In this document: positions 1-62,195 of the stretch, piece after piece
Layout of the letters: each line of letters starts with the position of its first letter
How positions within the stretch are numbered: position 1 is the stretch's first letter
Assembly (NCBI GenBank): GCA_017302215.1
Contig: JAFLDX010000002.1
Coordinates: 1-62,195 of the forward strand
DNA length: 62,195 nt
Direction: 5' to 3'
DNA from: Lysobacterales bacterium
GTDB taxonomy: Bacteria > Pseudomonadota > Gammaproteobacteria > Xanthomonadales > Rhodanobacteraceae
Made by a program: the position numbers and the translations under genes
The notes under the pieces: generated by a model
What the model was told of the DNA's origin: nothing
The model's database searches: none
What the model saw: the letters and a program-made list of their open reading frames with translations, nothing else

Positions 1-143
1 GCGCTCGAAGCGGAAGTCCCCCTGCCCGGCAAGCTGCTGCAGGCGGTCGTGCCCATCGTTTGCGATGCCGATTCGGTCGCGTCGCTGGCGCCGCCCCCGA
101 AATCCCGCGCGGTCCCCGCGACGCCGTGCGCAGCGGCCGCCGC

Positions 144-149
144 TACAAT
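144..149 (+). promoter_or_regulatory. Putative -10 box (TACAAT) for the E1 gene
   Basis: TACAAT matches the sigma70 -10 consensus closely and stands 31 bases before the chosen ATG. No convincing -35 box is visible. It supports starting the E1 gene at 181 rather than at 148. Confidence 0.4.
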
Positions 150-180
150 GGCGGCTTCGTCCTCCGGTACCAAGGTCCGC

Positions 181-2484
181 ATGGCTGCCGTTTCGCCCGC
201 ATCGCCCGCACCCGCCATCGCCGCCCGCCACCGCGGCCTCAATCGCGCCGAGATCTGCGACCAGAATCTTGTCGAGTACGTTCAGGCCTGGAATGGCCGG
301 GTCGCGGAGACGCCGCCTGCCGCCGATGCCCCCGTCCTGCCCGGCAGCAGGCTCGATGCCGCCGGCTTCCTCGAGCTGTTCGAGTCGCAGCTGATCTCGC
401 GCCACCTCGATCTGATGGCGCGCGTGCTGCGCGTGAAGAACAAGGTGTTCTACACGATCGGATCGAGCGGTCACGAGGGCAATGCCCTCGTCGCACGCCT
501 GACCCGACACACCGATCCGGCCTTCCTGCACTACCGCTCGGGTGCGTTCATGGCCGAGCGCTTCCGCAAGCTGCCGGGCATGGACCCGGTCATGGACTCG
601 GCGCTGTCGTTCGCGGCGAGCAAGGACGATCCGGCCTCGGGCGGCCGCCACAAGGTCTGGGGTTCCAAGCCGCTGTGGGTGTTGCCGCAGACCTCGACGA
701 TCGCCTCGCACCTGCCGAAGGCGCTCGGCACCGCGCTCGCGATCGAGCAGGCGCGCCGCATCGGCCATGCGCTGCCAGTGCCGGCCGATTCGATCGCGAT
801 CTGCTCGTTCGGCGATGCCTCGTCGAACCACGCGACCGCACAGGCCGCCTTCAATGCGGCGGCCTGGTCGGCCTACCAGAAGCTGCCGACGCCGGTGCTG
901 TTCGTCTGCGAGGACAACGGCATCGGCATCTCGGTGAAGACGCCGGATGGGTGGATCGCACGCAACTTCGCCGGGCGTACCGACCTCGACTACTTCGCCG
1001 CCGACGGCCTCGATCTCGCCAGCGGACATGCAGAGGTCGCGCGCGCCATCGAACATTGCCGAGCGACGCGCCGGCCGACCTTCCTGCACCTGCGCACGAC
1101 GCGCATCATGGGCCATGCCGGCACCGATTTCGAGATCGAGTGGCGCAGCATCGAGGAACTCGTCGCGGTCGAGGCGACCGACCCGCTGTTGAGGTCCGCC
1201 GCGATTGCGCTCGAATCGGGCCTGTTCACGAAGGAAGGCCTGCTCGCGCAGTACGAGGCGATCCGCGCGCGCTGCTTCGCCGCCGCCGAGGAGGCCGACC
1301 GCCGGCCCAAGCTGGTCAGCCTGGCCGAAGTGATCGTGCCGCTCGCGCCGTACACGCCGGACGCGGTCGCCGCCGAGGCCGTTCGCGACGACTACGCGCC
1401 GCGCCGCGCGGCCGTGTTCGGCGGCGAGGACAAGCTGCCCGAGAAGCAGCCGCCACGCCATCTCGCGATCCAGATCAACCAGGCCCTGCACGACCTGTTC
1501 TGCAAGTACCCGCAGGCGCTGCTGTTCGGCGAGGACGTCGCCCAGAAGGGCGGCGTCTACACGGTGACGAAGGGCCTGCACAAGGCCTTCAAGGGCGCGC
1601 GCGTGTTCAACACCCTGCTCGACGAGACGACGATCCTCGGCCTCGCCCAGGGTTACGCCAACATGGGCATGCTGCCGTTCCCGGAGATCCAGTACCTCGC
1701 CTACTTCCACAACGCCTGCGACCAGATCCGCGGCGAGGCCGCCTCGCTGCAGTTCTTCTCGAACGACCAGTACCGCAACCCGATGGTCGTGCGCATCGCC
1801 GGCCTCGGCTACCAGCGCGGCTTCGGCGGCCATTTCCACAACGACAACTCGATCGCCGCGCTGCGCGACATCCCGGGCATCGTGGTCGGCTGCGCGAGCC
1901 GCGGTGACGACGCGGCGGCGATGCTGCGCACGCTGGCAGCGCTGGCGCGCATCAATGGTCGCGTCTGCATCTTCCTCGAGCCGATCGCGCTGTACATGAC
2001 CAAGGACCTGCACGCCCCCGGCGACGGCGCCTGGCAGTTCGCCTATCCGCCACCGGACCAGGCGATGACGCTCGGCGAGGGCCGCGTGTACGCACCCGAT
2101 GCGAAGGACCTCGTCATCTTCACCTACGGCAACGGCGTGCCGATGAGCCTGCGCGCGGCGCGGACGCTCGAGGCCGACGGGCATGCGGTGCGCGTGGTCG
2201 ACCTGCGCTGGCTCGTCCCGCTCGATGCCGGCTTCATCGCCGCGCAGGCCCGCACCGCGCGCTGCATCGTCGTCGTCGACGAGGGCCGGCGCTCGGCAGG
2301 TGTAGGCGAAGGCGTGGTCACCGCGATCGTCGAGGCCGGGTGCGGCGCGACGCCGCTCGCGCGCGTGGTCGGTGCCGACACCTACACGCCGTTGGCCGGC
2401 GCGGCATTCGCCGTGCTGCCGGGCGACGACGACATCGTCGCCACGGCGCGCGGACTGCTCGCGCCGGTGGAGGGCAGGGGGTGA
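181..2484 (+). CDS. Fused 2-oxoacid dehydrogenase E1 (alpha+beta)
   Basis: This is a thiamine-diphosphate E1 component with the alpha-type half first and the beta-type half second in one 767-residue chain. E1 decarboxylates a 2-oxoacid and passes the acyl group to a lipoyl E2. The alpha half has a diphosphate-binding GDASSNHA segment followed by CEDNGIGIS. The beta half begins near residue 425 (LAIQINQALHDLF) and has the transketolase-like FGEDVAQKGGVY and the conserved LDETTILGLAQGYA. E1 alpha and beta are usually separate proteins, so the fusion is notable. The substrate is not readable from sequence; branched-chain 2-oxoacids or pyruvate are both possible, and no E2 or E3 gene is adjacent. 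The ATG at 181 is preferred because the upstream ATG at 148 lies inside a TACAAT -10-like box at 144-149. The frame stays open to position 1, so an N-terminal extension is not excluded. Confidence 0.85.
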   Translation: MAAVSPASPAPAIAARHRGLNRAEICDQNLVEYVQAWNGRVAETPPAADAPVLPGSRLDAAGFLELFESQLISRHLDLMARVLRVKNKVFYTIGSSGHEGNALVARLTRHTDPAFLHYRSGAFMAERFRKLPGMDPVMDSALSFAASKDDPASGGRHKVWGSKPLWVLPQTSTIASHLPKALGTALAIEQARRIGHALPVPADSIAICSFGDASSNHATAQAAFNAAAWSAYQKLPTPVLFVCEDNGIGISVKTPDGWIARNFAGRTDLDYFAADGLDLASGHAEVARAIEHCRATRRPTFLHLRTTRIMGHAGTDFEIEWRSIEELVAVEATDPLLRSAAIALESGLFTKEGLLAQYEAIRARCFAAAEEADRRPKLVSLAEVIVPLAPYTPDAVAAEAVRDDYAPRRAAVFGGEDKLPEKQPPRHLAIQINQALHDLFCKYPQALLFGEDVAQKGGVYTVTKGLHKAFKGARVFNTLLDETTILGLAQGYANMGMLPFPEIQYLAYFHNACDQIRGEAASLQFFSNDQYRNPMVVRIAGLGYQRGFGGHFHNDNSIAALRDIPGIVVGCASRGDDAAAMLRTLAALARINGRVCIFLEPIALYMTKDLHAPGDGAWQFAYPPPDQAMTLGEGRVYAPDAKDLVIFTYGNGVPMSLRAARTLEADGHAVRVVDLRWLVPLDAGFIAAQARTARCIVVVDEGRRSAGVGEGVVTAIVEAGCGATPLARVVGADTYTPLAGAAFAVLPGDDDIVATARGLLAPVEGRG

Positions 2485-2490
2485 ATCCCC

Positions 2491-2496
2491 TATCAT
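2491..2496 (+). promoter_or_regulatory. Putative -10 box (TATCAT), leaderless start
   Basis: TATCAT lies immediately behind the stop of the E1 gene and ends 7 bases before ATG 2504. Transcription would begin at about the start codon, giving a leaderless mRNA. It overlaps the alternative ATG at 2495. No clear -35 hexamer is seen. Confidence 0.35.
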
Positions 2497-2503
2497 GCCG
2501 CCG

Positions 2504-3397
2504 ATGAGCGTTCCGCAATCCCTGACGATCCTGTTCGCGGACGTGTCCGGCAGCACGAAGCTGTTCGAGACTCGCGGCGACGTGAGGGCGCGCGCGATCA
2601 TCGCGACCGTGCTGAAGGCGCTTGCCGATGTGGCCCAGCGCCACGGCGGCAGCCTGGTCAAGACGATCGGCGACGAAGTGATGTGCACGTTCCCGGGCGC
2701 CCTGCAGGGCCTGCTCGCCGCGACCGACATGCAGCGCCGCATCAAGGGCGAGGCCGACTTCGTGGTCGAGAACATCGGCATCCGCATCGGGCTGCACCAT
2801 GGCGAAGCCCTGGTCGAGGACAACGACGTGTTCGGCGATGCGGTCAACGTGGCCGCGCGCATGGCGGCGCTGGCCAAGCGCGACCAGATCGTCGCCACCG
2901 CCAGCACTGCGCTCGGCATCACCAATGCGGCGGGACTGCGCGTGCGCTCGATCGGCACGGCGCGCGTCGCCGGCAAGCTCATGCCGATCGAGATCGTCGA
3001 CGTGATGTGGCAGGAAGACGTGTCTCACGTGACGACCGTGCAGCGCGTCGTGCAGTTCGCCAACGCGCCGGCCGAGCGCATGCGCCTCGTCCTGCGCCAT
3101 CGCGACCGCGAGTTCAGCATCGACGAACTGGCCGATCCGTTCACGCTTGGCCGCGAGGTCGGACACAGCCTGACGATCGACGCCGACTGGGTCTCGCGCG
3201 ACCATGCGATGATCGAATGGAAGCGCGGTCATTTCGTGCTGACCGATCGCTCCACCAACGGCACCTGGGTCAAGATCGGAGCCGAGGAACTGATCGTCCA
3301 TCGCGACGTGTTCCATCTGCGCCGCACCGGTTCGATCAGCCTCGGCCAGGCTTCGGCGACCGGCAGCATGAACCTCGTCCTGTTCGAGTGCCGCTGA
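2504..3397 (+). CDS. Class III adenylate cyclase with C-terminal FHA domain
   Basis: Predicted soluble cyclase making cAMP, joined to a phosphothreonine-binding FHA domain (297 residues). The cyclase domain covers about residues 5-165. Both metal aspartates are present (D13 in FADVSGST, D57 in IGDE), as are the adenine-specifying K53 and D112 and the transition-state N115 and R119 (DAVNVAARM), so it should be active. The FHA domain covers about 190-295, with GRE at 217, SRDHA at 231 and TNGTW at 251, all typical phosphopeptide-binding positions. It opens a signalling cluster with a histidine kinase 34 bases downstream. Start choice: ATG 2504 is 7 bases after a TATCAT -10-like box. An alternative ATG at 2495, behind the G-rich AGGGCAGGGGG, would add three residues. 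Confidence 0.85.
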   Translation: MSVPQSLTILFADVSGSTKLFETRGDVRARAIIATVLKALADVAQRHGGSLVKTIGDEVMCTFPGALQGLLAATDMQRRIKGEADFVVENIGIRIGLHHGEALVEDNDVFGDAVNVAARMAALAKRDQIVATASTALGITNAAGLRVRSIGTARVAGKLMPIEIVDVMWQEDVSHVTTVQRVVQFANAPAERMRLVLRHRDREFSIDELADPFTLGREVGHSLTIDADWVSRDHAMIEWKRGHFVLTDRSTNGTWVKIGAEELIVHRDVFHLRRTGSISLGQASATGSMNLVLFECR

Positions 3398-3431
3398 CAG
3401 CGCACGCGTCCGCCTCGATCGCTGACGGCGC

Positions 3432-4640
3432 ATGAGCGCAGCCGACGACTCCTCGCCGTGGTACCAGCCCGCGCGGCTCGCGCGCCTGTACTCCGCGACG
3501 CCGTTGATGACGGCCTTCCTCGATGCCGACCAGCGCGTGCGCATGGCGAGCAGTGCGTGGTGCGCCTGGTACGGCATCGATCCGGCCAAGGTCGAAGGGC
3601 AGGCTTACGAAAGCGTGGTCGGCGCCGCGCGCCACGCGCGTCATCGCCTGCACCTCGAACTCGCCCGGCGCGGCACGGCGACGGTGTTCGAGGACGAGCG
3701 GGTCGACGCGCTCGGCACGTCGCGCTGGTGCCACGTGCATCTCGCGCCGGACGTCGGCGAGAGCGGTGACCGCGGCGTGCTCTTGGTCCAGTTCGACATC
3801 ACTGCCGAGCGGGCGCGCGACGAGGTCATCGCGCGTCAGCGCGAGCAGTTGCACGCGGGATTGAGCGACCGCAGGCGCAGCGATGCCGTGCACGCCGAAC
3901 TCGAGAAGACACGCACGCTGCTCGACTGGCGCACGGCCATGCTGACCGAACGCAACGAGATGCTGCACCTGCTCTCGCACGAGATCCGCCAGCCGCTCAG
4001 CAATGCATCGGCCGCGCTGCAGGCGACGACGCGCACGGTCGGAAGCCTGCAGCTGGCCGAGGCGACGCCGGCCCTGCTCGCCCTGGCCCGCGCCGAGACC
4101 GTGCTGGCCCAGGTCATCGGCACGCTCGACAATACGCTCGCGGCAGGAACGATACTCGCCATCGGCGAGGATCCGGCCCACCTCTCCGACAACGACCTGC
4201 CGACCCTGATCCAGCTCGTCCTCGGCGACATCGCCGCCGATGCGCGCGCGAGGATCAGGCTGGAGTGGCGGACCGGTACACGCACCGTGCGCCTGCATCC
4301 GACCCTGATGCGGCTGACCTTGCGCAACCTGCTCAACAACGCGCTGGCCTACTCGCCCGATCGAGGCCAGGTGCTCGTGCGCATCACCGAATCGGACGAG
4401 CCGCTCGCGCTCGTCATCGACGTCTGCGACGAGGGCACGGGCATCCCGGCCGAGCTGCGCCCCCGCCTGTTCGAGAAGGGCGCGCGCGGCGCGAACTCGC
4501 GGTTGCGTCCGGGTGCCGGCCTCGGCCTCTACATCGTGCGTTCGGTGATGAACATCCATCGCGGTCGGGTCGACGCGCTGGCCAACAGTCCGTCGGGTAC
4601 GATCATGCGCCTGACCCTGCCGCAAGGCATCGGCGACTGA
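3432..4640 (+). CDS. PAS-domain sensor histidine kinase
   Basis: A cytoplasmic two-component sensor of 402 residues with no membrane segment. A PAS-like sensory domain occupies about residues 15-125, followed by a helical linker. The phosphoacceptor is H183 in LLSHEIRQPLS. The ATPase domain has the N box (LRNLLNNALAYSP, residues 297-309), the G1 box DEGTGIP and the G2 box GAGLGLYIV. All catalytic elements are intact. The response regulator starts 21 bases downstream and is the obvious partner. The input signal is unknown; the preceding cyclase-FHA gene suggests a shared signalling module. Confidence 0.88.
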   Translation: MSAADDSSPWYQPARLARLYSATPLMTAFLDADQRVRMASSAWCAWYGIDPAKVEGQAYESVVGAARHARHRLHLELARRGTATVFEDERVDALGTSRWCHVHLAPDVGESGDRGVLLVQFDITAERARDEVIARQREQLHAGLSDRRRSDAVHAELEKTRTLLDWRTAMLTERNEMLHLLSHEIRQPLSNASAALQATTRTVGSLQLAEATPALLALARAETVLAQVIGTLDNTLAAGTILAIGEDPAHLSDNDLPTLIQLVLGDIAADARARIRLEWRTGTRTVRLHPTLMRLTLRNLLNNALAYSPDRGQVLVRITESDEPLALVIDVCDEGTGIPAELRPRLFEKGARGANSRLRPGAGLGLYIVRSVMNIHRGRVDALANSPSGTIMRLTLPQGIGD

Positions 4641-4661
4641 GCCGCGGCCGGAACCGAGTGC

Positions 4662-5348
4662 ATGCTGCCGAAAACCCTGACCCTGGTGGACGACGACCTC
4701 GACTATGCCGGCTTCCTCGCCGCGCATCTCGAGGAGCGCGGCGTGACGGTGAGCCGGTTCGCCGACAGCAGCGACCTGCTCGCCGACGCGTCCGCCTACC
4801 AGGCGGAGTTCTACATCGTCGACCTGATGCTGCCGGGTGTCGACGGCGTCGAATTGATCCGTATCCTGCGCCGGCGCTCCGATGCCGGCGTGCTGGTGGT
4901 TTCGGGCAGGCTCGGGCCGGGCGTGTTCGCCGATGTCGTCAACGCCGGCGCCGACATGTACCTCGTCAAGCCGGTCACGTTCGAGCAGGTCGAGCTGGCC
5001 GTGCGCGCGGTGCACCGACGCATCATGACGACGGCCAAGACGGTCACGGCGTGGAAGCTCGACGTGACGCGCAGCCTGCTGACCACGCCCGACGGGCAGG
5101 GTGTCGAGCTGTCCGCCACCGACCTCGCCCTGATGGAATGCTTTCTCGAAGCCGCGGGCGGCATCGTCGCGCGCGAGGAGCTGATGCGACGCCTCGGTCT
5201 CGATGCGGCGGCCGAGGGCGGCAATGCCCTGCATGCGACGATCTATCGCCTGCGCCGACGGATCGAACGCGTGACGCCGCTCGCCGTCCCGCTGCAGTCG
5301 CAGCAGCGGGTCGGCTACCTGTTCCGGGCGCCCCTCGTGCGCGGCTGA
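4662..5348 (+). CDS. OmpR-family response regulator
   Basis: A DNA-binding response regulator of 228 residues and probable partner of the kinase directly upstream. The receiver domain (residues 1-120) has the acidic cluster D10-D12, the phosphoacceptor D54 in YIVDLMLPG, the switch serine in VLVVSGR and K103 in LVKPVTF. The C-terminal winged helix (about 128-222) has a recognition-helix segment GGNALHATIYRLRRRIE and ends in the usual VGYLF hairpin. Target genes are unknown. The Roadblock gene converges on it with only 13 bases between the two stops. Confidence 0.88.
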   Translation: MLPKTLTLVDDDLDYAGFLAAHLEERGVTVSRFADSSDLLADASAYQAEFYIVDLMLPGVDGVELIRILRRRSDAGVLVVSGRLGPGVFADVVNAGADMYLVKPVTFEQVELAVRAVHRRIMTTAKTVTAWKLDVTRSLLTTPDGQGVELSATDLALMECFLEAAGGIVAREELMRRLGLDAAAEGGNALHATIYRLRRRIERVTPLAVPLQSQQRVGYLFRAPLVRG

Positions 5349-5361
5349 GGGGCGCGCGAAC

Positions 5362-5721
5362 TCACATCACGAGGGCCTGCTCGGCATCCTGCACCTTGCG
5401 GCGCGCCAGGGCGAGGTTGGCGCGCGCCTTGTCGAGCACGAAGTAGATGAAGAGGCCCGGCCGGGAGGCCGACGGGCGCAGGATGTGGTACTGCTTGCCG
5501 AGCGTGATGAGGATGTCGTCGATCGCATCCTTGAGACCGAGCTGCTGCATGGCCTTCATCTTGGCGCGCATCACTTCCGTGTTGCCCGCCGCGGCGAGCT
5601 CCATGTCGACGCCGTGCCCGGCGGAGCCGAGCAGCATGCCGCTTTCATAGTCGACGAGGGCGGCGCAGATCGCGCCTTCGTGGGTGGCGAGTTCGTTCAG
5701 TGTTTCGTTGATGGTGGCCAT
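5362..5721 (-). CDS. Roadblock/LC7 domain protein
   Basis: A 119-residue single-domain protein resembling Roadblock/LC7 (MglB-like) proteins. It begins MATINETLNELATHEG, followed by the strand-turn pattern ALVDYESGMLLGSAG, and has the second conserved strand region LITLGKQYHILRP with FIYFVLDKARANLALAR near the end. Such proteins usually dimerise and act as GTPase-activating or scaffolding partners of small GTPases of the MglA type. No MglA-like GTPase is found in the window. It is convergent with the response-regulator gene, so any functional link to that cluster rests on proximity alone. Confidence 0.7.
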   Translation of the reverse strand: MATINETLNELATHEGAICAALVDYESGMLLGSAGHGVDMELAAAGNTEVMRAKMKAMQQLGLKDAIDDILITLGKQYHILRPSASRPGLFIYFVLDKARANLALARRKVQDAEQALVM

Positions 5722-5958
5722 TTTCGCGGGATTTCCGATGCGGGAGTTGCCGCGGCGCCCCTGTGCGTCGCGCGGGCCGTTACCCGTACGTGAGCGGGAT
5801 CGGCAAAAGTGATCGTACCCAATCAGAACTGATCACTGCGAGTCAGCTCACGTTCCGTAACAAGGGGATGTGATCGCGTTCACGTTTTTCGCGCGCGATC
5901 GCGCACGCCGCGACGGTCGCGGCGACGTGGAGCGGGCGCGTGCGGAACGCAATCGACC

Positions 5959-7362
5959 TCAAGCCACCTCGAAGCCGCCGGCGAAGATGCGGTCGAACGA
6001 AGCCGAGTAGTCGGGGGGCAGGTCGCTGCCCTGGAAGATGCCGAGCGGCGTGTAGCCCGCATACCCCGGAAAGATGTAGCCGAGGCGGTTGTTCGCGGCG
6101 CGCCGGATCAGCGCTTCGGAGAGCACCTGGCGGAAGTCGACGGTGACGCGCACGTCCTCGCCCTCGAACAGGGCCTCGCCGGCGAGGCCGGCGAACGCCT
6201 GGCGACCATAGACCTGGCCGCCGTTCACCGAACCGCCGAGCACCATCATCATGTTGCCGTAGCCGTGATCGGTGCCGCCGCTGCCGTTCATGCGCAGGCG
6301 TCGCCCGAACTCGCTCATGACGATGATGTTCGTGCGCTGGGCGAAGTTGGCCGCACCGCTTCCGGCGAGATCCTGATAGAACGCACCAAGCCCGTTCGAC
6401 AGCGATTCGACGAGGTTGCCGTACGGATCGTAGCTGCTGGTCGGCACGCCCTGGCCGTTGTGCGTGTCCCAGCTGCCGATGTCGAGCGCGGCGACGCGCA
6501 GGCCGAGGTCGGCCTTGAGCAGCTGCGCGATCATCCTGAGCTGGTTGCCGAAGTTGTCGGTCGGATAGACCGCGCCGTTCGCCGGCGCATAGCCATCGAA
6601 ACTCATCGGCCTGACCACCGAGAGCGCGTCGAGCGTCTGCCGTCCGGCCGCCTCGAGCGCCGAGTTGCCGGCCCACAGCTCGGGCATGCGCTCGCATTGG
6701 CCGAGGAAACCCGCCGGCGCGCCGCCGCTGTAGCGGTCGCGGTGGTTCCAGTTCCATGCCGACCAGTCGAGCCTGAAGTCGCCACCGCTGCCCATCGTCA
6801 CCGATTCGGTGCTCGCGATCAGGCTGCTCGCCGTGATGCTGCCGGCCGACAGCGCGGGCAGGGTCACGCTCGCAGGCAGGCTGGCGCTGGCCAGATGACG
6901 GGTCAGCCAGCCGCTGCTGATGCCGGTCGAGCCGGGCGTGCCGTACTCCATGGTCTGCTGCGCATCGAAATGGCTGCGCGTGACCGGGCTCGGCATGCCG
7001 GCGCCGATCACGACGGCGAGCTTGCCGGACTGGTACAGCGTATTGAGGCGCGCGGCGCGCGGATGCAGGCCCCAGGTCGCGTTCGCGCTCGCCGAATTGG
7101 CCAGTGCGAGCGCCGCGCCGGTGCCGCTGACCGGGATGCGCAGGGTCGGTCGCGCCGCCTCGTAGTGGCTGCGGTCGTTGCCGCTGATCGGCGGGATCAT
7201 GCTGAGGCCGTCGCAGCCACCGCGCAGGAACACGACGATCAGCGTGTCGTAGGCGTTGGCGGCGGATTCGGCGAACGCGAGCCGTGCGCCGGGCACGAGG
7301 CCCGCGGTCAGTGCGCCGGTGGCACAGGTCTTGAGGAAGTCGCGGCGATCGAAGGCGTTCAT
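5959..7362 (-). CDS. DUF1501 protein with Tat signal
   Basis: A 467-residue member of the DUF1501 family, which has a sulfatase/alkaline-phosphatase-like fold. The N terminus FDRRDFLKTCATGALTAGL is a clear twin-arginine signal ending near ARLAFAES, so export is in the folded state. Family motifs seen include VVFLRGGCDGLSMIPP, GWLTRHL, the DIGSWDTHNGQG segment and MSEFGRRLRMNGSGGTDHGYGN. The gene follows the DUF1800 gene by 5 bases, the standard arrangement for this pair. The biochemical role is not established. The same bases can be read open for 1,113 codons, but the part upstream of ATG 7362 is the wrong frame of the DUF1800 gene. Confidence 0.88.
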   Translation of the reverse strand: MNAFDRRDFLKTCATGALTAGLVPGARLAFAESAANAYDTLIVVFLRGGCDGLSMIPPISGNDRSHYEAARPTLRIPVSGTGAALALANSASANATWGLHPRAARLNTLYQSGKLAVVIGAGMPSPVTRSHFDAQQTMEYGTPGSTGISSGWLTRHLASASLPASVTLPALSAGSITASSLIASTESVTMGSGGDFRLDWSAWNWNHRDRYSGGAPAGFLGQCERMPELWAGNSALEAAGRQTLDALSVVRPMSFDGYAPANGAVYPTDNFGNQLRMIAQLLKADLGLRVAALDIGSWDTHNGQGVPTSSYDPYGNLVESLSNGLGAFYQDLAGSGAANFAQRTNIIVMSEFGRRLRMNGSGGTDHGYGNMMMVLGGSVNGGQVYGRQAFAGLAGEALFEGEDVRVTVDFRQVLSEALIRRAANNRLGYIFPGYAGYTPLGIFQGSDLPPDYSASFDRIFAGGFEVA

Positions 7363-7367
7363 GGCGG

Positions 7368-9167
7368 TCACCGGCGGAAGTTGTCGGACGACATGAGGAT
7401 CATGCCGACCGCGCTGCGCAGGCGTTGCTGCGTGTAATGGAGCTTGAGGTTGTTCGCGTTCCACGTGTCGGTGCCGAGCTCGAGCGCCTCGCCGGCAGCC
7501 GCGTTCTGCTGCAGGAAGTTCGTCACGACGCCATAGGTCGGTTCGGGTCGGTGCCCGAGCAGGCGATCGCACCAGTAGCCGATGATCGCGCCTGCGGTTC
7601 GCGCGGCGACCGTCGGGAACGCCGCGGTGGTCTGGCCCAGGATGTCGTTGACGAACGCGCCGTTGTTGTTGTCGACGCGCATCTCGGGCAACCACGACAG
7701 GATCTTGAGCGTCATCGCGAGCGACCCGGTGCTCGCCCAGGCGGTCTGCCGATCCGGGTAGCCGTTCGGTGGCCCCCAGTTGAACGAGCGGTGCCCGCAC
7801 AGCTGCAGCTGATAGACGAAGCGCTCGGTCATGGTCCACGCATTCGTGTTGTCCGGGCGCGGGCTGAAATTGCCGCCGAGGCCGCGCAGGCTGCCGACCG
7901 TCATCTCGAACGGGCGGCGCATGCCGCTGCCCCAGGCATTCTTGAACTCGGTGCTGGTCAGGATCGTGCGCAGCATGCGCGCGATCTGGTCGGGCGCGGC
8001 GAGGTTGTTGGCGAAATCGAGCGTGACGGCGCTGACGAGCGCCTCGGACGGCGCATCGCCGACGAAGCGCCGGCACATCTTGGTCGCGATGAACTTCGCC
8101 GTGCCGGGATGGGCGACGAGGCGATCGAACACGTCGCGACCGTCCTGCATCGCCGGCTGGTTGTTCGGCGGAATGTACATGCCAAGGAAGATCTTGTTGC
8201 GCCGGTCGTGCCAGTCGGCGCGGTAGGTGAACGCACCGTCGTTCTCGGTAGGGTACTGCCAGTAGCCGTTGCGGATCGTCCAGCCGGTCAGGGCCGCGGC
8301 GGCCTCGTAGACGTCGTTGTCGACGTAGCCGGCCGGCACGCTGCCCGGGCAGTGGATGTTCGTGGCCAGGCACGGCACCTGGAACGGGTCGCCGGGGCCG
8401 AAGTAGTTGGCGACACCGAGCGTGTGCAGTTCGATCAGTTCGCGCGCGTAGTTCTCGTTGAAATCGGCGCCGCGGCTGGCGTAGTTGTCGAGGTAGAGCT
8501 GCATCGCGGTCGAGGTGGCGACCTGTTCGAGCAGCGTGCGGAAGTTGCCGAACGCGTTCGGACGGATCACGTCGCGGTCGTAATGCGCGAAGATCGGCGC
8601 GATGTCGTAGTCGAAGCCGAACACGCTGAAGTGGTCGTGCCAGAAGTTGACCATGCGCTCGAACAGCTGGCGCTTGCTGTAGACGGCGCGGATCAGCGTT
8701 GCGCACTCGGTCTCGTAGGCCGGCAGCATGCGCGTGAAGTACGGCGGGTCGGCCACGACGTGATCGGCCCAGAGTTGCTGCAGGGTCTTGCCGAGCGTGC
8801 CGAACGCACCGGCGGCGAGGCGGGCCGTGCAGTCGGCATCGGCGATCGACGCCGGATTGAGCTGCTGGTCGAGCCAGGCCTGCCACTTCGCGTCCATCGT
8901 CGCGCCGGGCAGGCCGAGGAACTCGGCATCGAGTGGCGTGTTGAATCCGAAGGTGGCCTTGCCGAGCCAGCGCACACGATCGGGCGGATTCGCGAAGTCG
9001 GCCCCGGGCACCGCATCGGGGTCGTTCGCCGCCGCGGCGATCGGATCCTTGCCGGGCCGGTGCATCGCGACATCGTCGCCGGCATCGAGGCCGATGGCGG
9101 CGCGCAGCAGGGTGAACAGCGAGCGTCGGCCTTCCAGCACGGGCGACGTGGCGAGGGCATTCGTCAT
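7368..9167 (-). CDS. DUF1800 family protein
   Basis: A 599-residue DUF1800 protein, recognisable from VRWLGKATFGFNTPL near residue 65, the MVNFWHDHFSVFGFD segment, NYARELIELHTLGV and a late region around KILSWLPEMRVDNNNG. It is the first gene of a two-gene operon with the Tat-exported DUF1501 protein. No N-terminal signal peptide is visible in its first 60 residues, whereas its partner has one, which suggests co-export of a preassembled complex (inference). The enzymatic role of the family is unknown. ATG 9167 is the first plausible start. Confidence 0.85.
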   Translation of the reverse strand: MTNALATSPVLEGRRSLFTLLRAAIGLDAGDDVAMHRPGKDPIAAAANDPDAVPGADFANPPDRVRWLGKATFGFNTPLDAEFLGLPGATMDAKWQAWLDQQLNPASIADADCTARLAAGAFGTLGKTLQQLWADHVVADPPYFTRMLPAYETECATLIRAVYSKRQLFERMVNFWHDHFSVFGFDYDIAPIFAHYDRDVIRPNAFGNFRTLLEQVATSTAMQLYLDNYASRGADFNENYARELIELHTLGVANYFGPGDPFQVPCLATNIHCPGSVPAGYVDNDVYEAAAALTGWTIRNGYWQYPTENDGAFTYRADWHDRRNKIFLGMYIPPNNQPAMQDGRDVFDRLVAHPGTAKFIATKMCRRFVGDAPSEALVSAVTLDFANNLAAPDQIARMLRTILTSTEFKNAWGSGMRRPFEMTVGSLRGLGGNFSPRPDNTNAWTMTERFVYQLQLCGHRSFNWGPPNGYPDRQTAWASTGSLAMTLKILSWLPEMRVDNNNGAFVNDILGQTTAAFPTVAARTAGAIIGYWCDRLLGHRPEPTYGVVTNFLQQNAAAGEALELGTDTWNANNLKLHYTQQRLRSAVGMILMSSDNFRR

Positions 9168-9365
9168 GGCTGACTCCGCGGGACGAGGGCTGTGCCGGAT
9201 ACGAGCGCGCCCAGTTTAGCCGTCCGCAGCCGTGCGTGGGTGTGATCGCACGCGCGAAACGGGGCGCCGCGGCGAGCGAGCGGCCGTCTCGCACGGACAT
9301 TCATGCAGCGTCCGCACGGCGCGTTGTGGTTGTCGCGGTCGCCGCCGCACCCGGCGGTTGTCGCC

Positions 9366-10430
9366 TCATCCACCGATGATGCGTGGCTCCGGTTCGAGCG
9401 CGATGCCGAAGCGCGCGCGGACGCCATCGACGACATGCCGCGCGACGTTCCACAGTTCCGCGCCGCTCGCACGGCCGTGGTTGACCAGGACGAGCGCGTG
9501 CTGCGCGGAGACGCCGGCGTCTCCTTCGCGCCAGCCCTTGAGGCCGCAGGCCTCGATCAGCCAGGCAGCCGACAGCTTGACCTGTCCGGCTGCGGCCGGC
9601 CACTGCGGCAGTTCGGGGTGCGCGGCATGCAGCGCGGCCGCCGTATCGGCGTCGACCAGCGGATTCTTGAAGAAGCTGCCCGCATTGCCGATCACGGCGG
9701 GGTTCGGCAGCTTGCGCATGCGCAGGCGCGCGACCGCCTCGGCCACGCGTCGTGGCGTCGGCGGCCCGTCGCCGAGGCGTTCGAGCTCGGTGACGATGCC
9801 GGCGTAGTCGAGGCGCAGGGCCGGCCTGCGGTCGAGGCGGAAATCGACGGCGACGACGAGCAGGCGTTCGGCGTCGCGCTTGAACAGCGAGTCGCGATAG
9901 GCGAATGCGCAATCGTCGCGCGCCAGATGTCGACGCACGCGGTCGCGGCGATCCCACAGATGTACGCCGGCGATCGCGTCGCCGACCTCGACGCCGTAGG
10001 CGCCGATGTTCTGGATCGGCGCGGCACCGACCGTGCCCGGGATCAGGACGAGGTTCTCGAGGCCGGCGAAACCGTGCGCGAGCGACCAGTGCACGAAGTC
10101 GTTCCAGTTCTCGCCGGCGGCGACGCGCACGAGGGCCTGCACGCCGTCGTCCTCGACCACCTCGATGCCGCGCGTGGCCATCGACAGCACGATGCCGGGC
10201 CAGTCGCCGGCGAACAGCAGGTTGCTGCCTTCGCCGAGCACGAGCACGGGGCGTTCGGCAAGACCGCGGAACGCGAAGATTTCCTCGAGCGCCGCATCGT
10301 CGTGGATGTCGACGAGCAGGTCGGCGCGCGCCTTGACGCGAAACGTGTTGCGTCCCTCGAGCGAGGCGTTCTCTACGATCGTCCAGCCGTTGCCGGTGGC
10401 GATCGCCGCATCGGTGCGGTAGCCGCTCAC
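9366..10430 (-). CDS. murB: UDP-N-acetylenolpyruvoylglucosamine reductase
   Basis: MurB reduces UDP-GlcNAc-enolpyruvate to UDP-MurNAc in peptidoglycan precursor synthesis, using FAD and NADPH in the cytoplasm. The 354-residue protein has the FAD-binding [12 protein letters not shown] and [19 protein letters not shown] segments. The catalytic serine lies in [10 protein letters not shown], and the last conserved patch is [11 protein letters not shown]. The length matches the E. coli-type enzyme. The start is taken as GTG 10430 because it forms a 4-base GTGA overlap with the pyrD stop and fits the MurB N terminus. A longer reading from 10472 would run deep into pyrD. Confidence 0.93.
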
Positions 10431-11461
10431 GCGCCGGCGCCCGCGCGCAGGGCGCGCAGCGACTCCACGCATTCACCGACGAGGCCGGGCCCGCGGTAGA
10501 CCATGCCGGTGTAGAACTGCACGAGGCGCGCGCCGGCATCGATCTTGGCACGCGCGTCGGCTCCGCAGAGGATGCCGCCGACGCCGACCAGCGCCAGCCG
10601 CTCGCCGAGACGTCGGTGCATGCCGCAGAGCACGCGCGTCGACGCTGCAAACAAGGGTCGCCCGGACAGTCCGCCGGCTTCGTCGGCGTGCGGCGCGCCG
10701 GCCACGGCATCGCGCGCGATCGTCGTGTTCGTGCAGATGAGTCCGTCGATCGTGCTCGCGAGCAGCACGTCGGCGATCGCGTCGAGTTCGGCCTCGACGA
10801 GATCGGGGGCGATCTTGAGCAGGATCGGCTTGCGCGCGCCGTGCACGCCGGCGAGGCGCTCGCGCGCATCGCCGAGTTCGCCGAGCAGGCGGCGCAGGGC
10901 ATCCTCGCCCTGCAGGTCGCGCAGACCCTGCGTGTTCGGCGAGGAAATGTTGATCGTCACGTAGCTCGCGCGCGCGTAGGCGCGTTCGAGACAGTACAGA
11001 TAGTCGTCGACGGCGCGCTCGTTCGGCGTGTCCTTGTTCTTGCCGATGTTGATGCCGAGCACACCGGTCCAGCGCGCCCGCTCGGCGTTCGCGACGAGGG
11101 CGTCGACGCCGGCGTTGTTGAAGCCGAGCCGGTTGATCACGGCCTCGTGGCCGGGCAGGCGGAACATGCGCGGCTTCGGGTTGCCGGGCTGTGCGCGCGG
11201 CGTGGTCGTGCCGACCTCGATGAAGCCGAAGCCGAGCGCGGCGAGCGCGTCGACGTGGTCGGCATTCTTGTCGAGGCCGGCGGCGAGGCCGACCGGATTG
11301 GTGAAGTCGATGCCGAATGCACGCACCGGCAGCGCGGCCGGGCGCAGCGCGAGCAGCGGATTCGTGCCGCTGCGCCAGGCCGCCTCGATCGCCTTGAGCG
11401 ACAGCGCGTGGGCACGTTCCGCGTCGAGGCGGAACAACAGGGACCTCGCCAGCGCGTACAC
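10427..11461 (-). CDS. pyrD: Dihydroorotate dehydrogenase (quinone)
   Basis: PyrD oxidises dihydroorotate to orotate in pyrimidine biosynthesis, passing electrons to membrane quinone (class 2). The 344-residue protein starts with the amphipathic [12 protein letters not shown] membrane-contact helix. It then shows [41 protein letters not shown], the [14 protein letters not shown] catalytic-loop region, and GGLSGRPLF with phosphate-binding VGVGGI near the end. The start codon is GTG at 11461, 3 bases after the DUF4190 stop, and the stop overlaps the murB start by GTGA. The three genes look like one operon. Confidence 0.95.
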
Positions 11462-11464
11462 CGA

Positions 11465-11758
11465 TCAGCTCGCCGAGAGCAGGCCGACGCCGATCGCCAG
11501 GGCGAGCACGATGGCGATCAGCACGAGCACGCAGAACGCGATCTGGACATAACCGAGCACGAGGCCGGCAATGGCCAGGCCGTCGCCCTCGATGGCCCCG
11601 CGCGGTGCGCGCCGGATCTCGCCGCGCGCGATGTGGCCGAGGATCACCGCGACGAGCGCGCCGATGAGCGGCAGGAATACCCAGGCGAGGATGCCGAAGA
11701 TGAGGCTCGCGACGGCACTTCCACTGGTCTGTGCAGGAATCGTCCGGATTTCGTTCAT
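11465..11758 (-). CDS. DUF4190-type small membrane protein
   Basis: A 97-residue protein with two hydrophobic spans, about residues 15-40 (VASLIFGILAWVFLPLIGAL) and 62-92. Between them is HIARGEIRRAPRGAIEGDG, followed by LAIAGLVLGY. The G-HIA-G-I and GDGLAIAGLVLGY pattern is that of DUF4190 proteins, which are short integral membrane proteins of unknown function. It is the first gene of the operon with pyrD and murB, separated from pyrD by 3 bases. Co-transcription with a membrane-associated dehydrogenase gives no direct clue to its job. Confidence 0.75.
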   Translation of the reverse strand: MNEIRTIPAQTSGSAVASLIFGILAWVFLPLIGALVAVILGHIARGEIRRAPRGAIEGDGLAIAGLVLGYVQIAFCVLVLIAIVLALAIGVGLLSAS

Positions 11759-11877
11759 GCACGCAGTCTACCGTTCACCGGCGCTGCGCGGCAGCGGCCG
11801 GTTCCGGCCGGACTGGCGCCGGCGCGCCGCGGCGGGCATCGGTACGGCTCTCGACCGGTCGCGGCCAAGCCTTCCGG

Positions 11878-13410
11878 TCAGAGCTCGAACCGGATGCCCT
11901 GGGCGAGCGGCAGCGCGTCGGAGTAGTTGATCGTGTTGGTCTGCCGGCGCATGTAGGCCTTCCAGGCATCGGAACCCGATTCGCGGCCGCCGCCGGTTTC
12001 CTTCTCGCCGCCGAACGCGCCGCCGATCTCGGCGCCCGAGGTGCCGATGTTGACGTTCGCGATGCCGCAGTCCGAGCCGGCCGCGGACAGGAACTGCTCG
12101 GCGGCCTTGAGGCTGCCGGTGAAGATCGACGACGACAGGCCCTGCGGCACGCCGTTCTGCATGGCGATCGCCTCGTCGAGCGTCGAATACTTCATGACAT
12201 AGAGGATCGGCGCGAAGGTTTCGTGCTGGACCACCGCATCGCTGTTGTTCAAGCCGGTGACGATCGCCGGCAGGACGAAATTGCCGGGCCGGTCGAGCGC
12301 GGTGCCACCGGTCTCGACCGTGCCGCCGCTGGCCTTTGCCTGCGCGATCGCGGCGAGGAACTGCTGCACCGCGCCGTGGCTGTTGAGCGGCCCCATCAGG
12401 TTGGCCGGGTCGGTCGGGTCGCCGATGCGCCCCTCGACCTGCCGGTAGGCCTTGACCAGGGTGGCGACGACGTCGGCGTAGATCGATTCGTGCACGAGGA
12501 GCCGGCGCGTCGTCGTGCAGCGCTGGCCGGCCGTGCCGACCGCGCCGAACACGATGCCCGGTATCGCGAGCTTCAGGTCGGCGCTCGCGTCGAGGATGAT
12601 CGCGTTGTTGCCGCCGAGCTCGAGCAGCGAGCGACCCATGCGGCGCGCCACGCGCTCGCCGACCGTGCGCCCGACCTGGGTCGAACCGGTGAAGCTGATC
12701 AGCGGGATGCGCGTATCGTCGACGAAGGCCTGCGCGAGGTCGATGCCGGCGTCGTTGATCAGGAAGAAGATGTCCGGGAAGCCACCGGCCTTCAGCGCCT
12801 CGTTGCAGATCTTCATCGAGGCGACCGCGGTCAGCGGTGTCTTGTTCGACGGCTTCCAGATGCAGATGTCGCCGCAGACGCCGGCGAGGAACGCGTTCCA
12901 CGCCCACACCGCGACCGGGAAGTTGAATGCGCTGATGATGCCGACCAGGCCGAGCGGATGGTACTGCTCGTACATGCGGTGGCCGGGGCGTTCCGAGTGC
13001 ATCGTGTAGCCGTACAGCATGCGGCTCTGGCCGACTGCGAAGTCGGCGATGTCGATCATCTCCTGCACTTCGCCGTCACCCTCGGGCTTCGATTTGCCCA
13101 TCTCGAGCGCCACCAGCGAGCCCAGCGCGTCCTTGTGCGTGCGCAGCGCGTCGCCGCACAGGCGGATCGCCTCGCCGCGGCGCGGCGCCGGCGTCGTGCG
13201 CCAGACCTTGAACGCGGCCTGCGCGCGCGCGATCACCGTCTCGTAATCGGCCGCGCTCGAGGCGTGCACCTCGGCGATCAGCGTGTTCGTGGTCGGATTG
13301 ACCGATTGCAGCACGCCGGCATCGGTCGTCGTCGACCACTCGCCGTCGCCGAGATAGGTGCCGGAATTGCTCGCGCCGAGGCCGAGTGCCGCGAGGAGGG
13401 AATTCGCCAT
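11878..13410 (-). CDS. Aldehyde dehydrogenase, ALDH7 / aminoadipate-semialdehyde type
   Basis: A 510-residue NAD(P)-dependent aldehyde dehydrogenase of the ALDH7 family (antiquitin/AmaB), which oxidises 2-aminoadipate semialdehyde during lysine degradation. The catalytic cysteine lies in [13 protein letters not shown], a signature of this family, and the general-base glutamate in [11 protein letters not shown]. Cofactor contacts are in [11 protein letters not shown] and FTGSTQVGR. The C-terminal half has [19 protein letters not shown], also typical of ALDH7. No other lysine-degradation gene is adjacent, so the physiological substrate is inferred from family only. ATG 13410 is chosen to match family length; the frame stays open upstream without resemblance to ALDH7. 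Confidence 0.88.
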
Positions 13411-13603
13411 GGATGGACTCCGTTCGGATACCGCAGGCCCAGGGCCCAAGGCAGGGGCCTGCGAGGGACGCGGCATGCGGTCGCCTGCGAAGGCGCCGGG
13501 CCGCGCGAAAGCCGTCGAGTCTAGCCGATCGGCGCGGTCAGGCCGAGTGCCGGCGGGGGCCGGCAGGATTGCCCGCCTGCGACAAAGCGCGCGCACGCGC
13601 ACG

Positions 13604-13632
13604 TTGGATCGACATGCCGGTGTCCCTATCAT
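13604..13632 (+). promoter_or_regulatory. Putative sigma70 promoter of the azurin gene
   Basis: TTGGAT at 13604-13609 and TATCAT at 13627-13632 are separated by 17 bases, the optimal spacing. This would start transcription near 13639, leaving an approximately 60-base leader before the azurin ATG. It is one of the few places in the window where both hexamers are recognisable. Confidence 0.55.
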
Positions 13633-13700
13633 TGTCGAACCGGTGGAGCCCGCTGCAGCCATGCGCGGCCGGTTCCGCACCCTTTCGCAAGGAGTTCGCC

Positions 13701-14144
13701 ATGATCCGCACATTCGCCGTCGCCGCCTCGCTGCTGTTCGCCTCGTCGTCCGTGTTCGCGGCCTGTTCGGTCGACATCGAGGGCAACGACGCGATGCAGT
13801 TCAACCTGAAGACGATCGACGTCGCCAAGAGCTGCAAGGACTTCACGGTCAACCTCAAGCACGTCGGCAAGATGGCCAGGAACGTCATGGGCCACAACTG
13901 GGTACTGACGACCACGGCGGACATGCAGGCAGTGGCCACCGACGGCCAGACGGCCGGTCTCGACAAGGACTACCTCAAGGCCGGCGATGCGCGCGTCATC
14001 GCACACACCAAGGTGATCGGCGGTGGCGAGACCACGTCGGTGACGTTCCCGGTGTCGAAGCTCGCCGCCGGTACCGCTTACACGTACTTCTGCTCGTTCC
14101 CCGGCCACTGGGGTCTCATGAAGGGCACCCTCGCGGTCAAGTGA
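13701..14144 (+). CDS. azu: Azurin (periplasmic blue copper protein)
   Basis: Azurin is a small periplasmic electron carrier. The 147-residue precursor has a Sec signal peptide ([20 protein letters not shown]) followed by mature ACSVDIEG. All copper ligands are visible: the His in GHNWVL, and Cys, His and Met in [14 protein letters not shown]. The two cysteines ACSV and SCKDF would form the conserved disulfide. The start is fixed by an AAGGAG ribosome-binding site at 13689-13694 and by the signal peptide. The in-frame extension to 13386 has no support. Likely partners are c-type cytochromes or peroxidases, none of which is in the window. Confidence 0.95.
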
Positions 14145-14207
14145 GGCTTGGATCGACTCGGCACGGTCGGGTCGTTATGGGAGAATCCGGGGCCGTCCGC
14201 ACAGCAC

Positions 14208-14284
14208 GGCCCCGTAGCTCAGCTGGATAGAGCGCGCCCCTCCTAAGGGCGAGGTCGCCCGTTCGAATCGGGCCGGGGTCGCCA
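14208..14284 (+). tRNA. tRNA-Arg (anticodon CCT)
   Basis: A 77-base cloverleaf can be folded by eye. The acceptor stem GGCCCCG pairs with CGGGGTC through one G-T pair. The D arm is GCTCAGCTGGATAGAGC, the anticodon stem is CGCCC/GGGCG with loop CTCCTAA giving anticodon CCT (reads AGG), and the T arm is GCCCG-TTCGAAT-CGGGC. The discriminator G is followed by an encoded CCA. A palindromic repeat array begins directly after the CCA. Confidence 0.95.
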
Positions 14285-14735
14285 TCCTCCGCTCTACGCA
14301 GAGCCGAGTTCGCTCGGCTCCTGCGTCACGACACAAGGCAGCGGAGCAAGCTCCGCTCTACGTAGAGCCGAGCTCGCTCGGCTCTCACGTCACGACACAA
14401 GGCAGCGGAGCAAGCTCCGCTCTACGGTAGACGACTCGTCCCAAGGCAGCGGAGCAAGCTCCGCTCTACGTAGAGCCGAGCTCGCTCGGCTCCTGCGTCA
14501 CGACACAAGGCAGCGGAGCAAGCTCCGCTCTACGTAGAGCCGAGCTCGCTCGGCTCCTGCGTCACGACACAAGGCAGCGGAGCAAGCTCCGCTCTACGTA
14601 GAGCCGAGCTCGCTCGGCTCCTGCGTCATGACACAAGGCAGCGGAGCAAGCTCCGCTCTACGTAGAGCCGAGCTCGCTCGGCTCCTGCGTCATGACACAA
14701 GGCAGCGGAGCAACCGCCGCTCCACGGAGCAGCGC
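14285..14735. repeat. GTAG-type palindrome array A, 64-base period
   Basis: This 450-base stretch without a gene consists of seven copies of a 64-base unit. Copies of the AGCGGAGCAAGCTCCGCT palindrome start at 14340, 14404, 14448, 14512, 14576, 14640 and 14704. The 14404-14448 interval is only 44 bases because a half-unit is missing, and the last copy is degenerate. Each unit holds two palindromes with opposed GTAG ends that meet head to head (CTCTACGTAGAG): one with stem AGCGGAG, one with stem GCCGAGC. The remaining 16 bases are a conserved linker (CTGCGTCACGACACAA). It lies between the tRNA-Arg and the convergent carboxyltransferase gene. The GTAG end and stem-loop resemble the GTAG elements described in Stenotrophomonas. 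Confidence 0.9.
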
Positions 14736-14740
14736 CGTCT

Positions 14741-16348
14741 TCACATCCGGAACACGCCGAACCGCCCCGGTTCGATCGGTGCATTGAGGCTGGCCGAGAT
14801 CGCGAGGCCGAGCACGCGGCGCGTGTCGGCCGGGTCGATGACGCCGTCGTCCCACAGGCGCGCGCTGGCGTAGTAAGGATGGCCCTGGTGCTCGTACTGG
14901 TCGCGGATCGGCGCCTTGAAGGCGGCTTCCTCGTCCGCGCCCCAGGTCTTGCCCGCCGCTTCGAGTCCGTCGCGCCTGACCGTGGCGAGCACGCTCGCGG
15001 CCTGCTCGCCACCCATCACGCTGATGCGCGCATTCGGCCACATCCACAGGAAGCGCGCGCCGTAGGCGCGTCCGCACATCGCGTAATTGCCGGCGCCGAA
15101 GCTGCCGCCGGTGACGACGGTGAACTTCGGCACGTGCGAGCAGGCGACCGCGGTGACCATCTTGGCCCCGTCCTTGGCGATGCCGGCGTTCTCGTACTTG
15201 CGCCCGACCATGAAGCCGGTGATGTTCTGCAGGAACACCAGCGGCACGTTGCGCTGGTTGCACAGCTCGATGAAATGCGCGCCCTTCAGCGCGCTCTCGG
15301 CGAACAGGATGCCGTTGTTGGCGACGATGCCGACCGGATAGCCGTGGATGTGGGCGAAGCCGGTCACGAGGGTCTTCGCGTAGCGCGCCTTGAATTCGTC
15401 GAACTCCGAGCCGTCGACGATGCGCGCGATCAGTTCGCGGATGTCGAACGGGATGCGCGTGTCGCGCGGCACGATGCCGTAGATCTCTTCGGCCGGGTAG
15501 CGCGGCTCGCGCGGCTCGACGACCGCGAGCGGCACGCGCTTCACGCGATTGAGGCGGCCGACCACGTCGCGCGCGATCGCGAGTGCGTGCGCGTCGTTCT
15601 CGGCGAAGTGGTCGGCGACGCCCGAGACCGACGTATGCACATCGGCCCCGCCAAGCGATTCGGCGTCGACGACCTCGCCGGTCGCGGCCTTCACCAGCGG
15701 CGGGCCGCCGAGGAAGATCGTGCCCTGTTCGCGCACGATGATCGTCTCGTCGCTCATCGCCGGAACATACGCGCCGCCGGCCGTGCACGAACCCATGACC
15801 ACGGCGATCTGGGCAATGCCGAGCGCGCTCATGCGCGCCTGGTTGTAGAAGATGCGGCCGAAGTGCTCCTTGTCGGGAAACACCTCGTCCTGAAGCGGCA
15901 GGAAGGCGCCGCCGGAATCGACGAGGTAGATGCAGGGCAGGCGGTTCTCGAGGGCGATCTCCTGCGCACGCAGGTGCTTTTTGACCGTCATCGGGAAGTA
16001 GGTGCCGCCCTTGACCGTCGCGTCGTTGGCCACGACCACGACCTCGATGCCGCGCACGCGGCCGAGCCCGGTGACGAGTCCGGCACCCGGCGCGGCATCG
16101 TCGTACATGCCGTGCGCGGCCAGCGGCGACAGTTCGAGGAATGGCGAGCCGGGGTCGAGCAGGGCGCGGATGCGCTCGCGCGGGAGCAGCTTGCCGCGCT
16201 CGGTGTGCTTCGCGCGCGCCTTGTCGCCGCCGCCGAGCGCGCTGCGCGCGGTCTGCGCCTTGAGGTCCTCCACCGCGGCGCGCAGCTGCGCGGCATTGGC
16301 TTCGAACGCGGGATCGCGGGAATCGATCTGGCTGGTGATGGCCGTCAT
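14741..16348 (-). CDS. mccB: Acyl-CoA carboxylase carboxyltransferase (MccB-like)
   Basis: This is the biotin-dependent carboxyltransferase subunit most like the beta subunit of 3-methylcrotonyl-CoA carboxylase, an enzyme of leucine catabolism. The 535-residue length, [13 protein letters not shown], the acyl-CoA site region [19 protein letters not shown] with [12 protein letters not shown], and the C-terminal [22 protein letters not shown] are all typical of MccB/LiuB. Carboxybiotin-binding glycines are seen in [16 protein letters not shown]. The biotin-carrying alpha subunit is not in the window, so assignment to methylcrotonyl-CoA over propionyl-CoA or geranyl-CoA rests on family resemblance. 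It is followed directly by palindrome array A. Confidence 0.85.
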
Positions 16349-16494
16349 CGCTGCGCACTTCGGAGCGGTGGGGGCCGCATCAGAGCACAGCGGCGCGTGG
16401 CTGGCCAGCGAATGCGCGGGCGTGGTACGGGGAAAATCGCGACCGCGCGATGGGCAGCGCCGCCCGCGGCGGAATGCAGCGCGTTTCGCCGTGC

Positions 16495-16521
16495 GGCACC
16501 GGGCATTGCCTGCCCGGTGCC
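16495..16521 (-). terminator. GC-rich hairpin after the alanine-rich lipoprotein
   Basis: GGCACCGGGCA pairs perfectly with TGCCCGGTGCC around a five-base loop, 17 bases beyond the lipoprotein stop codon. No T-run follows on either strand, so it may act as a weak or factor-assisted terminator or as an mRNA 3' stabiliser. Confidence 0.45.
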
Positions 16522-16537
16522 GATGCGACGCGAAGGA

Positions 16538-17023
16538 TCAGTCCTTCTTGATTTCTTCCTTGGCGGCTTCCTTGGCGTTCTTCGCCGTCTCGGCGACTTC
16601 ATGGCCGACTTCCTTGGCGCCTTCCTTCACTTCGCGGCCGGCCGCCTTGGTGGCGTCCCAGGCTTCCTTCGCGCCTTCCTTGATCGCCTCGCCGGTGGCC
16701 TTGGCGGCGTCCTTGGTCGCGTCGACCGCGTCGGCGGCCTTTTCCTTCGCATTCTCGGCGGCCGCGGCGGCGCTCGCATTGGCGTCGGCGGCGGCTTCCT
16801 GGGTCGCCACGGTCGCGTTGTTCACGGCGGCCGCGGTCGCATCGGCCGCCTTCTGCGCCGCTGCAGCGGCTTCGTCGGCGGCCTTCTTGGTCGCGGCGGC
16901 AGCGTCCTGCGCGGCCTTCTGTGCCGCATCGGCGGCTTGCTTGGCGCTCTGGTCGGCGTTGTGGTCGCAGGCCGCGAGCGCGGCGGTCAGGGCAGCGGCG
17001 AGCAGGATCTTGGTGAGCTTCAT
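16538..17023 (-). CDS. Alanine-rich helical lipoprotein
   Basis: A 161-residue predicted lipoprotein with a signal peptide MKLTKILLAAALTAALAAC, giving a lipobox L-A-A-C and Cys19 as lipidation site. The mature part is almost only Ala, Lys, Glu, Asp and Thr, arranged in roughly 11-residue repeats such as KAADEAAAAAQKA and KAAGREVKEGAKE. This pattern predicts one long amphipathic helix, as in LEA-like proteins or Lpp-type coiled coils. It has no cysteine or aromatic cluster suggesting catalysis. A structural or stress-protective envelope role is possible but unproven. Low sequence complexity means database similarity alone will be misleading. Confidence 0.75.
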   Translation of the reverse strand: MKLTKILLAAALTAALAACDHNADQSAKQAADAAQKAAQDAAAATKKAADEAAAAAQKAADATAAAVNNATVATQEAAADANASAAAAAENAKEKAADAVDATKDAAKATGEAIKEGAKEAWDATKAAGREVKEGAKEVGHEVAETAKNAKEAAKEEIKKD

Positions 17024-17157
17024 GGGTTTTCCCCTCGAGTGGATGGCGACGGTCGGGACGGATGGCGGGAGCGGCTCGTCGCGATGGCCGCCGCCCGGTA
17101 TACGCAAGCACGAATCATCCGTGTCGCGGCCCGCAACGGCCGCGACGCGGATCGGAA

Positions 17158-18330
17158 TCAGGCGAGCTCGACCGCGATCGCGGTGGCCTCGCCGCCGCCG
17201 ATGCACAGCGAAGCGATGCCGCGCTTGCCGCCGCGCGCCTTGAGGGCGTGCAGCAGGGTCACGACGATGCGCGTGCCCGACGCGCCGATCGGATGGCCGA
17301 GCGCGGTCGCGCCGCCGTTGACGTTGATCTTGTCGTGCGTAATGCCGAGTTCCTTCATCGGCGCCATGGCGACCACCGAGAACGCCTCGTTGACCTCGAA
17401 CAGGTCGACGTCCTCGACCTTCCAGCCGGCCTTTGCCAGCAGCGTCTTGATCGCGCTGACCGGTGCCGTGGTGAACCACTCCGGCTCCTGCGCGTGCGTC
17501 GCGTGGGCGACGATGCGCGCGATCGGCTTCACGCCACGCTTCTGTGCCTCGTCGGCCGACATCAGCACGGTCGCCGCTGCGCCGTCGGAGATGCTCGACG
17601 AACTGGCCGCGGTCACCGTGCCGTCCTTGCGGAACGCGCCCTTGAGCGTGGGGATCTTGCTGATGTCGGACTTGCCGGGCTGCTCGTCGGTAGCGAACTC
17701 GACGTCACCCTTGCGCGTGGCGACCTTCACCGCGACGATCTCGTCGGCGAATGCGCCGGAAGCGATCGCGGCCTGCGCGCGCTTGACCGACTCGATGGTG
17801 TAGGCGTCCTGTGCCTCGCGCGTGAAGCCGAGCTTGTCGGCCGTGGCTTCGGCGAACACGCCCATCGACTGGCCGTCGTACGGATTGGTAAGACCGTCCC
17901 AGGCCATATGGTCGACCAGCTTCGCGTCGCCGTAACGCAGTCCGGGACGCGCCGACACCATGTGCGGGGCATTCGTCATCGACTCCATGCCGCCGGCGAC
18001 GACGACGCTGGCCGAACCGGCCTTGATCAGGTCGTGGCCGAGCATGATCGCCTTCATGCCGGAGCCGCAGACCTTGTTGATCGTCGTGCAGGCGGCCGAC
18101 TTCGGCAGCCCGGCGGCGAGCGCGGCCTGGCGCGCCGGCGCCTGGCCGAGATTGGCCGGCAGCACGCAGCCCATGATGACTTCGGACACGTCGGCGCCGT
18201 CGACGCCGGCCTGGTCGAGTGCCGCCTTGATCGCCGTGGCGCCGAGCGTGGTCGTCGGCACGCCGGTGAACTGGCCGAGCATGGAACCGATCGCGGTGCG
18301 CTTGGCACCGACGATGACGATATCGGACAT
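17158..18330 (-). CDS. Acetyl-CoA C-acetyltransferase (thiolase)
   Basis: A biosynthetic-type thiolase of 390 residues condensing or cleaving acetoacetyl-CoA (AtoB/PhaA group). The acyl-accepting cysteine lies in INKVCGSGMKAIMLG near residue 90. The second-site histidine is in VNGGATALGHPIGASGTRI, and the C-terminal catalytic cysteine lies in ASLCIGGGEATA. It could serve ketone-body use, leucine breakdown together with the nearby carboxyltransferase, or polyhydroxybutyrate synthesis; no phaB or phaC is present here. A second, different thiolase lies at 50273-51469. Confidence 0.9.
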   Translation of the reverse strand: MSDIVIVGAKRTAIGSMLGQFTGVPTTTLGATAIKAALDQAGVDGADVSEVIMGCVLPANLGQAPARQAALAAGLPKSAACTTINKVCGSGMKAIMLGHDLIKAGSASVVVAGGMESMTNAPHMVSARPGLRYGDAKLVDHMAWDGLTNPYDGQSMGVFAEATADKLGFTREAQDAYTIESVKRAQAAIASGAFADEIVAVKVATRKGDVEFATDEQPGKSDISKIPTLKGAFRKDGTVTAASSSSISDGAAATVLMSADEAQKRGVKPIARIVAHATHAQEPEWFTTAPVSAIKTLLAKAGWKVEDVDLFEVNEAFSVVAMAPMKELGITHDKINVNGGATALGHPIGASGTRIVVTLLHALKARGGKRGIASLCIGGGEATAIAVELA

Positions 18331-18483
18331 CGCAAACCTCCAGGGACTTCGGCACGGCCGGCAATGGCCGGTGCCATCGGGAACCGGGAGAGTATGCCAC
18401 GCGGCGGCCCCGGTTCAGGTTGGGCGCCCCTGCTTGACCGTGCGGACGATGGCGCCGAGCATGCGATCTACGGGAGGTGTCGC

Positions 18484-19689
18484 ATGCGTCATTACATGGC
18501 GGGCCTGGCCTGGCTTGCCGCCGGGCCGGCCGTCGCGGCCACGATTGCGGTGACGACCACGGCCGACCAGATCGCGGCGAACGGCGTGTGCAGCCTGCGC
18601 GAGGCGGTCACGGCGGCCAATACCGACACCGCGTTCGGCGGCTGCGCGGCCGGCAACGGTGATGACGTGATCGCGCTGGCTGCCGGCGAATACCGCATCG
18701 ACCTCGCGGGCGCCGGCGAGGACGCCAACGCGAGTGGCGACTTCGACATCCGCAGCACCCTGACCGTGCGCGGCGCCGGCGCCGACGTGACGCGCATCCG
18801 CGGCGACCGCGAGGATCGCGTCTTCGACGTGCGTGCGGGCATTCCGGCCGTGCCGGTCTCGGCCCGACTCGAAGGCCTGACCATCCGCAACGGGGACGCC
18901 GACATCGGCGGTGCGGTCTTCGTCGGACCCGGCGTCGGCCTCGTCGTCGAGCGCTGCAGCATCGTCAACAGCGCCGCAGGGCAGGGTGGCGGCATCGGCT
19001 CGCTCGGCATGCTCGCGGTCATGGAATCGGCGTTCCACGCCAACGCGGCGACGAACGGCGGCGCGATCTGGAGCGGCGGCAGCGGATCGAGCGTCCTGCG
19101 CAACGTCACCTTCGATGCGAACACCAGTACGACGTCGGGATCGGCCGCAAGCTTCGAGGCGACCGCCGTGCTCAACAACGTTACGATGACCCAGAACATC
19201 GCCGACAGCGACATCGACGACATCGGCGACGGCGCGATCGCCGCGAACGCGACGGTCACGTTGTCCAACAGCATCGTCGCGCGCAACATCGATCTCAGCC
19301 TCGGTGGCAGCAGCCAGATCAATCCGGATTGCGTGGTCGGCGCGGGCGGCACGCTCGCTTCGGAAGGCCACAACCTGGTCGGCAACATCGGCAGCGTTTG
19401 CGCCTTCGGCAATGCTGGCGCGGGCGATCAGGTCGGCACCCCGGTGCTTTCGATCAATCCGCGTCTGCAACCGTTCGCCGTCTACGGTGGCACGGTCGAG
19501 ACGGCTCCCCCGTTGCCGAACAGTCCGGCCGTCGAGGCCGGAAGTGCGGCGTCGGTCGGACTTCCCGGCGCATGCGAGGCGACCGATGCACGCGGCGTAG
19601 CGCGTCCGCAGGGCACGCGTTGCGACGTCGGCGCGGCCGAGCTCGACGACCTGGTGTTCCGCGACGGATTCGAGTTGCCGTTGCCGTGA
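18484..19689 (+). CDS. Secreted CSLREA-domain beta-helix protein
   Basis: A 401-residue exported protein. The signal peptide (MRHYMAGLAWLAAGPAVAA) is followed by a CSLREA domain, with GVCSLREAVTAANT near residue 40, then a parallel beta-helix-like region rich in short Asn/Gly/Ile repeats (LEGLTIRNGDADIGGAVF, NNVTMTQNI, LSNSIVARNI). Such proteins are usually surface-exposed or secreted and of unknown function. The tail LVFRDGFELPLP contains an FRDGFE motif that may be a family-specific C-terminal signal. ATG 18484 has a strong ribosome-binding site (GGGAGG, 18472-18477). The stop overlaps the next gene start as GTGA. Confidence 0.8.
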   Translation: MRHYMAGLAWLAAGPAVAATIAVTTTADQIAANGVCSLREAVTAANTDTAFGGCAAGNGDDVIALAAGEYRIDLAGAGEDANASGDFDIRSTLTVRGAGADVTRIRGDREDRVFDVRAGIPAVPVSARLEGLTIRNGDADIGGAVFVGPGVGLVVERCSIVNSAAGQGGGIGSLGMLAVMESAFHANAATNGGAIWSGGSGSSVLRNVTFDANTSTTSGSAASFEATAVLNNVTMTQNIADSDIDDIGDGAIAANATVTLSNSIVARNIDLSLGGSSQINPDCVVGAGGTLASEGHNLVGNIGSVCAFGNAGAGDQVGTPVLSINPRLQPFAVYGGTVETAPPLPNSPAVEAGSAASVGLPGACEATDARGVARPQGTRCDVGAAELDDLVFRDGFELPLP

Positions 19690-20951
19690 CGCGGGAGGAC
19701 GGCGTCGCGCCCGGGCGACCACTGCGCCTGACCGGACGCCAGGCGCGGCTCGTTCACCTGGCGGCGCAAGGCCTGTTGGCGCCGCCGCCCGGACCGCCGA
19801 CGCGGACGCACGTACTGTCGGCGATCGCGCGCATGCAGCTGCTGCAGATCGACACGATCCACGTCGTCGCGCGCAGCCCATACCTCGTGCTGTTCTCGCG
19901 GCTCGGCGCCTACCCTCCGGGCTGGCTAGGGGAATTGCTCGCCGAGGGTGCGATCTTCGAGGCCTGGGCGCACGAGGCCTGCTTCGTGCCGGGCTGCGAC
20001 CATGCCCTGCATCGTGCGCATTTCGAGCGCGGTGCGCGCGCGATCCACTGGTCCGACCGTCACGCAGGCCGCATGCATGCACAGCAGCGCGCCGGCATGG
20101 ACGGCCTGCTCGCGCACATCCGCGCGCACGGCGAGGCCAAGGCCGCCGACTTCGAGCGGCGCGGGCCGAAGCCCGTCTCCGGCTGGTGGGAGTGGAAGGA
20201 CGAGAAGCGCTGGCTCGAAGCACTGTTCGCGCGCGGTGAACTGATGGTCGCGCGGCGCGAGCGTTTCCAGCGTGTCTACGACCTTGCCGAACGCGTCGTT
20301 GCGCGTCTTCCGCAACAGACGCCGTTTGACAGCGACGTGCCGCGTGAACTGATGCTGCGCTCGCTGAGGGCGCTCGGCATCAGCCAGGCCCGCTGGATCG
20401 CCGACTACTTCCGCACCGGGCGCCGGCATCGCGATGCCGACCTCGATGCGCTGGTCGACGGCGGTGACGTCGTGCGCGTCGAAGTCGCCCGCTGGGACGC
20501 GCCGGGTTACGTCCTGCGCGACGCGCTGCCGCTGGTCGAGGCGGCGCGCACGGGCCGCCTGAGGCCACGGCGCACGACCGTGCTGTCGCCGTTCGATCCG
20601 GTCGTCTGGGATCGCGAGCGTGCCAGCACGATGTTCGGGTTCGACTACACGCTCGAGTGCTACACCCCGGCGCCGAAGCGCCGTTACGGCTATTTCGTCC
20701 TGCCGATCCTGCACCGCGATGCACTGGTCGGCCGCCTCGATGCGAAGGCGCACCGCGCCGACGGCGTGTTCGAGGTGCGTGTCGTGCATCTCGAACCGGG
20801 CGTGGACGGCAACGAGGCGCTCGCCGCCGCGCTGGCGCGGTCGATCCGTGCCTGCGCCGAGTGGCACGGCACGCCGCGCGTGCGCATCGTGCGCAGCGAT
20901 CCGCGCGCGTTCGCGCCGCTGTTGCGCAGGCAACTTCGCGCAATAGCGTAG
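19686..20951 (+). CDS. YcaQ/AlkX-type winged-helix DNA glycosylase
   Basis: A 421-residue protein of the HTH_42 family (YcaQ, AlkZ), monofunctional glycosylases that unhook DNA interstrand crosslinks and remove alkylated bases. The N-terminal LQIDTIHVVARS has a Q-x-D catalytic signature (Q54, D56), as in the E. coli YcaQ branch, rather than the Q-x-Q of AlkZ. The middle contains winged-helix segments (GWWEWKDEKRWLEALFARGEL), and the C-terminal LSPFDPVVWDRERASTMFGFDY is highly characteristic. The GTG start overlaps the stop of the CSLREA gene by 4 bases, implying translational coupling of two functionally unrelated genes. Confidence 0.88.
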   Translation: MTREDGVAPGRPLRLTGRQARLVHLAAQGLLAPPPGPPTRTHVLSAIARMQLLQIDTIHVVARSPYLVLFSRLGAYPPGWLGELLAEGAIFEAWAHEACFVPGCDHALHRAHFERGARAIHWSDRHAGRMHAQQRAGMDGLLAHIRAHGEAKAADFERRGPKPVSGWWEWKDEKRWLEALFARGELMVARRERFQRVYDLAERVVARLPQQTPFDSDVPRELMLRSLRALGISQARWIADYFRTGRRHRDADLDALVDGGDVVRVEVARWDAPGYVLRDALPLVEAARTGRLRPRRTTVLSPFDPVVWDRERASTMFGFDYTLECYTPAPKRRYGYFVLPILHRDALVGRLDAKAHRADGVFEVRVVHLEPGVDGNEALAAALARSIRACAEWHGTPRVRIVRSDPRAFAPLLRRQLRAIA

Positions 20952-21005
20952 GAGCGCACCCTGTGCGCGACAGGCGCGTCGCGGAACGGTGGTTGCGCAA
21001 AGAGC

Positions 21006-21028
21006 CTGCCCCGGACTTGATCCGGGGG
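21006..21028. repeat. Short palindrome (CCCCGGACTTGATCCGGGG)
   Basis: The palindrome CCCCGGACTTGATCCGGGG occurs in the gap before the MBL gene. It recurs, preceded by the same AGCCTG flank, at about 24493-24518, so it is a dispersed repeat. It may fold into a stable hairpin in RNA. Confidence 0.6.
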
Positions 21029-21115
21029 TGTGCTCCTGGAGCGCATTGCGGAGCGCGTGTCGCTGCAGGTCCGTTACCATCGGCGGCATCGCTCGGCGAA
21101 TGCGAACCCGCGCCC

Positions 21116-22048
21116 ATGGTCCACGCCCACGGCATCACGCGCATCGACACCGGCTTCTTCCGCGACGACTTCGACGCGGCCTGGCTGATCGTCGAGGACG
21201 GCCGCGCGGCCTTCGTCGATACCGGCATCAATGCCTCGCTGCCGCGCCTGCTCGGCGCGCTCGAGGCGAACGGGCTCGGTGTCGATGCGGTCGACTGGGT
21301 GATCCCGACCCACGTACACCTCGATCACGCCGGCGGCGCCGGCCAGCTCATGCGTCGGCTGCCGAAGGCACGCCTCGTGATCCACCCGCGCGGGGCACCG
21401 CACATGATCGACCCGGCCAAGCTGATCGCCGGGGCGTCGGCGGTGTATGGCGAGGACGAGGTCCGGCGCACCTACGGCGAGATCGTGCCGGTGCCCGCCG
21501 ATCGCGTCGTCGAGGCGGTCGACGGGTACACCGTCGATCTCGCCGGGCGTGCATTGCTCTGTCTCGATACGCCCGGACATGCCCGCCACCATCTGTGCGT
21601 GTGGGACCTGCGCAGCCGTTCGTTCTTCACCGGCGACACGTTCGGCTTGTCGTACCGCGAATTCGATACCGCGCGCGGCGCGTTCATCCTGCCGACGACG
21701 ACCCCTTCGCAGTTCGATCCGGTGGAACTGCGCGCCTCGATCGATCGCCTGTGCGGCTTCGAACCCGAGGCGATGCTGCTCACGCACTACGGTCGCGTGA
21801 CCGACGTGCCGCGCCTTGCCGACGACCTGCGCGACCAGATCGACGCGATGGTCGCCATCGCGCGCGCGCACGCGGCGGCACCGGATCGCCACGCGCGCAC
21901 GATGGCCGCGCTCGCCGATCTCCATGTGACGCGCGCGCGCGCCCATGGCGTCGCGATGGCCCCGGAAACCATCCGCGAACGGCTGGCCATGGACATCGAA
22001 CTCAACGCGCAGGGGCTTTCGATCTGGGTGGATCGGGTTGGATCGTGA
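21116..22048 (+). CDS. Metallo-beta-lactamase-fold hydrolase
   Basis: A 310-residue MBL-fold protein. The zinc-binding motif THVHLDHAGGAG sits near residue 65, with further metal ligands in DTPGHARHH and FTGDTFG, and LLTHYGRV near the end. The substrate is unknown; the family includes glyoxalase II, lactonases and phosphodiesterases. No signal peptide is visible, so it is probably cytoplasmic. ATG 21116 begins immediately before MVHAHGITRIDTGF, and the frame upstream carries no conserved sequence. Palindrome array B starts 52 bases after its stop. Confidence 0.85.
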   Translation: MVHAHGITRIDTGFFRDDFDAAWLIVEDGRAAFVDTGINASLPRLLGALEANGLGVDAVDWVIPTHVHLDHAGGAGQLMRRLPKARLVIHPRGAPHMIDPAKLIAGASAVYGEDEVRRTYGEIVPVPADRVVEAVDGYTVDLAGRALLCLDTPGHARHHLCVWDLRSRSFFTGDTFGLSYREFDTARGAFILPTTTPSQFDPVELRASIDRLCGFEPEAMLLTHYGRVTDVPRLADDLRDQIDAMVAIARAHAAAPDRHARTMAALADLHVTRARAHGVAMAPETIRERLAMDIELNAQGLSIWVDRVGS

Positions 22049-22100
22049 AGCGCGTGCGTGGAGCGGAACGTGCGCCGCGGCGACCGCGCCATTCCTTCTC

Positions 22101-22704
22101 GTAGAGCGGAGCTTGCTCCGCTGCATTTAGCCCTTCCGCAATGCCTAAGCCGAGCAAGCTCGGCTCTACGTCAATCCCGGCGCCGCGGCGACGGCGCCAT
22201 TCCTTTTCGTAGAGCGGAGCTTGCTCCGCTGCATTAGCGCTTCCGCAATGCCTAAGCCGAGCAAGCTCGGCTCTACGTCAATCCCGGCGCCGCGGCGACG
22301 GCGCCATTCCTTTTCGTAGAGCGGAGCTTGCTCCGCTGCATTGGCCCTTCCGCAATGCCTAAGCCGAGCAAGCTCGGCTCTACGTCAATCCCGGCGCAGC
22401 GGCGACGGCGCCATTCCTTTTCGTAGAGCGGAGCTTGCTCCGCTGCATTAGCCCTTCCGCAATGCCTAAGCCGAGCAAGCTCGGCTCTACGTCAATCCCG
22501 GCGCCGCGGCGACGGCGCCATTCCTTTTCGTAGAGCGGAGCTTGCTCCGCTGCATTAGCCCTTCCGCAATGCCTCAGCCGAGCAAGCTCGGCTCTACGTC
22601 AATCCCAGCGCCGCGGCGACGGCGTCATTCCTTTTCGTAGAGCGGAGCTTGCTCCGCTGCATTTGCCCTTCCGCAATGCCTAAGCCGAGCAAGCTCGGCT
22701 CTAC
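22101..22704. repeat. GTAG-type palindrome array B, 107-base period
   Basis: Six near-identical units start at 22101, 22209, 22316, 22423, 22530 and 22637, filling the 657-base gap between two convergent genes. Each unit begins with GTAGAGCGGAGCTTGCTCCG and, after a linker around CATTAGCCCTTCCGCAATGCCTA, ends with an inverted partner (GCCGAGCAAGCTCGGCTCTAC). About 40 bases of conserved spacer rich in GCGCCGCGGCGACGGCGCC separate the units. The two palindromes are the same pair as in array A, but here the GTAG ends point outward. The last CTAC (22701-22704) stands one base before the PhzF stop codon. Confidence 0.92.
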
Positions 22705-22705
22705 G

Positions 22706-23584
22706 TCAATCCCAGTGCACGGTGCCGTCGATGATCGTCGCGGTGCGGCCGCCGACCCAGACCGCGCCGTCGGCGTCGATGCGCAAGTCGATACGCGCAT
22801 CGTGGCCGATCTCGCGGCCCTGGCTGACGCGGTAGCCGCGCGCGAGCGGGCCATCGGGCTCGGCTTGCGCGATCCAGGCGCCGATCAGGCCATTGGCGGC
22901 CCCGGACGCCGGGTCTTCGACGATGCCGACCCCGGCCGGGAACGCGCGCACGCACAGCTCGAAGGCGTCGTCGCGGCTGCGCGCGAATGCACACAGGCCG
23001 AGGCTGTCGCTCGCGCGCGCGAGCGCACCGATCGCGGCATGATCGGGCTGCCAGCCACGCAGATCCGCTTCCGACGCGAACTCGGCCAGCCACCAACGGC
23101 GCCCACCCTCGACGAACGCCGGCGGCAACGCACCGCGCTCGATGTTCGCGAGGATGCCGGCGAGCAACGGATGTGCATCGATGCCGCGTTCGAGCACGCG
23201 CGACCGCGGCGACTGCACCGACAGGCGACGTCCATTGCCGCTGCCGTCGACGCGCACCGGCAGCAGGCCGGCCTGGCATTCCTGCACGAGATGGCCATCG
23301 CGCGGCCCGGTGATTCCGGCTTCGAGCGCGGCATGCGCACTGCCGATCGACGGGTGGCCGGCGAAGGCGATCTCGCGTTGCGGCGTGAAGATGCGCACAC
23401 GGTAGCTCGCCGCCGGTGTCGTCGGCGCGAGCAGGAAGGTCGTCTCGACGAGGTCGGTCCAGCGCGCGAAGGCCTGCATGTCCGCGTCACTCCAGTCATC
23501 CGCGGCGACGACCACGCCGAGCGGATTGCCACCGCCCGGTGAATGGCAGAACACGTCGAGCTGGAACCAGCGGTTTGCGGACAT
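22706..23584 (-). CDS. PhzF family isomerase-like protein
   Basis: A 292-residue PhzF-fold protein. The N terminus FQLDVFCHSPGGGNPLGVV and the segment DLVETTFLLAP, containing the conserved catalytic-type Glu, define the family. FAGHPSIGSAHA and VEDPASGAANGLIGAWI are the conserved substrate-pocket loops of both half-domains. True PhzF isomerises a phenazine precursor, but no phenazine genes are here, so it is a generic family member of unknown substrate. It is divergently transcribed from the GST gene. ATG 23584 is the first start that yields the family N terminus. Confidence 0.88.
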   Translation of the reverse strand: MSANRWFQLDVFCHSPGGGNPLGVVVAADDWSDADMQAFARWTDLVETTFLLAPTTPAASYRVRIFTPQREIAFAGHPSIGSAHAALEAGITGPRDGHLVQECQAGLLPVRVDGSGNGRRLSVQSPRSRVLERGIDAHPLLAGILANIERGALPPAFVEGGRRWWLAEFASEADLRGWQPDHAAIGALARASDSLGLCAFARSRDDAFELCVRAFPAGVGIVEDPASGAANGLIGAWIAQAEPDGPLARGYRVSQGREIGHDARIDLRIDADGAVWVGGRTATIIDGTVHWD

Positions 23585-23686
23585 GGATCGCGACGACGGA
23601 AGGGCGGGGCGCGCAGCTTGCCACGTCGACGCACCGGCGTGGGCATGGCGTAGGATGCCGTGCCAACCCGAACGAGTCCGCTCGCG

Positions 23687-24358
23687 ATGATCAACGTGCA
23701 TCACCTGGAGAACTCGCGCTCGCAGCGCGTGCTGTGGCTGCTCGAGGAGCTCGGCGTCGAGTACGCGATCGTGCCGTACCGGCGCGACCCGAAGACGATG
23801 CTGGCGCCACCCGAACTGCGCAGGGTGCACCCGCTCGGCAAGTCGCCGGTCATCACCGACGGCGACATCACCGTCGCCGAATCGGGTGCGATCGTCGAGT
23901 ATCTCGTCGAACAGTACGACCGCGGCGTGCTCGCGCCGCCGCGCGGCAGCGAGGCGCGCCGGCGCTGGACCTACTGGCTGCACTATGCCGAAGGTTCGGC
24001 GATGCCGCCGCTGCTGCTGTCGCTGGTCATGTCGCGCATCGCGGCCGGGCCGATGCCGTTCTTGGTCAGGCCCGTGGCGAAGGCGATCTCTGGCAAGGTC
24101 ATGGCCTCGTTCGTCGAGCCGCAGCTGCGCACGCACCTCGATTTCATCGAAGGCGAACTCGGCCGCCATGAATGGTTCGCCGGCGACGCTTTCAGCGCGG
24201 CCGACATCCAGATGAGCTTCCCGGTCGAGGCCTTCGCCGCGCGCGGCGGTCTCGATCCCTCGCGGCCGAAACTCTGGGGCTGGCTCGAGCGCATCCACGC
24301 CCGTCCGGCCTACCGGCGCGCGATCGAGAAGGGCGGACCGTATGCACTGATCCGCTGA
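23687..24358 (+). CDS. Glutathione S-transferase
   Basis: A 223-residue GST. The thioredoxin-like half begins MINVHHLENSRSQRVLWLLEELG, with the active-site Ser in HLENSRSQR and the cis-Pro region HPLGKSPVITDGDITVAESGAIVEYL binding glutathione. The helical half contains FAGDAFSAADIQMSFPVE, the usual N-capping motif. It likely detoxifies electrophiles or peroxides; the substrate is unknown. An in-frame GTG at 23660 would add nine residues, but ATG 23687 matches the family N terminus. Confidence 0.88.
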   Translation: MINVHHLENSRSQRVLWLLEELGVEYAIVPYRRDPKTMLAPPELRRVHPLGKSPVITDGDITVAESGAIVEYLVEQYDRGVLAPPRGSEARRRWTYWLHYAEGSAMPPLLLSLVMSRIAAGPMPFLVRPVAKAISGKVMASFVEPQLRTHLDFIEGELGRHEWFAGDAFSAADIQMSFPVEAFAARGGLDPSRPKLWGWLERIHARPAYRRAIEKGGPYALIR

Positions 24359-24580
24359 AGGGCGATCGCATGACGTGGCATTTTCTCCATGCCTTCGCAA
24401 TCGGCACTTTCTCCCTGTCGCGACCGGGAGAAGGAAACACCATGAGCACCGTGAAACGCTCGCTTCCCTTCGCTCCGCAGCACGGGGAGAAGAGCCTGCC
24501 CCGGACTTGATCCGGGTGGCGCGGCAGCGCTGGATGAGGGGCGTCCCGGATTCGGCTTGTTCGTCTGGCGGTGCTTCGCC
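24359..24580. repeat. Convergent gap with dispersed hairpin repeats
   Basis: This gap between the GST and epimerase genes contains CTTTCTCCCTGTCGCGACCGGGAGAAGG-type hairpin sequence near 24410. It also holds a CACGGGGAGAAG half element, the CCGGACTTGATCCGG palindrome (also at 21006) and GTGGCGCGGCAGCGCTGGATGAGG, which recurs at 39836 and in array D. No gene is supported here. Confidence 0.6.
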
Positions 24581-25717
24581 CTATGCGGGGAGTTTGGCCT
24601 TCCACGCGGCCAGCAAGGCCGCTTCGCGCTCCGCTGACAATCCCGCTCCGAGCTTGGCCTGGCGCTCGGCGGGCAGGCTCTTGAACCACGCGAGCGTTTC
24701 GCTCGCCGTCGTCGCGAGCGGGCGGAAGGTCAGGCCGGAGGCCACGGCGCGGCCGACATTGCGTTGGCCGAAGCCTGCGCTGTCACCCTGCGCGGGTACC
24801 CACACCGGCATGTCGCTCCACGGCGCCACCTTCTGCTCCTCGAGGAAGGCGGTCGGAATCCAGTTGAGGGTCGCGCCGGCCGTGTTGGTGGCGCGAATGC
24901 CGTGCAGCAGCGCGGCCATCGACACGGGGTAGTTCGGCCCGGTTGCATTGAACGTTCCGAACGTGCGCGACTCGGCGAGGCGGATCATCCACTCGGCCAG
25001 GTCGCGCGCGTCGATGACCTGCACCGGATCGCTGCCGTCGCCCGGTGCGGCCACGTCGCCGCCCCTGGCGAGGCGCACCGGCCAGTACGTGAAGCGGTCG
25101 GTCGGATCGCCGGGGCCGACGATGAGGCCGGGGCGCACGATCGTCGTGATGGCTGGGAATTGCTTGAGTGCCTCGGCTTCCGAAGCGGCCTTGAGCGGTC
25201 CGTACAAGGCCATATTCTTGCGCAGCGAGTCGCGCGTTTCCTTCATGACGTTGCGCCCGGTGTACTTCTCGAGCGCCGCGCCCTCGTCGGCATGGGCCAC
25301 GCTGTTGTCCGCGTACACCGAGATCGTCGACACGAACAGGTAGTGCCCGACCTTGCCCTTGAGCACCTTGCCGGCGTCGCGCACCCAGAACGGCGTGCTG
25401 GTCGGATTGTCGATGCAGACGTCCCACTCGCGTCCTTTCAGCGAAGCGAGGTCCCCCTTGTCGCGGTCGCCGTTGAGGTGCTCGACGCCTTCCGGCAGGT
25501 CGGCCTGGCGCTGGCCGCGGTTGAACACGGTGACCTGGTGACCGCGCGCCACCGCATAGCGCACCTGGTGCGGACCGATGAAGCCGGTGCCGCCGAGGAT
25601 GAGGATGCGCAACGGTTTCGACGGCCCGTCGGCGCGCAGCACGCCGGCGCGCGTGAACAAGCCGATGGCGCCGGCGAGGGCGCCGAGCTTGATAAGATCG
25701 CGGCGGCTGATCGGCAT
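24581..25717 (-). CDS. Tat-exported NAD-dependent epimerase-like protein
   Basis: A 378-residue extended short-chain dehydrogenase/epimerase. The N terminus SRRDLIKLGALAGAIGLF is a twin-arginine signal, so the protein is predicted to be exported folded with its cofactor. After it comes the Rossmann motif LILGGTGFIGPHQV. The catalytic region is SVYADNSVAH followed later by YGPLKAASE, so the usual YxxxK becomes Y-x3-K within YGPLK. Such Tat-exported NAD-epimerase-like proteins occur in Lysobacterales and Bacteroidota; the substrate is unknown. It is divergent from uup. Confidence 0.82.
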   Translation of the reverse strand: MPISRRDLIKLGALAGAIGLFTRAGVLRADGPSKPLRILILGGTGFIGPHQVRYAVARGHQVTVFNRGQRQADLPEGVEHLNGDRDKGDLASLKGREWDVCIDNPTSTPFWVRDAGKVLKGKVGHYLFVSTISVYADNSVAHADEGAALEKYTGRNVMKETRDSLRKNMALYGPLKAASEAEALKQFPAITTIVRPGLIVGPGDPTDRFTYWPVRLARGGDVAAPGDGSDPVQVIDARDLAEWMIRLAESRTFGTFNATGPNYPVSMAALLHGIRATNTAGATLNWIPTAFLEEQKVAPWSDMPVWVPAQGDSAGFGQRNVGRAVASGLTFRPLATTASETLAWFKSLPAERQAKLGAGLSAEREAALLAAWKAKLPA

Positions 25718-25851
25718 GGCAGTCTCCCCGGTGGCGTGTTGGCGGGCTCCGCGCGCCTTCGGCGGGCGGTGTCGGCCCCAAGCCTGTCGCCGGCCTTGCC
25801 GGCCATACAGTGCCATCAGTCCTGCTTCTTCCGCCTCCAACCGGTTCCTCG

Positions 25852-27735
<1,884 letters not shown>

Positions 27736-27786
27736 GTCACATCGCGGGCACGGCGGACTGGTACGCTTTGCGGCAAGGCAGGCAAA

Positions 27787-27925
27787 TCGCGGCTGAAGCC
27801 GCTCCCACAGGGCAGGCGCAGCGCGGTTGAAGCCGTTTCAGCGAAGACAGTCAGATCGCGCGCGAAGACGCGCCCACACGCTTCGCGCGCGCGCGGCGCT
27901 CCTGTGGGAGCGACTTCAGCCGCGA
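27787..27925. repeat. Inverted pair of GTGGGAGCG palindromes
   Basis: Two copies of the GTGGGAGCG...CGCGA palindrome lie in opposite orientation at about 27787-27808 and 27904-27925, in the gap between uup and the M28 peptidase gene. Degenerate forms fill the space between them. They belong to the same family as array C and would lie in the leader of the peptidase transcript if it is co-transcribed with uup. Confidence 0.75.
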
Positions 27926-27958
27926 TCGGTGCGACCCGCATCTACCGGAGAGAGTCCA

Positions 27959-29374
27959 ATGCACACCCCTTCGATGCACATGCGCAGAGGCCTTGCCGGC
28001 ACACTGTTCGCACTCGCGCTGTCGTGCGCTCCCTTGCTCGCGGCCGATGGCAAGGATGCACGCGCGGTGCTGGTCGACATCAGCCGCGCCGAGGCGGCCG
28101 ACGTCGAAGCCTGGCGCTCGGCGCAGGGCGTCGACTGGTGGCTCGAACTCGGTGACGACCTGCTGCTGTCCGGTGACGTGACCGCGCTGCGCGCAGCCGT
28201 ACGCAGCGACGTCGAGCTGCGGGATCTCGGCAAGCTCGCGCCCCGCGATCTGGTCCTGCATGCGCGCGGCTGCGCGCTCGACCGTACGCCACCCGACCTG
28301 CTCGTGTATCCCGGCTCGCGCTACGACCTGCTGCTGCGGCCCGATGCGCAGCGCATGGCCGCACTCGGCCATGACGACCCGGCCCACCTCGGCGCCGAGG
28401 AATGGATCGACGTCCAGCCGGACACGGTCATCGCGCGCCAGTACCGCTTCGAGCGGCCCGTGCCGCTCGGTGCCGATCCGGCGATCACGGCGCTCGTCGC
28501 CGAGATCGACCCGGTGCGCTGGTATGCCGACGTCGTGACGCTCGCCGGCTGGGACCGTTCGAGCTACTCGCCGGAACTCGCCGACGCGCGCCAGTGGATC
28601 GCCGCGCGCTTCGCCTCGCTCGGACTCGTCGTCAGCGAGCCGGCGTTCCCGCTGGTCTATTCGGGAACGACCTACACGCCGTCGAACGTGATCGGCTTCC
28701 TGCAGGGCAGTTCACGCCCGGGGGAATGGGTCGTCGTCGGCGGACACTACGACTCGCGCAACATCAACAATGCGCCGTCGTCGGCGGCCGACACGCCGGG
28801 CGCCGACGACAACGCGACCGGGTGCTCGGCCGTGCTCGAACTCGCGCGCGTGTTCAGCACGAAGCGACCGGCCGCCTCGATGATCTTCATGTGCTACGCG
28901 GGCGAGGAGCAGGGGCTGGTCGGCGGCAACGCGCATGCCGGTGCATTGCAGGCCGACGGCCAGCTCGCACGCGTGCGCCTGGCCGCGATCATGGACATGA
29001 TCGGCTGGTCGGCGAATGCCACGCTCGGTGCCGACCTTGACACGACCTCGACGTTCGCGGCGACGCGCAACCTGTTCGCCGACGCCGCGCTGACCTATGT
29101 GCCGGGCCTCGCGGTCACGGTCAGCGGGCTGACCTGCTGTTCGGATCACATGCCCTACATCAATCGTGGCCGGCCTTCGGTGCTCAGCATCCACAAGAAC
29201 TACACGAGCTACGTCCACTACCACCGCTCGACCGACCTGCCGGCCAATCTCGGACCGCATGCGCAGGCGATCGGCGGTGCGATCATGCGCATGAATGCGG
29301 CGGCGGTGGCGGGCGTGGTCGGACCCATGGATGCCGCCGGCGATTTCATCTTCGTCGACGGCGTCGATTTCTGA
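27959..29374 (+). CDS. Secreted M28 family zinc peptidase
   Basis: A 471-residue exported metallopeptidase of the M28 (aminopeptidase) family. The signal peptide spans MHMRRGLAGTLFALALSCAPLLAA. The zinc ligands are all recognisable in order: GGHYDSRNIN, PGADDNATGCSAVLELA, YAGEEQGLVGG, MDMIGW and CCSDHMPY. The two-zinc site should be intact. The C terminus DAAGDFIFVDGVDF resembles the FRDGFE tail of the CSLREA protein. A GGAGAGAG ribosome-binding site at 27947-27954 decides ATG 27959. Confidence 0.88.
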   Translation: MHTPSMHMRRGLAGTLFALALSCAPLLAADGKDARAVLVDISRAEAADVEAWRSAQGVDWWLELGDDLLLSGDVTALRAAVRSDVELRDLGKLAPRDLVLHARGCALDRTPPDLLVYPGSRYDLLLRPDAQRMAALGHDDPAHLGAEEWIDVQPDTVIARQYRFERPVPLGADPAITALVAEIDPVRWYADVVTLAGWDRSSYSPELADARQWIAARFASLGLVVSEPAFPLVYSGTTYTPSNVIGFLQGSSRPGEWVVVGGHYDSRNINNAPSSAADTPGADDNATGCSAVLELARVFSTKRPAASMIFMCYAGEEQGLVGGNAHAGALQADGQLARVRLAAIMDMIGWSANATLGADLDTTSTFAATRNLFADAALTYVPGLAVTVSGLTCCSDHMPYINRGRPSVLSIHKNYTSYVHYHRSTDLPANLGPHAQAIGGAIMRMNAAAVAGVVGPMDAAGDFIFVDGVDF

Positions 29375-29464
29375 AACGCGCGCACGCGTCAGTGGGTGCC
29401 AACGTCCACGCGGGCGGGGTTGGTCGCAGGATCGGAACCCTGCGCAAGAAGGACCCAGCCGCGC

Positions 29465-29773
29465 TTACGGCTGTGCGGCCCAGCGTTCGTATTCCCGCTT
29501 CGAGACCCGGCCGTCGCGATTCGCATCGGCCTTGATGAAGTCGTTGGCGAGCAGGGCATAGCCGTTTGCTTCGTCGAGGCTGATCACGCCGTTGCGGTCG
29601 CCGTCAAGCTCTGTGAAAGCGGGGGCGGGACCGGAAGGCTTGTAGCCGGTCTCGCCGCTGCTGCGCACGATGAGGTCACCGCCCTCGCGCGGAACGCGCG
29701 TCTCCTGGGCGGATGCGACCGACGCGCAGGCGAGCGTGGCCACGGCAAGCGGGAGCAAGGGCAGGCGATTCAT
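29465..29773 (-). CDS. Secreted EF-hand protein
   Basis: A 102-residue exported protein with a signal peptide MNRLPLLPLAVATLACASVASA. The mature part has two EF-hand loops, ELDGDRNGVISLDEA and KADANRDGRVSKREYERW, each with acidic residues at loop positions 1, 3, 5 and 12. It probably binds calcium in the periplasm or outside. Its partner is unknown. It is convergent with the M28 peptidase gene, with 90 bases between stops and no repeat array. Confidence 0.85.
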   Translation of the reverse strand: MNRLPLLPLAVATLACASVASAQETRVPREGGDLIVRSSGETGYKPSGPAPAFTELDGDRNGVISLDEANGYALLANDFIKADANRDGRVSKREYERWAAQP

Positions 29774-29929
29774 CGGAAACCTCGCGGTCGGGATCGGTGC
29801 GTGGATTCTGTGCGAGTCGGATTAACGGCACCGGAACGCGGGCATGCGCTAGGCTAGTGCCGTCCCGGCACGGTCGATCGCGGGCGCCGCGGCTTGCACG
29901 AGCCCGGCGACGCGCGTGAGCGGCGGGTT

Positions 29930-29997
29930 TCAACCGCGATGACCGATCCCGCTGCGCAGATCGCGGAACGTCGGTCGGAGCGGCTTCAGCCGCGATC
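29930..29997. repeat. Palindromic repeat before the peroxidase gene
   Basis: A copy of the GGAGCGGCTTCAGCCGCG palindrome lies at about 29977-29994. A weaker relative (GAGCGGCGGGTTTCAACCGCGATG) is just upstream. They occupy the divergent gap between the EF-hand and glutathione peroxidase genes and leave little room for a conventional promoter. Confidence 0.6.
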
Positions 29998-30037
29998 CGG
30001 CCTGGCCGTAAACTTCCATTCGAGACAAGGGGGGCTC

Positions 30038-30526
30038 ATGACGACCGCATACGACTTCACCGCCCGCGACATCGACGGCAACGAGCGCCCGCTCGCGGAT
30101 TTCCGCGGCGAAGCGCTGTTGATCGTCAATGTCGCTTCGAAGTGCGGGTTCACGCCGCAGTACAAGGGACTCGAGGAACTGCAGCGCCAGTTCCATCCGC
30201 GCGGCTTCAATGTGCTCGGGTTCCCGTGCGACCAGTTCGGTCACCAGGAGCCGGGCAACGAACTCGAGATCCGCAACTTCTGTTCGCTCACCTACGACGT
30301 GAGCTTCCCGATGTTCGCCAAGATCGACGTCAACGGCGAGCATGCCCATCCGCTGTACCAGTGGCTCAAGAAGGAAAAGAGCGGCCTGCTCGGGATCGGC
30401 GCGATCAAGTGGAACTTCACCAAGTTCCTCGTCGACCGCACCGGCAAACCCGTGCAGCGCTACGCGCCGACCGACACGCCCGAGTCGATCGGCAAGGACA
30501 TCCCGGCGGTACTGGGAAACACCTGA
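30038..30526 (+). CDS. Glutathione peroxidase (Cys type)
   Basis: A 162-residue thiol peroxidase of the glutathione peroxidase family, reducing hydroperoxides, in bacteria often with thioredoxin. The peroxidatic cysteine lies in NVASKCGFTPQYKGLE. The tetrad Gln is in FPCDQFGHQEPG, the Trp and Asn in IKWNFTKFLVD. A second cysteine in FPCDQF is the usual resolving candidate. No signal peptide is present. ATG 30038 follows an AAGGGGGGC ribosome-binding sequence; the extension to 29894 is not family sequence. Confidence 0.93.
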   Translation: MTTAYDFTARDIDGNERPLADFRGEALLIVNVASKCGFTPQYKGLEELQRQFHPRGFNVLGFPCDQFGHQEPGNELEIRNFCSLTYDVSFPMFAKIDVNGEHAHPLYQWLKKEKSGLLGIGAIKWNFTKFLVDRTGKPVQRYAPTDTPESIGKDIPAVLGNT

Positions 30527-30593
30527 GAGGCTTGGCGCGGAGGACGGGGGTTCTCGACGCGTCGTTGCGTCGTCGCGCGGATGCGGCGCCGGG

Positions 30594-31078
30594 CCCCTCA
30601 TCCGGCGCTGCCGCGCCACCTTCTCCCCGTTGACACGGGGAGAAGGGAATGCCGGCGCCTTTCCGCTCGCGCTGTTCCTTCTCCCCGTGCCAACGGGGAG
30701 AAGGTGCCGAAGGCGGATGAGGGGCGCTTCTCGCATCCGATCGCGCCAACACTTCGGTCGAAGCCCGCCCCTCATCCGGCGCTGCCGCGCCACCTTCTCC
30801 CCGTTGACACGGGGAGAAGGGAATGCCGGCGCCTTTCCGCTCGTGCTGTTCCTTCTCCCCGTGCCAGCGGGGAGAAGGTGCCGAAGGCGGATGAGGGGCG
30901 CTTCTCGCATCCGATCGCGCCAACACTTCGGTCGAAGCCCGCCCCTCATCCGGCGCTGCCGCGCCACCTTCTCCCCGTTGACACGGGGAGAAGGGAATGC
31001 CGGCGCCTTTCCGCTCGTGCTGTTCCTTCTCCCCGTGCCAGCGGGGAGAAGGTGCCGAAGGCGGATGAGGGGCGTTTT
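30594..31078. repeat. CTTCTCCCCG palindrome array D, 174-base period
   Basis: Three tandem units begin at 30594, 30768 and 30942 in the 575-base gap between two convergent genes. Each unit has outer arms CCCCTCATCCG and CGGATGAGGGG that pair with each other and enclose two inner hairpins built from CCTTCTCCCCG and CGGGGAGAAGG, with loops TTGACA and TGCCAG. A 38-base tail carrying TCGCATCCGATCGCGCC joins successive units. The last unit ends in GGGGCGTTTTTT, so it could terminate + strand transcription. Related fragments occur at 24470-24560 and 39780-39955. Confidence 0.9.
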
Positions 31079-31101
31079 TTCCACTTGATCGAGCCGTCGG
31101 C

Positions 31102-32559
31102 TCATGGCGAAGGCGACGCCCCCGCCGGCGCGAACGGTACCGGCTCGCCGGAGCCGAGCGTGCGTCGCCAGGTCTCGAGGTGAGCCTCGATGCGTCGCGA
31201 GGTCGCGATCTGTGGCTCCGACGGCGGTTCGATGGCCTCGCGCTTCTCGCGCTCGGCAACCGCCAGGCGCGCCTGCTCGAAGGCTTCCACGAACGACGTC
31301 GTCTGGTTCAATCCGTCCGCCAGCAGTGCCTTGCCGAAGAACGTGATCTCGGACTCGCTGCCGCAGCCGAACGAGGTGCGGTCGCTGCGCGCGGCGGCCA
31401 TGACCAGGGTCGAATCGTCGGCCAGTGCATCGATGAAGCCGCCCGCGTAGCAGGCGTTGACGACGATGACCTTCCAGCGCATCGACGGCGAGGTGCGCAG
31501 GGCCTCGGCGAGATCGTCCGGCGTGATCGCATTGAGCGGCAACGGATCGAGGTTGACGTAAAGCTCGTGATCGGCCGAGCCGTGCGAAGTCAGGTAGAGG
31601 AACAGGATGTCGTTGGCCGGGTCCATGCGCCCGGCGATCGCGCCGAGCGCGCGCTGCAGGTTCGTCCATGTGGCGAGCGGTCGCGTTGCCACGGTATGCG
31701 CGTGGTTCTCGAGCACGAGCACGTGGCCGGCGGCGCCGAAGCGCGTCGCGAATAGACGCTCGACATACTCGGCCTCGTTGCGGAACACGTCTTCGTTGCC
31801 GTCGCCCGCGAAAGCGATCACGTAGAGGTTCGGTTGGCCCGGTCGGCGCGGCTGCAGGGCGGCGATCGCGGCATCGAGCAGGCGCGGCTGGTCGTACATG
31901 ACCGCCTCGGGGTCGAACTCGAGCGGCGCCTGCTCGTCATCGTCCGCCGGCGGAACAGCCGCCTCGTCTGCGGCTTCCGCCGCGACGCGGGCGGCGAGGG
32001 CCGCGCGATCCTGCGCAACGACCGGTGCGCCGGGCAGCCACCACCACGTGACCGCCGAAACGAGGAAGGCGAGCACTGCGGCGAACAGCGTGCGGGCAAG
32101 GGGACGCGGCGACAGCGCGCGGGCCAGCGCGATCAGCACGAACAGCCACCACGCGCGCGACAGCCACTGCAGCGCGACGGCGGCGACCACATGGCCGTCT
32201 GCATAGACGCGTGTCGAGAGCCACTGCAGCGGCGCGTGCACGAAGGCGGCGGTGAAGGCGGTGGCGACGAGCGTGATCGCGGCGACATCCCAGGTGATGC
32301 CGTCACGGCGCAGCATGCGCGTCAGGACCCACGCACCAACCAGGGTCAGCAGGCTGTCGGCGAGGACCGTGACGATGCCGAAGCCGACCAGCCTGCGCGG
32401 CTCCGCGCTGCCGAACCCGTCGGCGAGTGCCTGCATCACGAGGTAGAACACCACCGCGGCGATGAAATGGCCGGCCCCGGCACCGACCACGCGCCCACGC
32501 GGCGGCAGCAGCAGGATTGCGCGCAGGCCGTCGCGCAGCGACGCGCCGAACCGCCGCAT
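31102..32559 (-). CDS. Membrane-anchored C13 (legumain-like) cysteine peptidase
   Basis: A 485-residue protein with an N-terminal membrane domain of about five hydrophobic spans (30-46, 55-80, 92-112, 122-150, 155-178). An acidic linker (about 195-220) follows, then a C13 peptidase domain (about 240-440). The clan CD catalytic dyad is H326 in FLYLTSHGS and C370 in VIVVNACYAGGF. Bacterial C13 proteins are poorly characterised; eukaryotic relatives include legumain and the GPI transamidase subunit. The start ATG 32559 follows a GAGGG ribosome-binding site. An ATG at 32577 would overlap mtnC. It begins 7 bases after the mtnC stop, so it is probably co-transcribed with mtnC. Confidence 0.85.
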   Translation of the reverse strand: MRRFGASLRDGLRAILLLPPRGRVVGAGAGHFIAAVVFYLVMQALADGFGSAEPRRLVGFGIVTVLADSLLTLVGAWVLTRMLRRDGITWDVAAITLVATAFTAAFVHAPLQWLSTRVYADGHVVAAVALQWLSRAWWLFVLIALARALSPRPLARTLFAAVLAFLVSAVTWWWLPGAPVVAQDRAALAARVAAEAADEAAVPPADDDEQAPLEFDPEAVMYDQPRLLDAAIAALQPRRPGQPNLYVIAFAGDGNEDVFRNEAEYVERLFATRFGAAGHVLVLENHAHTVATRPLATWTNLQRALGAIAGRMDPANDILFLYLTSHGSADHELYVNLDPLPLNAITPDDLAEALRTSPSMRWKVIVVNACYAGGFIDALADDSTLVMAAARSDRTSFGCGSESEITFFGKALLADGLNQTTSFVEAFEQARLAVAEREKREAIEPPSEPQIATSRRIEAHLETWRRTLGSGEPVPFAPAGASPSP

Positions 32560-32566
32560 GCTGCCC

Positions 32567-33262
32567 TCAGCCGGCATCGAGTGCGATCGCGTCGAACGTG
32601 GTGACGCAGGCGTGGCGCGCATCGGCCGGGCAGGTCTCGGGTGCGCGCGCAAGCTGGGTTGTCTTGAGGCCCGAGGCGCGGGCCGCATCGAGTTCTTCGA
32701 CGATGTCGGACAGGAACAGGATCGACGCCGGTTCGACGCCGATCGCAGCGGCGATGCGCGCGTAGGAAGCGGCCTCGCGCTTGCCGCCGGTTTCGGTGTC
32801 GAAGTAGCCACTGAACAGTGGGGCGAGATCGCCCGCCTCGGTGTGGCCGAACAGCAGCTTCTGCGCCGGCACCGAGCCGGACGAGTAGACGTACAGCGGG
32901 ATGCCGCGCGCATGCCACTCGCGCAGGGCACGCGCGGCATCGGCGTAGATGTGCGCGCGGAACGCGCCGTCGCGATAGCCGTCTTCCCAGATCATGCCCT
33001 GCAAGGCCTTCAGCGCGGTCGACTTGCGGTCTGCGTCGATCCATCCGACCAGCCGATCGATGAGCTCCTGCTCACTGGCGGCGACCAGGCCGGCTTCCTT
33101 CGCGGCCTCGTGCAGCCAGTGCTGCACGTCGGCGCGGTCGGCATGGGTGACGATGAAGGCCGGCAGGCGCTCGCGTGCGAACGGGAACAGCACGTCCTTG
33201 ACGAAGCGGATCGAACTCGTGGTGCCTTCGATGTCGGTGAGGATCGCGCGGATCGCGGGCAT
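32567..33262 (-). CDS. mtnC: Enolase-phosphatase MtnC
   Basis: MtnC converts 2,3-diketo-5-methylthiopentyl-1-phosphate to the acireductone in two steps (enolisation and dephosphorylation) of the methionine salvage pathway. The 231-residue HAD protein starts with [21 protein letters not shown], where the usual HAD nucleophile motif reads DIEGT. It then shows [15 protein letters not shown], the phosphate and lysine region GGKREAASY, and [14 protein letters not shown] for Mg binding. Its product is the substrate of the MtnD encoded upstream; the 259 bases between them hold a hairpin region. Confidence 0.93.
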
Positions 33263-33521
33263 GACGGGTCGCTGCGGGAGGCGGGCGGCAAGCGTACCAG
33301 CTTGCGCGGACCGGTCAGGCCCGGGCGTGACCGCTATCGATGCCGTTTGACGTCTTTACTTTCCGGGAGCAGGCAGCGAGGCGCGACCACGCGCCTTGCC
33401 GCTGCAGCACCCGCCGCGAGGGTTCGACGTCCGCACGCGCGGACGCAGAAGGAGCGTGCCACGCATACCCCAAGCTGCGTGGCACGCTCCGGTTTTTTTC
33501 GTGGCGCGCGTCCGCGCTCGA
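33263..33521 (+). ncRNA. Candidate small RNA region ending in a strong terminator
   Basis: The gap between mtnD and mtnC has no protein-like reading frame of quality, yet its + strand is full of hairpins (GGCGCG-ACCA-CGCGCC near 33380, GTCCGC-ACGC-GCGGAC near 33429). It ends in a textbook intrinsic terminator at 33451-33499. Both flanking genes are on the other strand, so a + strand terminator here implies a short untranslated transcript starting somewhere between about 33300 and 33400. No promoter is convincing: TTGACG at 33347 lacks a -10 at the right distance. It could alternatively be the end of antisense transcription across mtnC. Confidence 0.4.
33451..33499 (+). terminator. Strong Rho-independent terminator facing the + strand
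   Basis: GGAGCGTGCCACGC (33451-33464) pairs without mismatch with GCGTGGCACGCTCC (33477-33490) around a 12-base loop. Two Gs and then seven Ts (33493-33499) follow. The T-run exists only in the + direction, so it does not serve mtnD, which is read the other way. Confidence 0.85.
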
Positions 33522-34097
33522 TCAGGCTGCCTTGGTCGCCGCGGCCGACGCATGCGGCTGCATGCGCGGAAAACGCTCGGCGATCGCGTCGCCGGTGAAG
33601 CTCGCGACCCAGCCAGCCGGGTTGTTGAACAGCCGGATCGCGACGAAGTACGGCGACTCGCTCATGTCGAACCAGTGGCGCGTGCCGTCGGGCACGCCGA
33701 TCAGGTCGCCCTGTTCGCAGAGAACGTCGTAGACCTTGTCGCCGAGGTGCAGGGTGAACTGGCCGGCGCCGGCGACGAAGAAGCGCACCTCGTCCTCGGC
33801 GTGCGTATGCTCGCTGAGGAACTTCGTGCGGAACGCGGCGCGGTCCGGATGGTCCGGGGTCAGGCTGACGACGTCGACGGTCTGGTAGCCCTCCTCGCGC
33901 ATGAGGCGGTCGATGTCCTCGCGATACGCGGCGATGACCTCGTCCTGGCTCGCGCCCGGCGCGACCGGCTTGTTCGCCTCCCAGCGCTCGAAGCGCACGC
34001 CGGCCTCGCCGAGTTCGCGCGCGATGTCGGCGAACTCGGTCCAGATCGCCAGCGGCGCCTCGCCGCGGTCGTCCCGGTAGATGGTCAAGCGGCTCAT
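33522..34097 (-). CDS. mtnD: Acireductone dioxygenase MtnD
   Basis: MtnD oxidises the acireductone to the keto acid precursor of methionine (Fe form) or to an off-pathway product with CO (Ni form). The 191-residue cupin has the metal-binding segment [17 protein letters not shown] (His, His, Glu) and the fourth ligand His in GTRHWFDMS. It overlaps the mtnB stop by ATGA, so the two are translationally coupled. Metal identity cannot be read from sequence. Confidence 0.93.
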
Positions 34098-34741
34098 GAC
34101 GACAACCTCCTCAGGTCCAGCTCGCAGTTCAGCAGGAACTCGAACGCCTCGATATGGCGTTTGGTTTCCTCCATGTCAACGCCCCAGGTGTAGATGCCGT
34201 GGCCGTCGATCAGGTACCCGTGCAACGGCTTGCCGGCATCGAGCCAGGCATCGACTTGCGCGACGAGTTCGGCCATGTCCTGGGTGTTCGGAAAGACCGG
34301 CAGGTCGAGCACGCTTTCGTGCGTGGTGTAGCCCGAGATCGCCTTCTGCAGCTCCCAGCCCTCGAAACGCACTACGCCCTCGCGCGCATACAGGCGCGAG
34401 GCGACGCTCTGCGCGCGCGAATGCGTGTGCAGGACCGCTCCGGCCGAGGGAAACCGGCGATAGACCTGCGTATGCAGCGCGGTCTCGGCCGACGGCCGGC
34501 GGTTCGTGCCGACCGGCTGCGCGTCGAGGTCGACGACCATCACGTCGTCGACGCCGAGCCGGCCCTTGTCGCGGCCCGACACCGTCACCGCGACGTGGTC
34601 GCCATCGAGGCGCATCGAGAAATTGCTGCTCGTGGCCGGCGTCCAGCCGCGTTCAGCGAGCTCGCGGCCGGCCGCGGCGATCGTTTCCGCGCAGGCGCGC
34701 AGGCGGGCGGGGTCGTACGGGAGCGCAGCGGCAGCAGACAT
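34094..34741 (-). CDS. mtnB: Methylthioribulose-1-phosphate dehydratase MtnB
   Basis: MtnB dehydrates methylthioribulose-1-phosphate in methionine salvage. It belongs to the class II aldolase fold. Seen are [14 protein letters not shown] for phosphate binding, the zinc histidines in [10 protein letters not shown] and [10 protein letters not shown], and an ERGW-type N terminus. ATG 34741 gives 215 residues; an alternative ATG at 34756 adds five. It is the first gene of mtnB-mtnD-mtnC. The earlier-step enzymes (mtnA, mtnK or mtnP) are not in the window. Confidence 0.92.
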
Positions 34742-34881
34742 GCGATGAATGGCCATCCAAACGGACAGGGCCCGACTATACGCGAGTCTCCCGTGCGGTT
34801 CCGGCGCGTCGGCGCCGCGGTCGCGCGCCGTGCGACGCGGTCTGCGATCATCGCGTCTTCGATCCCGCGCGCTGCCGACCG

Positions 34882-36372
34882 ATGCCCGATGCCCTGAATC
34901 CCGTTTTCATCCTCGTCGCCCTCGGCGGCTTCGTGCTCGGCGCGCTCGTGTTCGCCTGGATCGGCCAGCGGCGCGCCCGCGCGGCCGCCGAGGAGGCGCG
35001 CCTTCGCCTCGAGCCGGATCTGGTCGCGCTGCGCGAGCAGCGCGATGCGCTCGCGCGCCAGCACGAGGACGCGCGCAGCCTGGCCGAGCGCCTCGAACGC
35101 GATCGCGGACAGATCGAGCAGCGCCAGCAGGCCGCGCTCGCCGTCGCGGCCGAGCGCAAGGCCGAGGTCGAAGGCTTGCGTTCGCGACTCGCCGAGGCCG
35201 ATGCACGTCACGCCACCGCCAGCGCAGACCTGCATGCGCTGGGCGCGCGCCATGCCGCGCTCGAGGCCGGCAGCGCCGAGCAGGCGCGCGCGGCGGCCGA
35301 GAAGCTTGCCCTGCTCGAACAGGCCGACCAGCGCCTGCGCGAGGCGTTCCAGAACCTCGCCCAGCAGATCCTCGAGGCCAAGGCCGAGCGCTTCCGCGAG
35401 CAGAGCGCCGAGCAGCTCGGCGGCCTGCTCGATCCGCTCAAGCTGCAGCTCAAGGAGTTCCGCGAGGCGGTCACGCAGACGCACGCCAACGAGCAGCGCG
35501 AACGCGGCATGCTCGTGCAGGAGATCCGCTCGCTGAAGGACCTCAACCTGCAGATCAGCCAGGACGCGATCAACCTGACGCGTGCGCTGAAGGGCGACAC
35601 CCAGGCCCAGGGCGCATGGGGCGAGATGGTGCTCGAGCGCGTCCTCGAGGCCTCGGGCCTGCAGGCCGGGCGCGAATACGAACTGCAGTCGAGCTTCACC
35701 GACGACGACGGCCGCCGCCAGCGCCCCGACGCGATCGTGCGACTGCCAGAGGACAAGGTCGTCATCATCGACGCCAAGGTCTCGCTGGTCGCCTGGGAAC
35801 GTTCGGTCGCGAGCCATGACCCCGGCGAGCGCGAGACCGCCCTGCGCGAGCACCTGCAGTCGCTGCGCCGCCACATCGACGGCCTGTCAGGCCGCAACTA
35901 CAGCGACATCGACGGCGTGCGCACGCTCGATTTCGTGCTGATGTTCGTGCCGGTCGAGGCCGCGTTCATCGAGGCGGTGCGCCTCGATGCCAACCTGTAC
36001 AGCCATGCGCTGGCGAAGAACATCTCGCTGATCAGCCCGAGCACGCTGCTCGCCACGCTGCGCACGATCGCCCACCTGTGGCGCATCGAGCAGCGCAACG
36101 AGAACGCCAAGGAGATCGCGCGACGCGCCGCCAATCTGCACGACAACTTCGCCCTGCTCGTCGGCGAACTCGAGAACCTCGGCGCGCAACTCGACAAGGC
36201 GCAAGGCGCGCAGCGCAGCGCGATCCGGCGCCTGACCGAAGGCGGCAAGGGCAGCGTCATGCTGCAGGTGAACAGCCTCGCCGCGATGGGCGTCGCGACG
36301 AAGCGTGCGCTTCCGGGCAACCTGCTCGACGCCGCCGCCGCGACCGACAGCGACGAACCTGGCGAGGCGTGA
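34882..36372 (+). CDS. rmuC: DNA recombination protein RmuC
   Basis: RmuC limits recombination between inverted repeats, apparently as a nuclease-fold protein. The 496-residue protein begins with one membrane span ([21 protein letters not shown]), followed by a long coiled coil (about 30-210). The RmuC domain has [23 protein letters not shown], the PD-(D/E)xK-like [22 protein letters not shown] and [21 protein letters not shown]. It directly precedes the largest palindromic repeat array of the window, an amusing but possibly accidental neighbour for a protein acting on inverted repeats. Confidence 0.93.
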
Positions 36373-36429
36373 AGCGATCGAAGCTCTTTCGGGCCGGGCG
36401 CAATCATTGACCAGTCGCGCCCCGCATTG

Positions 36430-37255
36430 GTGGGAGCGACTTCAGTCGCGATGCTCTTTCCGCCAGGCGCAACCATTGCCCAGTCGCGACACGCTCTTGT
36501 GGGAGCGACTTCAGTCGCGATCTTGGCGTGGAATGCATCGCGGCTGAAGCCGCTCCCACAGGCCTCTCGGGTGCCCGCGACCCGCTTTCGTGGGAGCGAC
36601 CTCAGTCGCGATGCTCTTCCGGGGCAGTCGCACCCATTGCCCAGTCGCGACACGCTCTTGTGGGAGCGACTTCAGTCGCGATCTTGGCGTGGAATGCATC
36701 GCGGCTGAAGCCGCTCCCACAGGCCTCCCGGGTGCCTGCGGCCCGTTTTCGTGGGAGCGACCTCAGTCGCGATGCTCTTCCGGGGCAGTCGCACCCATTG
36801 CCCAGTCGCGACACGCTCTTGTGGGAGCGACTTCAGTCGCGATCTTGGCGTGGAGTGCATCGCGGCTGAAGCCGCTCCCACAGGCCTCCCGGGTGCCTGC
36901 GGCCCGTTTTCGTGGGAGCGACCTCAGTCGCGATGCTCTTCCGGGGCAGTCGCACCCATTGCCCAGTCGCGACACGCTCTTGTGGGAGCGACTTCAGTCG
37001 CGATCTTGGCGTGGAGTGCATCGCGGCTGAAGCCGCTCCCACAGGCCTCCCGGGTGCCCGCAACCCGCTTTCGTGGGTGCGTCTTCAGTCGAGATGCTCT
37101 TCCGGGGCAGTCGCACCCATTGCCCAGTCGCGACACGCTCTTGTGGGAGCGACTTCAGTCGCGATCTTGGCGTGGAATGCATCGCGGCTGAAGCCGCTCC
37201 CACAGGCCTCCCGGGTGCCCGCGACCCGCTTTGGTGGGAGCGATGTCAGGCGCGA
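36430..37255. repeat. GTGGGAGCG palindrome array C, 161-base period
   Basis: The 948-base gap after rmuC consists of about five tandem copies of a 161-base unit, phased at 36430, 36590, 36751, 36912, 37073 and the terminal half at 37233. Each unit carries three related palindromes: GTGGGAGCGACCTCAGTC, then GTGGGAGCGACTTCAGTC about 70 bases on, then an inverted copy (GGCTGAAGCCGCTCCCAC) about 39 bases later. The copy at 37073 is degenerate (GTGGGTGCGTC). Every reading frame here is an artefact of the repeats. The array lies between two convergent genes. The palindrome is the REP family common in Pseudomonas and Lysobacterales. Confidence 0.92.
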
Positions 37256-37282
37256 TGCGTCGAATCAGGGTTGTCCGACGCA

Positions 37283-37311
37283 CCGGTGCCGTCCGCGTGG
37301 GACGGCACCGG
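37283..37311. terminator. Perfect hairpin after the permease gene
   Basis: CCGGTGCCGTCC and GGACGGCACCGG form a 12-base-pair stem with a five-base loop, ending 10 bases beyond the permease stop. No T-run follows in either direction. It probably separates permease transcription from the repeat array. Confidence 0.5.
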
Positions 37312-37320
37312 GCGGGTGGA

Positions 37321-38856
37321 TCAGGCCTGCGGACCCTCGTGGAACGGCGGTTCGGAATCGATCTTCGGCCCGCCGTGGGCCTTCAGGCCGCGCCCGAGAT
37401 CGCTGTGGCGATAGCCGTAGAGCGCGTAGACGATCGAGCCGATGATCGCCCACCCGAAGAACAGCCCGATCGTGTAGGCCGACAGGTTCAGGAACAACAG
37501 CAGGCAACCGGCGATCGCCAGCGGACCAACCAGCCAGATCATCGGCGTGCGGAACGGGCGATGGCGGTTCGGATCGGTCTTGCGCAGGATCATCACCGAA
37601 ACCGTGACCGCGATGAACGCGAACAGCGTGCCCGAGTTCGAGATGTCGGCGAGGATGCCGACCGGGAACAGCGCGGAAAAGAACGCGACGAAGATGCCGG
37701 TGATGATCGTGACGACATGCGGCGTGTGGAACTTCGGATGCACCTTCGACAATGCTTCCGGCAGCAGGCCGTCACGCGACATCGTGAAGAAGATGCGGGT
37801 CTGGCCGTAGATCATCATGAGGATCACGGACGGCAGCGCGAGTGCAGCGGCCAGGCCGATGAAATTGCCGATTCCGGCGAAACCCATCACCTTGAGCACG
37901 TGGGCGAGCGGTTCCTTGCTGCACACGAGCGCATCACTGCCGGCGCATGCTGCCGCCATTTCGGGCGTGCCCGGGTGCAGGGCGACGCCATCGGCGCCGA
38001 ACATCGGTTGCGCGCCATTCGCGCCGACCGCGCCGTAACCGACCAGCATGTAGAAGATCGTGCACACGACGAGCGAGCCGATGAGGCCGATCGGGATGTT
38101 GCGATTCGGGTTCTTGGTCTCCTCGGCTGCGGTCGAGACCGCGTCGAAGCCGACATAGGCGAAGAAGATCGACGCCGCCGCGCCGAGCACGCCGATGCCT
38201 CCGAGCGGACTGCCCCAGCCGCTCGGGAAGAACGGCTCGAAGTTGACATCCTTGGCCGCCGGCACCGCAATGACGATGAACACGGTCAAGGCGACGACCT
38301 TGATCAGCACGAGCACGGCATTGACCTTCGCCGACTTCGATGTGCCGATGACGAGCAGGAACGTGACGACGAGGGCGATCAGGAAGGCGAGCAGGTTGAA
38401 CGATCCGCCATCCATCGGTCCGGTCTTCAGCGCGGCCGGCAGCTCCATGCCGAAGCTCGTCAGCAAGCCGTTCATGTAACCCGACCAGCCGACCGAAACC
38501 GCGCCGGCGGCGACCGCGTATTCGAGCACGAGCGCCCAGCCGACGGTCCAGGCCAGTGCCTCGCCCATCACGCCATAGGTGTAGGTATAGGCCGAGCCCG
38601 AAACCGGCACCATCGAAGCCAGTTCGGAGTAGGCCAGCGCCGCGAGCGCGCAGACCACGGCAGCAATCACGAAGGCGACCATCATGGCCGGGCCGGCCTT
38701 CTGGCCGGCCTCCGCCGTCAGCACGAAGATGCCGGTGCCGATGATCGCGCCGATGCCGAGCATCGTGAGCTGGAAGGCGCCCAGCTGGCGGACGAGCGAT
38801 TTCTTCTCGGCCGTCTCGAGGATCTTGTCGAGCGGCTTGACGCGCCAAAAGAACAT
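37321..38856 (-). CDS. APC-family amino acid permease
   Basis: A 511-residue integral membrane transporter with about 12 hydrophobic spans. The first span has the family's unwound motif GIGAIIGTGIFVL, the second follows SELASMVPVSGSAYTYTYGVMGE, and the FAYVGFDAVSTAAEETKNPNRNIP loop is typical of cationic amino-acid/YfnA-type APC permeases. It likely imports amino acids by proton or sodium coupling; the substrate is not determinable. ATG 38856 fits the MFFWRVKPLDKILE N terminus. The gene is divergent from the NUDIX gene across a 15-base tandem repeat. Confidence 0.88.
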   Translation of the reverse strand: MFFWRVKPLDKILETAEKKSLVRQLGAFQLTMLGIGAIIGTGIFVLTAEAGQKAGPAMMVAFVIAAVVCALAALAYSELASMVPVSGSAYTYTYGVMGEALAWTVGWALVLEYAVAAGAVSVGWSGYMNGLLTSFGMELPAALKTGPMDGGSFNLLAFLIALVVTFLLVIGTSKSAKVNAVLVLIKVVALTVFIVIAVPAAKDVNFEPFFPSGWGSPLGGIGVLGAAASIFFAYVGFDAVSTAAEETKNPNRNIPIGLIGSLVVCTIFYMLVGYGAVGANGAQPMFGADGVALHPGTPEMAAACAGSDALVCSKEPLAHVLKVMGFAGIGNFIGLAAALALPSVILMMIYGQTRIFFTMSRDGLLPEALSKVHPKFHTPHVVTIITGIFVAFFSALFPVGILADISNSGTLFAFIAVTVSVMILRKTDPNRHRPFRTPMIWLVGPLAIAGCLLLFLNLSAYTIGLFFGWAIIGSIVYALYGYRHSDLGRGLKAHGGPKIDSEPPFHEGPQA

Positions 38857-39049
38857 TGCATTCTCCCCGTTGTGCGGCACTGCTGGACCCGCGGCAGGAC
38901 CGCCCGGGCGCAAGGCCTGCCGACCTTACCGGTTCGGCCCGCGCGCGCACAAGCGGCGATAAGGGCCGATCGCGAGCCGCGTCGACTCGGCTCGAACGGA
39001 CCCCGCCGCAGCGCTCCACCCCGAACCGCCCCACGCCGAAAAGCCCCAG

Positions 39050-39163
39050 CCCGAACCGATCCAGCCCGAACCGATCCATCCCGAACCGATCCATCCCGAA
39101 CCGATCCATCCCGAACCGATCCATCCCGAACCGATCCATCCCGAACCGATCCATCCCGAACCC
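39050..39163. repeat. 15-base tandem repeat, seven copies
   Basis: The 317-base gap between the divergent permease and NUDIX genes contains seven tandem copies of CCCGAACCGATCCAT (the first ending CCAG) followed by a partial copy, with more degenerate relatives (CCCGAACCGCCCCACG) from about 39020. All six frames are open across it because the unit is a multiple of three. It sits 10 bases before the NUDIX start, where promoter or leader sequence is expected. The rest of the gap (38857-39019) shows no recognisable element. Confidence 0.9.
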
Positions 39164-39173
39164 GGAGTTGCGT

Positions 39174-39740
39174 TTGCCACTGCCCGCGGACACCCTCACC
39201 GCCATCGACGACCTGCGCCGCGCCCTCGCGAAATTCGCGGATGCCGTGCCCGATGCTGCCGCCGACGTCGCGCTGTTCGTCGAACTGCTCGACGACCCCG
39301 AAGACCCGTTCGTGCGCGCGCGCCTCGCCGGCCACTTCACCGGCTCGGCCTGGCTGGTCAGCGCCGACGGCTTGCGCGTGCTGCTGACCCACCACCGCAA
39401 GCTCGGCCGCTGGCTGCAGCTCGGCGGCCACGCCGACGGCGACCGCGACCTCGCCCGCGTCGCCCTGCGCGAAGCCGAGGAGGAATCGGGCCTGGCCGAC
39501 CTCGTCGTCGACCCCGCGATCTTCGACCTCGACCGCCACTGGATCCCCGAACGCGGCAGCGAACCCGGCCACTGGCACTACGACATCCGCCACGTCGTGC
39601 GCGCCACCGGCGACGAAACCTTCACCGTCGGCGAGGAATCCCTCGACCTCGCCTGGAAGGACATCGCCGCGATTGCCGCCGACCACGCCGCCGACACATC
39701 GCTACGGCGGATGGCGCAGCGGTGGATGCGACAGCGCTAG
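39174..39740 (+). CDS. NUDIX hydrolase
   Basis: A 188-residue NUDIX protein cleaving a nucleoside-diphosphate-linked compound. The NUDIX box reads GGHADGDRDLARVALREAEEESGL; the REAEEESG metal-binding core is intact, but the first Glu of the consensus G-x5-E is Arg. An N-terminal helical part precedes LVSADGLRVLLTHHRKLGRWLQ. The start is taken as TTG 39174 because GGAG at 39164-39167 is six bases ahead. No ATG lies between the tandem repeat and the domain, and an upstream in-frame ATG at 38856 would translate the repeat into a Pro/Asn/Ser peptide. Confidence 0.75.
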   Translation: MPLPADTLTAIDDLRRALAKFADAVPDAAADVALFVELLDDPEDPFVRARLAGHFTGSAWLVSADGLRVLLTHHRKLGRWLQLGGHADGDRDLARVALREAEEESGLADLVVDPAIFDLDRHWIPERGSEPGHWHYDIRHVVRATGDETFTVGEESLDLAWKDIAAIAADHAADTSLRRMAQRWMRQR

Positions 39741-39983
39741 CTTCCCCTCGCCCGGCGGCAACGCGATGGGCAAGAACGCTGGCTTTCCTTCGCCCCGCGT
39801 AGCGGGGATCGAAGGCCGCCGTCGGGCGGCCTGAGGGTGGCGCGGCAGCGCTGGATGAGCGGCGGGCGACAACCGAGACGGTTGCGCGATCGGATGCGAA
39901 AAGCGCCCCTCATCCGCCTGTCGGCACCTTCTCCCCGTTGTCACGGGGAGAAGGGAAAAGCAGGGGCTTCCGCGCCGGGCGCG
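39741..39983. repeat. Convergent gap with hairpin repeats
   Basis: Contains CCTTCGCCCCGCGTAGCGGGG hairpin sequence near 39787 and GGTGGCGCGGCAGCGCTGGATGAG at 39835. Near 39886 there is an inverted copy of the array D tail (GATCGGATGCGAAAAGCGC), then CCTTCTCCCCG-TTGTCA-CGGGGAGAAGG at about 39928-39956. It is effectively a rearranged single unit of array D. No gene is seen. Confidence 0.7.
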
Positions 39984-40547
39984 TCAGGCGCGACCGGAGA
40001 ACTCGCCCGTGGTCGTGTTGACCCAGACCTTTTCGCCGTTGCTGATGTACTCGGGCACCTGGATCTCGAGGCCGGTGGCGAGTTTGGCGGGTTTGGTGCG
40101 TTTGGTCGCGCTGGCGCCCTTGAGTTCGGGGGCGGTGTCGACGATCTCGAGGATCACGCTCTGCGGGAGTTGCAGGGCGACCGGGGCGTCGTCGATGAGC
40201 TGGATGTGGCAGCCCTCGATGCCGTCGACGATGTAGCCGGCGGCGTCGCCGACGGTGCTCGCGTCGAGCGTGTATTGGGTGTAGTCCTCGTTGTCCATGA
40301 ACACGAAGGCGTCGCCGTCCTTGTACGAGAACGAGGACGGGCGGCGCGTCAGTTCGGTTTCCTTGAGGTCGTCGTCGGCGCGCAGCGAGATGTCGAGCTT
40401 GTTCGCGCCCGGCACGCTGTACATGACGAAGCGGAACGTGACGTTGCCGCCGCGGCCTTGCGGCGAGCTGCGTTCGATGTCGCGGATCTGGTAGACCTTG
40501 CCGTCGTATTCGACGACGTTGCCTTTCTTGATGTCGGCGGCTTTCAT
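39984..40547 (-). CDS. efpL: Elongation factor P paralogue EfpL (YeiP)
   Basis: EfpL is an EF-P-like factor that binds stalled ribosomes and helps translation of proline-containing and other difficult motifs. The 187-residue, three-domain protein has the YeiP-type loop SSPQGRGG, with Arg32 at the tip where classical EF-P has a modified Lys. It also has ELPQ-like [32 protein letters not shown] and a C-terminal [13 protein letters not shown]. These favour YeiP over EF-P, so no lysine modification enzyme would be needed. ATG 40547 matches the family N terminus [16 protein letters not shown]. Confidence 0.88.
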
Positions 40548-40662
40548 GCTTGGAACCGTGATGGCTGGAGGGTGAAGGTGATTCGGAAGAGTGGCGGATT
40601 CGTGGTGGGGCATTGCCACTCACCCGCGACGAACCATCTTGGGAAGATCTGGACAAGAATCA

Positions 40663-40767
40663 TCGCGGCTGAAGCCGCTCCCACAAGGGGTTTGGTTCGG
40701 TGAAAGCATCGCGGCTGAAGCCGCTCTCACAACGGGTTCAGTTCTGTGGGAGCGGCTTCAGCCGCGA
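40663..40767. repeat. Three GTGGGAGCG palindromes
   Basis: Copies at about 40663-40684 and 40709-40730 (inverted orientation) and 40746-40767 (direct) fill the gap between the SDR gene and efpL. The second and third are mutual inverted repeats 15 bases apart and could form one long hairpin. They belong to the array C family. Confidence 0.8.
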
Positions 40768-40797
40768 TCGAGGTTGATCGGAGTCTCCCGGGGGACC

Positions 40798-41568
40798 TTA
40801 CTTCGGCGCGAGGCGCACAGCGCCGTCGAGGCGGATCGTTTCGCCGTTGAGGTAGCGGTTGCCGAGGATGTGGGCAACGAGGCCGGCGAACTCGTCGGCC
40901 TGGCCGAGGCGCGACGGGAACGGGATCGAGGCGGACAGCGATTCCTGCACGGCGGCCGGCATGCCGTCGACCATCGGCGTCCAGAAGATGCCCGGCGCGA
41001 TCGTCATGACGCGGATGCCGAAGCGCGCGAGTTCGCGTGCCATCGGCAGGGTCATGCCGACCACGCCGCCCTTCGAGGCCGAGTACGCGGCCTGGCCGAT
41101 CTGGCCGTCGAAGGCGGCGACCGAGGCGGTGTTGACGATGACGCCGCGCTCGCCGTCGTCGCCCGGCGCGTTGGCCTGCATCGCCGCGGCGGCGGCCTTG
41201 GCGACGTTGAACGAACCGACCAGGTTGACCAGCACGGTGCCGCGGAACTGGGCGAGCGGCATCGGCGCTTCCTTGCCGAGCACGCGGCCGGCGCCGAGGA
41301 TGCCGGCGCAGTTGACCGCGACGTTGAGGCCGCCGAGGAAGGCGCGCGCGGCGTCGATCGAGGCGGTGACGCCGGCTTCGTCGGTGACGTCGGTGCGCAG
41401 GTAGCAGGCCCGGTCGGCGCCGAGTTCGGCGACCGCGGCCGCGCCCTTGTCGTCGTTGATGTCGAGCAGGGCGACCTTGCCGCCGTGGTCGACGAGGTGG
41501 CGGGCCACGCCGAAGCCGAGTCCCGAGACGCCGCCGGTGATGACGGCCCTGGCCTGGTCGAGTTGCAT
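40798..41568 (-). CDS. Short-chain dehydrogenase, HSD10-like
   Basis: A 256-residue NAD-dependent short-chain dehydrogenase resembling 3-hydroxyacyl-CoA dehydrogenase type 2 (HSD10/FabG-like). The cofactor motif is ITGGVSGLGFGVARHL, with LLDIND following beta-2 (Asp favours NAD). NCAGILGAGRVLGKEAPMPL is the HSD10-specific insert. The catalytic Ser is in IVNTASVAAFDG and the Tyr and Lys in AYSASKGGV. A role in branched-chain amino-acid or fatty-acid oxidation is likely by family. Confidence 0.88.
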   Translation of the reverse strand: MQLDQARAVITGGVSGLGFGVARHLVDHGGKVALLDINDDKGAAAVAELGADRACYLRTDVTDEAGVTASIDAARAFLGGLNVAVNCAGILGAGRVLGKEAPMPLAQFRGTVLVNLVGSFNVAKAAAAAMQANAPGDDGERGVIVNTASVAAFDGQIGQAAYSASKGGVVGMTLPMARELARFGIRVMTIAPGIFWTPMVDGMPAAVQESLSASIPFPSRLGQADEFAGLVAHILGNRYLNGETIRLDGAVRLAPK

Positions 41569-41612
41569 GCTGCCTCCGCGATGGGCGCGCGGCCCGAAAA
41601 AAGACGCACATT

Positions 41613-42509
41613 CTACACCGCGCGTGGGCTCTCGAAGCAGCGCAGGCGGCCGTCGAGCGGGTCGCGGAAGGCGAGCGAACGGGCGAGCAGGCGCAGCGGG
41701 CGCGCCGGGTCGTCAGGGGTCTCGTCGAGCAGGCGCGGATACCAGCGGTCGTTGGCGATCGGTGCGCCGAGCGCGGCCATATGCACGCGCAGCTGGTGCT
41801 TGCGCCCGGTCACGGCGGCCAGTGCGTAGCGCCACAAATCGCCGTCGTGGTCGATGACGTCGATGCGCGTTTCGCTGTTCGCGTCGCCGTCGACTTCGCG
41901 CATGCGGAAGAACGGTTCGCCCGCTTCGAGGCGGCTGCGGCGCACAAGCGGAAACGCGTGGTCGGGCAGGGCGGGCGCGACGGCCTCGTAGTGCTTGTCG
42001 ATCCGGCGCTCGCGGAACAGCGCCTGGTAGCGGCTGCGCGTGGCCGGATCGGCCGAGAACAGGACGAGGCCGGCGGTGTCGCGATCGAGCCGATGCAGCG
42101 GCACGAGGTGCGGGTTTCCGAGGCGGCGCTCGAGCCGTCGCAGCAGGGTTTCCTCGACGAAGCGGCCGCTCGGCGCGACCGGAAGGAAATGCGGCTTGTC
42201 GGCGACGACGAGATGCTCGTCGGCGTGCACGATGGTTTCCTCGAAAGGGATGCGCGCCTCGTGGGCGACCTCGCGGAAATAGTGCACGCGCAGGCCGCGT
42301 CGCGCCGGCATGTCCGCCGCGAGGGAATCGCCGTCGTCACCGAGGATGCGGCCGCGTTCGAAGCGCTCGCGCCATGCATCCGCGGACACGGAGCCGAAGT
42401 TCGCGCACAGTGCATCGAGCAGGGTCGGCCACGGCCCCTCCGGCAGCACGAACGCGCTCGCGCCGGACAGGGCTTCGATCACGCGACGCTCGTTCGATGA
42501 ACCGGACAT
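41613..42509 (-). CDS. RluA-family pseudouridine synthase
   Basis: A 298-residue pseudouridine synthase of the RluA group. The catalytic Asp is in LVPLHRLDRDTAGLVLFS. Other motifs are VVADKPHFLPVAPSG and AVTGRKHQLRVHMAALG. The N-terminal 90 residues are not a classical S4 domain, and the RNA target (rRNA or tRNA) cannot be told. Closest remembered forms are the TruC/RluA-like proteins with an approximately 80-residue N-terminal extension. Confidence 0.88.
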   Translation of the reverse strand: MSGSSNERRVIEALSGASAFVLPEGPWPTLLDALCANFGSVSADAWRERFERGRILGDDGDSLAADMPARRGLRVHYFREVAHEARIPFEETIVHADEHLVVADKPHFLPVAPSGRFVEETLLRRLERRLGNPHLVPLHRLDRDTAGLVLFSADPATRSRYQALFRERRIDKHYEAVAPALPDHAFPLVRRSRLEAGEPFFRMREVDGDANSETRIDVIDHDGDLWRYALAAVTGRKHQLRVHMAALGAPIANDRWYPRLLDETPDDPARPLRLLARSLAFRDPLDGRLRCFESPRAV

Positions 42510-42585
42510 TCAGTGTGCCGCCGTGGCCGTTCGCTATGCTCGCCGCGCCGGGATGCCCGGCGCCGCTCGCCGCGGAGGGTCGCAC

Positions 42586-43092
42586 ATGGACGGATTCTGG
42601 CAACAGGTCGGTGGCGCCATCGCCTCCGAGTTCGCCGATCTGAGCGACGTCGCCGAGATGACCCGCCTCGGCGTGCGCCTGCTGCTCGCCGCCGTGCTCG
42701 GCGCGTTGCTCGGCTTCGAGCGGGAACACAAGGGCAAGGCCGCTGGCGTGCGCACGCACATGCTGGTCGCGCTTGGCTCGGCGATCTTCATGACGATTCC
42801 GCTGCAGATCGGCGTGCAGCCGGCCGAGCTGACGCGCATCATTCAGGGCATGGTCACGGGCGTCGGCTTCCTCGGCGCCGGCACGATCCTCAAGAGCGAC
42901 GACGAAAGCCGCGTCAAGGGCCTGACCACGGCGGCCGGCATCTGGATGACCTCGGCGATCGGCATGACCGCCGGCCTCGGCCAGGAAGTCTCGGCGATCC
43001 TGTGCACGCTGTTCGCGCTGATCGTGTTCGCGCTGATGCCGCGCATCGTGCGCCTGTTCGGCGACGACGCGCCGGAGCCGCCGAGGAGCTGA
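42586..43092 (+). CDS. MgtC/SapB family membrane protein
   Basis: A 168-residue inner-membrane protein with about four or five spans. It has the family signature LGFEREHKGKAAGVRTHMLVALGSA and VTGVGFLGAGTILK, followed by VKGLTTAAGIWMTSAIGMTAGLG. MgtC proteins influence survival in low magnesium and modulate the F1Fo ATPase or membrane potential; many chromosomal homologues have unknown roles. Only the membrane domain is present; the C-terminal cytosolic ACT-like domain of longer MgtC is missing. GGAGGG at 42574-42579 is the ribosome-binding site. Confidence 0.88.
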   Translation: MDGFWQQVGGAIASEFADLSDVAEMTRLGVRLLLAAVLGALLGFEREHKGKAAGVRTHMLVALGSAIFMTIPLQIGVQPAELTRIIQGMVTGVGFLGAGTILKSDDESRVKGLTTAAGIWMTSAIGMTAGLGQEVSAILCTLFALIVFALMPRIVRLFGDDAPEPPRS

Positions 43093-43109
43093 GGCGGCGA
43101 TCCACGCGA

Positions 43110-43115
43110 TACCAT
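43110..43115 (+). promoter_or_regulatory. Putative -10 box (TACCAT), leaderless start
   Basis: TACCAT is followed by CCGCGC and then the ATG at 43122, so transcription would start at the start codon. No -35 box is clear. The same geometry recurs at 2491, 43513 and 45415. Confidence 0.35.
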
Positions 43116-43121
43116 CCGCGC

Positions 43122-43484
43122 ATGCAGACCCTGCTGCTCAACCTGCGCCACGTGCCCGACGACGAAGCCGACGAGGTGCGCGCGCTGCTCGATGCCAACG
43201 CGATTGCGTTCTACGAGACCGCGCCGAACCGCTGGGGCATTTCGGCCGGCGCGATCTGGGTGCGCGACGACGCCGACGCCGTGCGCGCAAAGGAGTTGCT
43301 TGCCGAGTACCAGCAAGGTCGCCGCGAGCGCGGTCGCGCCGAGTGGGACGAGGCGAAGCGCGACGGCACGGCGCCGACCTGGGCATCGCAGCTGCGCGAG
43401 TCGCCGCTGCGCGTGATCGTCATCCTCGCGGCGATCCTCGGCGTGATCGCGCTGAGCCTGTGGCCGTTGCTGTTGCGCGGATAG
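43122..43484 (+). CDS. DUF6164-like small membrane protein
   Basis: A 120-residue protein. The N-terminal part LLNLRHVPDDEADEVRALLDANAIAFYETAPNRW resembles the DUF2007/DUF6164 type of small putative signal-transducing domain. A charged helix comes next, then a C-terminal membrane span (VIVILAAILGVIALSLWPLLL). Function is unknown. It is 29 bases after the MgtC gene. A TACCAT box at 43110-43115 ends 6 bases before the ATG and would give a leaderless transcript. Confidence 0.7.
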   Translation: MQTLLLNLRHVPDDEADEVRALLDANAIAFYETAPNRWGISAGAIWVRDDADAVRAKELLAEYQQGRRERGRAEWDEAKRDGTAPTWASQLRESPLRVIVILAAILGVIALSLWPLLLRG

Positions 43485-43512
43485 TCCGATCGGGGCCACG
43501 CCTCCGGCATGC

Positions 43513-43518
43513 GACAAT
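43513..43518 (+). promoter_or_regulatory. Putative -10 box (GACAAT), leaderless start of dbpA
   Basis: GACAAT ends five bases before the dbpA ATG. No Shine-Dalgarno sequence is seen, consistent with a leaderless mRNA. Weak evidence on its own. Confidence 0.3.
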
Positions 43519-43523
43519 GGCGC

Positions 43524-44894
<1,371 letters not shown>

Positions 44895-44907
44895 GCGGGG
44901 CGATCGA

Positions 44908-45330
44908 TCAGCCCTTGCCGAACAGGCGCAGGCTCATCGCGCCGGCACCGAGCGCGAGCAGCAGCAACACCACGCCGGCGATCTCGAACTGGCGCGCGAT
45001 GCGCTTTGCGGCGAGCCCGCGCCGCACGGGCGTGTCGCGGATGACGCGCGCGTCGGGTGCCGGCCACTGGCCGGTCTCGGCGGTTCGACGACTCGTGCGC
45101 GCGGCCAGCCAGGCGAGGATCGCGAAGCACAGCGCACTGCCGGTCAGGGCGATCGCGATGAGCTTGTTCATGCGCGCGACGAGGTCGGCGACCGGAACCT
45201 CGTCGCCGAAACCGCCGAGCCAGCGCTGGAACGCGGCGAGCGTGACGAGGCAGGCGAAGCCGGCAGCGCCGAGCACGATCCAGGTCGTGCGACGCAGCGC
45301 GGGGTCGGCGCGCAGGATGTCCTTGCTCAT
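44908..45330 (-). CDS. Hypothetical two-span membrane protein
   Basis: A 140-residue protein I do not recognise. It has three hydrophobic stretches: about 16-36 (TTWIVLGAAGFACLVTLAAFQ), 57-76 (LIAIALTGSALCFAILAWLAA) and a C-terminal one at 115-134 (FEIAGVVLLLLALGAGAMSL). The loop between the last two is basic. It is convergent with dbpA, 13 bases apart, and divergent from the lipoprotein gene at 45427. No catalytic motif is seen. Confidence 0.65.
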   Translation of the reverse strand: MSKDILRADPALRRTTWIVLGAAGFACLVTLAAFQRWLGGFGDEVPVADLVARMNKLIAIALTGSALCFAILAWLAARTSRRTAETGQWPAPDARVIRDTPVRRGLAAKRIARQFEIAGVVLLLLALGAGAMSLRLFGKG

Positions 45331-45414
45331 GCGATCTCCCGTTGGATGCCGCGCAGGATAGCGGCCGGGCGCGCGGCATGGACCACCGTATATCGCCGAA
45401 ACCGGACGCCGGTC

Positions 45415-45420
45415 TATGCT
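45415..45420 (+). promoter_or_regulatory. Putative -10 box (TATGCT), leaderless start
   Basis: TATGCT ends six bases before ATG 45427 of the lipoprotein gene. The geometry again predicts transcription starting at the start codon. No ribosome-binding site is present upstream of the ATG. Confidence 0.35.
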
Positions 45421-45426
45421 TGGCCG

Positions 45427-46362
45427 ATGAACCGCATCCGATTCCTGCGTATCGCGAGCCTGTCAGCGCTCGCCCTCCTCGCCGCCTGCCAGAGCAGCCC
45501 GCGCCGAGCCGATCCCGTCGTGGCCGGCACGACCGACTGGCGCGAGTCGCTGGTCGGCGAGTACGACAACAACGAGCAGGTCGAGCAGGCCAGGCCGACC
45601 GTTGTTCCGCATCTGCGCCTCGTCGTCGAGGCGATGCCCACACGCGGCTGGTTCGTCTGGCGCACGCGCCTGCACCTCGACAGCGTGCTCGAGGCGACCT
45701 GGCTGTTGCGCGCCGACACGGCGGCCGACGGCAGCCTCGTGCTCGTGCCGCATCGACCGCTCGCGAAGGATGCCGCGACCGGGACGAAGTTCGACGCCGC
45801 GCAGTGGGTCGCGCTCGATGCCTGCGCCCTGCGCGCACCGGCTCCGGTCAACGGCCTGGCGGCGCGCGCGGACGCTGCCGCGTGCGCGACGGTCGCTCCC
45901 GGTGTCGGCGTCGAAGCGGCCCTGCTGCCGCTTTCGATCGAGCAACACGGCGAGATCGTGCGCGTGCGCGTGTATGCCGACCAGGCGCGCGGTGCCGACG
46001 CGAAATCCGTGGCCCGCCGCGTGCAGTGGTTCGGTGGCTGGGCGGCGATCAACGGCGCCGGCGACAAGGCCACCGCGGAGAGCCGCGACTGGCACATGGA
46101 CAAGGGTCTGCGCCTCGACAACGAGGGCGGGCGGGCATCGCTCAAATGGCGTGACGGCACGCCGTCGGGTCATTCGCTGCGGCTCGAACGCCTGACCTAT
46201 CGCGACGGCAGCACGCCGGTGCTGAAGCTCTCGCTGGTCGAGGATGCGAGCGGCCAGGCGATCGCCTATGCCTGGGCGAATCCCGAGGCGACGAGCATCG
46301 GCCTCAACCTCGGCTGGGTGCAGGTCGGCCTCACGCGCGAAACCGGCGTGCCGAAGCCGTGA
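45427..46362 (+). CDS. Lipoprotein, possibly CpcT/CpeT-like
   Basis: A 311-residue predicted lipoprotein. The signal peptide [21 protein letters not shown] ends in a lipobox with Cys21. The start of the mature domain, [18 protein letters not shown], followed by [23 protein letters not shown], resembles the CpcT/CpeT fold, whose N terminus has the pattern W-x-x-G-x-[FY]-x-[SN]-x-x-Q. In cyanobacteria that fold is a bilin lyase; in other bacteria the function is unknown. The assignment is tentative. The stop overlaps the next gene start by GTGA. Confidence 0.7.
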
Positions 46363-46709
46363 GCGACGACGGGCAGGGCGGCACTATCGGCTGGGCCGAC
46401 TTCGAGAAGGTCCTGCTCGTCGCCGGCACGGTCACGCGCGTCGAACCGTTCCCGGAAGCGCGCAAGCCGGCCTGGAAGGTCTGGGCCGACTTCGGCCCGC
46501 ACGGCGAGAAGAAGACCAGCGCTCAGATCGCCGCGCTGTACCGCGCCGAAGACCTCGTCGGCCGCCAGATCGTCGGCGTGATCAATTTCCCCGAGAAGCA
46601 GATCGGCCCGTTCCGCTCGCAGTTCCTGCTGACCGGATTCCCGACCGACGACGGCGTTGTCGTCACGGCGATCGAGCGCGCGGTGCCGAACGGGACGCGG
46701 ATGGCGTAG
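46359..46709 (+). CDS. tRNA-binding domain protein (CsaA-like)
   Basis: A 116-residue single OB-fold protein of the CsaA/tRNA-binding-domain family. It shows [34 protein letters not shown], the dimer interface [37 protein letters not shown] and a closing PNGTRM. CsaA binds tRNA or acts as an export-linked chaperone in Bacillus; in gammaproteobacteria the role is unclear. The GTG start overlaps the lipoprotein stop by 4 bases. Confidence 0.85.
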
Positions 46710-46726
46710 GAGGAAGGCGTGAAGCC

Positions 46727-47287
46727 TTGCGGATACCGAAACTGGGAGAGGAACCACTGCTCGACACCGCCTGGACGATCGCATTGCTCGGCGTGGTCTG
46801 GATCATTGCGTTCGTCCTCACCGGCGATGCCGCGAAGGCGACGTTCTGGATGGGTGTGTACGCGCTCGTGGGACTGCTCACTTGTTCAGACATTCCCATT
46901 CAAGACTCTGAGAGTGTGCCGATGTTCGGGCGAGCGCTTCACGTTTTCATTCTGATGGCGGGTGTCGGTGCCACCGCTGCGACAATACCTGCAGTTGCAC
47001 TCGAGTGTCTGGATCCCGGCCCCACAACGCTCACGGAGCGCACGTACTCGGACGCCGAGCTTGCAGCCATGACAATGACCTTTTGCAAGAGTGCTTCGAT
47101 GGATGTGGCAGCAACCGAATGTCCCTGGATTCGACATATGGACGCGTTCGTCGCAACGCGTCAGCCCGGCGACGTTGTCCGTGGCTTCGAACTCGCCGCG
47201 ATCGGCCATGTCCACGATACTCCGCACGGCATCTTCCTCATGCGAAACGACTGCGTCGTCGCAATGCTCGGTTTCGCGATGCCCTGA
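46727..47287 (+). CDS. Hypothetical membrane protein in a lower-GC patch
   Basis: A 186-residue frame I do not recognise. It has three likely spans: TAWTIALLGVVWIIAFVLTG, ATFWMGVYALVGLLTC and ALHVFILMAGVGATAATIPA. A C-terminal domain of about 100 residues carries four cysteines (CLDPG, FCKSA, ECPW, NDCVV). TTG 46727 has a good ribosome-binding site (GGAGGAAGG, 46709-46717). A GTG at 46719 opens a different, short and implausible frame. The DNA from about 46880 is visibly poorer in GC than the flanks, which suggests recent acquisition together with the toxin-antitoxin pair downstream. Confidence 0.6.
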   Translation: MRIPKLGEEPLLDTAWTIALLGVVWIIAFVLTGDAAKATFWMGVYALVGLLTCSDIPIQDSESVPMFGRALHVFILMAGVGATAATIPAVALECLDPGPTTLTERTYSDAELAAMTMTFCKSASMDVAATECPWIRHMDAFVATRQPGDVVRGFELAAIGHVHDTPHGIFLMRNDCVVAMLGFAMP

Positions 47288-47420
47288 TGGACAACGAGCA
47301 TTCTGTCCTGCGGGTGTTCATGGGAACCGTCGCCAGTCGCGGGGAATCGGAATGCCGCGCTGCGCCGCCTGTGGCAAGCTGTGGGCTGGCCATGCCCGAC
47401 AGAACAGAAGCGAATCGACC

Positions 47421-47648
47421 ATGACCATCACGCTTGAAACCTTGCAGGCGCAGATTCTGGGTTTGCCGAAAGCCGATCGTTCACGCCTTCTCGATCAGCT
47501 CGTTGCCAGCCTCGATGTGGACTTCGAGGCAGAGTCGCACTGGGAGCAGTTGATGGACCGGCGTGACCGCGAGTTGGAGTCGGGGCTCATCGCGCCGGTC
47601 CCGCTCGAAGCCGCCTTGGCTCGCCTAAAAGGGCGGTTTCCTGGGTGA
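47421..47648 (+). CDS. Addiction-module antitoxin
   Basis: A 75-residue protein of the putative addiction-module component family (Unstab_antitox type). It begins MTITLETLQAQILGLPKADRSRLLDQLVASLD, followed by an acidic stretch ending in a short RRDRELESG helix. Such antitoxins bind and neutralise a RelE/ParE toxin and repress their own operon. The toxin start overlaps its stop by GTGA, as is standard for this arrangement. Confidence 0.85.
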   Translation: MTITLETLQAQILGLPKADRSRLLDQLVASLDVDFEAESHWEQLMDRRDRELESGLIAPVPLEAALARLKGRFPG

Positions 47649-47938
47649 CGGTCCGCCTTCATCCCGGTGCTGAAGACGATGTTGCTCGGGCTGCGGCGTT
47701 CTATGAACGTGAGGGATCGGCGGTGATCGCCGCGAGGTTCGTATCCGAGGTCGGCCGTGTCGCCTTGTTCCTCCTCGCCAATCCCGGTTCGGGGACGCCG
47801 CGACCTCGTGGCAGGAGAGCCTTCCCCACATCGGGATTTCCCTACACGATCGTCTACCGCGAGGTTTCGGACGGCATTCTTGTGTTGGCGGTAAAGCACG
47901 ATCGACTGCGCCCCAACTATGGCAGCGCCCGGCGTTGA
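47645..47938 (+). CDS. RelE/ParE-type toxin
   Basis: A 97-residue toxin of the RelE/ParE superfamily. The pattern VRLHPGAEDDVARAAAFYE, then PRPRGRRAFPTSGFPYTIVYREVSDGILVLAVKHDRLRPNY, is typical: a helical hairpin followed by the basic beta-sheet surface and a final His/Arg segment. The ParE branch (gyrase) or RelE branch (mRNA cleavage) is not resolved; the KHDRLRPNYG ending fits the type paired with Unstab_antitox. The start codon is GTG. Confidence 0.85.
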   Translation: MTVRLHPGAEDDVARAAAFYEREGSAVIAARFVSEVGRVALFLLANPGSGTPRPRGRRAFPTSGFPYTIVYREVSDGILVLAVKHDRLRPNYGSARR

Positions 47939-47947
47939 GCGCGCACT

Positions 47948-49414
47948 TCACGCCACCGGGTCATCTGTTGGCTCGGTTGTATACCGTGGCGTAACGGGCG
48001 GAGGACTGTTCCTCGCCGCCCGCACCACCGTCGCCGTGCAATTCGCCTCGGCGACGACGCGCGCCGACACGCTGCCGAGCAGGCGACGCACGCCGGTCAT
48101 GCCGCGTGCGCCCATGACGATGTGGTCGATCGCGTTGCTGCGCGCGTAGTCGATGATCGCGTCGGCGACGTCGGCCGATTCGAGCACATGGAAGGTGATC
48201 TGGTGCTCGCCGAGGCCGAGCGGCCGCGCCCAGTGGCGCAGCGCGAGCAGGCGCTTGACGTGGCGGTTGCGGCCTTCGAGGTCGATGTTGCTGTCGAGGC
48301 CGATGCGCGCGGTGCGCAGGACCGTGACGCAGGCCAGACGCGCGCCGGGCGCGGTCTGCACGAGGCGTCGCGTGACGTCGAGCAGGGCGGCGTCGAGGGC
48401 CGGATCGCCTTGCTTGAGGTCGATCGCGACGACGATCAGCGGCGGATGCGGTTCGGCCTGCGCCCGGCGCGCGCGCAGTTCCTCGGCATCAAGGCGGAAG
48501 CCGCGCAGCCAGCGTCGCGTCGTATCGATCACGCCGCCGCGTTCGCTGCGTTCGGCACGTGCGCTCAGCACGACCTGTTCCGGATGCTGCAGGTCGAAGG
48601 CGAGCTGGGCGGCGGTCGGGTAGCGGTTGTCCGGGTCGACCTCGAGGCAGCGCAGGATGATTTCCTGCAGCCAGCGCGGCATCGCCGGTTGCACCATGCG
48701 CGGCGGCACCGGATCGCGATACAGGCGCCGTTTCAATCCGCTCGTGCTGGTCGGTGCGCCGAACGGTGTCTGGCCGGTGGCGAGGTAGTACAGCGTGACG
48801 CCGAGCGCGAACAGGTCGCTGCGCGGATCGCTGCGCACGCCGAGCACCTGCTCGGGGGCCATGTACGGTGCGGTACCCATCGGCTCGTCGAACTGCTCGG
48901 CGAGCAGGTCGGGCAGGTGGGCATGATGGGCGAGGCCGAAGTCGAGCAGGACGATGCGCTCGTCGCCGGCGGCATCGGCATGCAGCAGCAGGTTGCCGGG
49001 CTTGATGTCGAGGTGGACGACATGCTGGCGATGCAGGTCGTCGAGGGCGAGCGCCGCGAGCGCGCCGAGTCCGGCGACGCGTTCGGCGGCGAGCGGTGCC
49101 TGCGCGAGCAGCGGCTCGAGCGTGGTTCCGAGAATCAGCTCCATGACCAGCCACGGCTGGTCGGCGGTTTCGCCGCTGGCGACGAAACGCGGCACGAACG
49201 GGCCGGTCAGGCCCGGCATGATCATGCGTTCGACCTCGAAGCTGACCACGCGGCTGACCGCCTCGCCGCGCCCGACGTGCGGCAGCTTGGCGAGCAGGGG
49301 GAATGTCTCTTGCGCATGCGAGACGCGCCACAGCGTGGCCATGCCGCCTTCGTGCAAGGGTTCGAGGAGGGTGTAATCGCCGATGCGCAGGCCCGCGTGC
49401 AGTTCGATCGGCAT
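47948..49414 (-). CDS. Ser/Thr protein kinase fused to a universal stress protein domain
   Basis: A 488-residue fusion. The kinase domain (about 10-285) has a glycine loop region LHEGGMATLW, a Lys in LLAKLP (K43), HLDIKPGNLLL with catalytic D136, DFG at 158 and APE at 186; it looks active. The Usp domain (about 325-465) starts LIVVAIDLKQGDP and ends with MGARGMTGVRRLLGSVS, close to the ATP-binding G-x2-G-x9-G-S of Usp but one residue shorter. No membrane span is present. It follows the metallophosphoesterase gene by 3 bases, a possible kinase-phosphatase pair. Substrates are unknown. Confidence 0.88.
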   Translation of the reverse strand: MPIELHAGLRIGDYTLLEPLHEGGMATLWRVSHAQETFPLLAKLPHVGRGEAVSRVVSFEVERMIMPGLTGPFVPRFVASGETADQPWLVMELILGTTLEPLLAQAPLAAERVAGLGALAALALDDLHRQHVVHLDIKPGNLLLHADAAGDERIVLLDFGLAHHAHLPDLLAEQFDEPMGTAPYMAPEQVLGVRSDPRSDLFALGVTLYYLATGQTPFGAPTSTSGLKRRLYRDPVPPRMVQPAMPRWLQEIILRCLEVDPDNRYPTAAQLAFDLQHPEQVVLSARAERSERGGVIDTTRRWLRGFRLDAEELRARRAQAEPHPPLIVVAIDLKQGDPALDAALLDVTRRLVQTAPGARLACVTVLRTARIGLDSNIDLEGRNRHVKRLLALRHWARPLGLGEHQITFHVLESADVADAIIDYARSNAIDHIVMGARGMTGVRRLLGSVSARVVAEANCTATVVRAARNSPPPVTPRYTTEPTDDPVA

Positions 49415-49417
49415 TGC

Positions 49418-50158
49418 TCAGGCCCCTTCGCCGAGACGCGCGGCAAATGCTTCCGGAAGCCCTGCCGCGCGGATCTTCGCGGCCGCGCGTTCGTGATCGT
49501 AGGGGACGCGCAGGAAGGTCAGCTGCGATGTCGTGCCGTCGAACCACGCGCAGGCCGCGGCCGGGTTGTGGTCGCGCGGTTGCCCGCACGAGCCCGGAAT
49601 CGCGAGCCACTGGCGCGCACCGGAAAGCGGGATCGGCACGCCGGGCTTCGGCGCGAAATACCCGGAGCCGCCGGGACGTGCGTGGTAGAGCGCCGGTTCG
49701 TGGACATGGCCGCAGAAGGTCAGGCGCGCGTCGGTGGCGGCGAGGCTGCGCGCCGCGGCGAGCGGATTGCGCACGTAGGCCCATTCGGCCGGCGCCCACG
49801 CATTGGCGTGCACGTAGAGCCGTTCCTCGTCGGTCACGCTCAACGGCAGGGCGGCGAGGAAGTCGAGCTGGTCGCGGTCGAGCTGCGTACGCGTCCACGC
49901 GATCGCCGCATCGGCTTGTTCGTGCATCGCGCCGCCCGTGCCGGTCGCGGTCGCTGCGTCGTGGTTGCCGACGACCGCGAGCGCGCCGCGGGAAACCTGC
50001 TCGCGTACGAACTCGACCACCCAGGCCGGATCGGCGCCGTAGCCGACGAGGTCGCCGAGGAACACGTGGCGCGTGCAACCGGCGTCATGCAGTGCTTCCA
50101 GACAGGCCTCGACGGCCTCTCGGTTCGCGTGCAGGTCGGCGAGCAGGCCAATGCGCAT
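49418..50158 (-). CDS. Calcineurin-like metallophosphoesterase
   Basis: A 246-residue metallophosphoesterase. The bimetal motifs are complete: LLADLHANREA (D-x-H), VFLGDLVGYGADP (GD-x2), VVGNHD and TFCGHVHEPAL. It resembles the YfcE/PrpE-like bacterial group, acting on phosphoesters, nucleotides or phosphoproteins. ATG 50158 places the first metal motif at the N terminus as usual; the longer frame to 50257 adds non-conserved sequence. It lies immediately upstream of the kinase-Usp gene, same strand. Confidence 0.88.
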   Translation of the reverse strand: MRIGLLADLHANREAVEACLEALHDAGCTRHVFLGDLVGYGADPAWVVEFVREQVSRGALAVVGNHDAATATGTGGAMHEQADAAIAWTRTQLDRDQLDFLAALPLSVTDEERLYVHANAWAPAEWAYVRNPLAAARSLAATDARLTFCGHVHEPALYHARPGGSGYFAPKPGVPIPLSGARQWLAIPGSCGQPRDHNPAAACAWFDGTTSQLTFLRVPYDHERAAAKIRAAGLPEAFAARLGEGA

Positions 50159-50272
50159 CGGCGTCTGGGTGTCCTCGGACCGCACCGCGTGCGGCCTGGC
50201 GATGCAGCGAAGTCTCCGCCGAATCGTTGGGTGCGGGAAGGCGGCGCGTTCGCGCACCGCCTCCCGGTTCGC

Positions 50273-51469
<1,197 letters not shown>

Positions 51470-51548
51470 GGGTTTGCTCCGGCGCGCGCGACAACGGCGC
51501 TGCGCGTGATGAAAGGGGAGGGGGTACGAAGGGCCTGGCTGCGCACGG

Positions 51549-53918
51549 TCAGTTCCTCAGCGGCTTGCCGGTCGCGAGCGTGTGGGCGATGCGCTCCTGC
51601 GTCTTCTGCATCTGCGCGAGTTCGACGAAGTGCCGGCGTTCGAGGTCGAGCAGCCATTGTTCGTCGACCAGCGAACCGCGCTCGACGCCGCCGCCGGACA
51701 GCGTGTCGGCGATGCGGCTGGCGATCTCGAAATCGTGCGGCGAGATGAAGCGGCCTTCGAGCATGTTGACGAGCATCATCTTGAGCGTCGCCGTGCCGAC
51801 ATCGCCGGCGACGGTGATCTCGCGCGCCGGCAGCGGCGGACGCCAGCCCGATTCGGCCAGCGAATCGGCGACCTTGCTCGCCACATGCAGCAGCTCGTAG
51901 CCGTTGAACACGACCACGTCGTCCGGGCGCAGCAGGCCAAGCTGCTTCGCTTCGAGCGCGCTGCCCGAGACCTTGGCCATGGCGACCGTCTCGAACACCT
52001 TCTTGATGCCGTCGAAGGCGTCGCCGACCGCATTGCGCGAGGCGCGCAGGGCGAGTTCCTTGAGGCCGCCACCGGCCGGCAGCAGGCCGACGCCGGCCTC
52101 GACGAGGCCGATGTAGCTCTCGAGCGCGGCCACCGTGCGCGCGGCATGCATCTGGAATTCGCAGCCGCCGCCGAAGGCCATGCCGCGCACCGCGGCGACG
52201 ACCGGCACGAGCGCGTACTTGATGCGTTGGCTGGTCGCCTGGAAGTTGCGCACCATGGCCTCGAACGCGTCGATCTTTCCGGCCTGGACGAGGCCGAGCG
52301 CGCCCTTGAGGTCGGCACCGGCCGAGAACGGCTCGCCGGTCTGCCAGATCACCAGACCCTTGAAGGTCCGTTCGGCCTCGTCGATCGCGCGCTGCAGGCC
52401 GTCGAGCACGGCGTCGTTGACCGTGTTCATCTTGGTCTTGAACGAGACGATGCCGATGTCGCCGCCGAGCGACCACAGGCGCACGCCGTCGTTTTCCCAG
52501 GCCGTCGCGCCCGTGTCGAAGCGCTCGCCGAGCAGCGGGTCCGGGAACGGCTGGCGCGCGTATACGGGTGCATTCGAGCGCGGCAGGTTGCGGCCGGCGG
52601 CGGGCGAGTACGACCCGTCGGCGCCGTGGACGCCGTCGCGGCCATCACTGACCCAGGCCGGCAACGGCGCGTCGCTCATGGCCTTGCCGGCCGCGATGTC
52701 CTCGGCGATCCACTGCGCGACTTGCTTCCACCCGGCGGCCTGCCAGGTCTCGAACGGACCGAGCTTCCAGCCGTAGCCCCAGCGGATCGCGAAGTCGACA
52801 TGGCGTGCGGTCTCGGCGATGTCGGCGAGGTGGTAGGCCGTGTAGTGGAACAGGTCGCGGAACATCGCCCACAGGAACTGCGCCTGCGGGTCGGACGAGG
52901 CGCGCAGCGCGGCGAACTTCTCGGCGGGGTTCTTGATGGCGAGGATCTTCGCGACCTCGTCGCTCGCGCCTTCGCTGGCCGGGCGGTAGTCGCGCCTGGC
53001 CAGGTCGAGGACGTGAATGTCCTTGCCGACCTTGCGGAAGAAACCGGCGCCGGTCTTCTGGCCGAGTGCGCCCTGGTCGATCAGGGCCTGCAGCCAGGCC
53101 GGGGCGTTGAAGTAACGATGCCAGGGATCGTCGGGCAGGGTGTCGCGCATGGTCTTGATGACGTGCGCCATCGTGTCGAGGCCGACCACGTCCGAGGTGC
53201 GGTAGGTGGCGCTCTTCGGACGACCGATCGCGGGGCCGGTGATCGCGTCGACCGCATCGAAGCCGAGCTTGAACTGCTCGGTGTGATGCATGGTGGCGAG
53301 GATCGAGAACACGCCGATGCGGTTGCCGATGAAGTTCGGCGTGTCCTTCGCATGCACGACGCCCTTGCCGAGCGTGGTGGTCAGGAAGGTTTCGAGGCCG
53401 GCAAGCAGGGCCGGGTCGGTCTCCCGGTCCGGGATCAGCTCGACGAGGTGCATGTAGCGCGGCGGATTGAAGAAGTGGATGCCGCTGAAGCGCGGGCGCA
53501 GGGCGGCCGGCAGGGCTTCCGCCAGGGCATTGATCGAAAGCCCCGAGGTGTTGCTCGCAATGAAAGCAGAATCAGATACATGCGGCGCAATCTTCTTGTA
53601 GAGATCGAGCTTCCAGTCGAGGCGTTCCGCGATCGCCTCGATAATCAGGTCGCAGCCCTTCAGCAGGTCGAGGTGCTCGTCGTAGTTGGCCGGGATGATC
53701 GCCGCGGCGCGCGTCGGGTCGGCCAGCGGCGCCGGCGACAGCTTGGCCAGGTTGGCGATCGCCTTCGTCACGATGCCGTTCTTCGGCCCCTCCTTGGCGG
53801 CGAGGTCGAACAGGACGGTTTCGACATCGGCATTGGTCAGGTGCGCGGCGATCTGCGCGCCCATGACGCCGGCGCCGAGCACGGCGGCCCTGCGGATGCG
53901 GAGGGGGCTGGGGGTCAT
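51549..53918 (-). CDS. Fused 3-hydroxyacyl-CoA dehydrogenase / enoyl-CoA hydratase
   Basis: A 789-residue bifunctional beta-oxidation enzyme. The dehydrogenase half comes first, with NAD-binding VLGAGVMGAQIAAHL near residue 13, ASNTSGLSI and SGIHFFNPPRYMHLVEL with the catalytic His. The hydratase/isomerase half follows (about 485-700), with the oxyanion region SAGADLKGALG and GMAFGGGCEFQMHA. This order is the reverse of E. coli FadB and resembles Bacillus FadN. Conserved Glu positions for hydration seem displaced (ESYIGLVEAGVGLLPAGGG retains one). It forms an operon with fadA. Confidence 0.9.
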   Translation of the reverse strand: MTPSPLRIRRAAVLGAGVMGAQIAAHLTNADVETVLFDLAAKEGPKNGIVTKAIANLAKLSPAPLADPTRAAAIIPANYDEHLDLLKGCDLIIEAIAERLDWKLDLYKKIAPHVSDSAFIASNTSGLSINALAEALPAALRPRFSGIHFFNPPRYMHLVELIPDRETDPALLAGLETFLTTTLGKGVVHAKDTPNFIGNRIGVFSILATMHHTEQFKLGFDAVDAITGPAIGRPKSATYRTSDVVGLDTMAHVIKTMRDTLPDDPWHRYFNAPAWLQALIDQGALGQKTGAGFFRKVGKDIHVLDLARRDYRPASEGASDEVAKILAIKNPAEKFAALRASSDPQAQFLWAMFRDLFHYTAYHLADIAETARHVDFAIRWGYGWKLGPFETWQAAGWKQVAQWIAEDIAAGKAMSDAPLPAWVSDGRDGVHGADGSYSPAAGRNLPRSNAPVYARQPFPDPLLGERFDTGATAWENDGVRLWSLGGDIGIVSFKTKMNTVNDAVLDGLQRAIDEAERTFKGLVIWQTGEPFSAGADLKGALGLVQAGKIDAFEAMVRNFQATSQRIKYALVPVVAAVRGMAFGGGCEFQMHAARTVAALESYIGLVEAGVGLLPAGGGLKELALRASRNAVGDAFDGIKKVFETVAMAKVSGSALEAKQLGLLRPDDVVVFNGYELLHVASKVADSLAESGWRPPLPAREITVAGDVGTATLKMMLVNMLEGRFISPHDFEIASRIADTLSGGGVERGSLVDEQWLLDLERRHFVELAQMQKTQERIAHTLATGKPLRN

Positions 53919-53930
53919 CGGGAGCTCCGT

Positions 53931-53951
53931 GGGTGGGGGCTGGGGGTTGGG
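53931..53951 (+). other. G-quadruplex-type motif in the fad leader
   Basis: Four G-runs of 3, 5, 5 and 3 bases are separated by loops of 1, 2 and 2 bases, a strong quadruplex signature. They lie on the + strand, the template strand for the hydratase/dehydrogenase gene, 13-33 bases upstream of its start codon. More G-runs follow up to about 53990. Confidence 0.6.
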
Positions 53952-54109
53952 ACCTGGAGGCGAGGGGTTGGAGGCGAGGTGCGAGGGCGCGAGGACCGGG
54001 CATCATCGCGAACGGGAATGTCGTACGGCGCGATTCGCGCAAGTGCATTTGCAGGCTCGTTCCGGTGTTCGGGTATCGAGCGCTCGCCGCTCGCCCCTTA
54101 CCGCTCCCT

Positions 54110-54727
54110 TCATGCTCTCAATCCGGCTGCGGCGAAGCGGATGAGGTGCTCGGCGGCGCGCTCGCGATGAACCTTGTCGGACAGGCTGGCGCGGCGCTTG
54201 ATCACGCCGAAGTCGGCCATCGCGTAGGTGAGGGCGCCGGCGATGATGTCGATGCGCCAGTACAGCTCTTCCTTGTCGAGATGGGGCAGGCGTGCGCCGA
54301 ACGCCGCGGCGAACTCCTTGAGCACGTGGCCGTAGTTCTCGGAAAGGAACTTGCGCAGGCGTTCGTTGTGCTCGGCGTAGGCGCGGGCCAGCACGCGCAC
54401 GAAGGTCGCGCCGCCGGAGGTGTCGAGCGACAGCAGCAGGGCCGGATGGATGAAGGCCGCGAGGATGTCCTCGAGGCTGGTCTCGGGCTGGGCCAGCACG
54501 CGCGCCAGCGCATCGAGCCGCTGCGCGCTGAGCTCGTCGAGGCGGCGGCGGAACACCTCGTTGACGAGGTTGTCCTTCGAGCCGAAGTGGTAGTTGACGG
54601 CGGCGAGGTTGACCTTGGCGACCGAGGTCAGTTCGCGCAGCGAGGCGCCGGCGAATCCGTTGCGCGCGAACAGCTCCTCGGCGGCGCCGAGGATGCGCTC
54701 CTTGGTCGAGAAATGGGGGGATTCCAA
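54110..54727 (-). CDS. TetR-family regulator, PsrA-like
   Basis: A 205-residue TetR repressor resembling PsrA of Pseudomonas, which represses fad genes and is released by long-chain fatty acids or acyl-CoA. The helix-turn-helix (about 10-55) is ERILGAAEELFARNGFAGASLRELTSVAKVNLAAVNYHFGSKDNLV. The C-terminal domain has the PsrA-like LARAYAEHNERLRKFLSENYGHVLKEF and YWRIDIIAGALTYAM. The start codon is TTG 54727; no better codon precedes the domain. A perfect PsrA-type palindrome lies 34 bases upstream, so autorepression is likely. It is upstream of the fad operon on the same strand. Confidence 0.85.
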   Translation of the reverse strand: MESPHFSTKERILGAAEELFARNGFAGASLRELTSVAKVNLAAVNYHFGSKDNLVNEVFRRRLDELSAQRLDALARVLAQPETSLEDILAAFIHPALLLSLDTSGGATFVRVLARAYAEHNERLRKFLSENYGHVLKEFAAAFGARLPHLDKEELYWRIDIIAGALTYAMADFGVIKRRASLSDKVHRERAAEHLIRFAAAGLRA

Positions 54728-54760
54728 GCGTCGTTACCTGCGTCGTGAGGGGCGATCGAC

Positions 54761-54774
54761 CAAACGATCGTTTG
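54761..54774. promoter_or_regulatory. PsrA-type operator (CAAACGATCGTTTG)
   Basis: A perfect 14-base palindrome CAAAC-GATC-GTTTG matching the published PsrA site pattern (G/C)AAAC-N2-4-GTTT(G/C). It stands in the regulator-ndk intergenic region, 34 bases before the regulator's start codon. The same site was not seen upstream of the fad operon at 53919-54109. Confidence 0.75.
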
Positions 54775-54860
54775 AATCATACGCGCCGCCGTGACCGTCG
54801 GCAAACCGCAAATGCGAACAAAAACGCAGTCTTGGGGTGCAATCGCGCACGGAAACGATC

Positions 54861-54866
54861 TAGAAT
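54861..54866 (+). promoter_or_regulatory. Putative -10 box (TAGAAT) of ndk
   Basis: TAGAAT is close to the TATAAT consensus and lies 98 bases before the ndk ATG. The best -35 candidate at 17-base spacing, GTGCAA (54838-54843), is weak. Confidence 0.4.
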
Positions 54867-54964
54867 GCGCGGCGGTTTTGTCCGCTAACTGCCCGGATTG
54901 ACGCGGATTTGCCTTGCGAATCCCCCGGGCGTCCGTATCCCTCGACCTGCAAGGTTCCTGAACA

Positions 54965-55390
54965 ATGGCGCTCGAGCGCACCCTTTCCATCATCAAGCCC
55001 GACGCGGTCAAGAAGAACGTCATCGGCGAAATCTATTCCCGCTTCGAGAAGGGCGGCCTGAAGATCATCGCGGCGCGCATGAAGCAGCTCTCGCGCGCCG
55101 AGGCCGAGGGCTTCTACGCCGTGCACCGCGAGCGTCCGTTCTTCAACGCGCTCGTCGAGTTCATGATCTCCGGACCGGTCATGATCCAGGCCCTCGAAGG
55201 CGAGAACGCGATCGCGAAGAACCGCGAGCTGATGGGTGCGACCGACCCGAAGAAGGCCGAGAAGGGCACGATCCGCGCCGACTTCGCCGATTCGATCGAC
55301 GCCAACGCAGTTCACGGTTCCGATGCACCGGAAACCGCACAGTCGGAAATCGCTTACTTCTTCGCGGCCTCCGAGATCGCAGCACGCTGA
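54965..55390 (+). CDS. ndk: Nucleoside diphosphate kinase
   Basis: Ndk balances nucleoside triphosphate pools by ping-pong phosphate transfer. The 141-residue protein starts [27 protein letters not shown], with NTP-binding [17 protein letters not shown]-like sequence. The phosphohistidine is in [19 protein letters not shown]. All catalytic residues are intact and the length is standard. It heads the block running through rlmN to der. Confidence 0.97.
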
Positions 55391-55400
55391 GCATGACCCG

Positions 55401-56513
55401 GTGACGGCAGAAAAGACCAATCTGTTCGGCCTCGACCGCAACGGCCTGCGCGATTTCTTCGCGCAGGCCGGCGAAAAGCCGTATCGCGCCGATCAGGTCA
55501 TGAAGTGGATGTACCACCGCCACGTCACCGGGTTCGCCGCGATGACCGACGTCGGCAAGGCCCTGCGCACGAAGCTCGAGGGGATCGCCGAGATCGTTCC
55601 GCCGAACGTGCTGTTCGAAAAGCAGTCCAGCGACGGCACGCACAAGTGGCTGCTCGGCATGGACGCCGGCAACGCGATCGAGGCCGTGTTCATCCCGGAG
55701 AGCACGCGCGGCACGCTGTGCGTGTCCTCCCAGGTCGGCTGCGGCCTCAACTGCCAGTTCTGTTCGACCGCCACGCAGGGCTTCAACCGCAATCTGTCGA
55801 CCGCCGAGATCATCGGCCAGGTCTGGGTCGCCGCACGCCACCTCGGCAACGTGCCGCACCACCAGCGCAAGCTCACCAATGTCGTGATGATGGGCATGGG
55901 CGAGCCGCTGCTCAACTTCGACAACGTCGTGCGCGCGATGAGCATCATGCGCGACGACCTCGGCTTCGGCCTCGCCAACAAGCGCGTCACGCTGTCGACC
56001 GCCGGCCTCGTGCCGATGATCGACCGCCTGTCGGACGAGAGCGACGTGTCGCTCGCCGTTTCGCTGCACGCGCCGAACGACGCGCTGCGCACGGAACTCG
56101 TCCCGCTCAACCGGAAGTACCCGATCGCCGAGCTGCTCGAAGCCTGTGCTCGCTACGCCGCGCGCCGCCCGCGCACGACGATCACGTTCGAATACACCAT
56201 GATGAAGGGCGTCAACGACACGCCGGAACTCGCGCGCCAGCTGGTCAAGCTCATGCGCAGGCTGCCGGCCAAGGTCAACCTGATCCCGTTCAATCCGTTC
56301 GCCGGCACGCGCTTCGAGCGCTCGGACGAAAGCGCGATCCGCGCGTTCCAGAAGATCCTGCTCGATGCCGGCGTGTTGACCATGGTGCGGCGCACGCGCG
56401 GCGACGACATCGACGCGGCGTGCGGCCAGCTCAAGGGCCAGGTGCTCGATCGCACGCGTCGCCAGGCCGAGTTCCAGCGCAAGCTCGCCCAGGGGGTGGC
56501 CGATGCGGCCTGA
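55401..56513 (+). CDS. rlmN: Dual-specificity rRNA/tRNA methyltransferase RlmN
   Basis: RlmN is a radical-SAM enzyme methylating C2 of A2503 in 23S rRNA and of A37 in some tRNAs. The 370-residue protein carries the cluster motif [11 protein letters not shown], the GMGEPLLN segment, [10 protein letters not shown] and a C-terminal [16 protein letters not shown] containing the second catalytic Cys; the methyl-carrying Cys pair appears complete. GTG 55401 is chosen because no in-frame ATG fits; it is 10 bases after the ndk stop. It overlaps pilW by 11 bases. Confidence 0.95.
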
Positions 56514-57312
56514 GCGCATCCTGGCAGCCGTGTTCGCCGCGGCCTGCATGCTCGGGCTGGCGGCCTGCGCCACGACCGGCGGCACGTCGGCTACCTCTTC
56601 CTCCGCGCGCGCCAAGCCGGCCGGCGATCCCGAGAATCCGAAGACCAAGATCGCCAAGGACAACACCGCGCTCGGCCTCGGCTACATGCAGCAGGGCAAG
56701 CTCGAGGTGGCGCTCGAGAAGCTGCAGAAGGCGCTCGCCGCCGACCCGCGTCACGCCGATGCGCACACCGTGATCGCGGTGCTGTTCGAGCGCATCGGCG
56801 ACAACGTCCATGCCGAGGAGCACTACCGGCGCGCCGCCCAGTTGCGGCCCAAGTCCGGCAACGAGAACAACAACCTCGGCTGGTTCCTGTGCAACAAGCT
56901 CGCTCGCTATGACGAGGCCGCCACGCACTTCGAGATCGCGGTCGCCGACCCGTTCTACCAGACCCCGGCCGTCGCGCTCGCCAATGCCGGCACCTGCGCC
57001 TTGAAAGGTGGCCGACTCGACGCCGCGGAGCGCGACCTGCGCCTTGCCCTCGAGCGCGGCCCCGACAACGCCGAGGCCCTCGTGCAGATGGCCGACCTGC
57101 TCTACCGCAAGAACGAGTTCTTCAAGGCACGCGCCTTCATCCAGCGCTACGAGGCGATCGGCCAGCCGACCGCGCAGTCGCTGCTGCTCGGGCGCAACAT
57201 CGAGCTGCGGCTCGGCAACGGAACAGCCGCAGTCGACTACACGCGGCGCCTGCGCGAGCGGTTTCCCGATTCCGAGCAGGCACGCTCGCTCAACGTCCCG
57301 GTGTCGCCGTGA
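56503..57312 (+). CDS. pilW: Type IV pilus biogenesis lipoprotein PilW/PilF
   Basis: An outer-membrane lipoprotein that pilots the PilQ secretin in type IV pilus assembly. The 269-residue protein has a signal peptide ending LGLAACATT (Cys24 lipidation). It then has tandem TPR repeats from about residue 60 ([67 protein letters not shown]). The position between rlmN and rodZ is conserved in gammaproteobacteria. Confidence 0.93.
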
Positions 57313-58400
57313 GTGCCAACGGACCGCACCGATCCGCTGCGTCGTGGGAAGGCGACGCAGAAGCATCGACCAGTCGGAATGACGATGTGGATCATCGCCA
57401 GCTCGACCTGAAGTTTGACCCGGAGACCCCTGTGAGCACTGCCGGAATCGACGAGCATCCTGATCGACTCCCTGCCGCGATCGACACGCCTTCCGAAGAG
57501 GCCATCGTCGCCGACGCATCGGTCGGCACGCGCCTGCGGCGCGAACGCGAACGGCGTGGCTGGTCGCGCGAGGATGTCGCCGCGCGCCTCAAATGGCAGG
57601 CCGGGCTGGTCCGCCGCATCGAGGAAGACGACTACAGCGGCATTGCGCACGCGGTGTACCTGCGCGGTTACCTGGTCAGCTATACGCGCCTGCTCGGCCT
57701 GCCGACGATGCTCGCCGACCGCATCGTCGACACTCATTCGCGTGAGACGCCGCTCGTCGCGACCGGCACGGTGTCGCGCTCGCGTTACCTGCTCGATCGC
57801 TACTCGGTCAGCGCGACTTACCTGATCCTGACCGGTCTCGTGATCGGTCCGGCCGTCTGGCTGGCCACGCACGGCGGTCTCGAACAGAACCTTGCCCGCA
57901 CCGTGCTGCTCGATGCCGCCCCGTCGGCCAATGCTGCAGCCACGACGGTCGAGGCGACCACGGGCGCTGCGTCCACCGGCGCGGCCGAGGTGCAGCCCGC
58001 GGTTGCGGTTCCTCCGGCGCCGCAGCCGATCGTGAGCGATGCGCAGGCGCCGATCGTCGCGTCGATGGCGCCGTTCGCCGCGCCGGCGTCGCCGTCGCCG
58101 TCGGCCATCGTCGCCGCGCCCGCCGCTGCGACGCACACGCTCAGCCTCGTGCTGCGCCAGTCGAGCTGGGTCGAAGTGACCACGGCCGATGGCGAGAAGC
58201 TCGAGTACGGCCTGCTCGCGGCCGGGACGCGCAAGGAGTATTCGAGCGATCGCGCGATCGCCGTGCGCATCGGCAACGCCGAGGGGGCGGAAGTACTCGT
58301 CGACGGCACGCCACTCGACCTCGCGCCATTCCGGCGCGCCAACGTCGCCCACTTCAAGGCGTTCGAGTCGGGCACGGGCGTCAGCCGCGCCGACTACTGA
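57309..58400 (+). CDS. rodZ: Cytoskeletal protein RodZ
   Basis: RodZ links MreB filaments to the elongation machinery and fixes rod shape. The N-terminal helix-turn-helix (about 70-135) reads GTRLRRERERRGWSREDVAARLKW, followed by HAVYLRGYLVSYTRLLGL. A membrane span lies at about 170-190 (YLILTGLVIGPAVWLAT). A long Ala/Pro-rich periplasmic linker and a C-terminal DUF4115 domain (LVLRQSSWVEVTTADG) complete the protein. GTG 57309 overlaps pilW by GTGA but adds about 40 non-conserved residues; GTG 57432 gives a more typical N terminus and remains possible. Confidence 0.9.
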   Translation: MSANGPHRSAASWEGDAEASTSRNDDVDHRQLDLKFDPETPVSTAGIDEHPDRLPAAIDTPSEEAIVADASVGTRLRRERERRGWSREDVAARLKWQAGLVRRIEEDDYSGIAHAVYLRGYLVSYTRLLGLPTMLADRIVDTHSRETPLVATGTVSRSRYLLDRYSVSATYLILTGLVIGPAVWLATHGGLEQNLARTVLLDAAPSANAAATTVEATTGAASTGAAEVQPAVAVPPAPQPIVSDAQAPIVASMAPFAAPASPSPSAIVAAPAAATHTLSLVLRQSSWVEVTTADGEKLEYGLLAAGTRKEYSSDRAIAVRIGNAEGAEVLVDGTPLDLAPFRRANVAHFKAFESGTGVSRADY

Positions 58401-58591
58401 GGACCGATCCCGCAGCCGCGCGATGGCGACCGTGCGTCGCGCGCGGTCGTCGAACCGGGCGCCTCGACAGCGCGTGCCGCACGGCTTTTTTACGGCCGCG
58501 CGCCGGATTCCTGATAACCTAGACGCCCTCGCGTTGCGCCCGCCGGCTCGCCGGCTCCTGTCCGTGCGCGACGACCAACCCGGTGAATCCA

Positions 58592-59242
58592 ATGGCGTTT
58601 GAAGTACTCGACGAGCACGAACAAGGCGAACTGGTGCGCAAGTGGTTGCGCGCCAATGCGATGTCGATCGCGGTCGGCATCGCGATCGGCCTAGCCCTGA
58701 TCTTCGGCTGGCAGCAGTGGAAGGCGCGTCAGGTGCGCAACCAGGGCGAAGCGGCCCTGCAGTATCGCGCGTTCATGGACGCCGTCGCCGCCAAGCGCGA
58801 CGACGACGCGGCGAAGATCGCCGAGTCGCTGCGCAGTGGACATTCCGCCAGTGCGTACGCCGTGTTCGCTGCCCTCGCACAGGCGGAAGCCGCCGTGCGC
58901 AAAGGCGACCTCGCGGCCGCCCAGGCCGATCTCGCATTCGCCGACCGCAACGCCGCCGATCCGGTGCTGAAATCGCTGATCGCCCTGCGTACCGCGCGCG
59001 TGACCCTCGCCGCCGGCGATGCCGCGGCCGCGCTCGCGCGCCTTGATGGCGTGCCGAAAGCCGACTTCAACGCGCTGGCCAGTGAACTGCGCGGCGATGC
59101 GCTGGCCAAGCTCGGTCGTCCTGCCGACGCGCGTGCGGCGTACGAGGAAGCGCTGAAGTCGCTCGATCCGATGGCGCCCGGACGCGACATCGTCCAGATG
59201 AAGCTCGGCGACCTGCCGACGGCGGAGACCAGCAAGTCATGA
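58592..59242 (+). CDS. yfgM: YfgM/UPF0070 family periplasmic TPR protein
   Basis: A 216-residue ancillary SecYEG translocon component that links to periplasmic chaperones. The N-terminal cytoplasmic segment FEVLDEHEQGELVRKWLRAN precedes one membrane span (AMSIAVGIAIGLALIFGWQQW), and the rest is periplasmic TPR-like helices (VFAALAQAEAAVRKGDLAAAQ). ATG 58592 fits the family; a second ATG at 58583 would add three residues. Its stop overlaps bamB by ATGA. The 191-base gap upstream carries a GATAACCT -10-like sequence, so a promoter is likely there. Confidence 0.92.
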   Translation: MAFEVLDEHEQGELVRKWLRANAMSIAVGIAIGLALIFGWQQWKARQVRNQGEAALQYRAFMDAVAAKRDDDAAKIAESLRSGHSASAYAVFAALAQAEAAVRKGDLAAAQADLAFADRNAADPVLKSLIALRTARVTLAAGDAAAALARLDGVPKADFNALASELRGDALAKLGRPADARAAYEEALKSLDPMAPGRDIVQMKLGDLPTAETSKS

Positions 59243-60396
59243 GGCGTCTCGCCCTGATCGTCGCCGCGAGCGCGCTCGCGCTCGGTGGCTGCAAATGGTT
59301 CCAGAACCTCGGTCGCAAGGACAATGTGGAGCCGCCCACTCCGCTCGCGACGTTCGCGCCGACGGCGTCCGTGCAACAACTGTGGACGGCGAGCGCCGGC
59401 AAGGGTGCCGGCACCTCGGGTGCGCGCATGCGCCCGGCCGTGCACGACGGACGCCTGTACGTCGCGGGCGTCGACGGCAGCGTGCTCGCGCTCGATGCCG
59501 GCAGCGGGCGCACGCTGTGGACCGTGCGCGACAAGCAACAGCGCTGGTCCGGTGGACCGGCGGCGAGCGATGACCTCGTCGTGGTCGGTTCGCTCGACGG
59601 ATCCGTGCAGGCATTTTCGGCCGCCGACGGCAGCCCGCGCTGGAGCAGTCGCCTCGACGCCGAGGTCATCACCGCACCGGCGATCGGGACCGGGCTGATC
59701 GCGGTGCGCGCGCAGAACGGCCGCCTGTTCGGCCTCGATCCGGCCGACGGCGCACGCAAGTGGGTCTACGAGCAGGCCGTGCCGGTGCTGAGCCTGCGCG
59801 GCAACTCGCCGCCGGTGATCGAAGGTGACCTGGTCTACAACGGTTACGACAGCGGGCGGGTGGTCGCCGTGCGCAGCAGCGACGGTGCACTGGCATGGAC
59901 GCAGATGCTCGCTGCCGCCGAAGGCAAGACCGAAGTGGAGCGCCTTTCCGATGTCGACGGTGAACTCGTCGTCGACGCCGGCGAAGTGATCGCGGCCTCC
60001 TACCGCGGCCAGCTCGCGGCCTTCAACGCCGACAGCGGACGGCCGGCGTGGGGACGCGACATGTCGAGCTACGCCGGCGTCGCGGTAAATGCGAGGGCCG
60101 TCGTCGTCACCGATGCGGAAGGCAACGTGTGGGCCTTCGACCGCCAGGGCGGCGCGAACCTGTGGAAGCAGGACGGCCTGCTGCACCGCTGGCTCGGCGC
60201 GCCGGCGATCGTCGGCAATCACGCGGTCGTCGGTGACCTCGAAGGCTATGTGCACTGGCTCGACCTCGATACCGGCGCGTTCGCCGCGCGCGAGCGGCTG
60301 TCGAAGAAGCCGATCGAGTCCGCTCCGGTCGTGGCCGGCGACGTCGTCTACGTCGAGGACGTCGAAGGCCGCATCGGTGCCTGGCGTTCACCCTGA
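59239..60396 (+). CDS. bamB: Outer-membrane assembly lipoprotein BamB
   Basis: BamB is a beta-propeller lipoprotein scaffold of the BAM complex that inserts outer-membrane proteins. The 385-residue precursor has a signal peptide ending ALGGC (Cys18). The eight-bladed propeller shows repeated motifs such as DGSVLALDAGSGRTLW, LDGSVQAFSAADGSPRW and LFGLDPADGARKWVY. It is coupled to yfgM by a 4-base overlap and followed after 59 bases by der, the standard order. Confidence 0.95.
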   Translation: MRRLALIVAASALALGGCKWFQNLGRKDNVEPPTPLATFAPTASVQQLWTASAGKGAGTSGARMRPAVHDGRLYVAGVDGSVLALDAGSGRTLWTVRDKQQRWSGGPAASDDLVVVGSLDGSVQAFSAADGSPRWSSRLDAEVITAPAIGTGLIAVRAQNGRLFGLDPADGARKWVYEQAVPVLSLRGNSPPVIEGDLVYNGYDSGRVVAVRSSDGALAWTQMLAAAEGKTEVERLSDVDGELVVDAGEVIAASYRGQLAAFNADSGRPAWGRDMSSYAGVAVNARAVVVTDAEGNVWAFDRQGGANLWKQDGLLHRWLGAPAIVGNHAVVGDLEGYVHWLDLDTGAFAARERLSKKPIESAPVVAGDVVYVEDVEGRIGAWRSP

Positions 60397-60455
60397 GGCC
60401 GGCGGCGCGGTTGCGCGCCGTCGCGCCTGATTTTCCCGTGAACGGAGCGTCCGCG

Positions 60456-61856
60456 ATGCTTCCCGTCGTCGCACTGGTCGGCCGCCCGAACGTCGGCAAG
60501 TCGACGTTGTTCAATGTCCTCACGCGGTCGCGCGACGCGCTCGTCGCCGACCTGCCGGGCGTCACCCGTGATCGCCATTACGGCATTTGCCGGCTCGAGC
60601 CGCGCCGCTTCGTCGTCGTCGATACCGGTGGCCTCGCCGACAGCGAGGAGGGCCTGGCCGGCCTGACCGCGCGCCAGGTCGATCATGCGATCGACGAAGC
60701 CGACGCGATCGTCTTCGTGGTCGATGCGCGCGACGGCCTGCTGCCGACCGACCAGGCGATCCTGGCGCGCCTGCGCAAGGCCGGCAAGCCGGTCCTGCTC
60801 GGGGTCAACAAGACCGACGGCCTCGACGAGGCGGCGGCGCTGGCCGATTTCTCGCGGCTCGGTTTCGCCGCCGCGCTGCCGCTCGCCGCCGCCCACGGCC
60901 GCGGCGTGCAGCCGCTGCTCGCCGCGTTGGCCGACGTGCTGCCGCCCGCATTCGACGAGGTCGCCAGCGACGCCGACGTAGGTGGCATCCGCGTCGCCGT
61001 CGTCGGTCGTCCGAACGTCGGCAAGTCGACCCTCGTCAACCGCCTGCTCGGCGAGGACCGCGTCATCGTCTCGGACGTCGCCGGCACGACGCGCGACTCG
61101 ATCCGCATCCCGCTCGAACGCGACGGTCGCCGCTACACCCTGATCGACACGGCCGGCGTGCGACGCAAGGGCCGCATCGACGATGCCGTCGAGAAGTTCA
61201 GCGTGATCAAGACGCTGCAGTCGATCGAGGCGGCCAACGTCGTGATCATGCTGCTCGATGCAAGCGAAGGCGTGACCGACCAGGATGCCGGGCTGATCGG
61301 CCATGCGCTCGAGGCCGGGCGCGCGCTGGTCATCGCCGCCAACAAGTGGGACGGCTTGCGCACGTACGATCGCGAGCAATGCCGCAACTCGCTCGAGCGC
61401 AAGCTCGTGTTCGTCGAGTGGGCGCCGCGCGTGACGATCTCGGCCCTGCACGGCAGCGGCATCGGCGAACTGATGAAAGCGGTCAACCGCGCATATGCCG
61501 CGGCAAACCGCAAGATGACCGCCTCCGATCTTACGCGCGCGCTCGAAGCGGCCTACGGCGCCTACCAGCCGCCGCTCGTGCGCGGGCACGCGCCGAAGCT
61601 CAAGTACGCCCACCCGGGCGGCTCGAATCCGCCGACGATCGTCATCCACGGTTCGCGCACGAAGCACCTCGCCGAGTCGTACCGTCGCTATCTCGAGAAC
61701 TTCTTCCGCAAGCGCTACCGGCTCGAAGGCACGCCGATCCGCATCGATTTCAGCGAGGGCGAGAACCCCTACGCCGGCAAGAAGAACGTGCTGACCGAAG
61801 GCCAGCAGAAGCGCCGCCAGCGCATGATCCGCAACGCCAAGCGCGGCAAGCGCTGA
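60456..61856 (+). CDS. der: Ribosome-assembly GTPase Der
   Basis: Der (EngA) is an essential tandem GTPase in 50S assembly. The 466-residue protein has two G domains, with P loops GRPNVGKSTLFN and GRPNVGKSTLVN. The first has VDTGG and NKTD, the second IDTAGVRRK and NKWD. A C-terminal KH-like domain (about 370-450) ends in a basic RRQRMIRNAKRGKR tail. ATG 60456 is directly before MLPVVALVG; the longer frame is not supported. Confidence 0.97.
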   Translation: MLPVVALVGRPNVGKSTLFNVLTRSRDALVADLPGVTRDRHYGICRLEPRRFVVVDTGGLADSEEGLAGLTARQVDHAIDEADAIVFVVDARDGLLPTDQAILARLRKAGKPVLLGVNKTDGLDEAAALADFSRLGFAAALPLAAAHGRGVQPLLAALADVLPPAFDEVASDADVGGIRVAVVGRPNVGKSTLVNRLLGEDRVIVSDVAGTTRDSIRIPLERDGRRYTLIDTAGVRRKGRIDDAVEKFSVIKTLQSIEAANVVIMLLDASEGVTDQDAGLIGHALEAGRALVIAANKWDGLRTYDREQCRNSLERKLVFVEWAPRVTISALHGSGIGELMKAVNRAYAAANRKMTASDLTRALEAAYGAYQPPLVRGHAPKLKYAHPGGSNPPTIVIHGSRTKHLAESYRRYLENFFRKRYRLEGTPIRIDFSEGENPYAGKKNVLTEGQQKRRQRMIRNAKRGKR

Positions 61857-61872
61857 GCGCGGTGTCGCCATC

Positions 61873-62195
61873 ATGTCCCCGATCGACGCGCGCGTGACGA
61901 CCGTGGCGATCCTTGCCGGAGGCCGCGGCGAACGCATGGGCGGCGTCGACAAGGGACTCGTGCGCGTCGGCGCAACCCCGCTCGTCGCGCGCGTGCTCGC
62001 GGTCCTGCGCGGGCAGGGCCTCGAGCAGGCAATGATCGTGGCCAACCGCTCGCACGCGGACTACGCGCGCCATGCCGAGGTGATCGCCGACGCCGCCCCG
62101 GCATTCCGCGGACCACTCGCCGGGGTCGCCGCGGCACTCGGCGCCTGCAGCACGCCGTGGTTGCTCAGCGTGCCGGTCGATTGCGCGGATCCGCC
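61873..62195 (+). CDS. mobA: Molybdenum cofactor guanylyltransferase MobA (truncated by window end)
   Basis: MobA joins GMP to molybdopterin to make the guanine dinucleotide cofactor. Only 107 residues are in the window. They contain the nucleotide-binding signature VAILAGGRGERMGGVDKGLV, then GPLAGVAAALGACSTPWLLSVPVDCADP, where the final aspartate is the Mg ligand. ATG 61873 is 16 bases after the der stop. No other molybdenum-cofactor gene is visible. The related YgbP/IspD-type nucleotidyltransferases lack the GGVDKGL form. Confidence 0.88.
   Translation, partial: MSPIDARVTTVAILAGGRGERMGGVDKGLVRVGATPLVARVLAVLRGQGLEQAMIVANRSHADYARHAEVIADAAPAFRGPLAGVAAALGACSTPWLLSVPVDCADP

Follow-up and report, generated by a model that had tools for sequence, protein, structure and literature searches.

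Evidence for a putative structured RNA with C-rich loops in the mtnC-mtnD gap of Dokdonella

RNAs with C-rich loops and the mtnC-mtnD gap

The closest described system is sX13 (RF02232) of Xanthomonas. In the published report (PMC3771888), sX13 is described as an Hfq-independent RNA of 115 nt that folds into three hairpins with 4C/4C/5C apical loops and represses mRNAs carrying G-rich motifs near the start codon. The same report, dating from 2013, describes sX13 as exclusive to Xanthomonadaceae and tells of other RNAs with C-rich loops, namely the alpha-r7 group and the loops of Staphylococcus RNAIII (PMC3771888).

The window analyzed in this study (the whole stretch of DNA, 62,195 nt) was placed in or adjoining Dokdonella by its named mtnD relatives. 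Dokdonella is a member of Rhodanobacteraceae. Analysis with the sX13 model revealed matches in all 10 Dokdonella genomes, with 4 of the 10 above the Rfam cut-off. In the window's own genome (G000), where the polA neighbourhood was checked, the sX13 orthologue lies 3' of polA (C8:6062-6176, corresponding to L136:2745-2859) and scores 47.2 bits (gathering score 50). The Rfam ar14 model matched this polA-linked stretch, below its cut-off, and not the gap between mtnC and mtnD. Identity of the candidate RNA described below with sX13 was rejected, since the sX13 model gave no match at E<=5 in positions 33200-33600 and the true sX13 lies 3' of polA.

The mtnC-mtnD gap is 259 nt long. As stated in the initial annotation, both flanking genes are on the - strand: mtnC (32567-33262; enolase-phosphatase, Pfam HAD hydrolase) and mtnD (33522-34097; acireductone dioxygenase, Pfam ARD), the latter convergent with the candidate RNA. 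The partner of mtnD on its upstream side is mtnB (34094-34756, - strand; class II aldolase family). The names mtnC and mtnB are our assumption from synteny. In all 90 loci compared, 4 of them duplicates, mtnC lies 3' of mtnD and shares its strand, with gap lengths ranging from 0 to 838 nt. The claim that the stretch before the terminator holds no credible reading frame agrees with our analysis: the longest ATG ORF entirely within the gap encodes 36 aa on the - strand, and no conserved frame was found.

Other features were observed in related gaps and elsewhere in the window. The gap of G001 (L017) contains two adjacent + strand ORFs of ~95 aa, signal-peptide-like or secreted-like, with relatives in G006 (L019); they follow the pattern DICY...CPQAG...TVPEL...GW, and the one ORF tested gave no Pfam match. 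The gaps of L069, L072, L076, L107, L039 and L048 (~480-530 nt) contain a conserved stretch resembling a small - strand gene (77-aa ORF in L069). In the window, positions 30600-31000 hold near-identical repeated blocks of very low folding z (-7.8 and -8.7) that appear to be interspersed repeats. Positions 36400-37300 hold a series of similar ~160-nt units with repeated ORF translations (SRLKSLPQ.. / GATSVAM..), which we take to resemble dispersed repeats of this bacterial order.

The terminator hairpin and its distribution

The terminator hairpin, H3, occupies positions 33451-33490 of the + strand. It is a perfect stem of 15 bp, its arms (33451-33465 and 33476-33490) being 100% complementary and separated by a 10-nt loop, TACCCCAAGC, that contains a CCCC motif. 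GG (33491-33492) stands between H3 and a run of seven Ts (33493-33499) that turns H3 into a + strand intrinsic terminator. The initial annotation had reported a stem and seven Ts at 33451-33499 on the + strand, and this was borne out except for the stem length, given there as 14 bp. A scan of the whole 62-kb window revealed three stem-plus-T5 sites, and H3 exceeds the other two, whose stems are 6 and 7, in both stem and T-run length. A consensus terminator scan, with a loop limit of 8 against the 10 of H3, listed none. Judged from its sequence, the + strand stop signal between mtnC and mtnD is a genuine intrinsic terminator, and it would halt RNA polymerase ahead of mtnDB.

The hairpin was found in five carriers: G000, G009, PS02065 (locus L038), G007 and G002. 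The expectation that close relatives keep the terminator held for two of them, G009, whose gap again contains H3 (GGTTTTTT), a hairpin plus T6, and PS02065, whose gap contains a diverged H3 with GGCTTTTT, a hairpin plus CTTTTT, both on the + strand. It held in part for the more distant Dokdonella G007 and G002, which keep the hairpin and lack the T run, and failed for the gaps of six of the 10 Dokdonella genomes (G001, G003, G004, G005, G006 and G008), where the hairpin was not seen. The three species with a T run form one clade (support 0.92) in a tree built from mtnD and mtnC together, and G007 and G002 fall in the sister group of that clade amid four non-carriers. This placement among non-carriers means that the hairpin is either old, with several losses, or has moved.

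Strand was assessed from T runs and base pairs. The T run is on the + strand in all three species having one. Ordinary - strand terminators occur behind mtnD in the same gap of other genera, for example in L073 and L083 (11-bp stem, T7), and therefore the + orientation in the carrier clade stands out. Alignment of H3 from five genomes revealed 98.6% of 74 cells paired and four of 15 pairs changed on both sides, as compared with at most 58% and at most two pairs in slid controls; its flaws are one C-C mismatch in G007 and one gap in G009. Read in the + sense the alignment contains five G-U and no A-C wobble pairs, and an RNA of the - strand would have five mismatches instead. As far as the alignment tells, the H3 stem is kept by compensatory changes, with wobbles that pair in the + strand RNA only.

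A model of H3 only (R1) was built from the five carrier sequences, so its matches to those five are by construction. At E<=0.5, R1 matched five of 10 Dokdonella genomes, four strongly (G000, G002, G007 and G009) and the fifth, G001, weakly (E 0.08) and outside the mtn locus. At E<=0.001, with stricter filters, the matches listed came from three of 117 family genomes, all Dokdonella (G007 not listed), and no other genus appeared among the matches listed. In 80 named loci, L038 was the sole clear match. The match at G009:C2:48049 (E 0.002) was read as no more than a short hairpin and T run at another site. A dispersed repeat or REP-type hairpin was also considered and rejected, as searches of the window's genome and of the genus with the full gap and with H3 returned only the mtn locus plus chance matches; two better-looking matches from the H3 and gap searches (L011 and L012) fall within coding genes. 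The stretch upstream of H3, hereafter the body, is single-copy in G009, where its sole strong match is itself.

Upstream hairpins and C-rich apical loops

The further hairpins that the initial annotation placed before the terminator are present in the + strand fold. H1 (33358-33423, + strand) is a long imperfect hairpin that likely forms the 5' part of the candidate RNA, whose 5' end we infer, and H2 (33428-33445, + strand) is a 7-bp hairpin with a loop lacking CCCC in the window's species. The 160 nt at 33340-33499 fold with a z of -5.49, and none of 200 shuffles was as stable. With the terminator left out, z is -3.53 for 33355-33448 and only -1.87 for 33300-33448. Among 519 tested 120-nt stretches of the window, 12 had z at or below about -5, and several of these fall on visible repeats. 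Since other stretches are as low or lower, the folding signal alone is unexceptional and our case is not rested on it.

In G009, 126 nt form three hairpins back to back (z -7.41). Comparison of the 100 nt before H3 with shuffles gave, for the + and - strands, -3.1/-1.8 in G000, -5.3/-2.5 in G009, -2.0/0.0 in G007 and -2.4/0.1 in G002, with no excess folding on either strand in L038 (-0.06/0.0). Relative to shuffles, the + strand thus folds better than the - strand in four of the five carrier bodies.

Analysis of the apical loops revealed CCCC or CCCCC in six of the 10 H2 and H3 loops, namely H3 of G000, both loops of G009 and H2 of L038, G007 and G002, so that one or both of the last two hairpins of each of the five carriers bear the motif in the loop. 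Random stretches of the same gaps gave an expectation of 0.30 CCCC loops and none of 20,000 draws reached six; the motif was noticed post hoc, after looking at the loops, and because the H3 loops of G000 and G009 and the H2 loops of G007 and G002 are common by descent, the effective number is ~4. On the + strand, CCCC occurs in 6/32 apical loops of carriers and 0/194 of non-carrier gaps; on the - strand the counts are 0/25 and 3/184. Every CCCC of the gap sits in an H2 or H3 loop in G000 (1), G009 (2) and L038 (1). The candidate has the trait of the C-rich-loop class of small RNAs (sRNAs), stable hairpins whose apical loops carry four or more Cs in a row. Terminator, strand, stem covariation and loop motif are what is read directly from the DNA.

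Overall, our analysis leans towards the reading that the mtnC-mtnD gap encodes a short, structured, non-coding + strand RNA with C-rich loops that is lineage-specific. The unannotated + strand RNA proposed in the initial annotation is favoured by the recurrent terminator, the covariation, the wobbles and the C-rich loops; the lack of a promoter in our searches and the unconserved body weigh against it. If transcribed, as we infer, the candidate RNA would be ~110-145 nt long, with its 3' end at 33499 of the + strand. By analogy of architecture it would probably act in trans, as sX13 does, its C-rich loops presumably pairing with G-rich stretches near start codons of mRNAs and so repressing translation.

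Alternative explanations and known RNAs

Blastn did not match the body of G000 to any other gap, and H3 is the only part alignable across G000, G009, G007 and G002. Body conservation in close relatives was not found; folding propensity alone is common to them, except in L038. As a yardstick, sX13 is identical at 102 of 113 aligned bases (90%) between G000 and G009, which counts against the candidate as an sRNA. A consensus scan of 31000-36000 revealed no sigma-70-like sites, using a consensus that may not suit a GC-rich genus, and comparison by eye of the stretch 5' of H1 in three species found no common -35/-10 pair. These results bring forward an explanation that we regard as possible though doubtful, in which the terminator alone is kept and stops stray or divergent antisense + strand transcription before mtnDB. 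If the RNA has no function, an antisense-blocking terminator would suffice. The alignment of H3 only, a body wholly changed where mtnD is still 90% identical between species, and the missing promoter-like site all fit. However, this explanation does not predict CCCC in the apical loops of the second hairpin in four species or the excess + strand folding of the body in G000 and G009, and G007 and G002 retain the hairpin despite their missing T run.

The hairpin might alternatively belong to the 3' end of the - strand mtnBD mRNA, as a weak or bidirectional terminator or as a stabiliser of the mtnD 3' UTR, the + strand T run being incidental. The hairpin does lie close 3' of the mtnD stop in four of five carriers (more distant in G009), and the - strand terminators of L073 and L083 occupy the same gap. 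Yet the - strand has no T run after the hairpin (TTCTG in G000, none in G009), five of five wobble pairs fail on it and the - strand of three of five bodies folds no better than shuffles, and we consider this explanation unlikely.

Far less probable still is a relic, i.e. a terminator left by a lost + strand protein gene. The pair of L017 ORFs and their L019 relatives would suit such a history, but remnants of these ORFs are absent from the gaps of G000, G009, G007, G002 and L038 (best E 0.24, 12 residues in G000), the G001/G006 branch lies outside the carriers' clade, and a scan of the G001 and G006 gaps for + strand hairpins with four or more Ts in a row behind them found none.

A SAM/SAH riboswitch, 6S RNA or other known methionine-tied RNA family has nothing but its position in the methionine-salvage cluster to recommend it and is dismissed as extremely improbable, as Rfam 15 gave no match over the window at the gathering threshold, a search of 33200-33600 with E as high as 5 brought up no 6S or SAM/SAH family, and the terminator points toward the 3' end of mtnD, away from mtnC. 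The methionine or SAM link that had been suggested from position accordingly found no supporting family. Permissive Rfam searching of 33200-33600 returned four weak, unrelated families (mir-2253, BASRCI27, Bp2_287 and BTH_s1), far below their cut-offs and rejected as chance. By eye, no GGGG suited to the CCCC loop was seen directly 5' of the mtnB, mtnD and mtnC starts. The position of the candidate beside methionine-salvage genes may be accidental.

Targets of the candidate RNA were sought as 11-nt loop-complementary sites with at most one mismatch. G000 had five and G009 13 sites; a reversed control gave eight and 16, so the counts are at chance level. No orthologous start-codon target site common to G000 and G009 was found among 13/18 site contexts inspected. 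One suggestive site in G009 precedes the start of a gene that we take to be CorC-like, and it was discarded, having no counterpart in the site list of G000.

Returning to the lineage-specific RNA with C-rich loops, a further and more tentative proposal is that it represents a second lineage-specific sRNA of this class, parallel to sX13 in acting on G-rich ribosome-binding sites, in which stems and sequence would be replaced almost wholly from one sister species to the next, the CCCC/CCCCC loops would be retained or even shift between hairpins, and selection would act on the loop motif and not on the sequence. A trans-acting sRNA conserving its loops alone would be unusual. If true, the locus would offer a natural test of how little conservation a C-rich-loop sRNA needs, with loop and terminator kept and the rest dispensable, and more than one RNA would carry the sX13 mode of regulation in Lysobacterales. 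It would also add a regulatory RNA to Dokdonella, a genus for which the literature search found none; that search, covering small RNAs of Dokdonella and Rhodanobacteraceae and C-rich loops, with subscription papers thinly covered, returned nothing on the mtn gap.

An antisense-limiting intrinsic terminator, like the candidate, lies opposite an operon and consists of a hairpin and a T run, but leaves the loop motif and the structured body unexplained. The alpha-r7 group, RNAIII and ar14 have C-rich apical loops, as the candidate has, without sequence relation to it, and targeting of G-rich mRNA sites is a feature of RNAIII and sX13. The candidate differs from sX13 in location, at mtnD-mtnC and not downstream of polA in the window's genome, and in conservation, sX13 being matched in all 10 Dokdonella genomes whereas the candidate occurs in five species with an unconserved body. 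The candidate and sX13 are alike in being short and strongly structured, in their consecutive hairpins with CCCC or CCCCC loops, in ending at an intrinsic terminator and in belonging to the same bacterial order.
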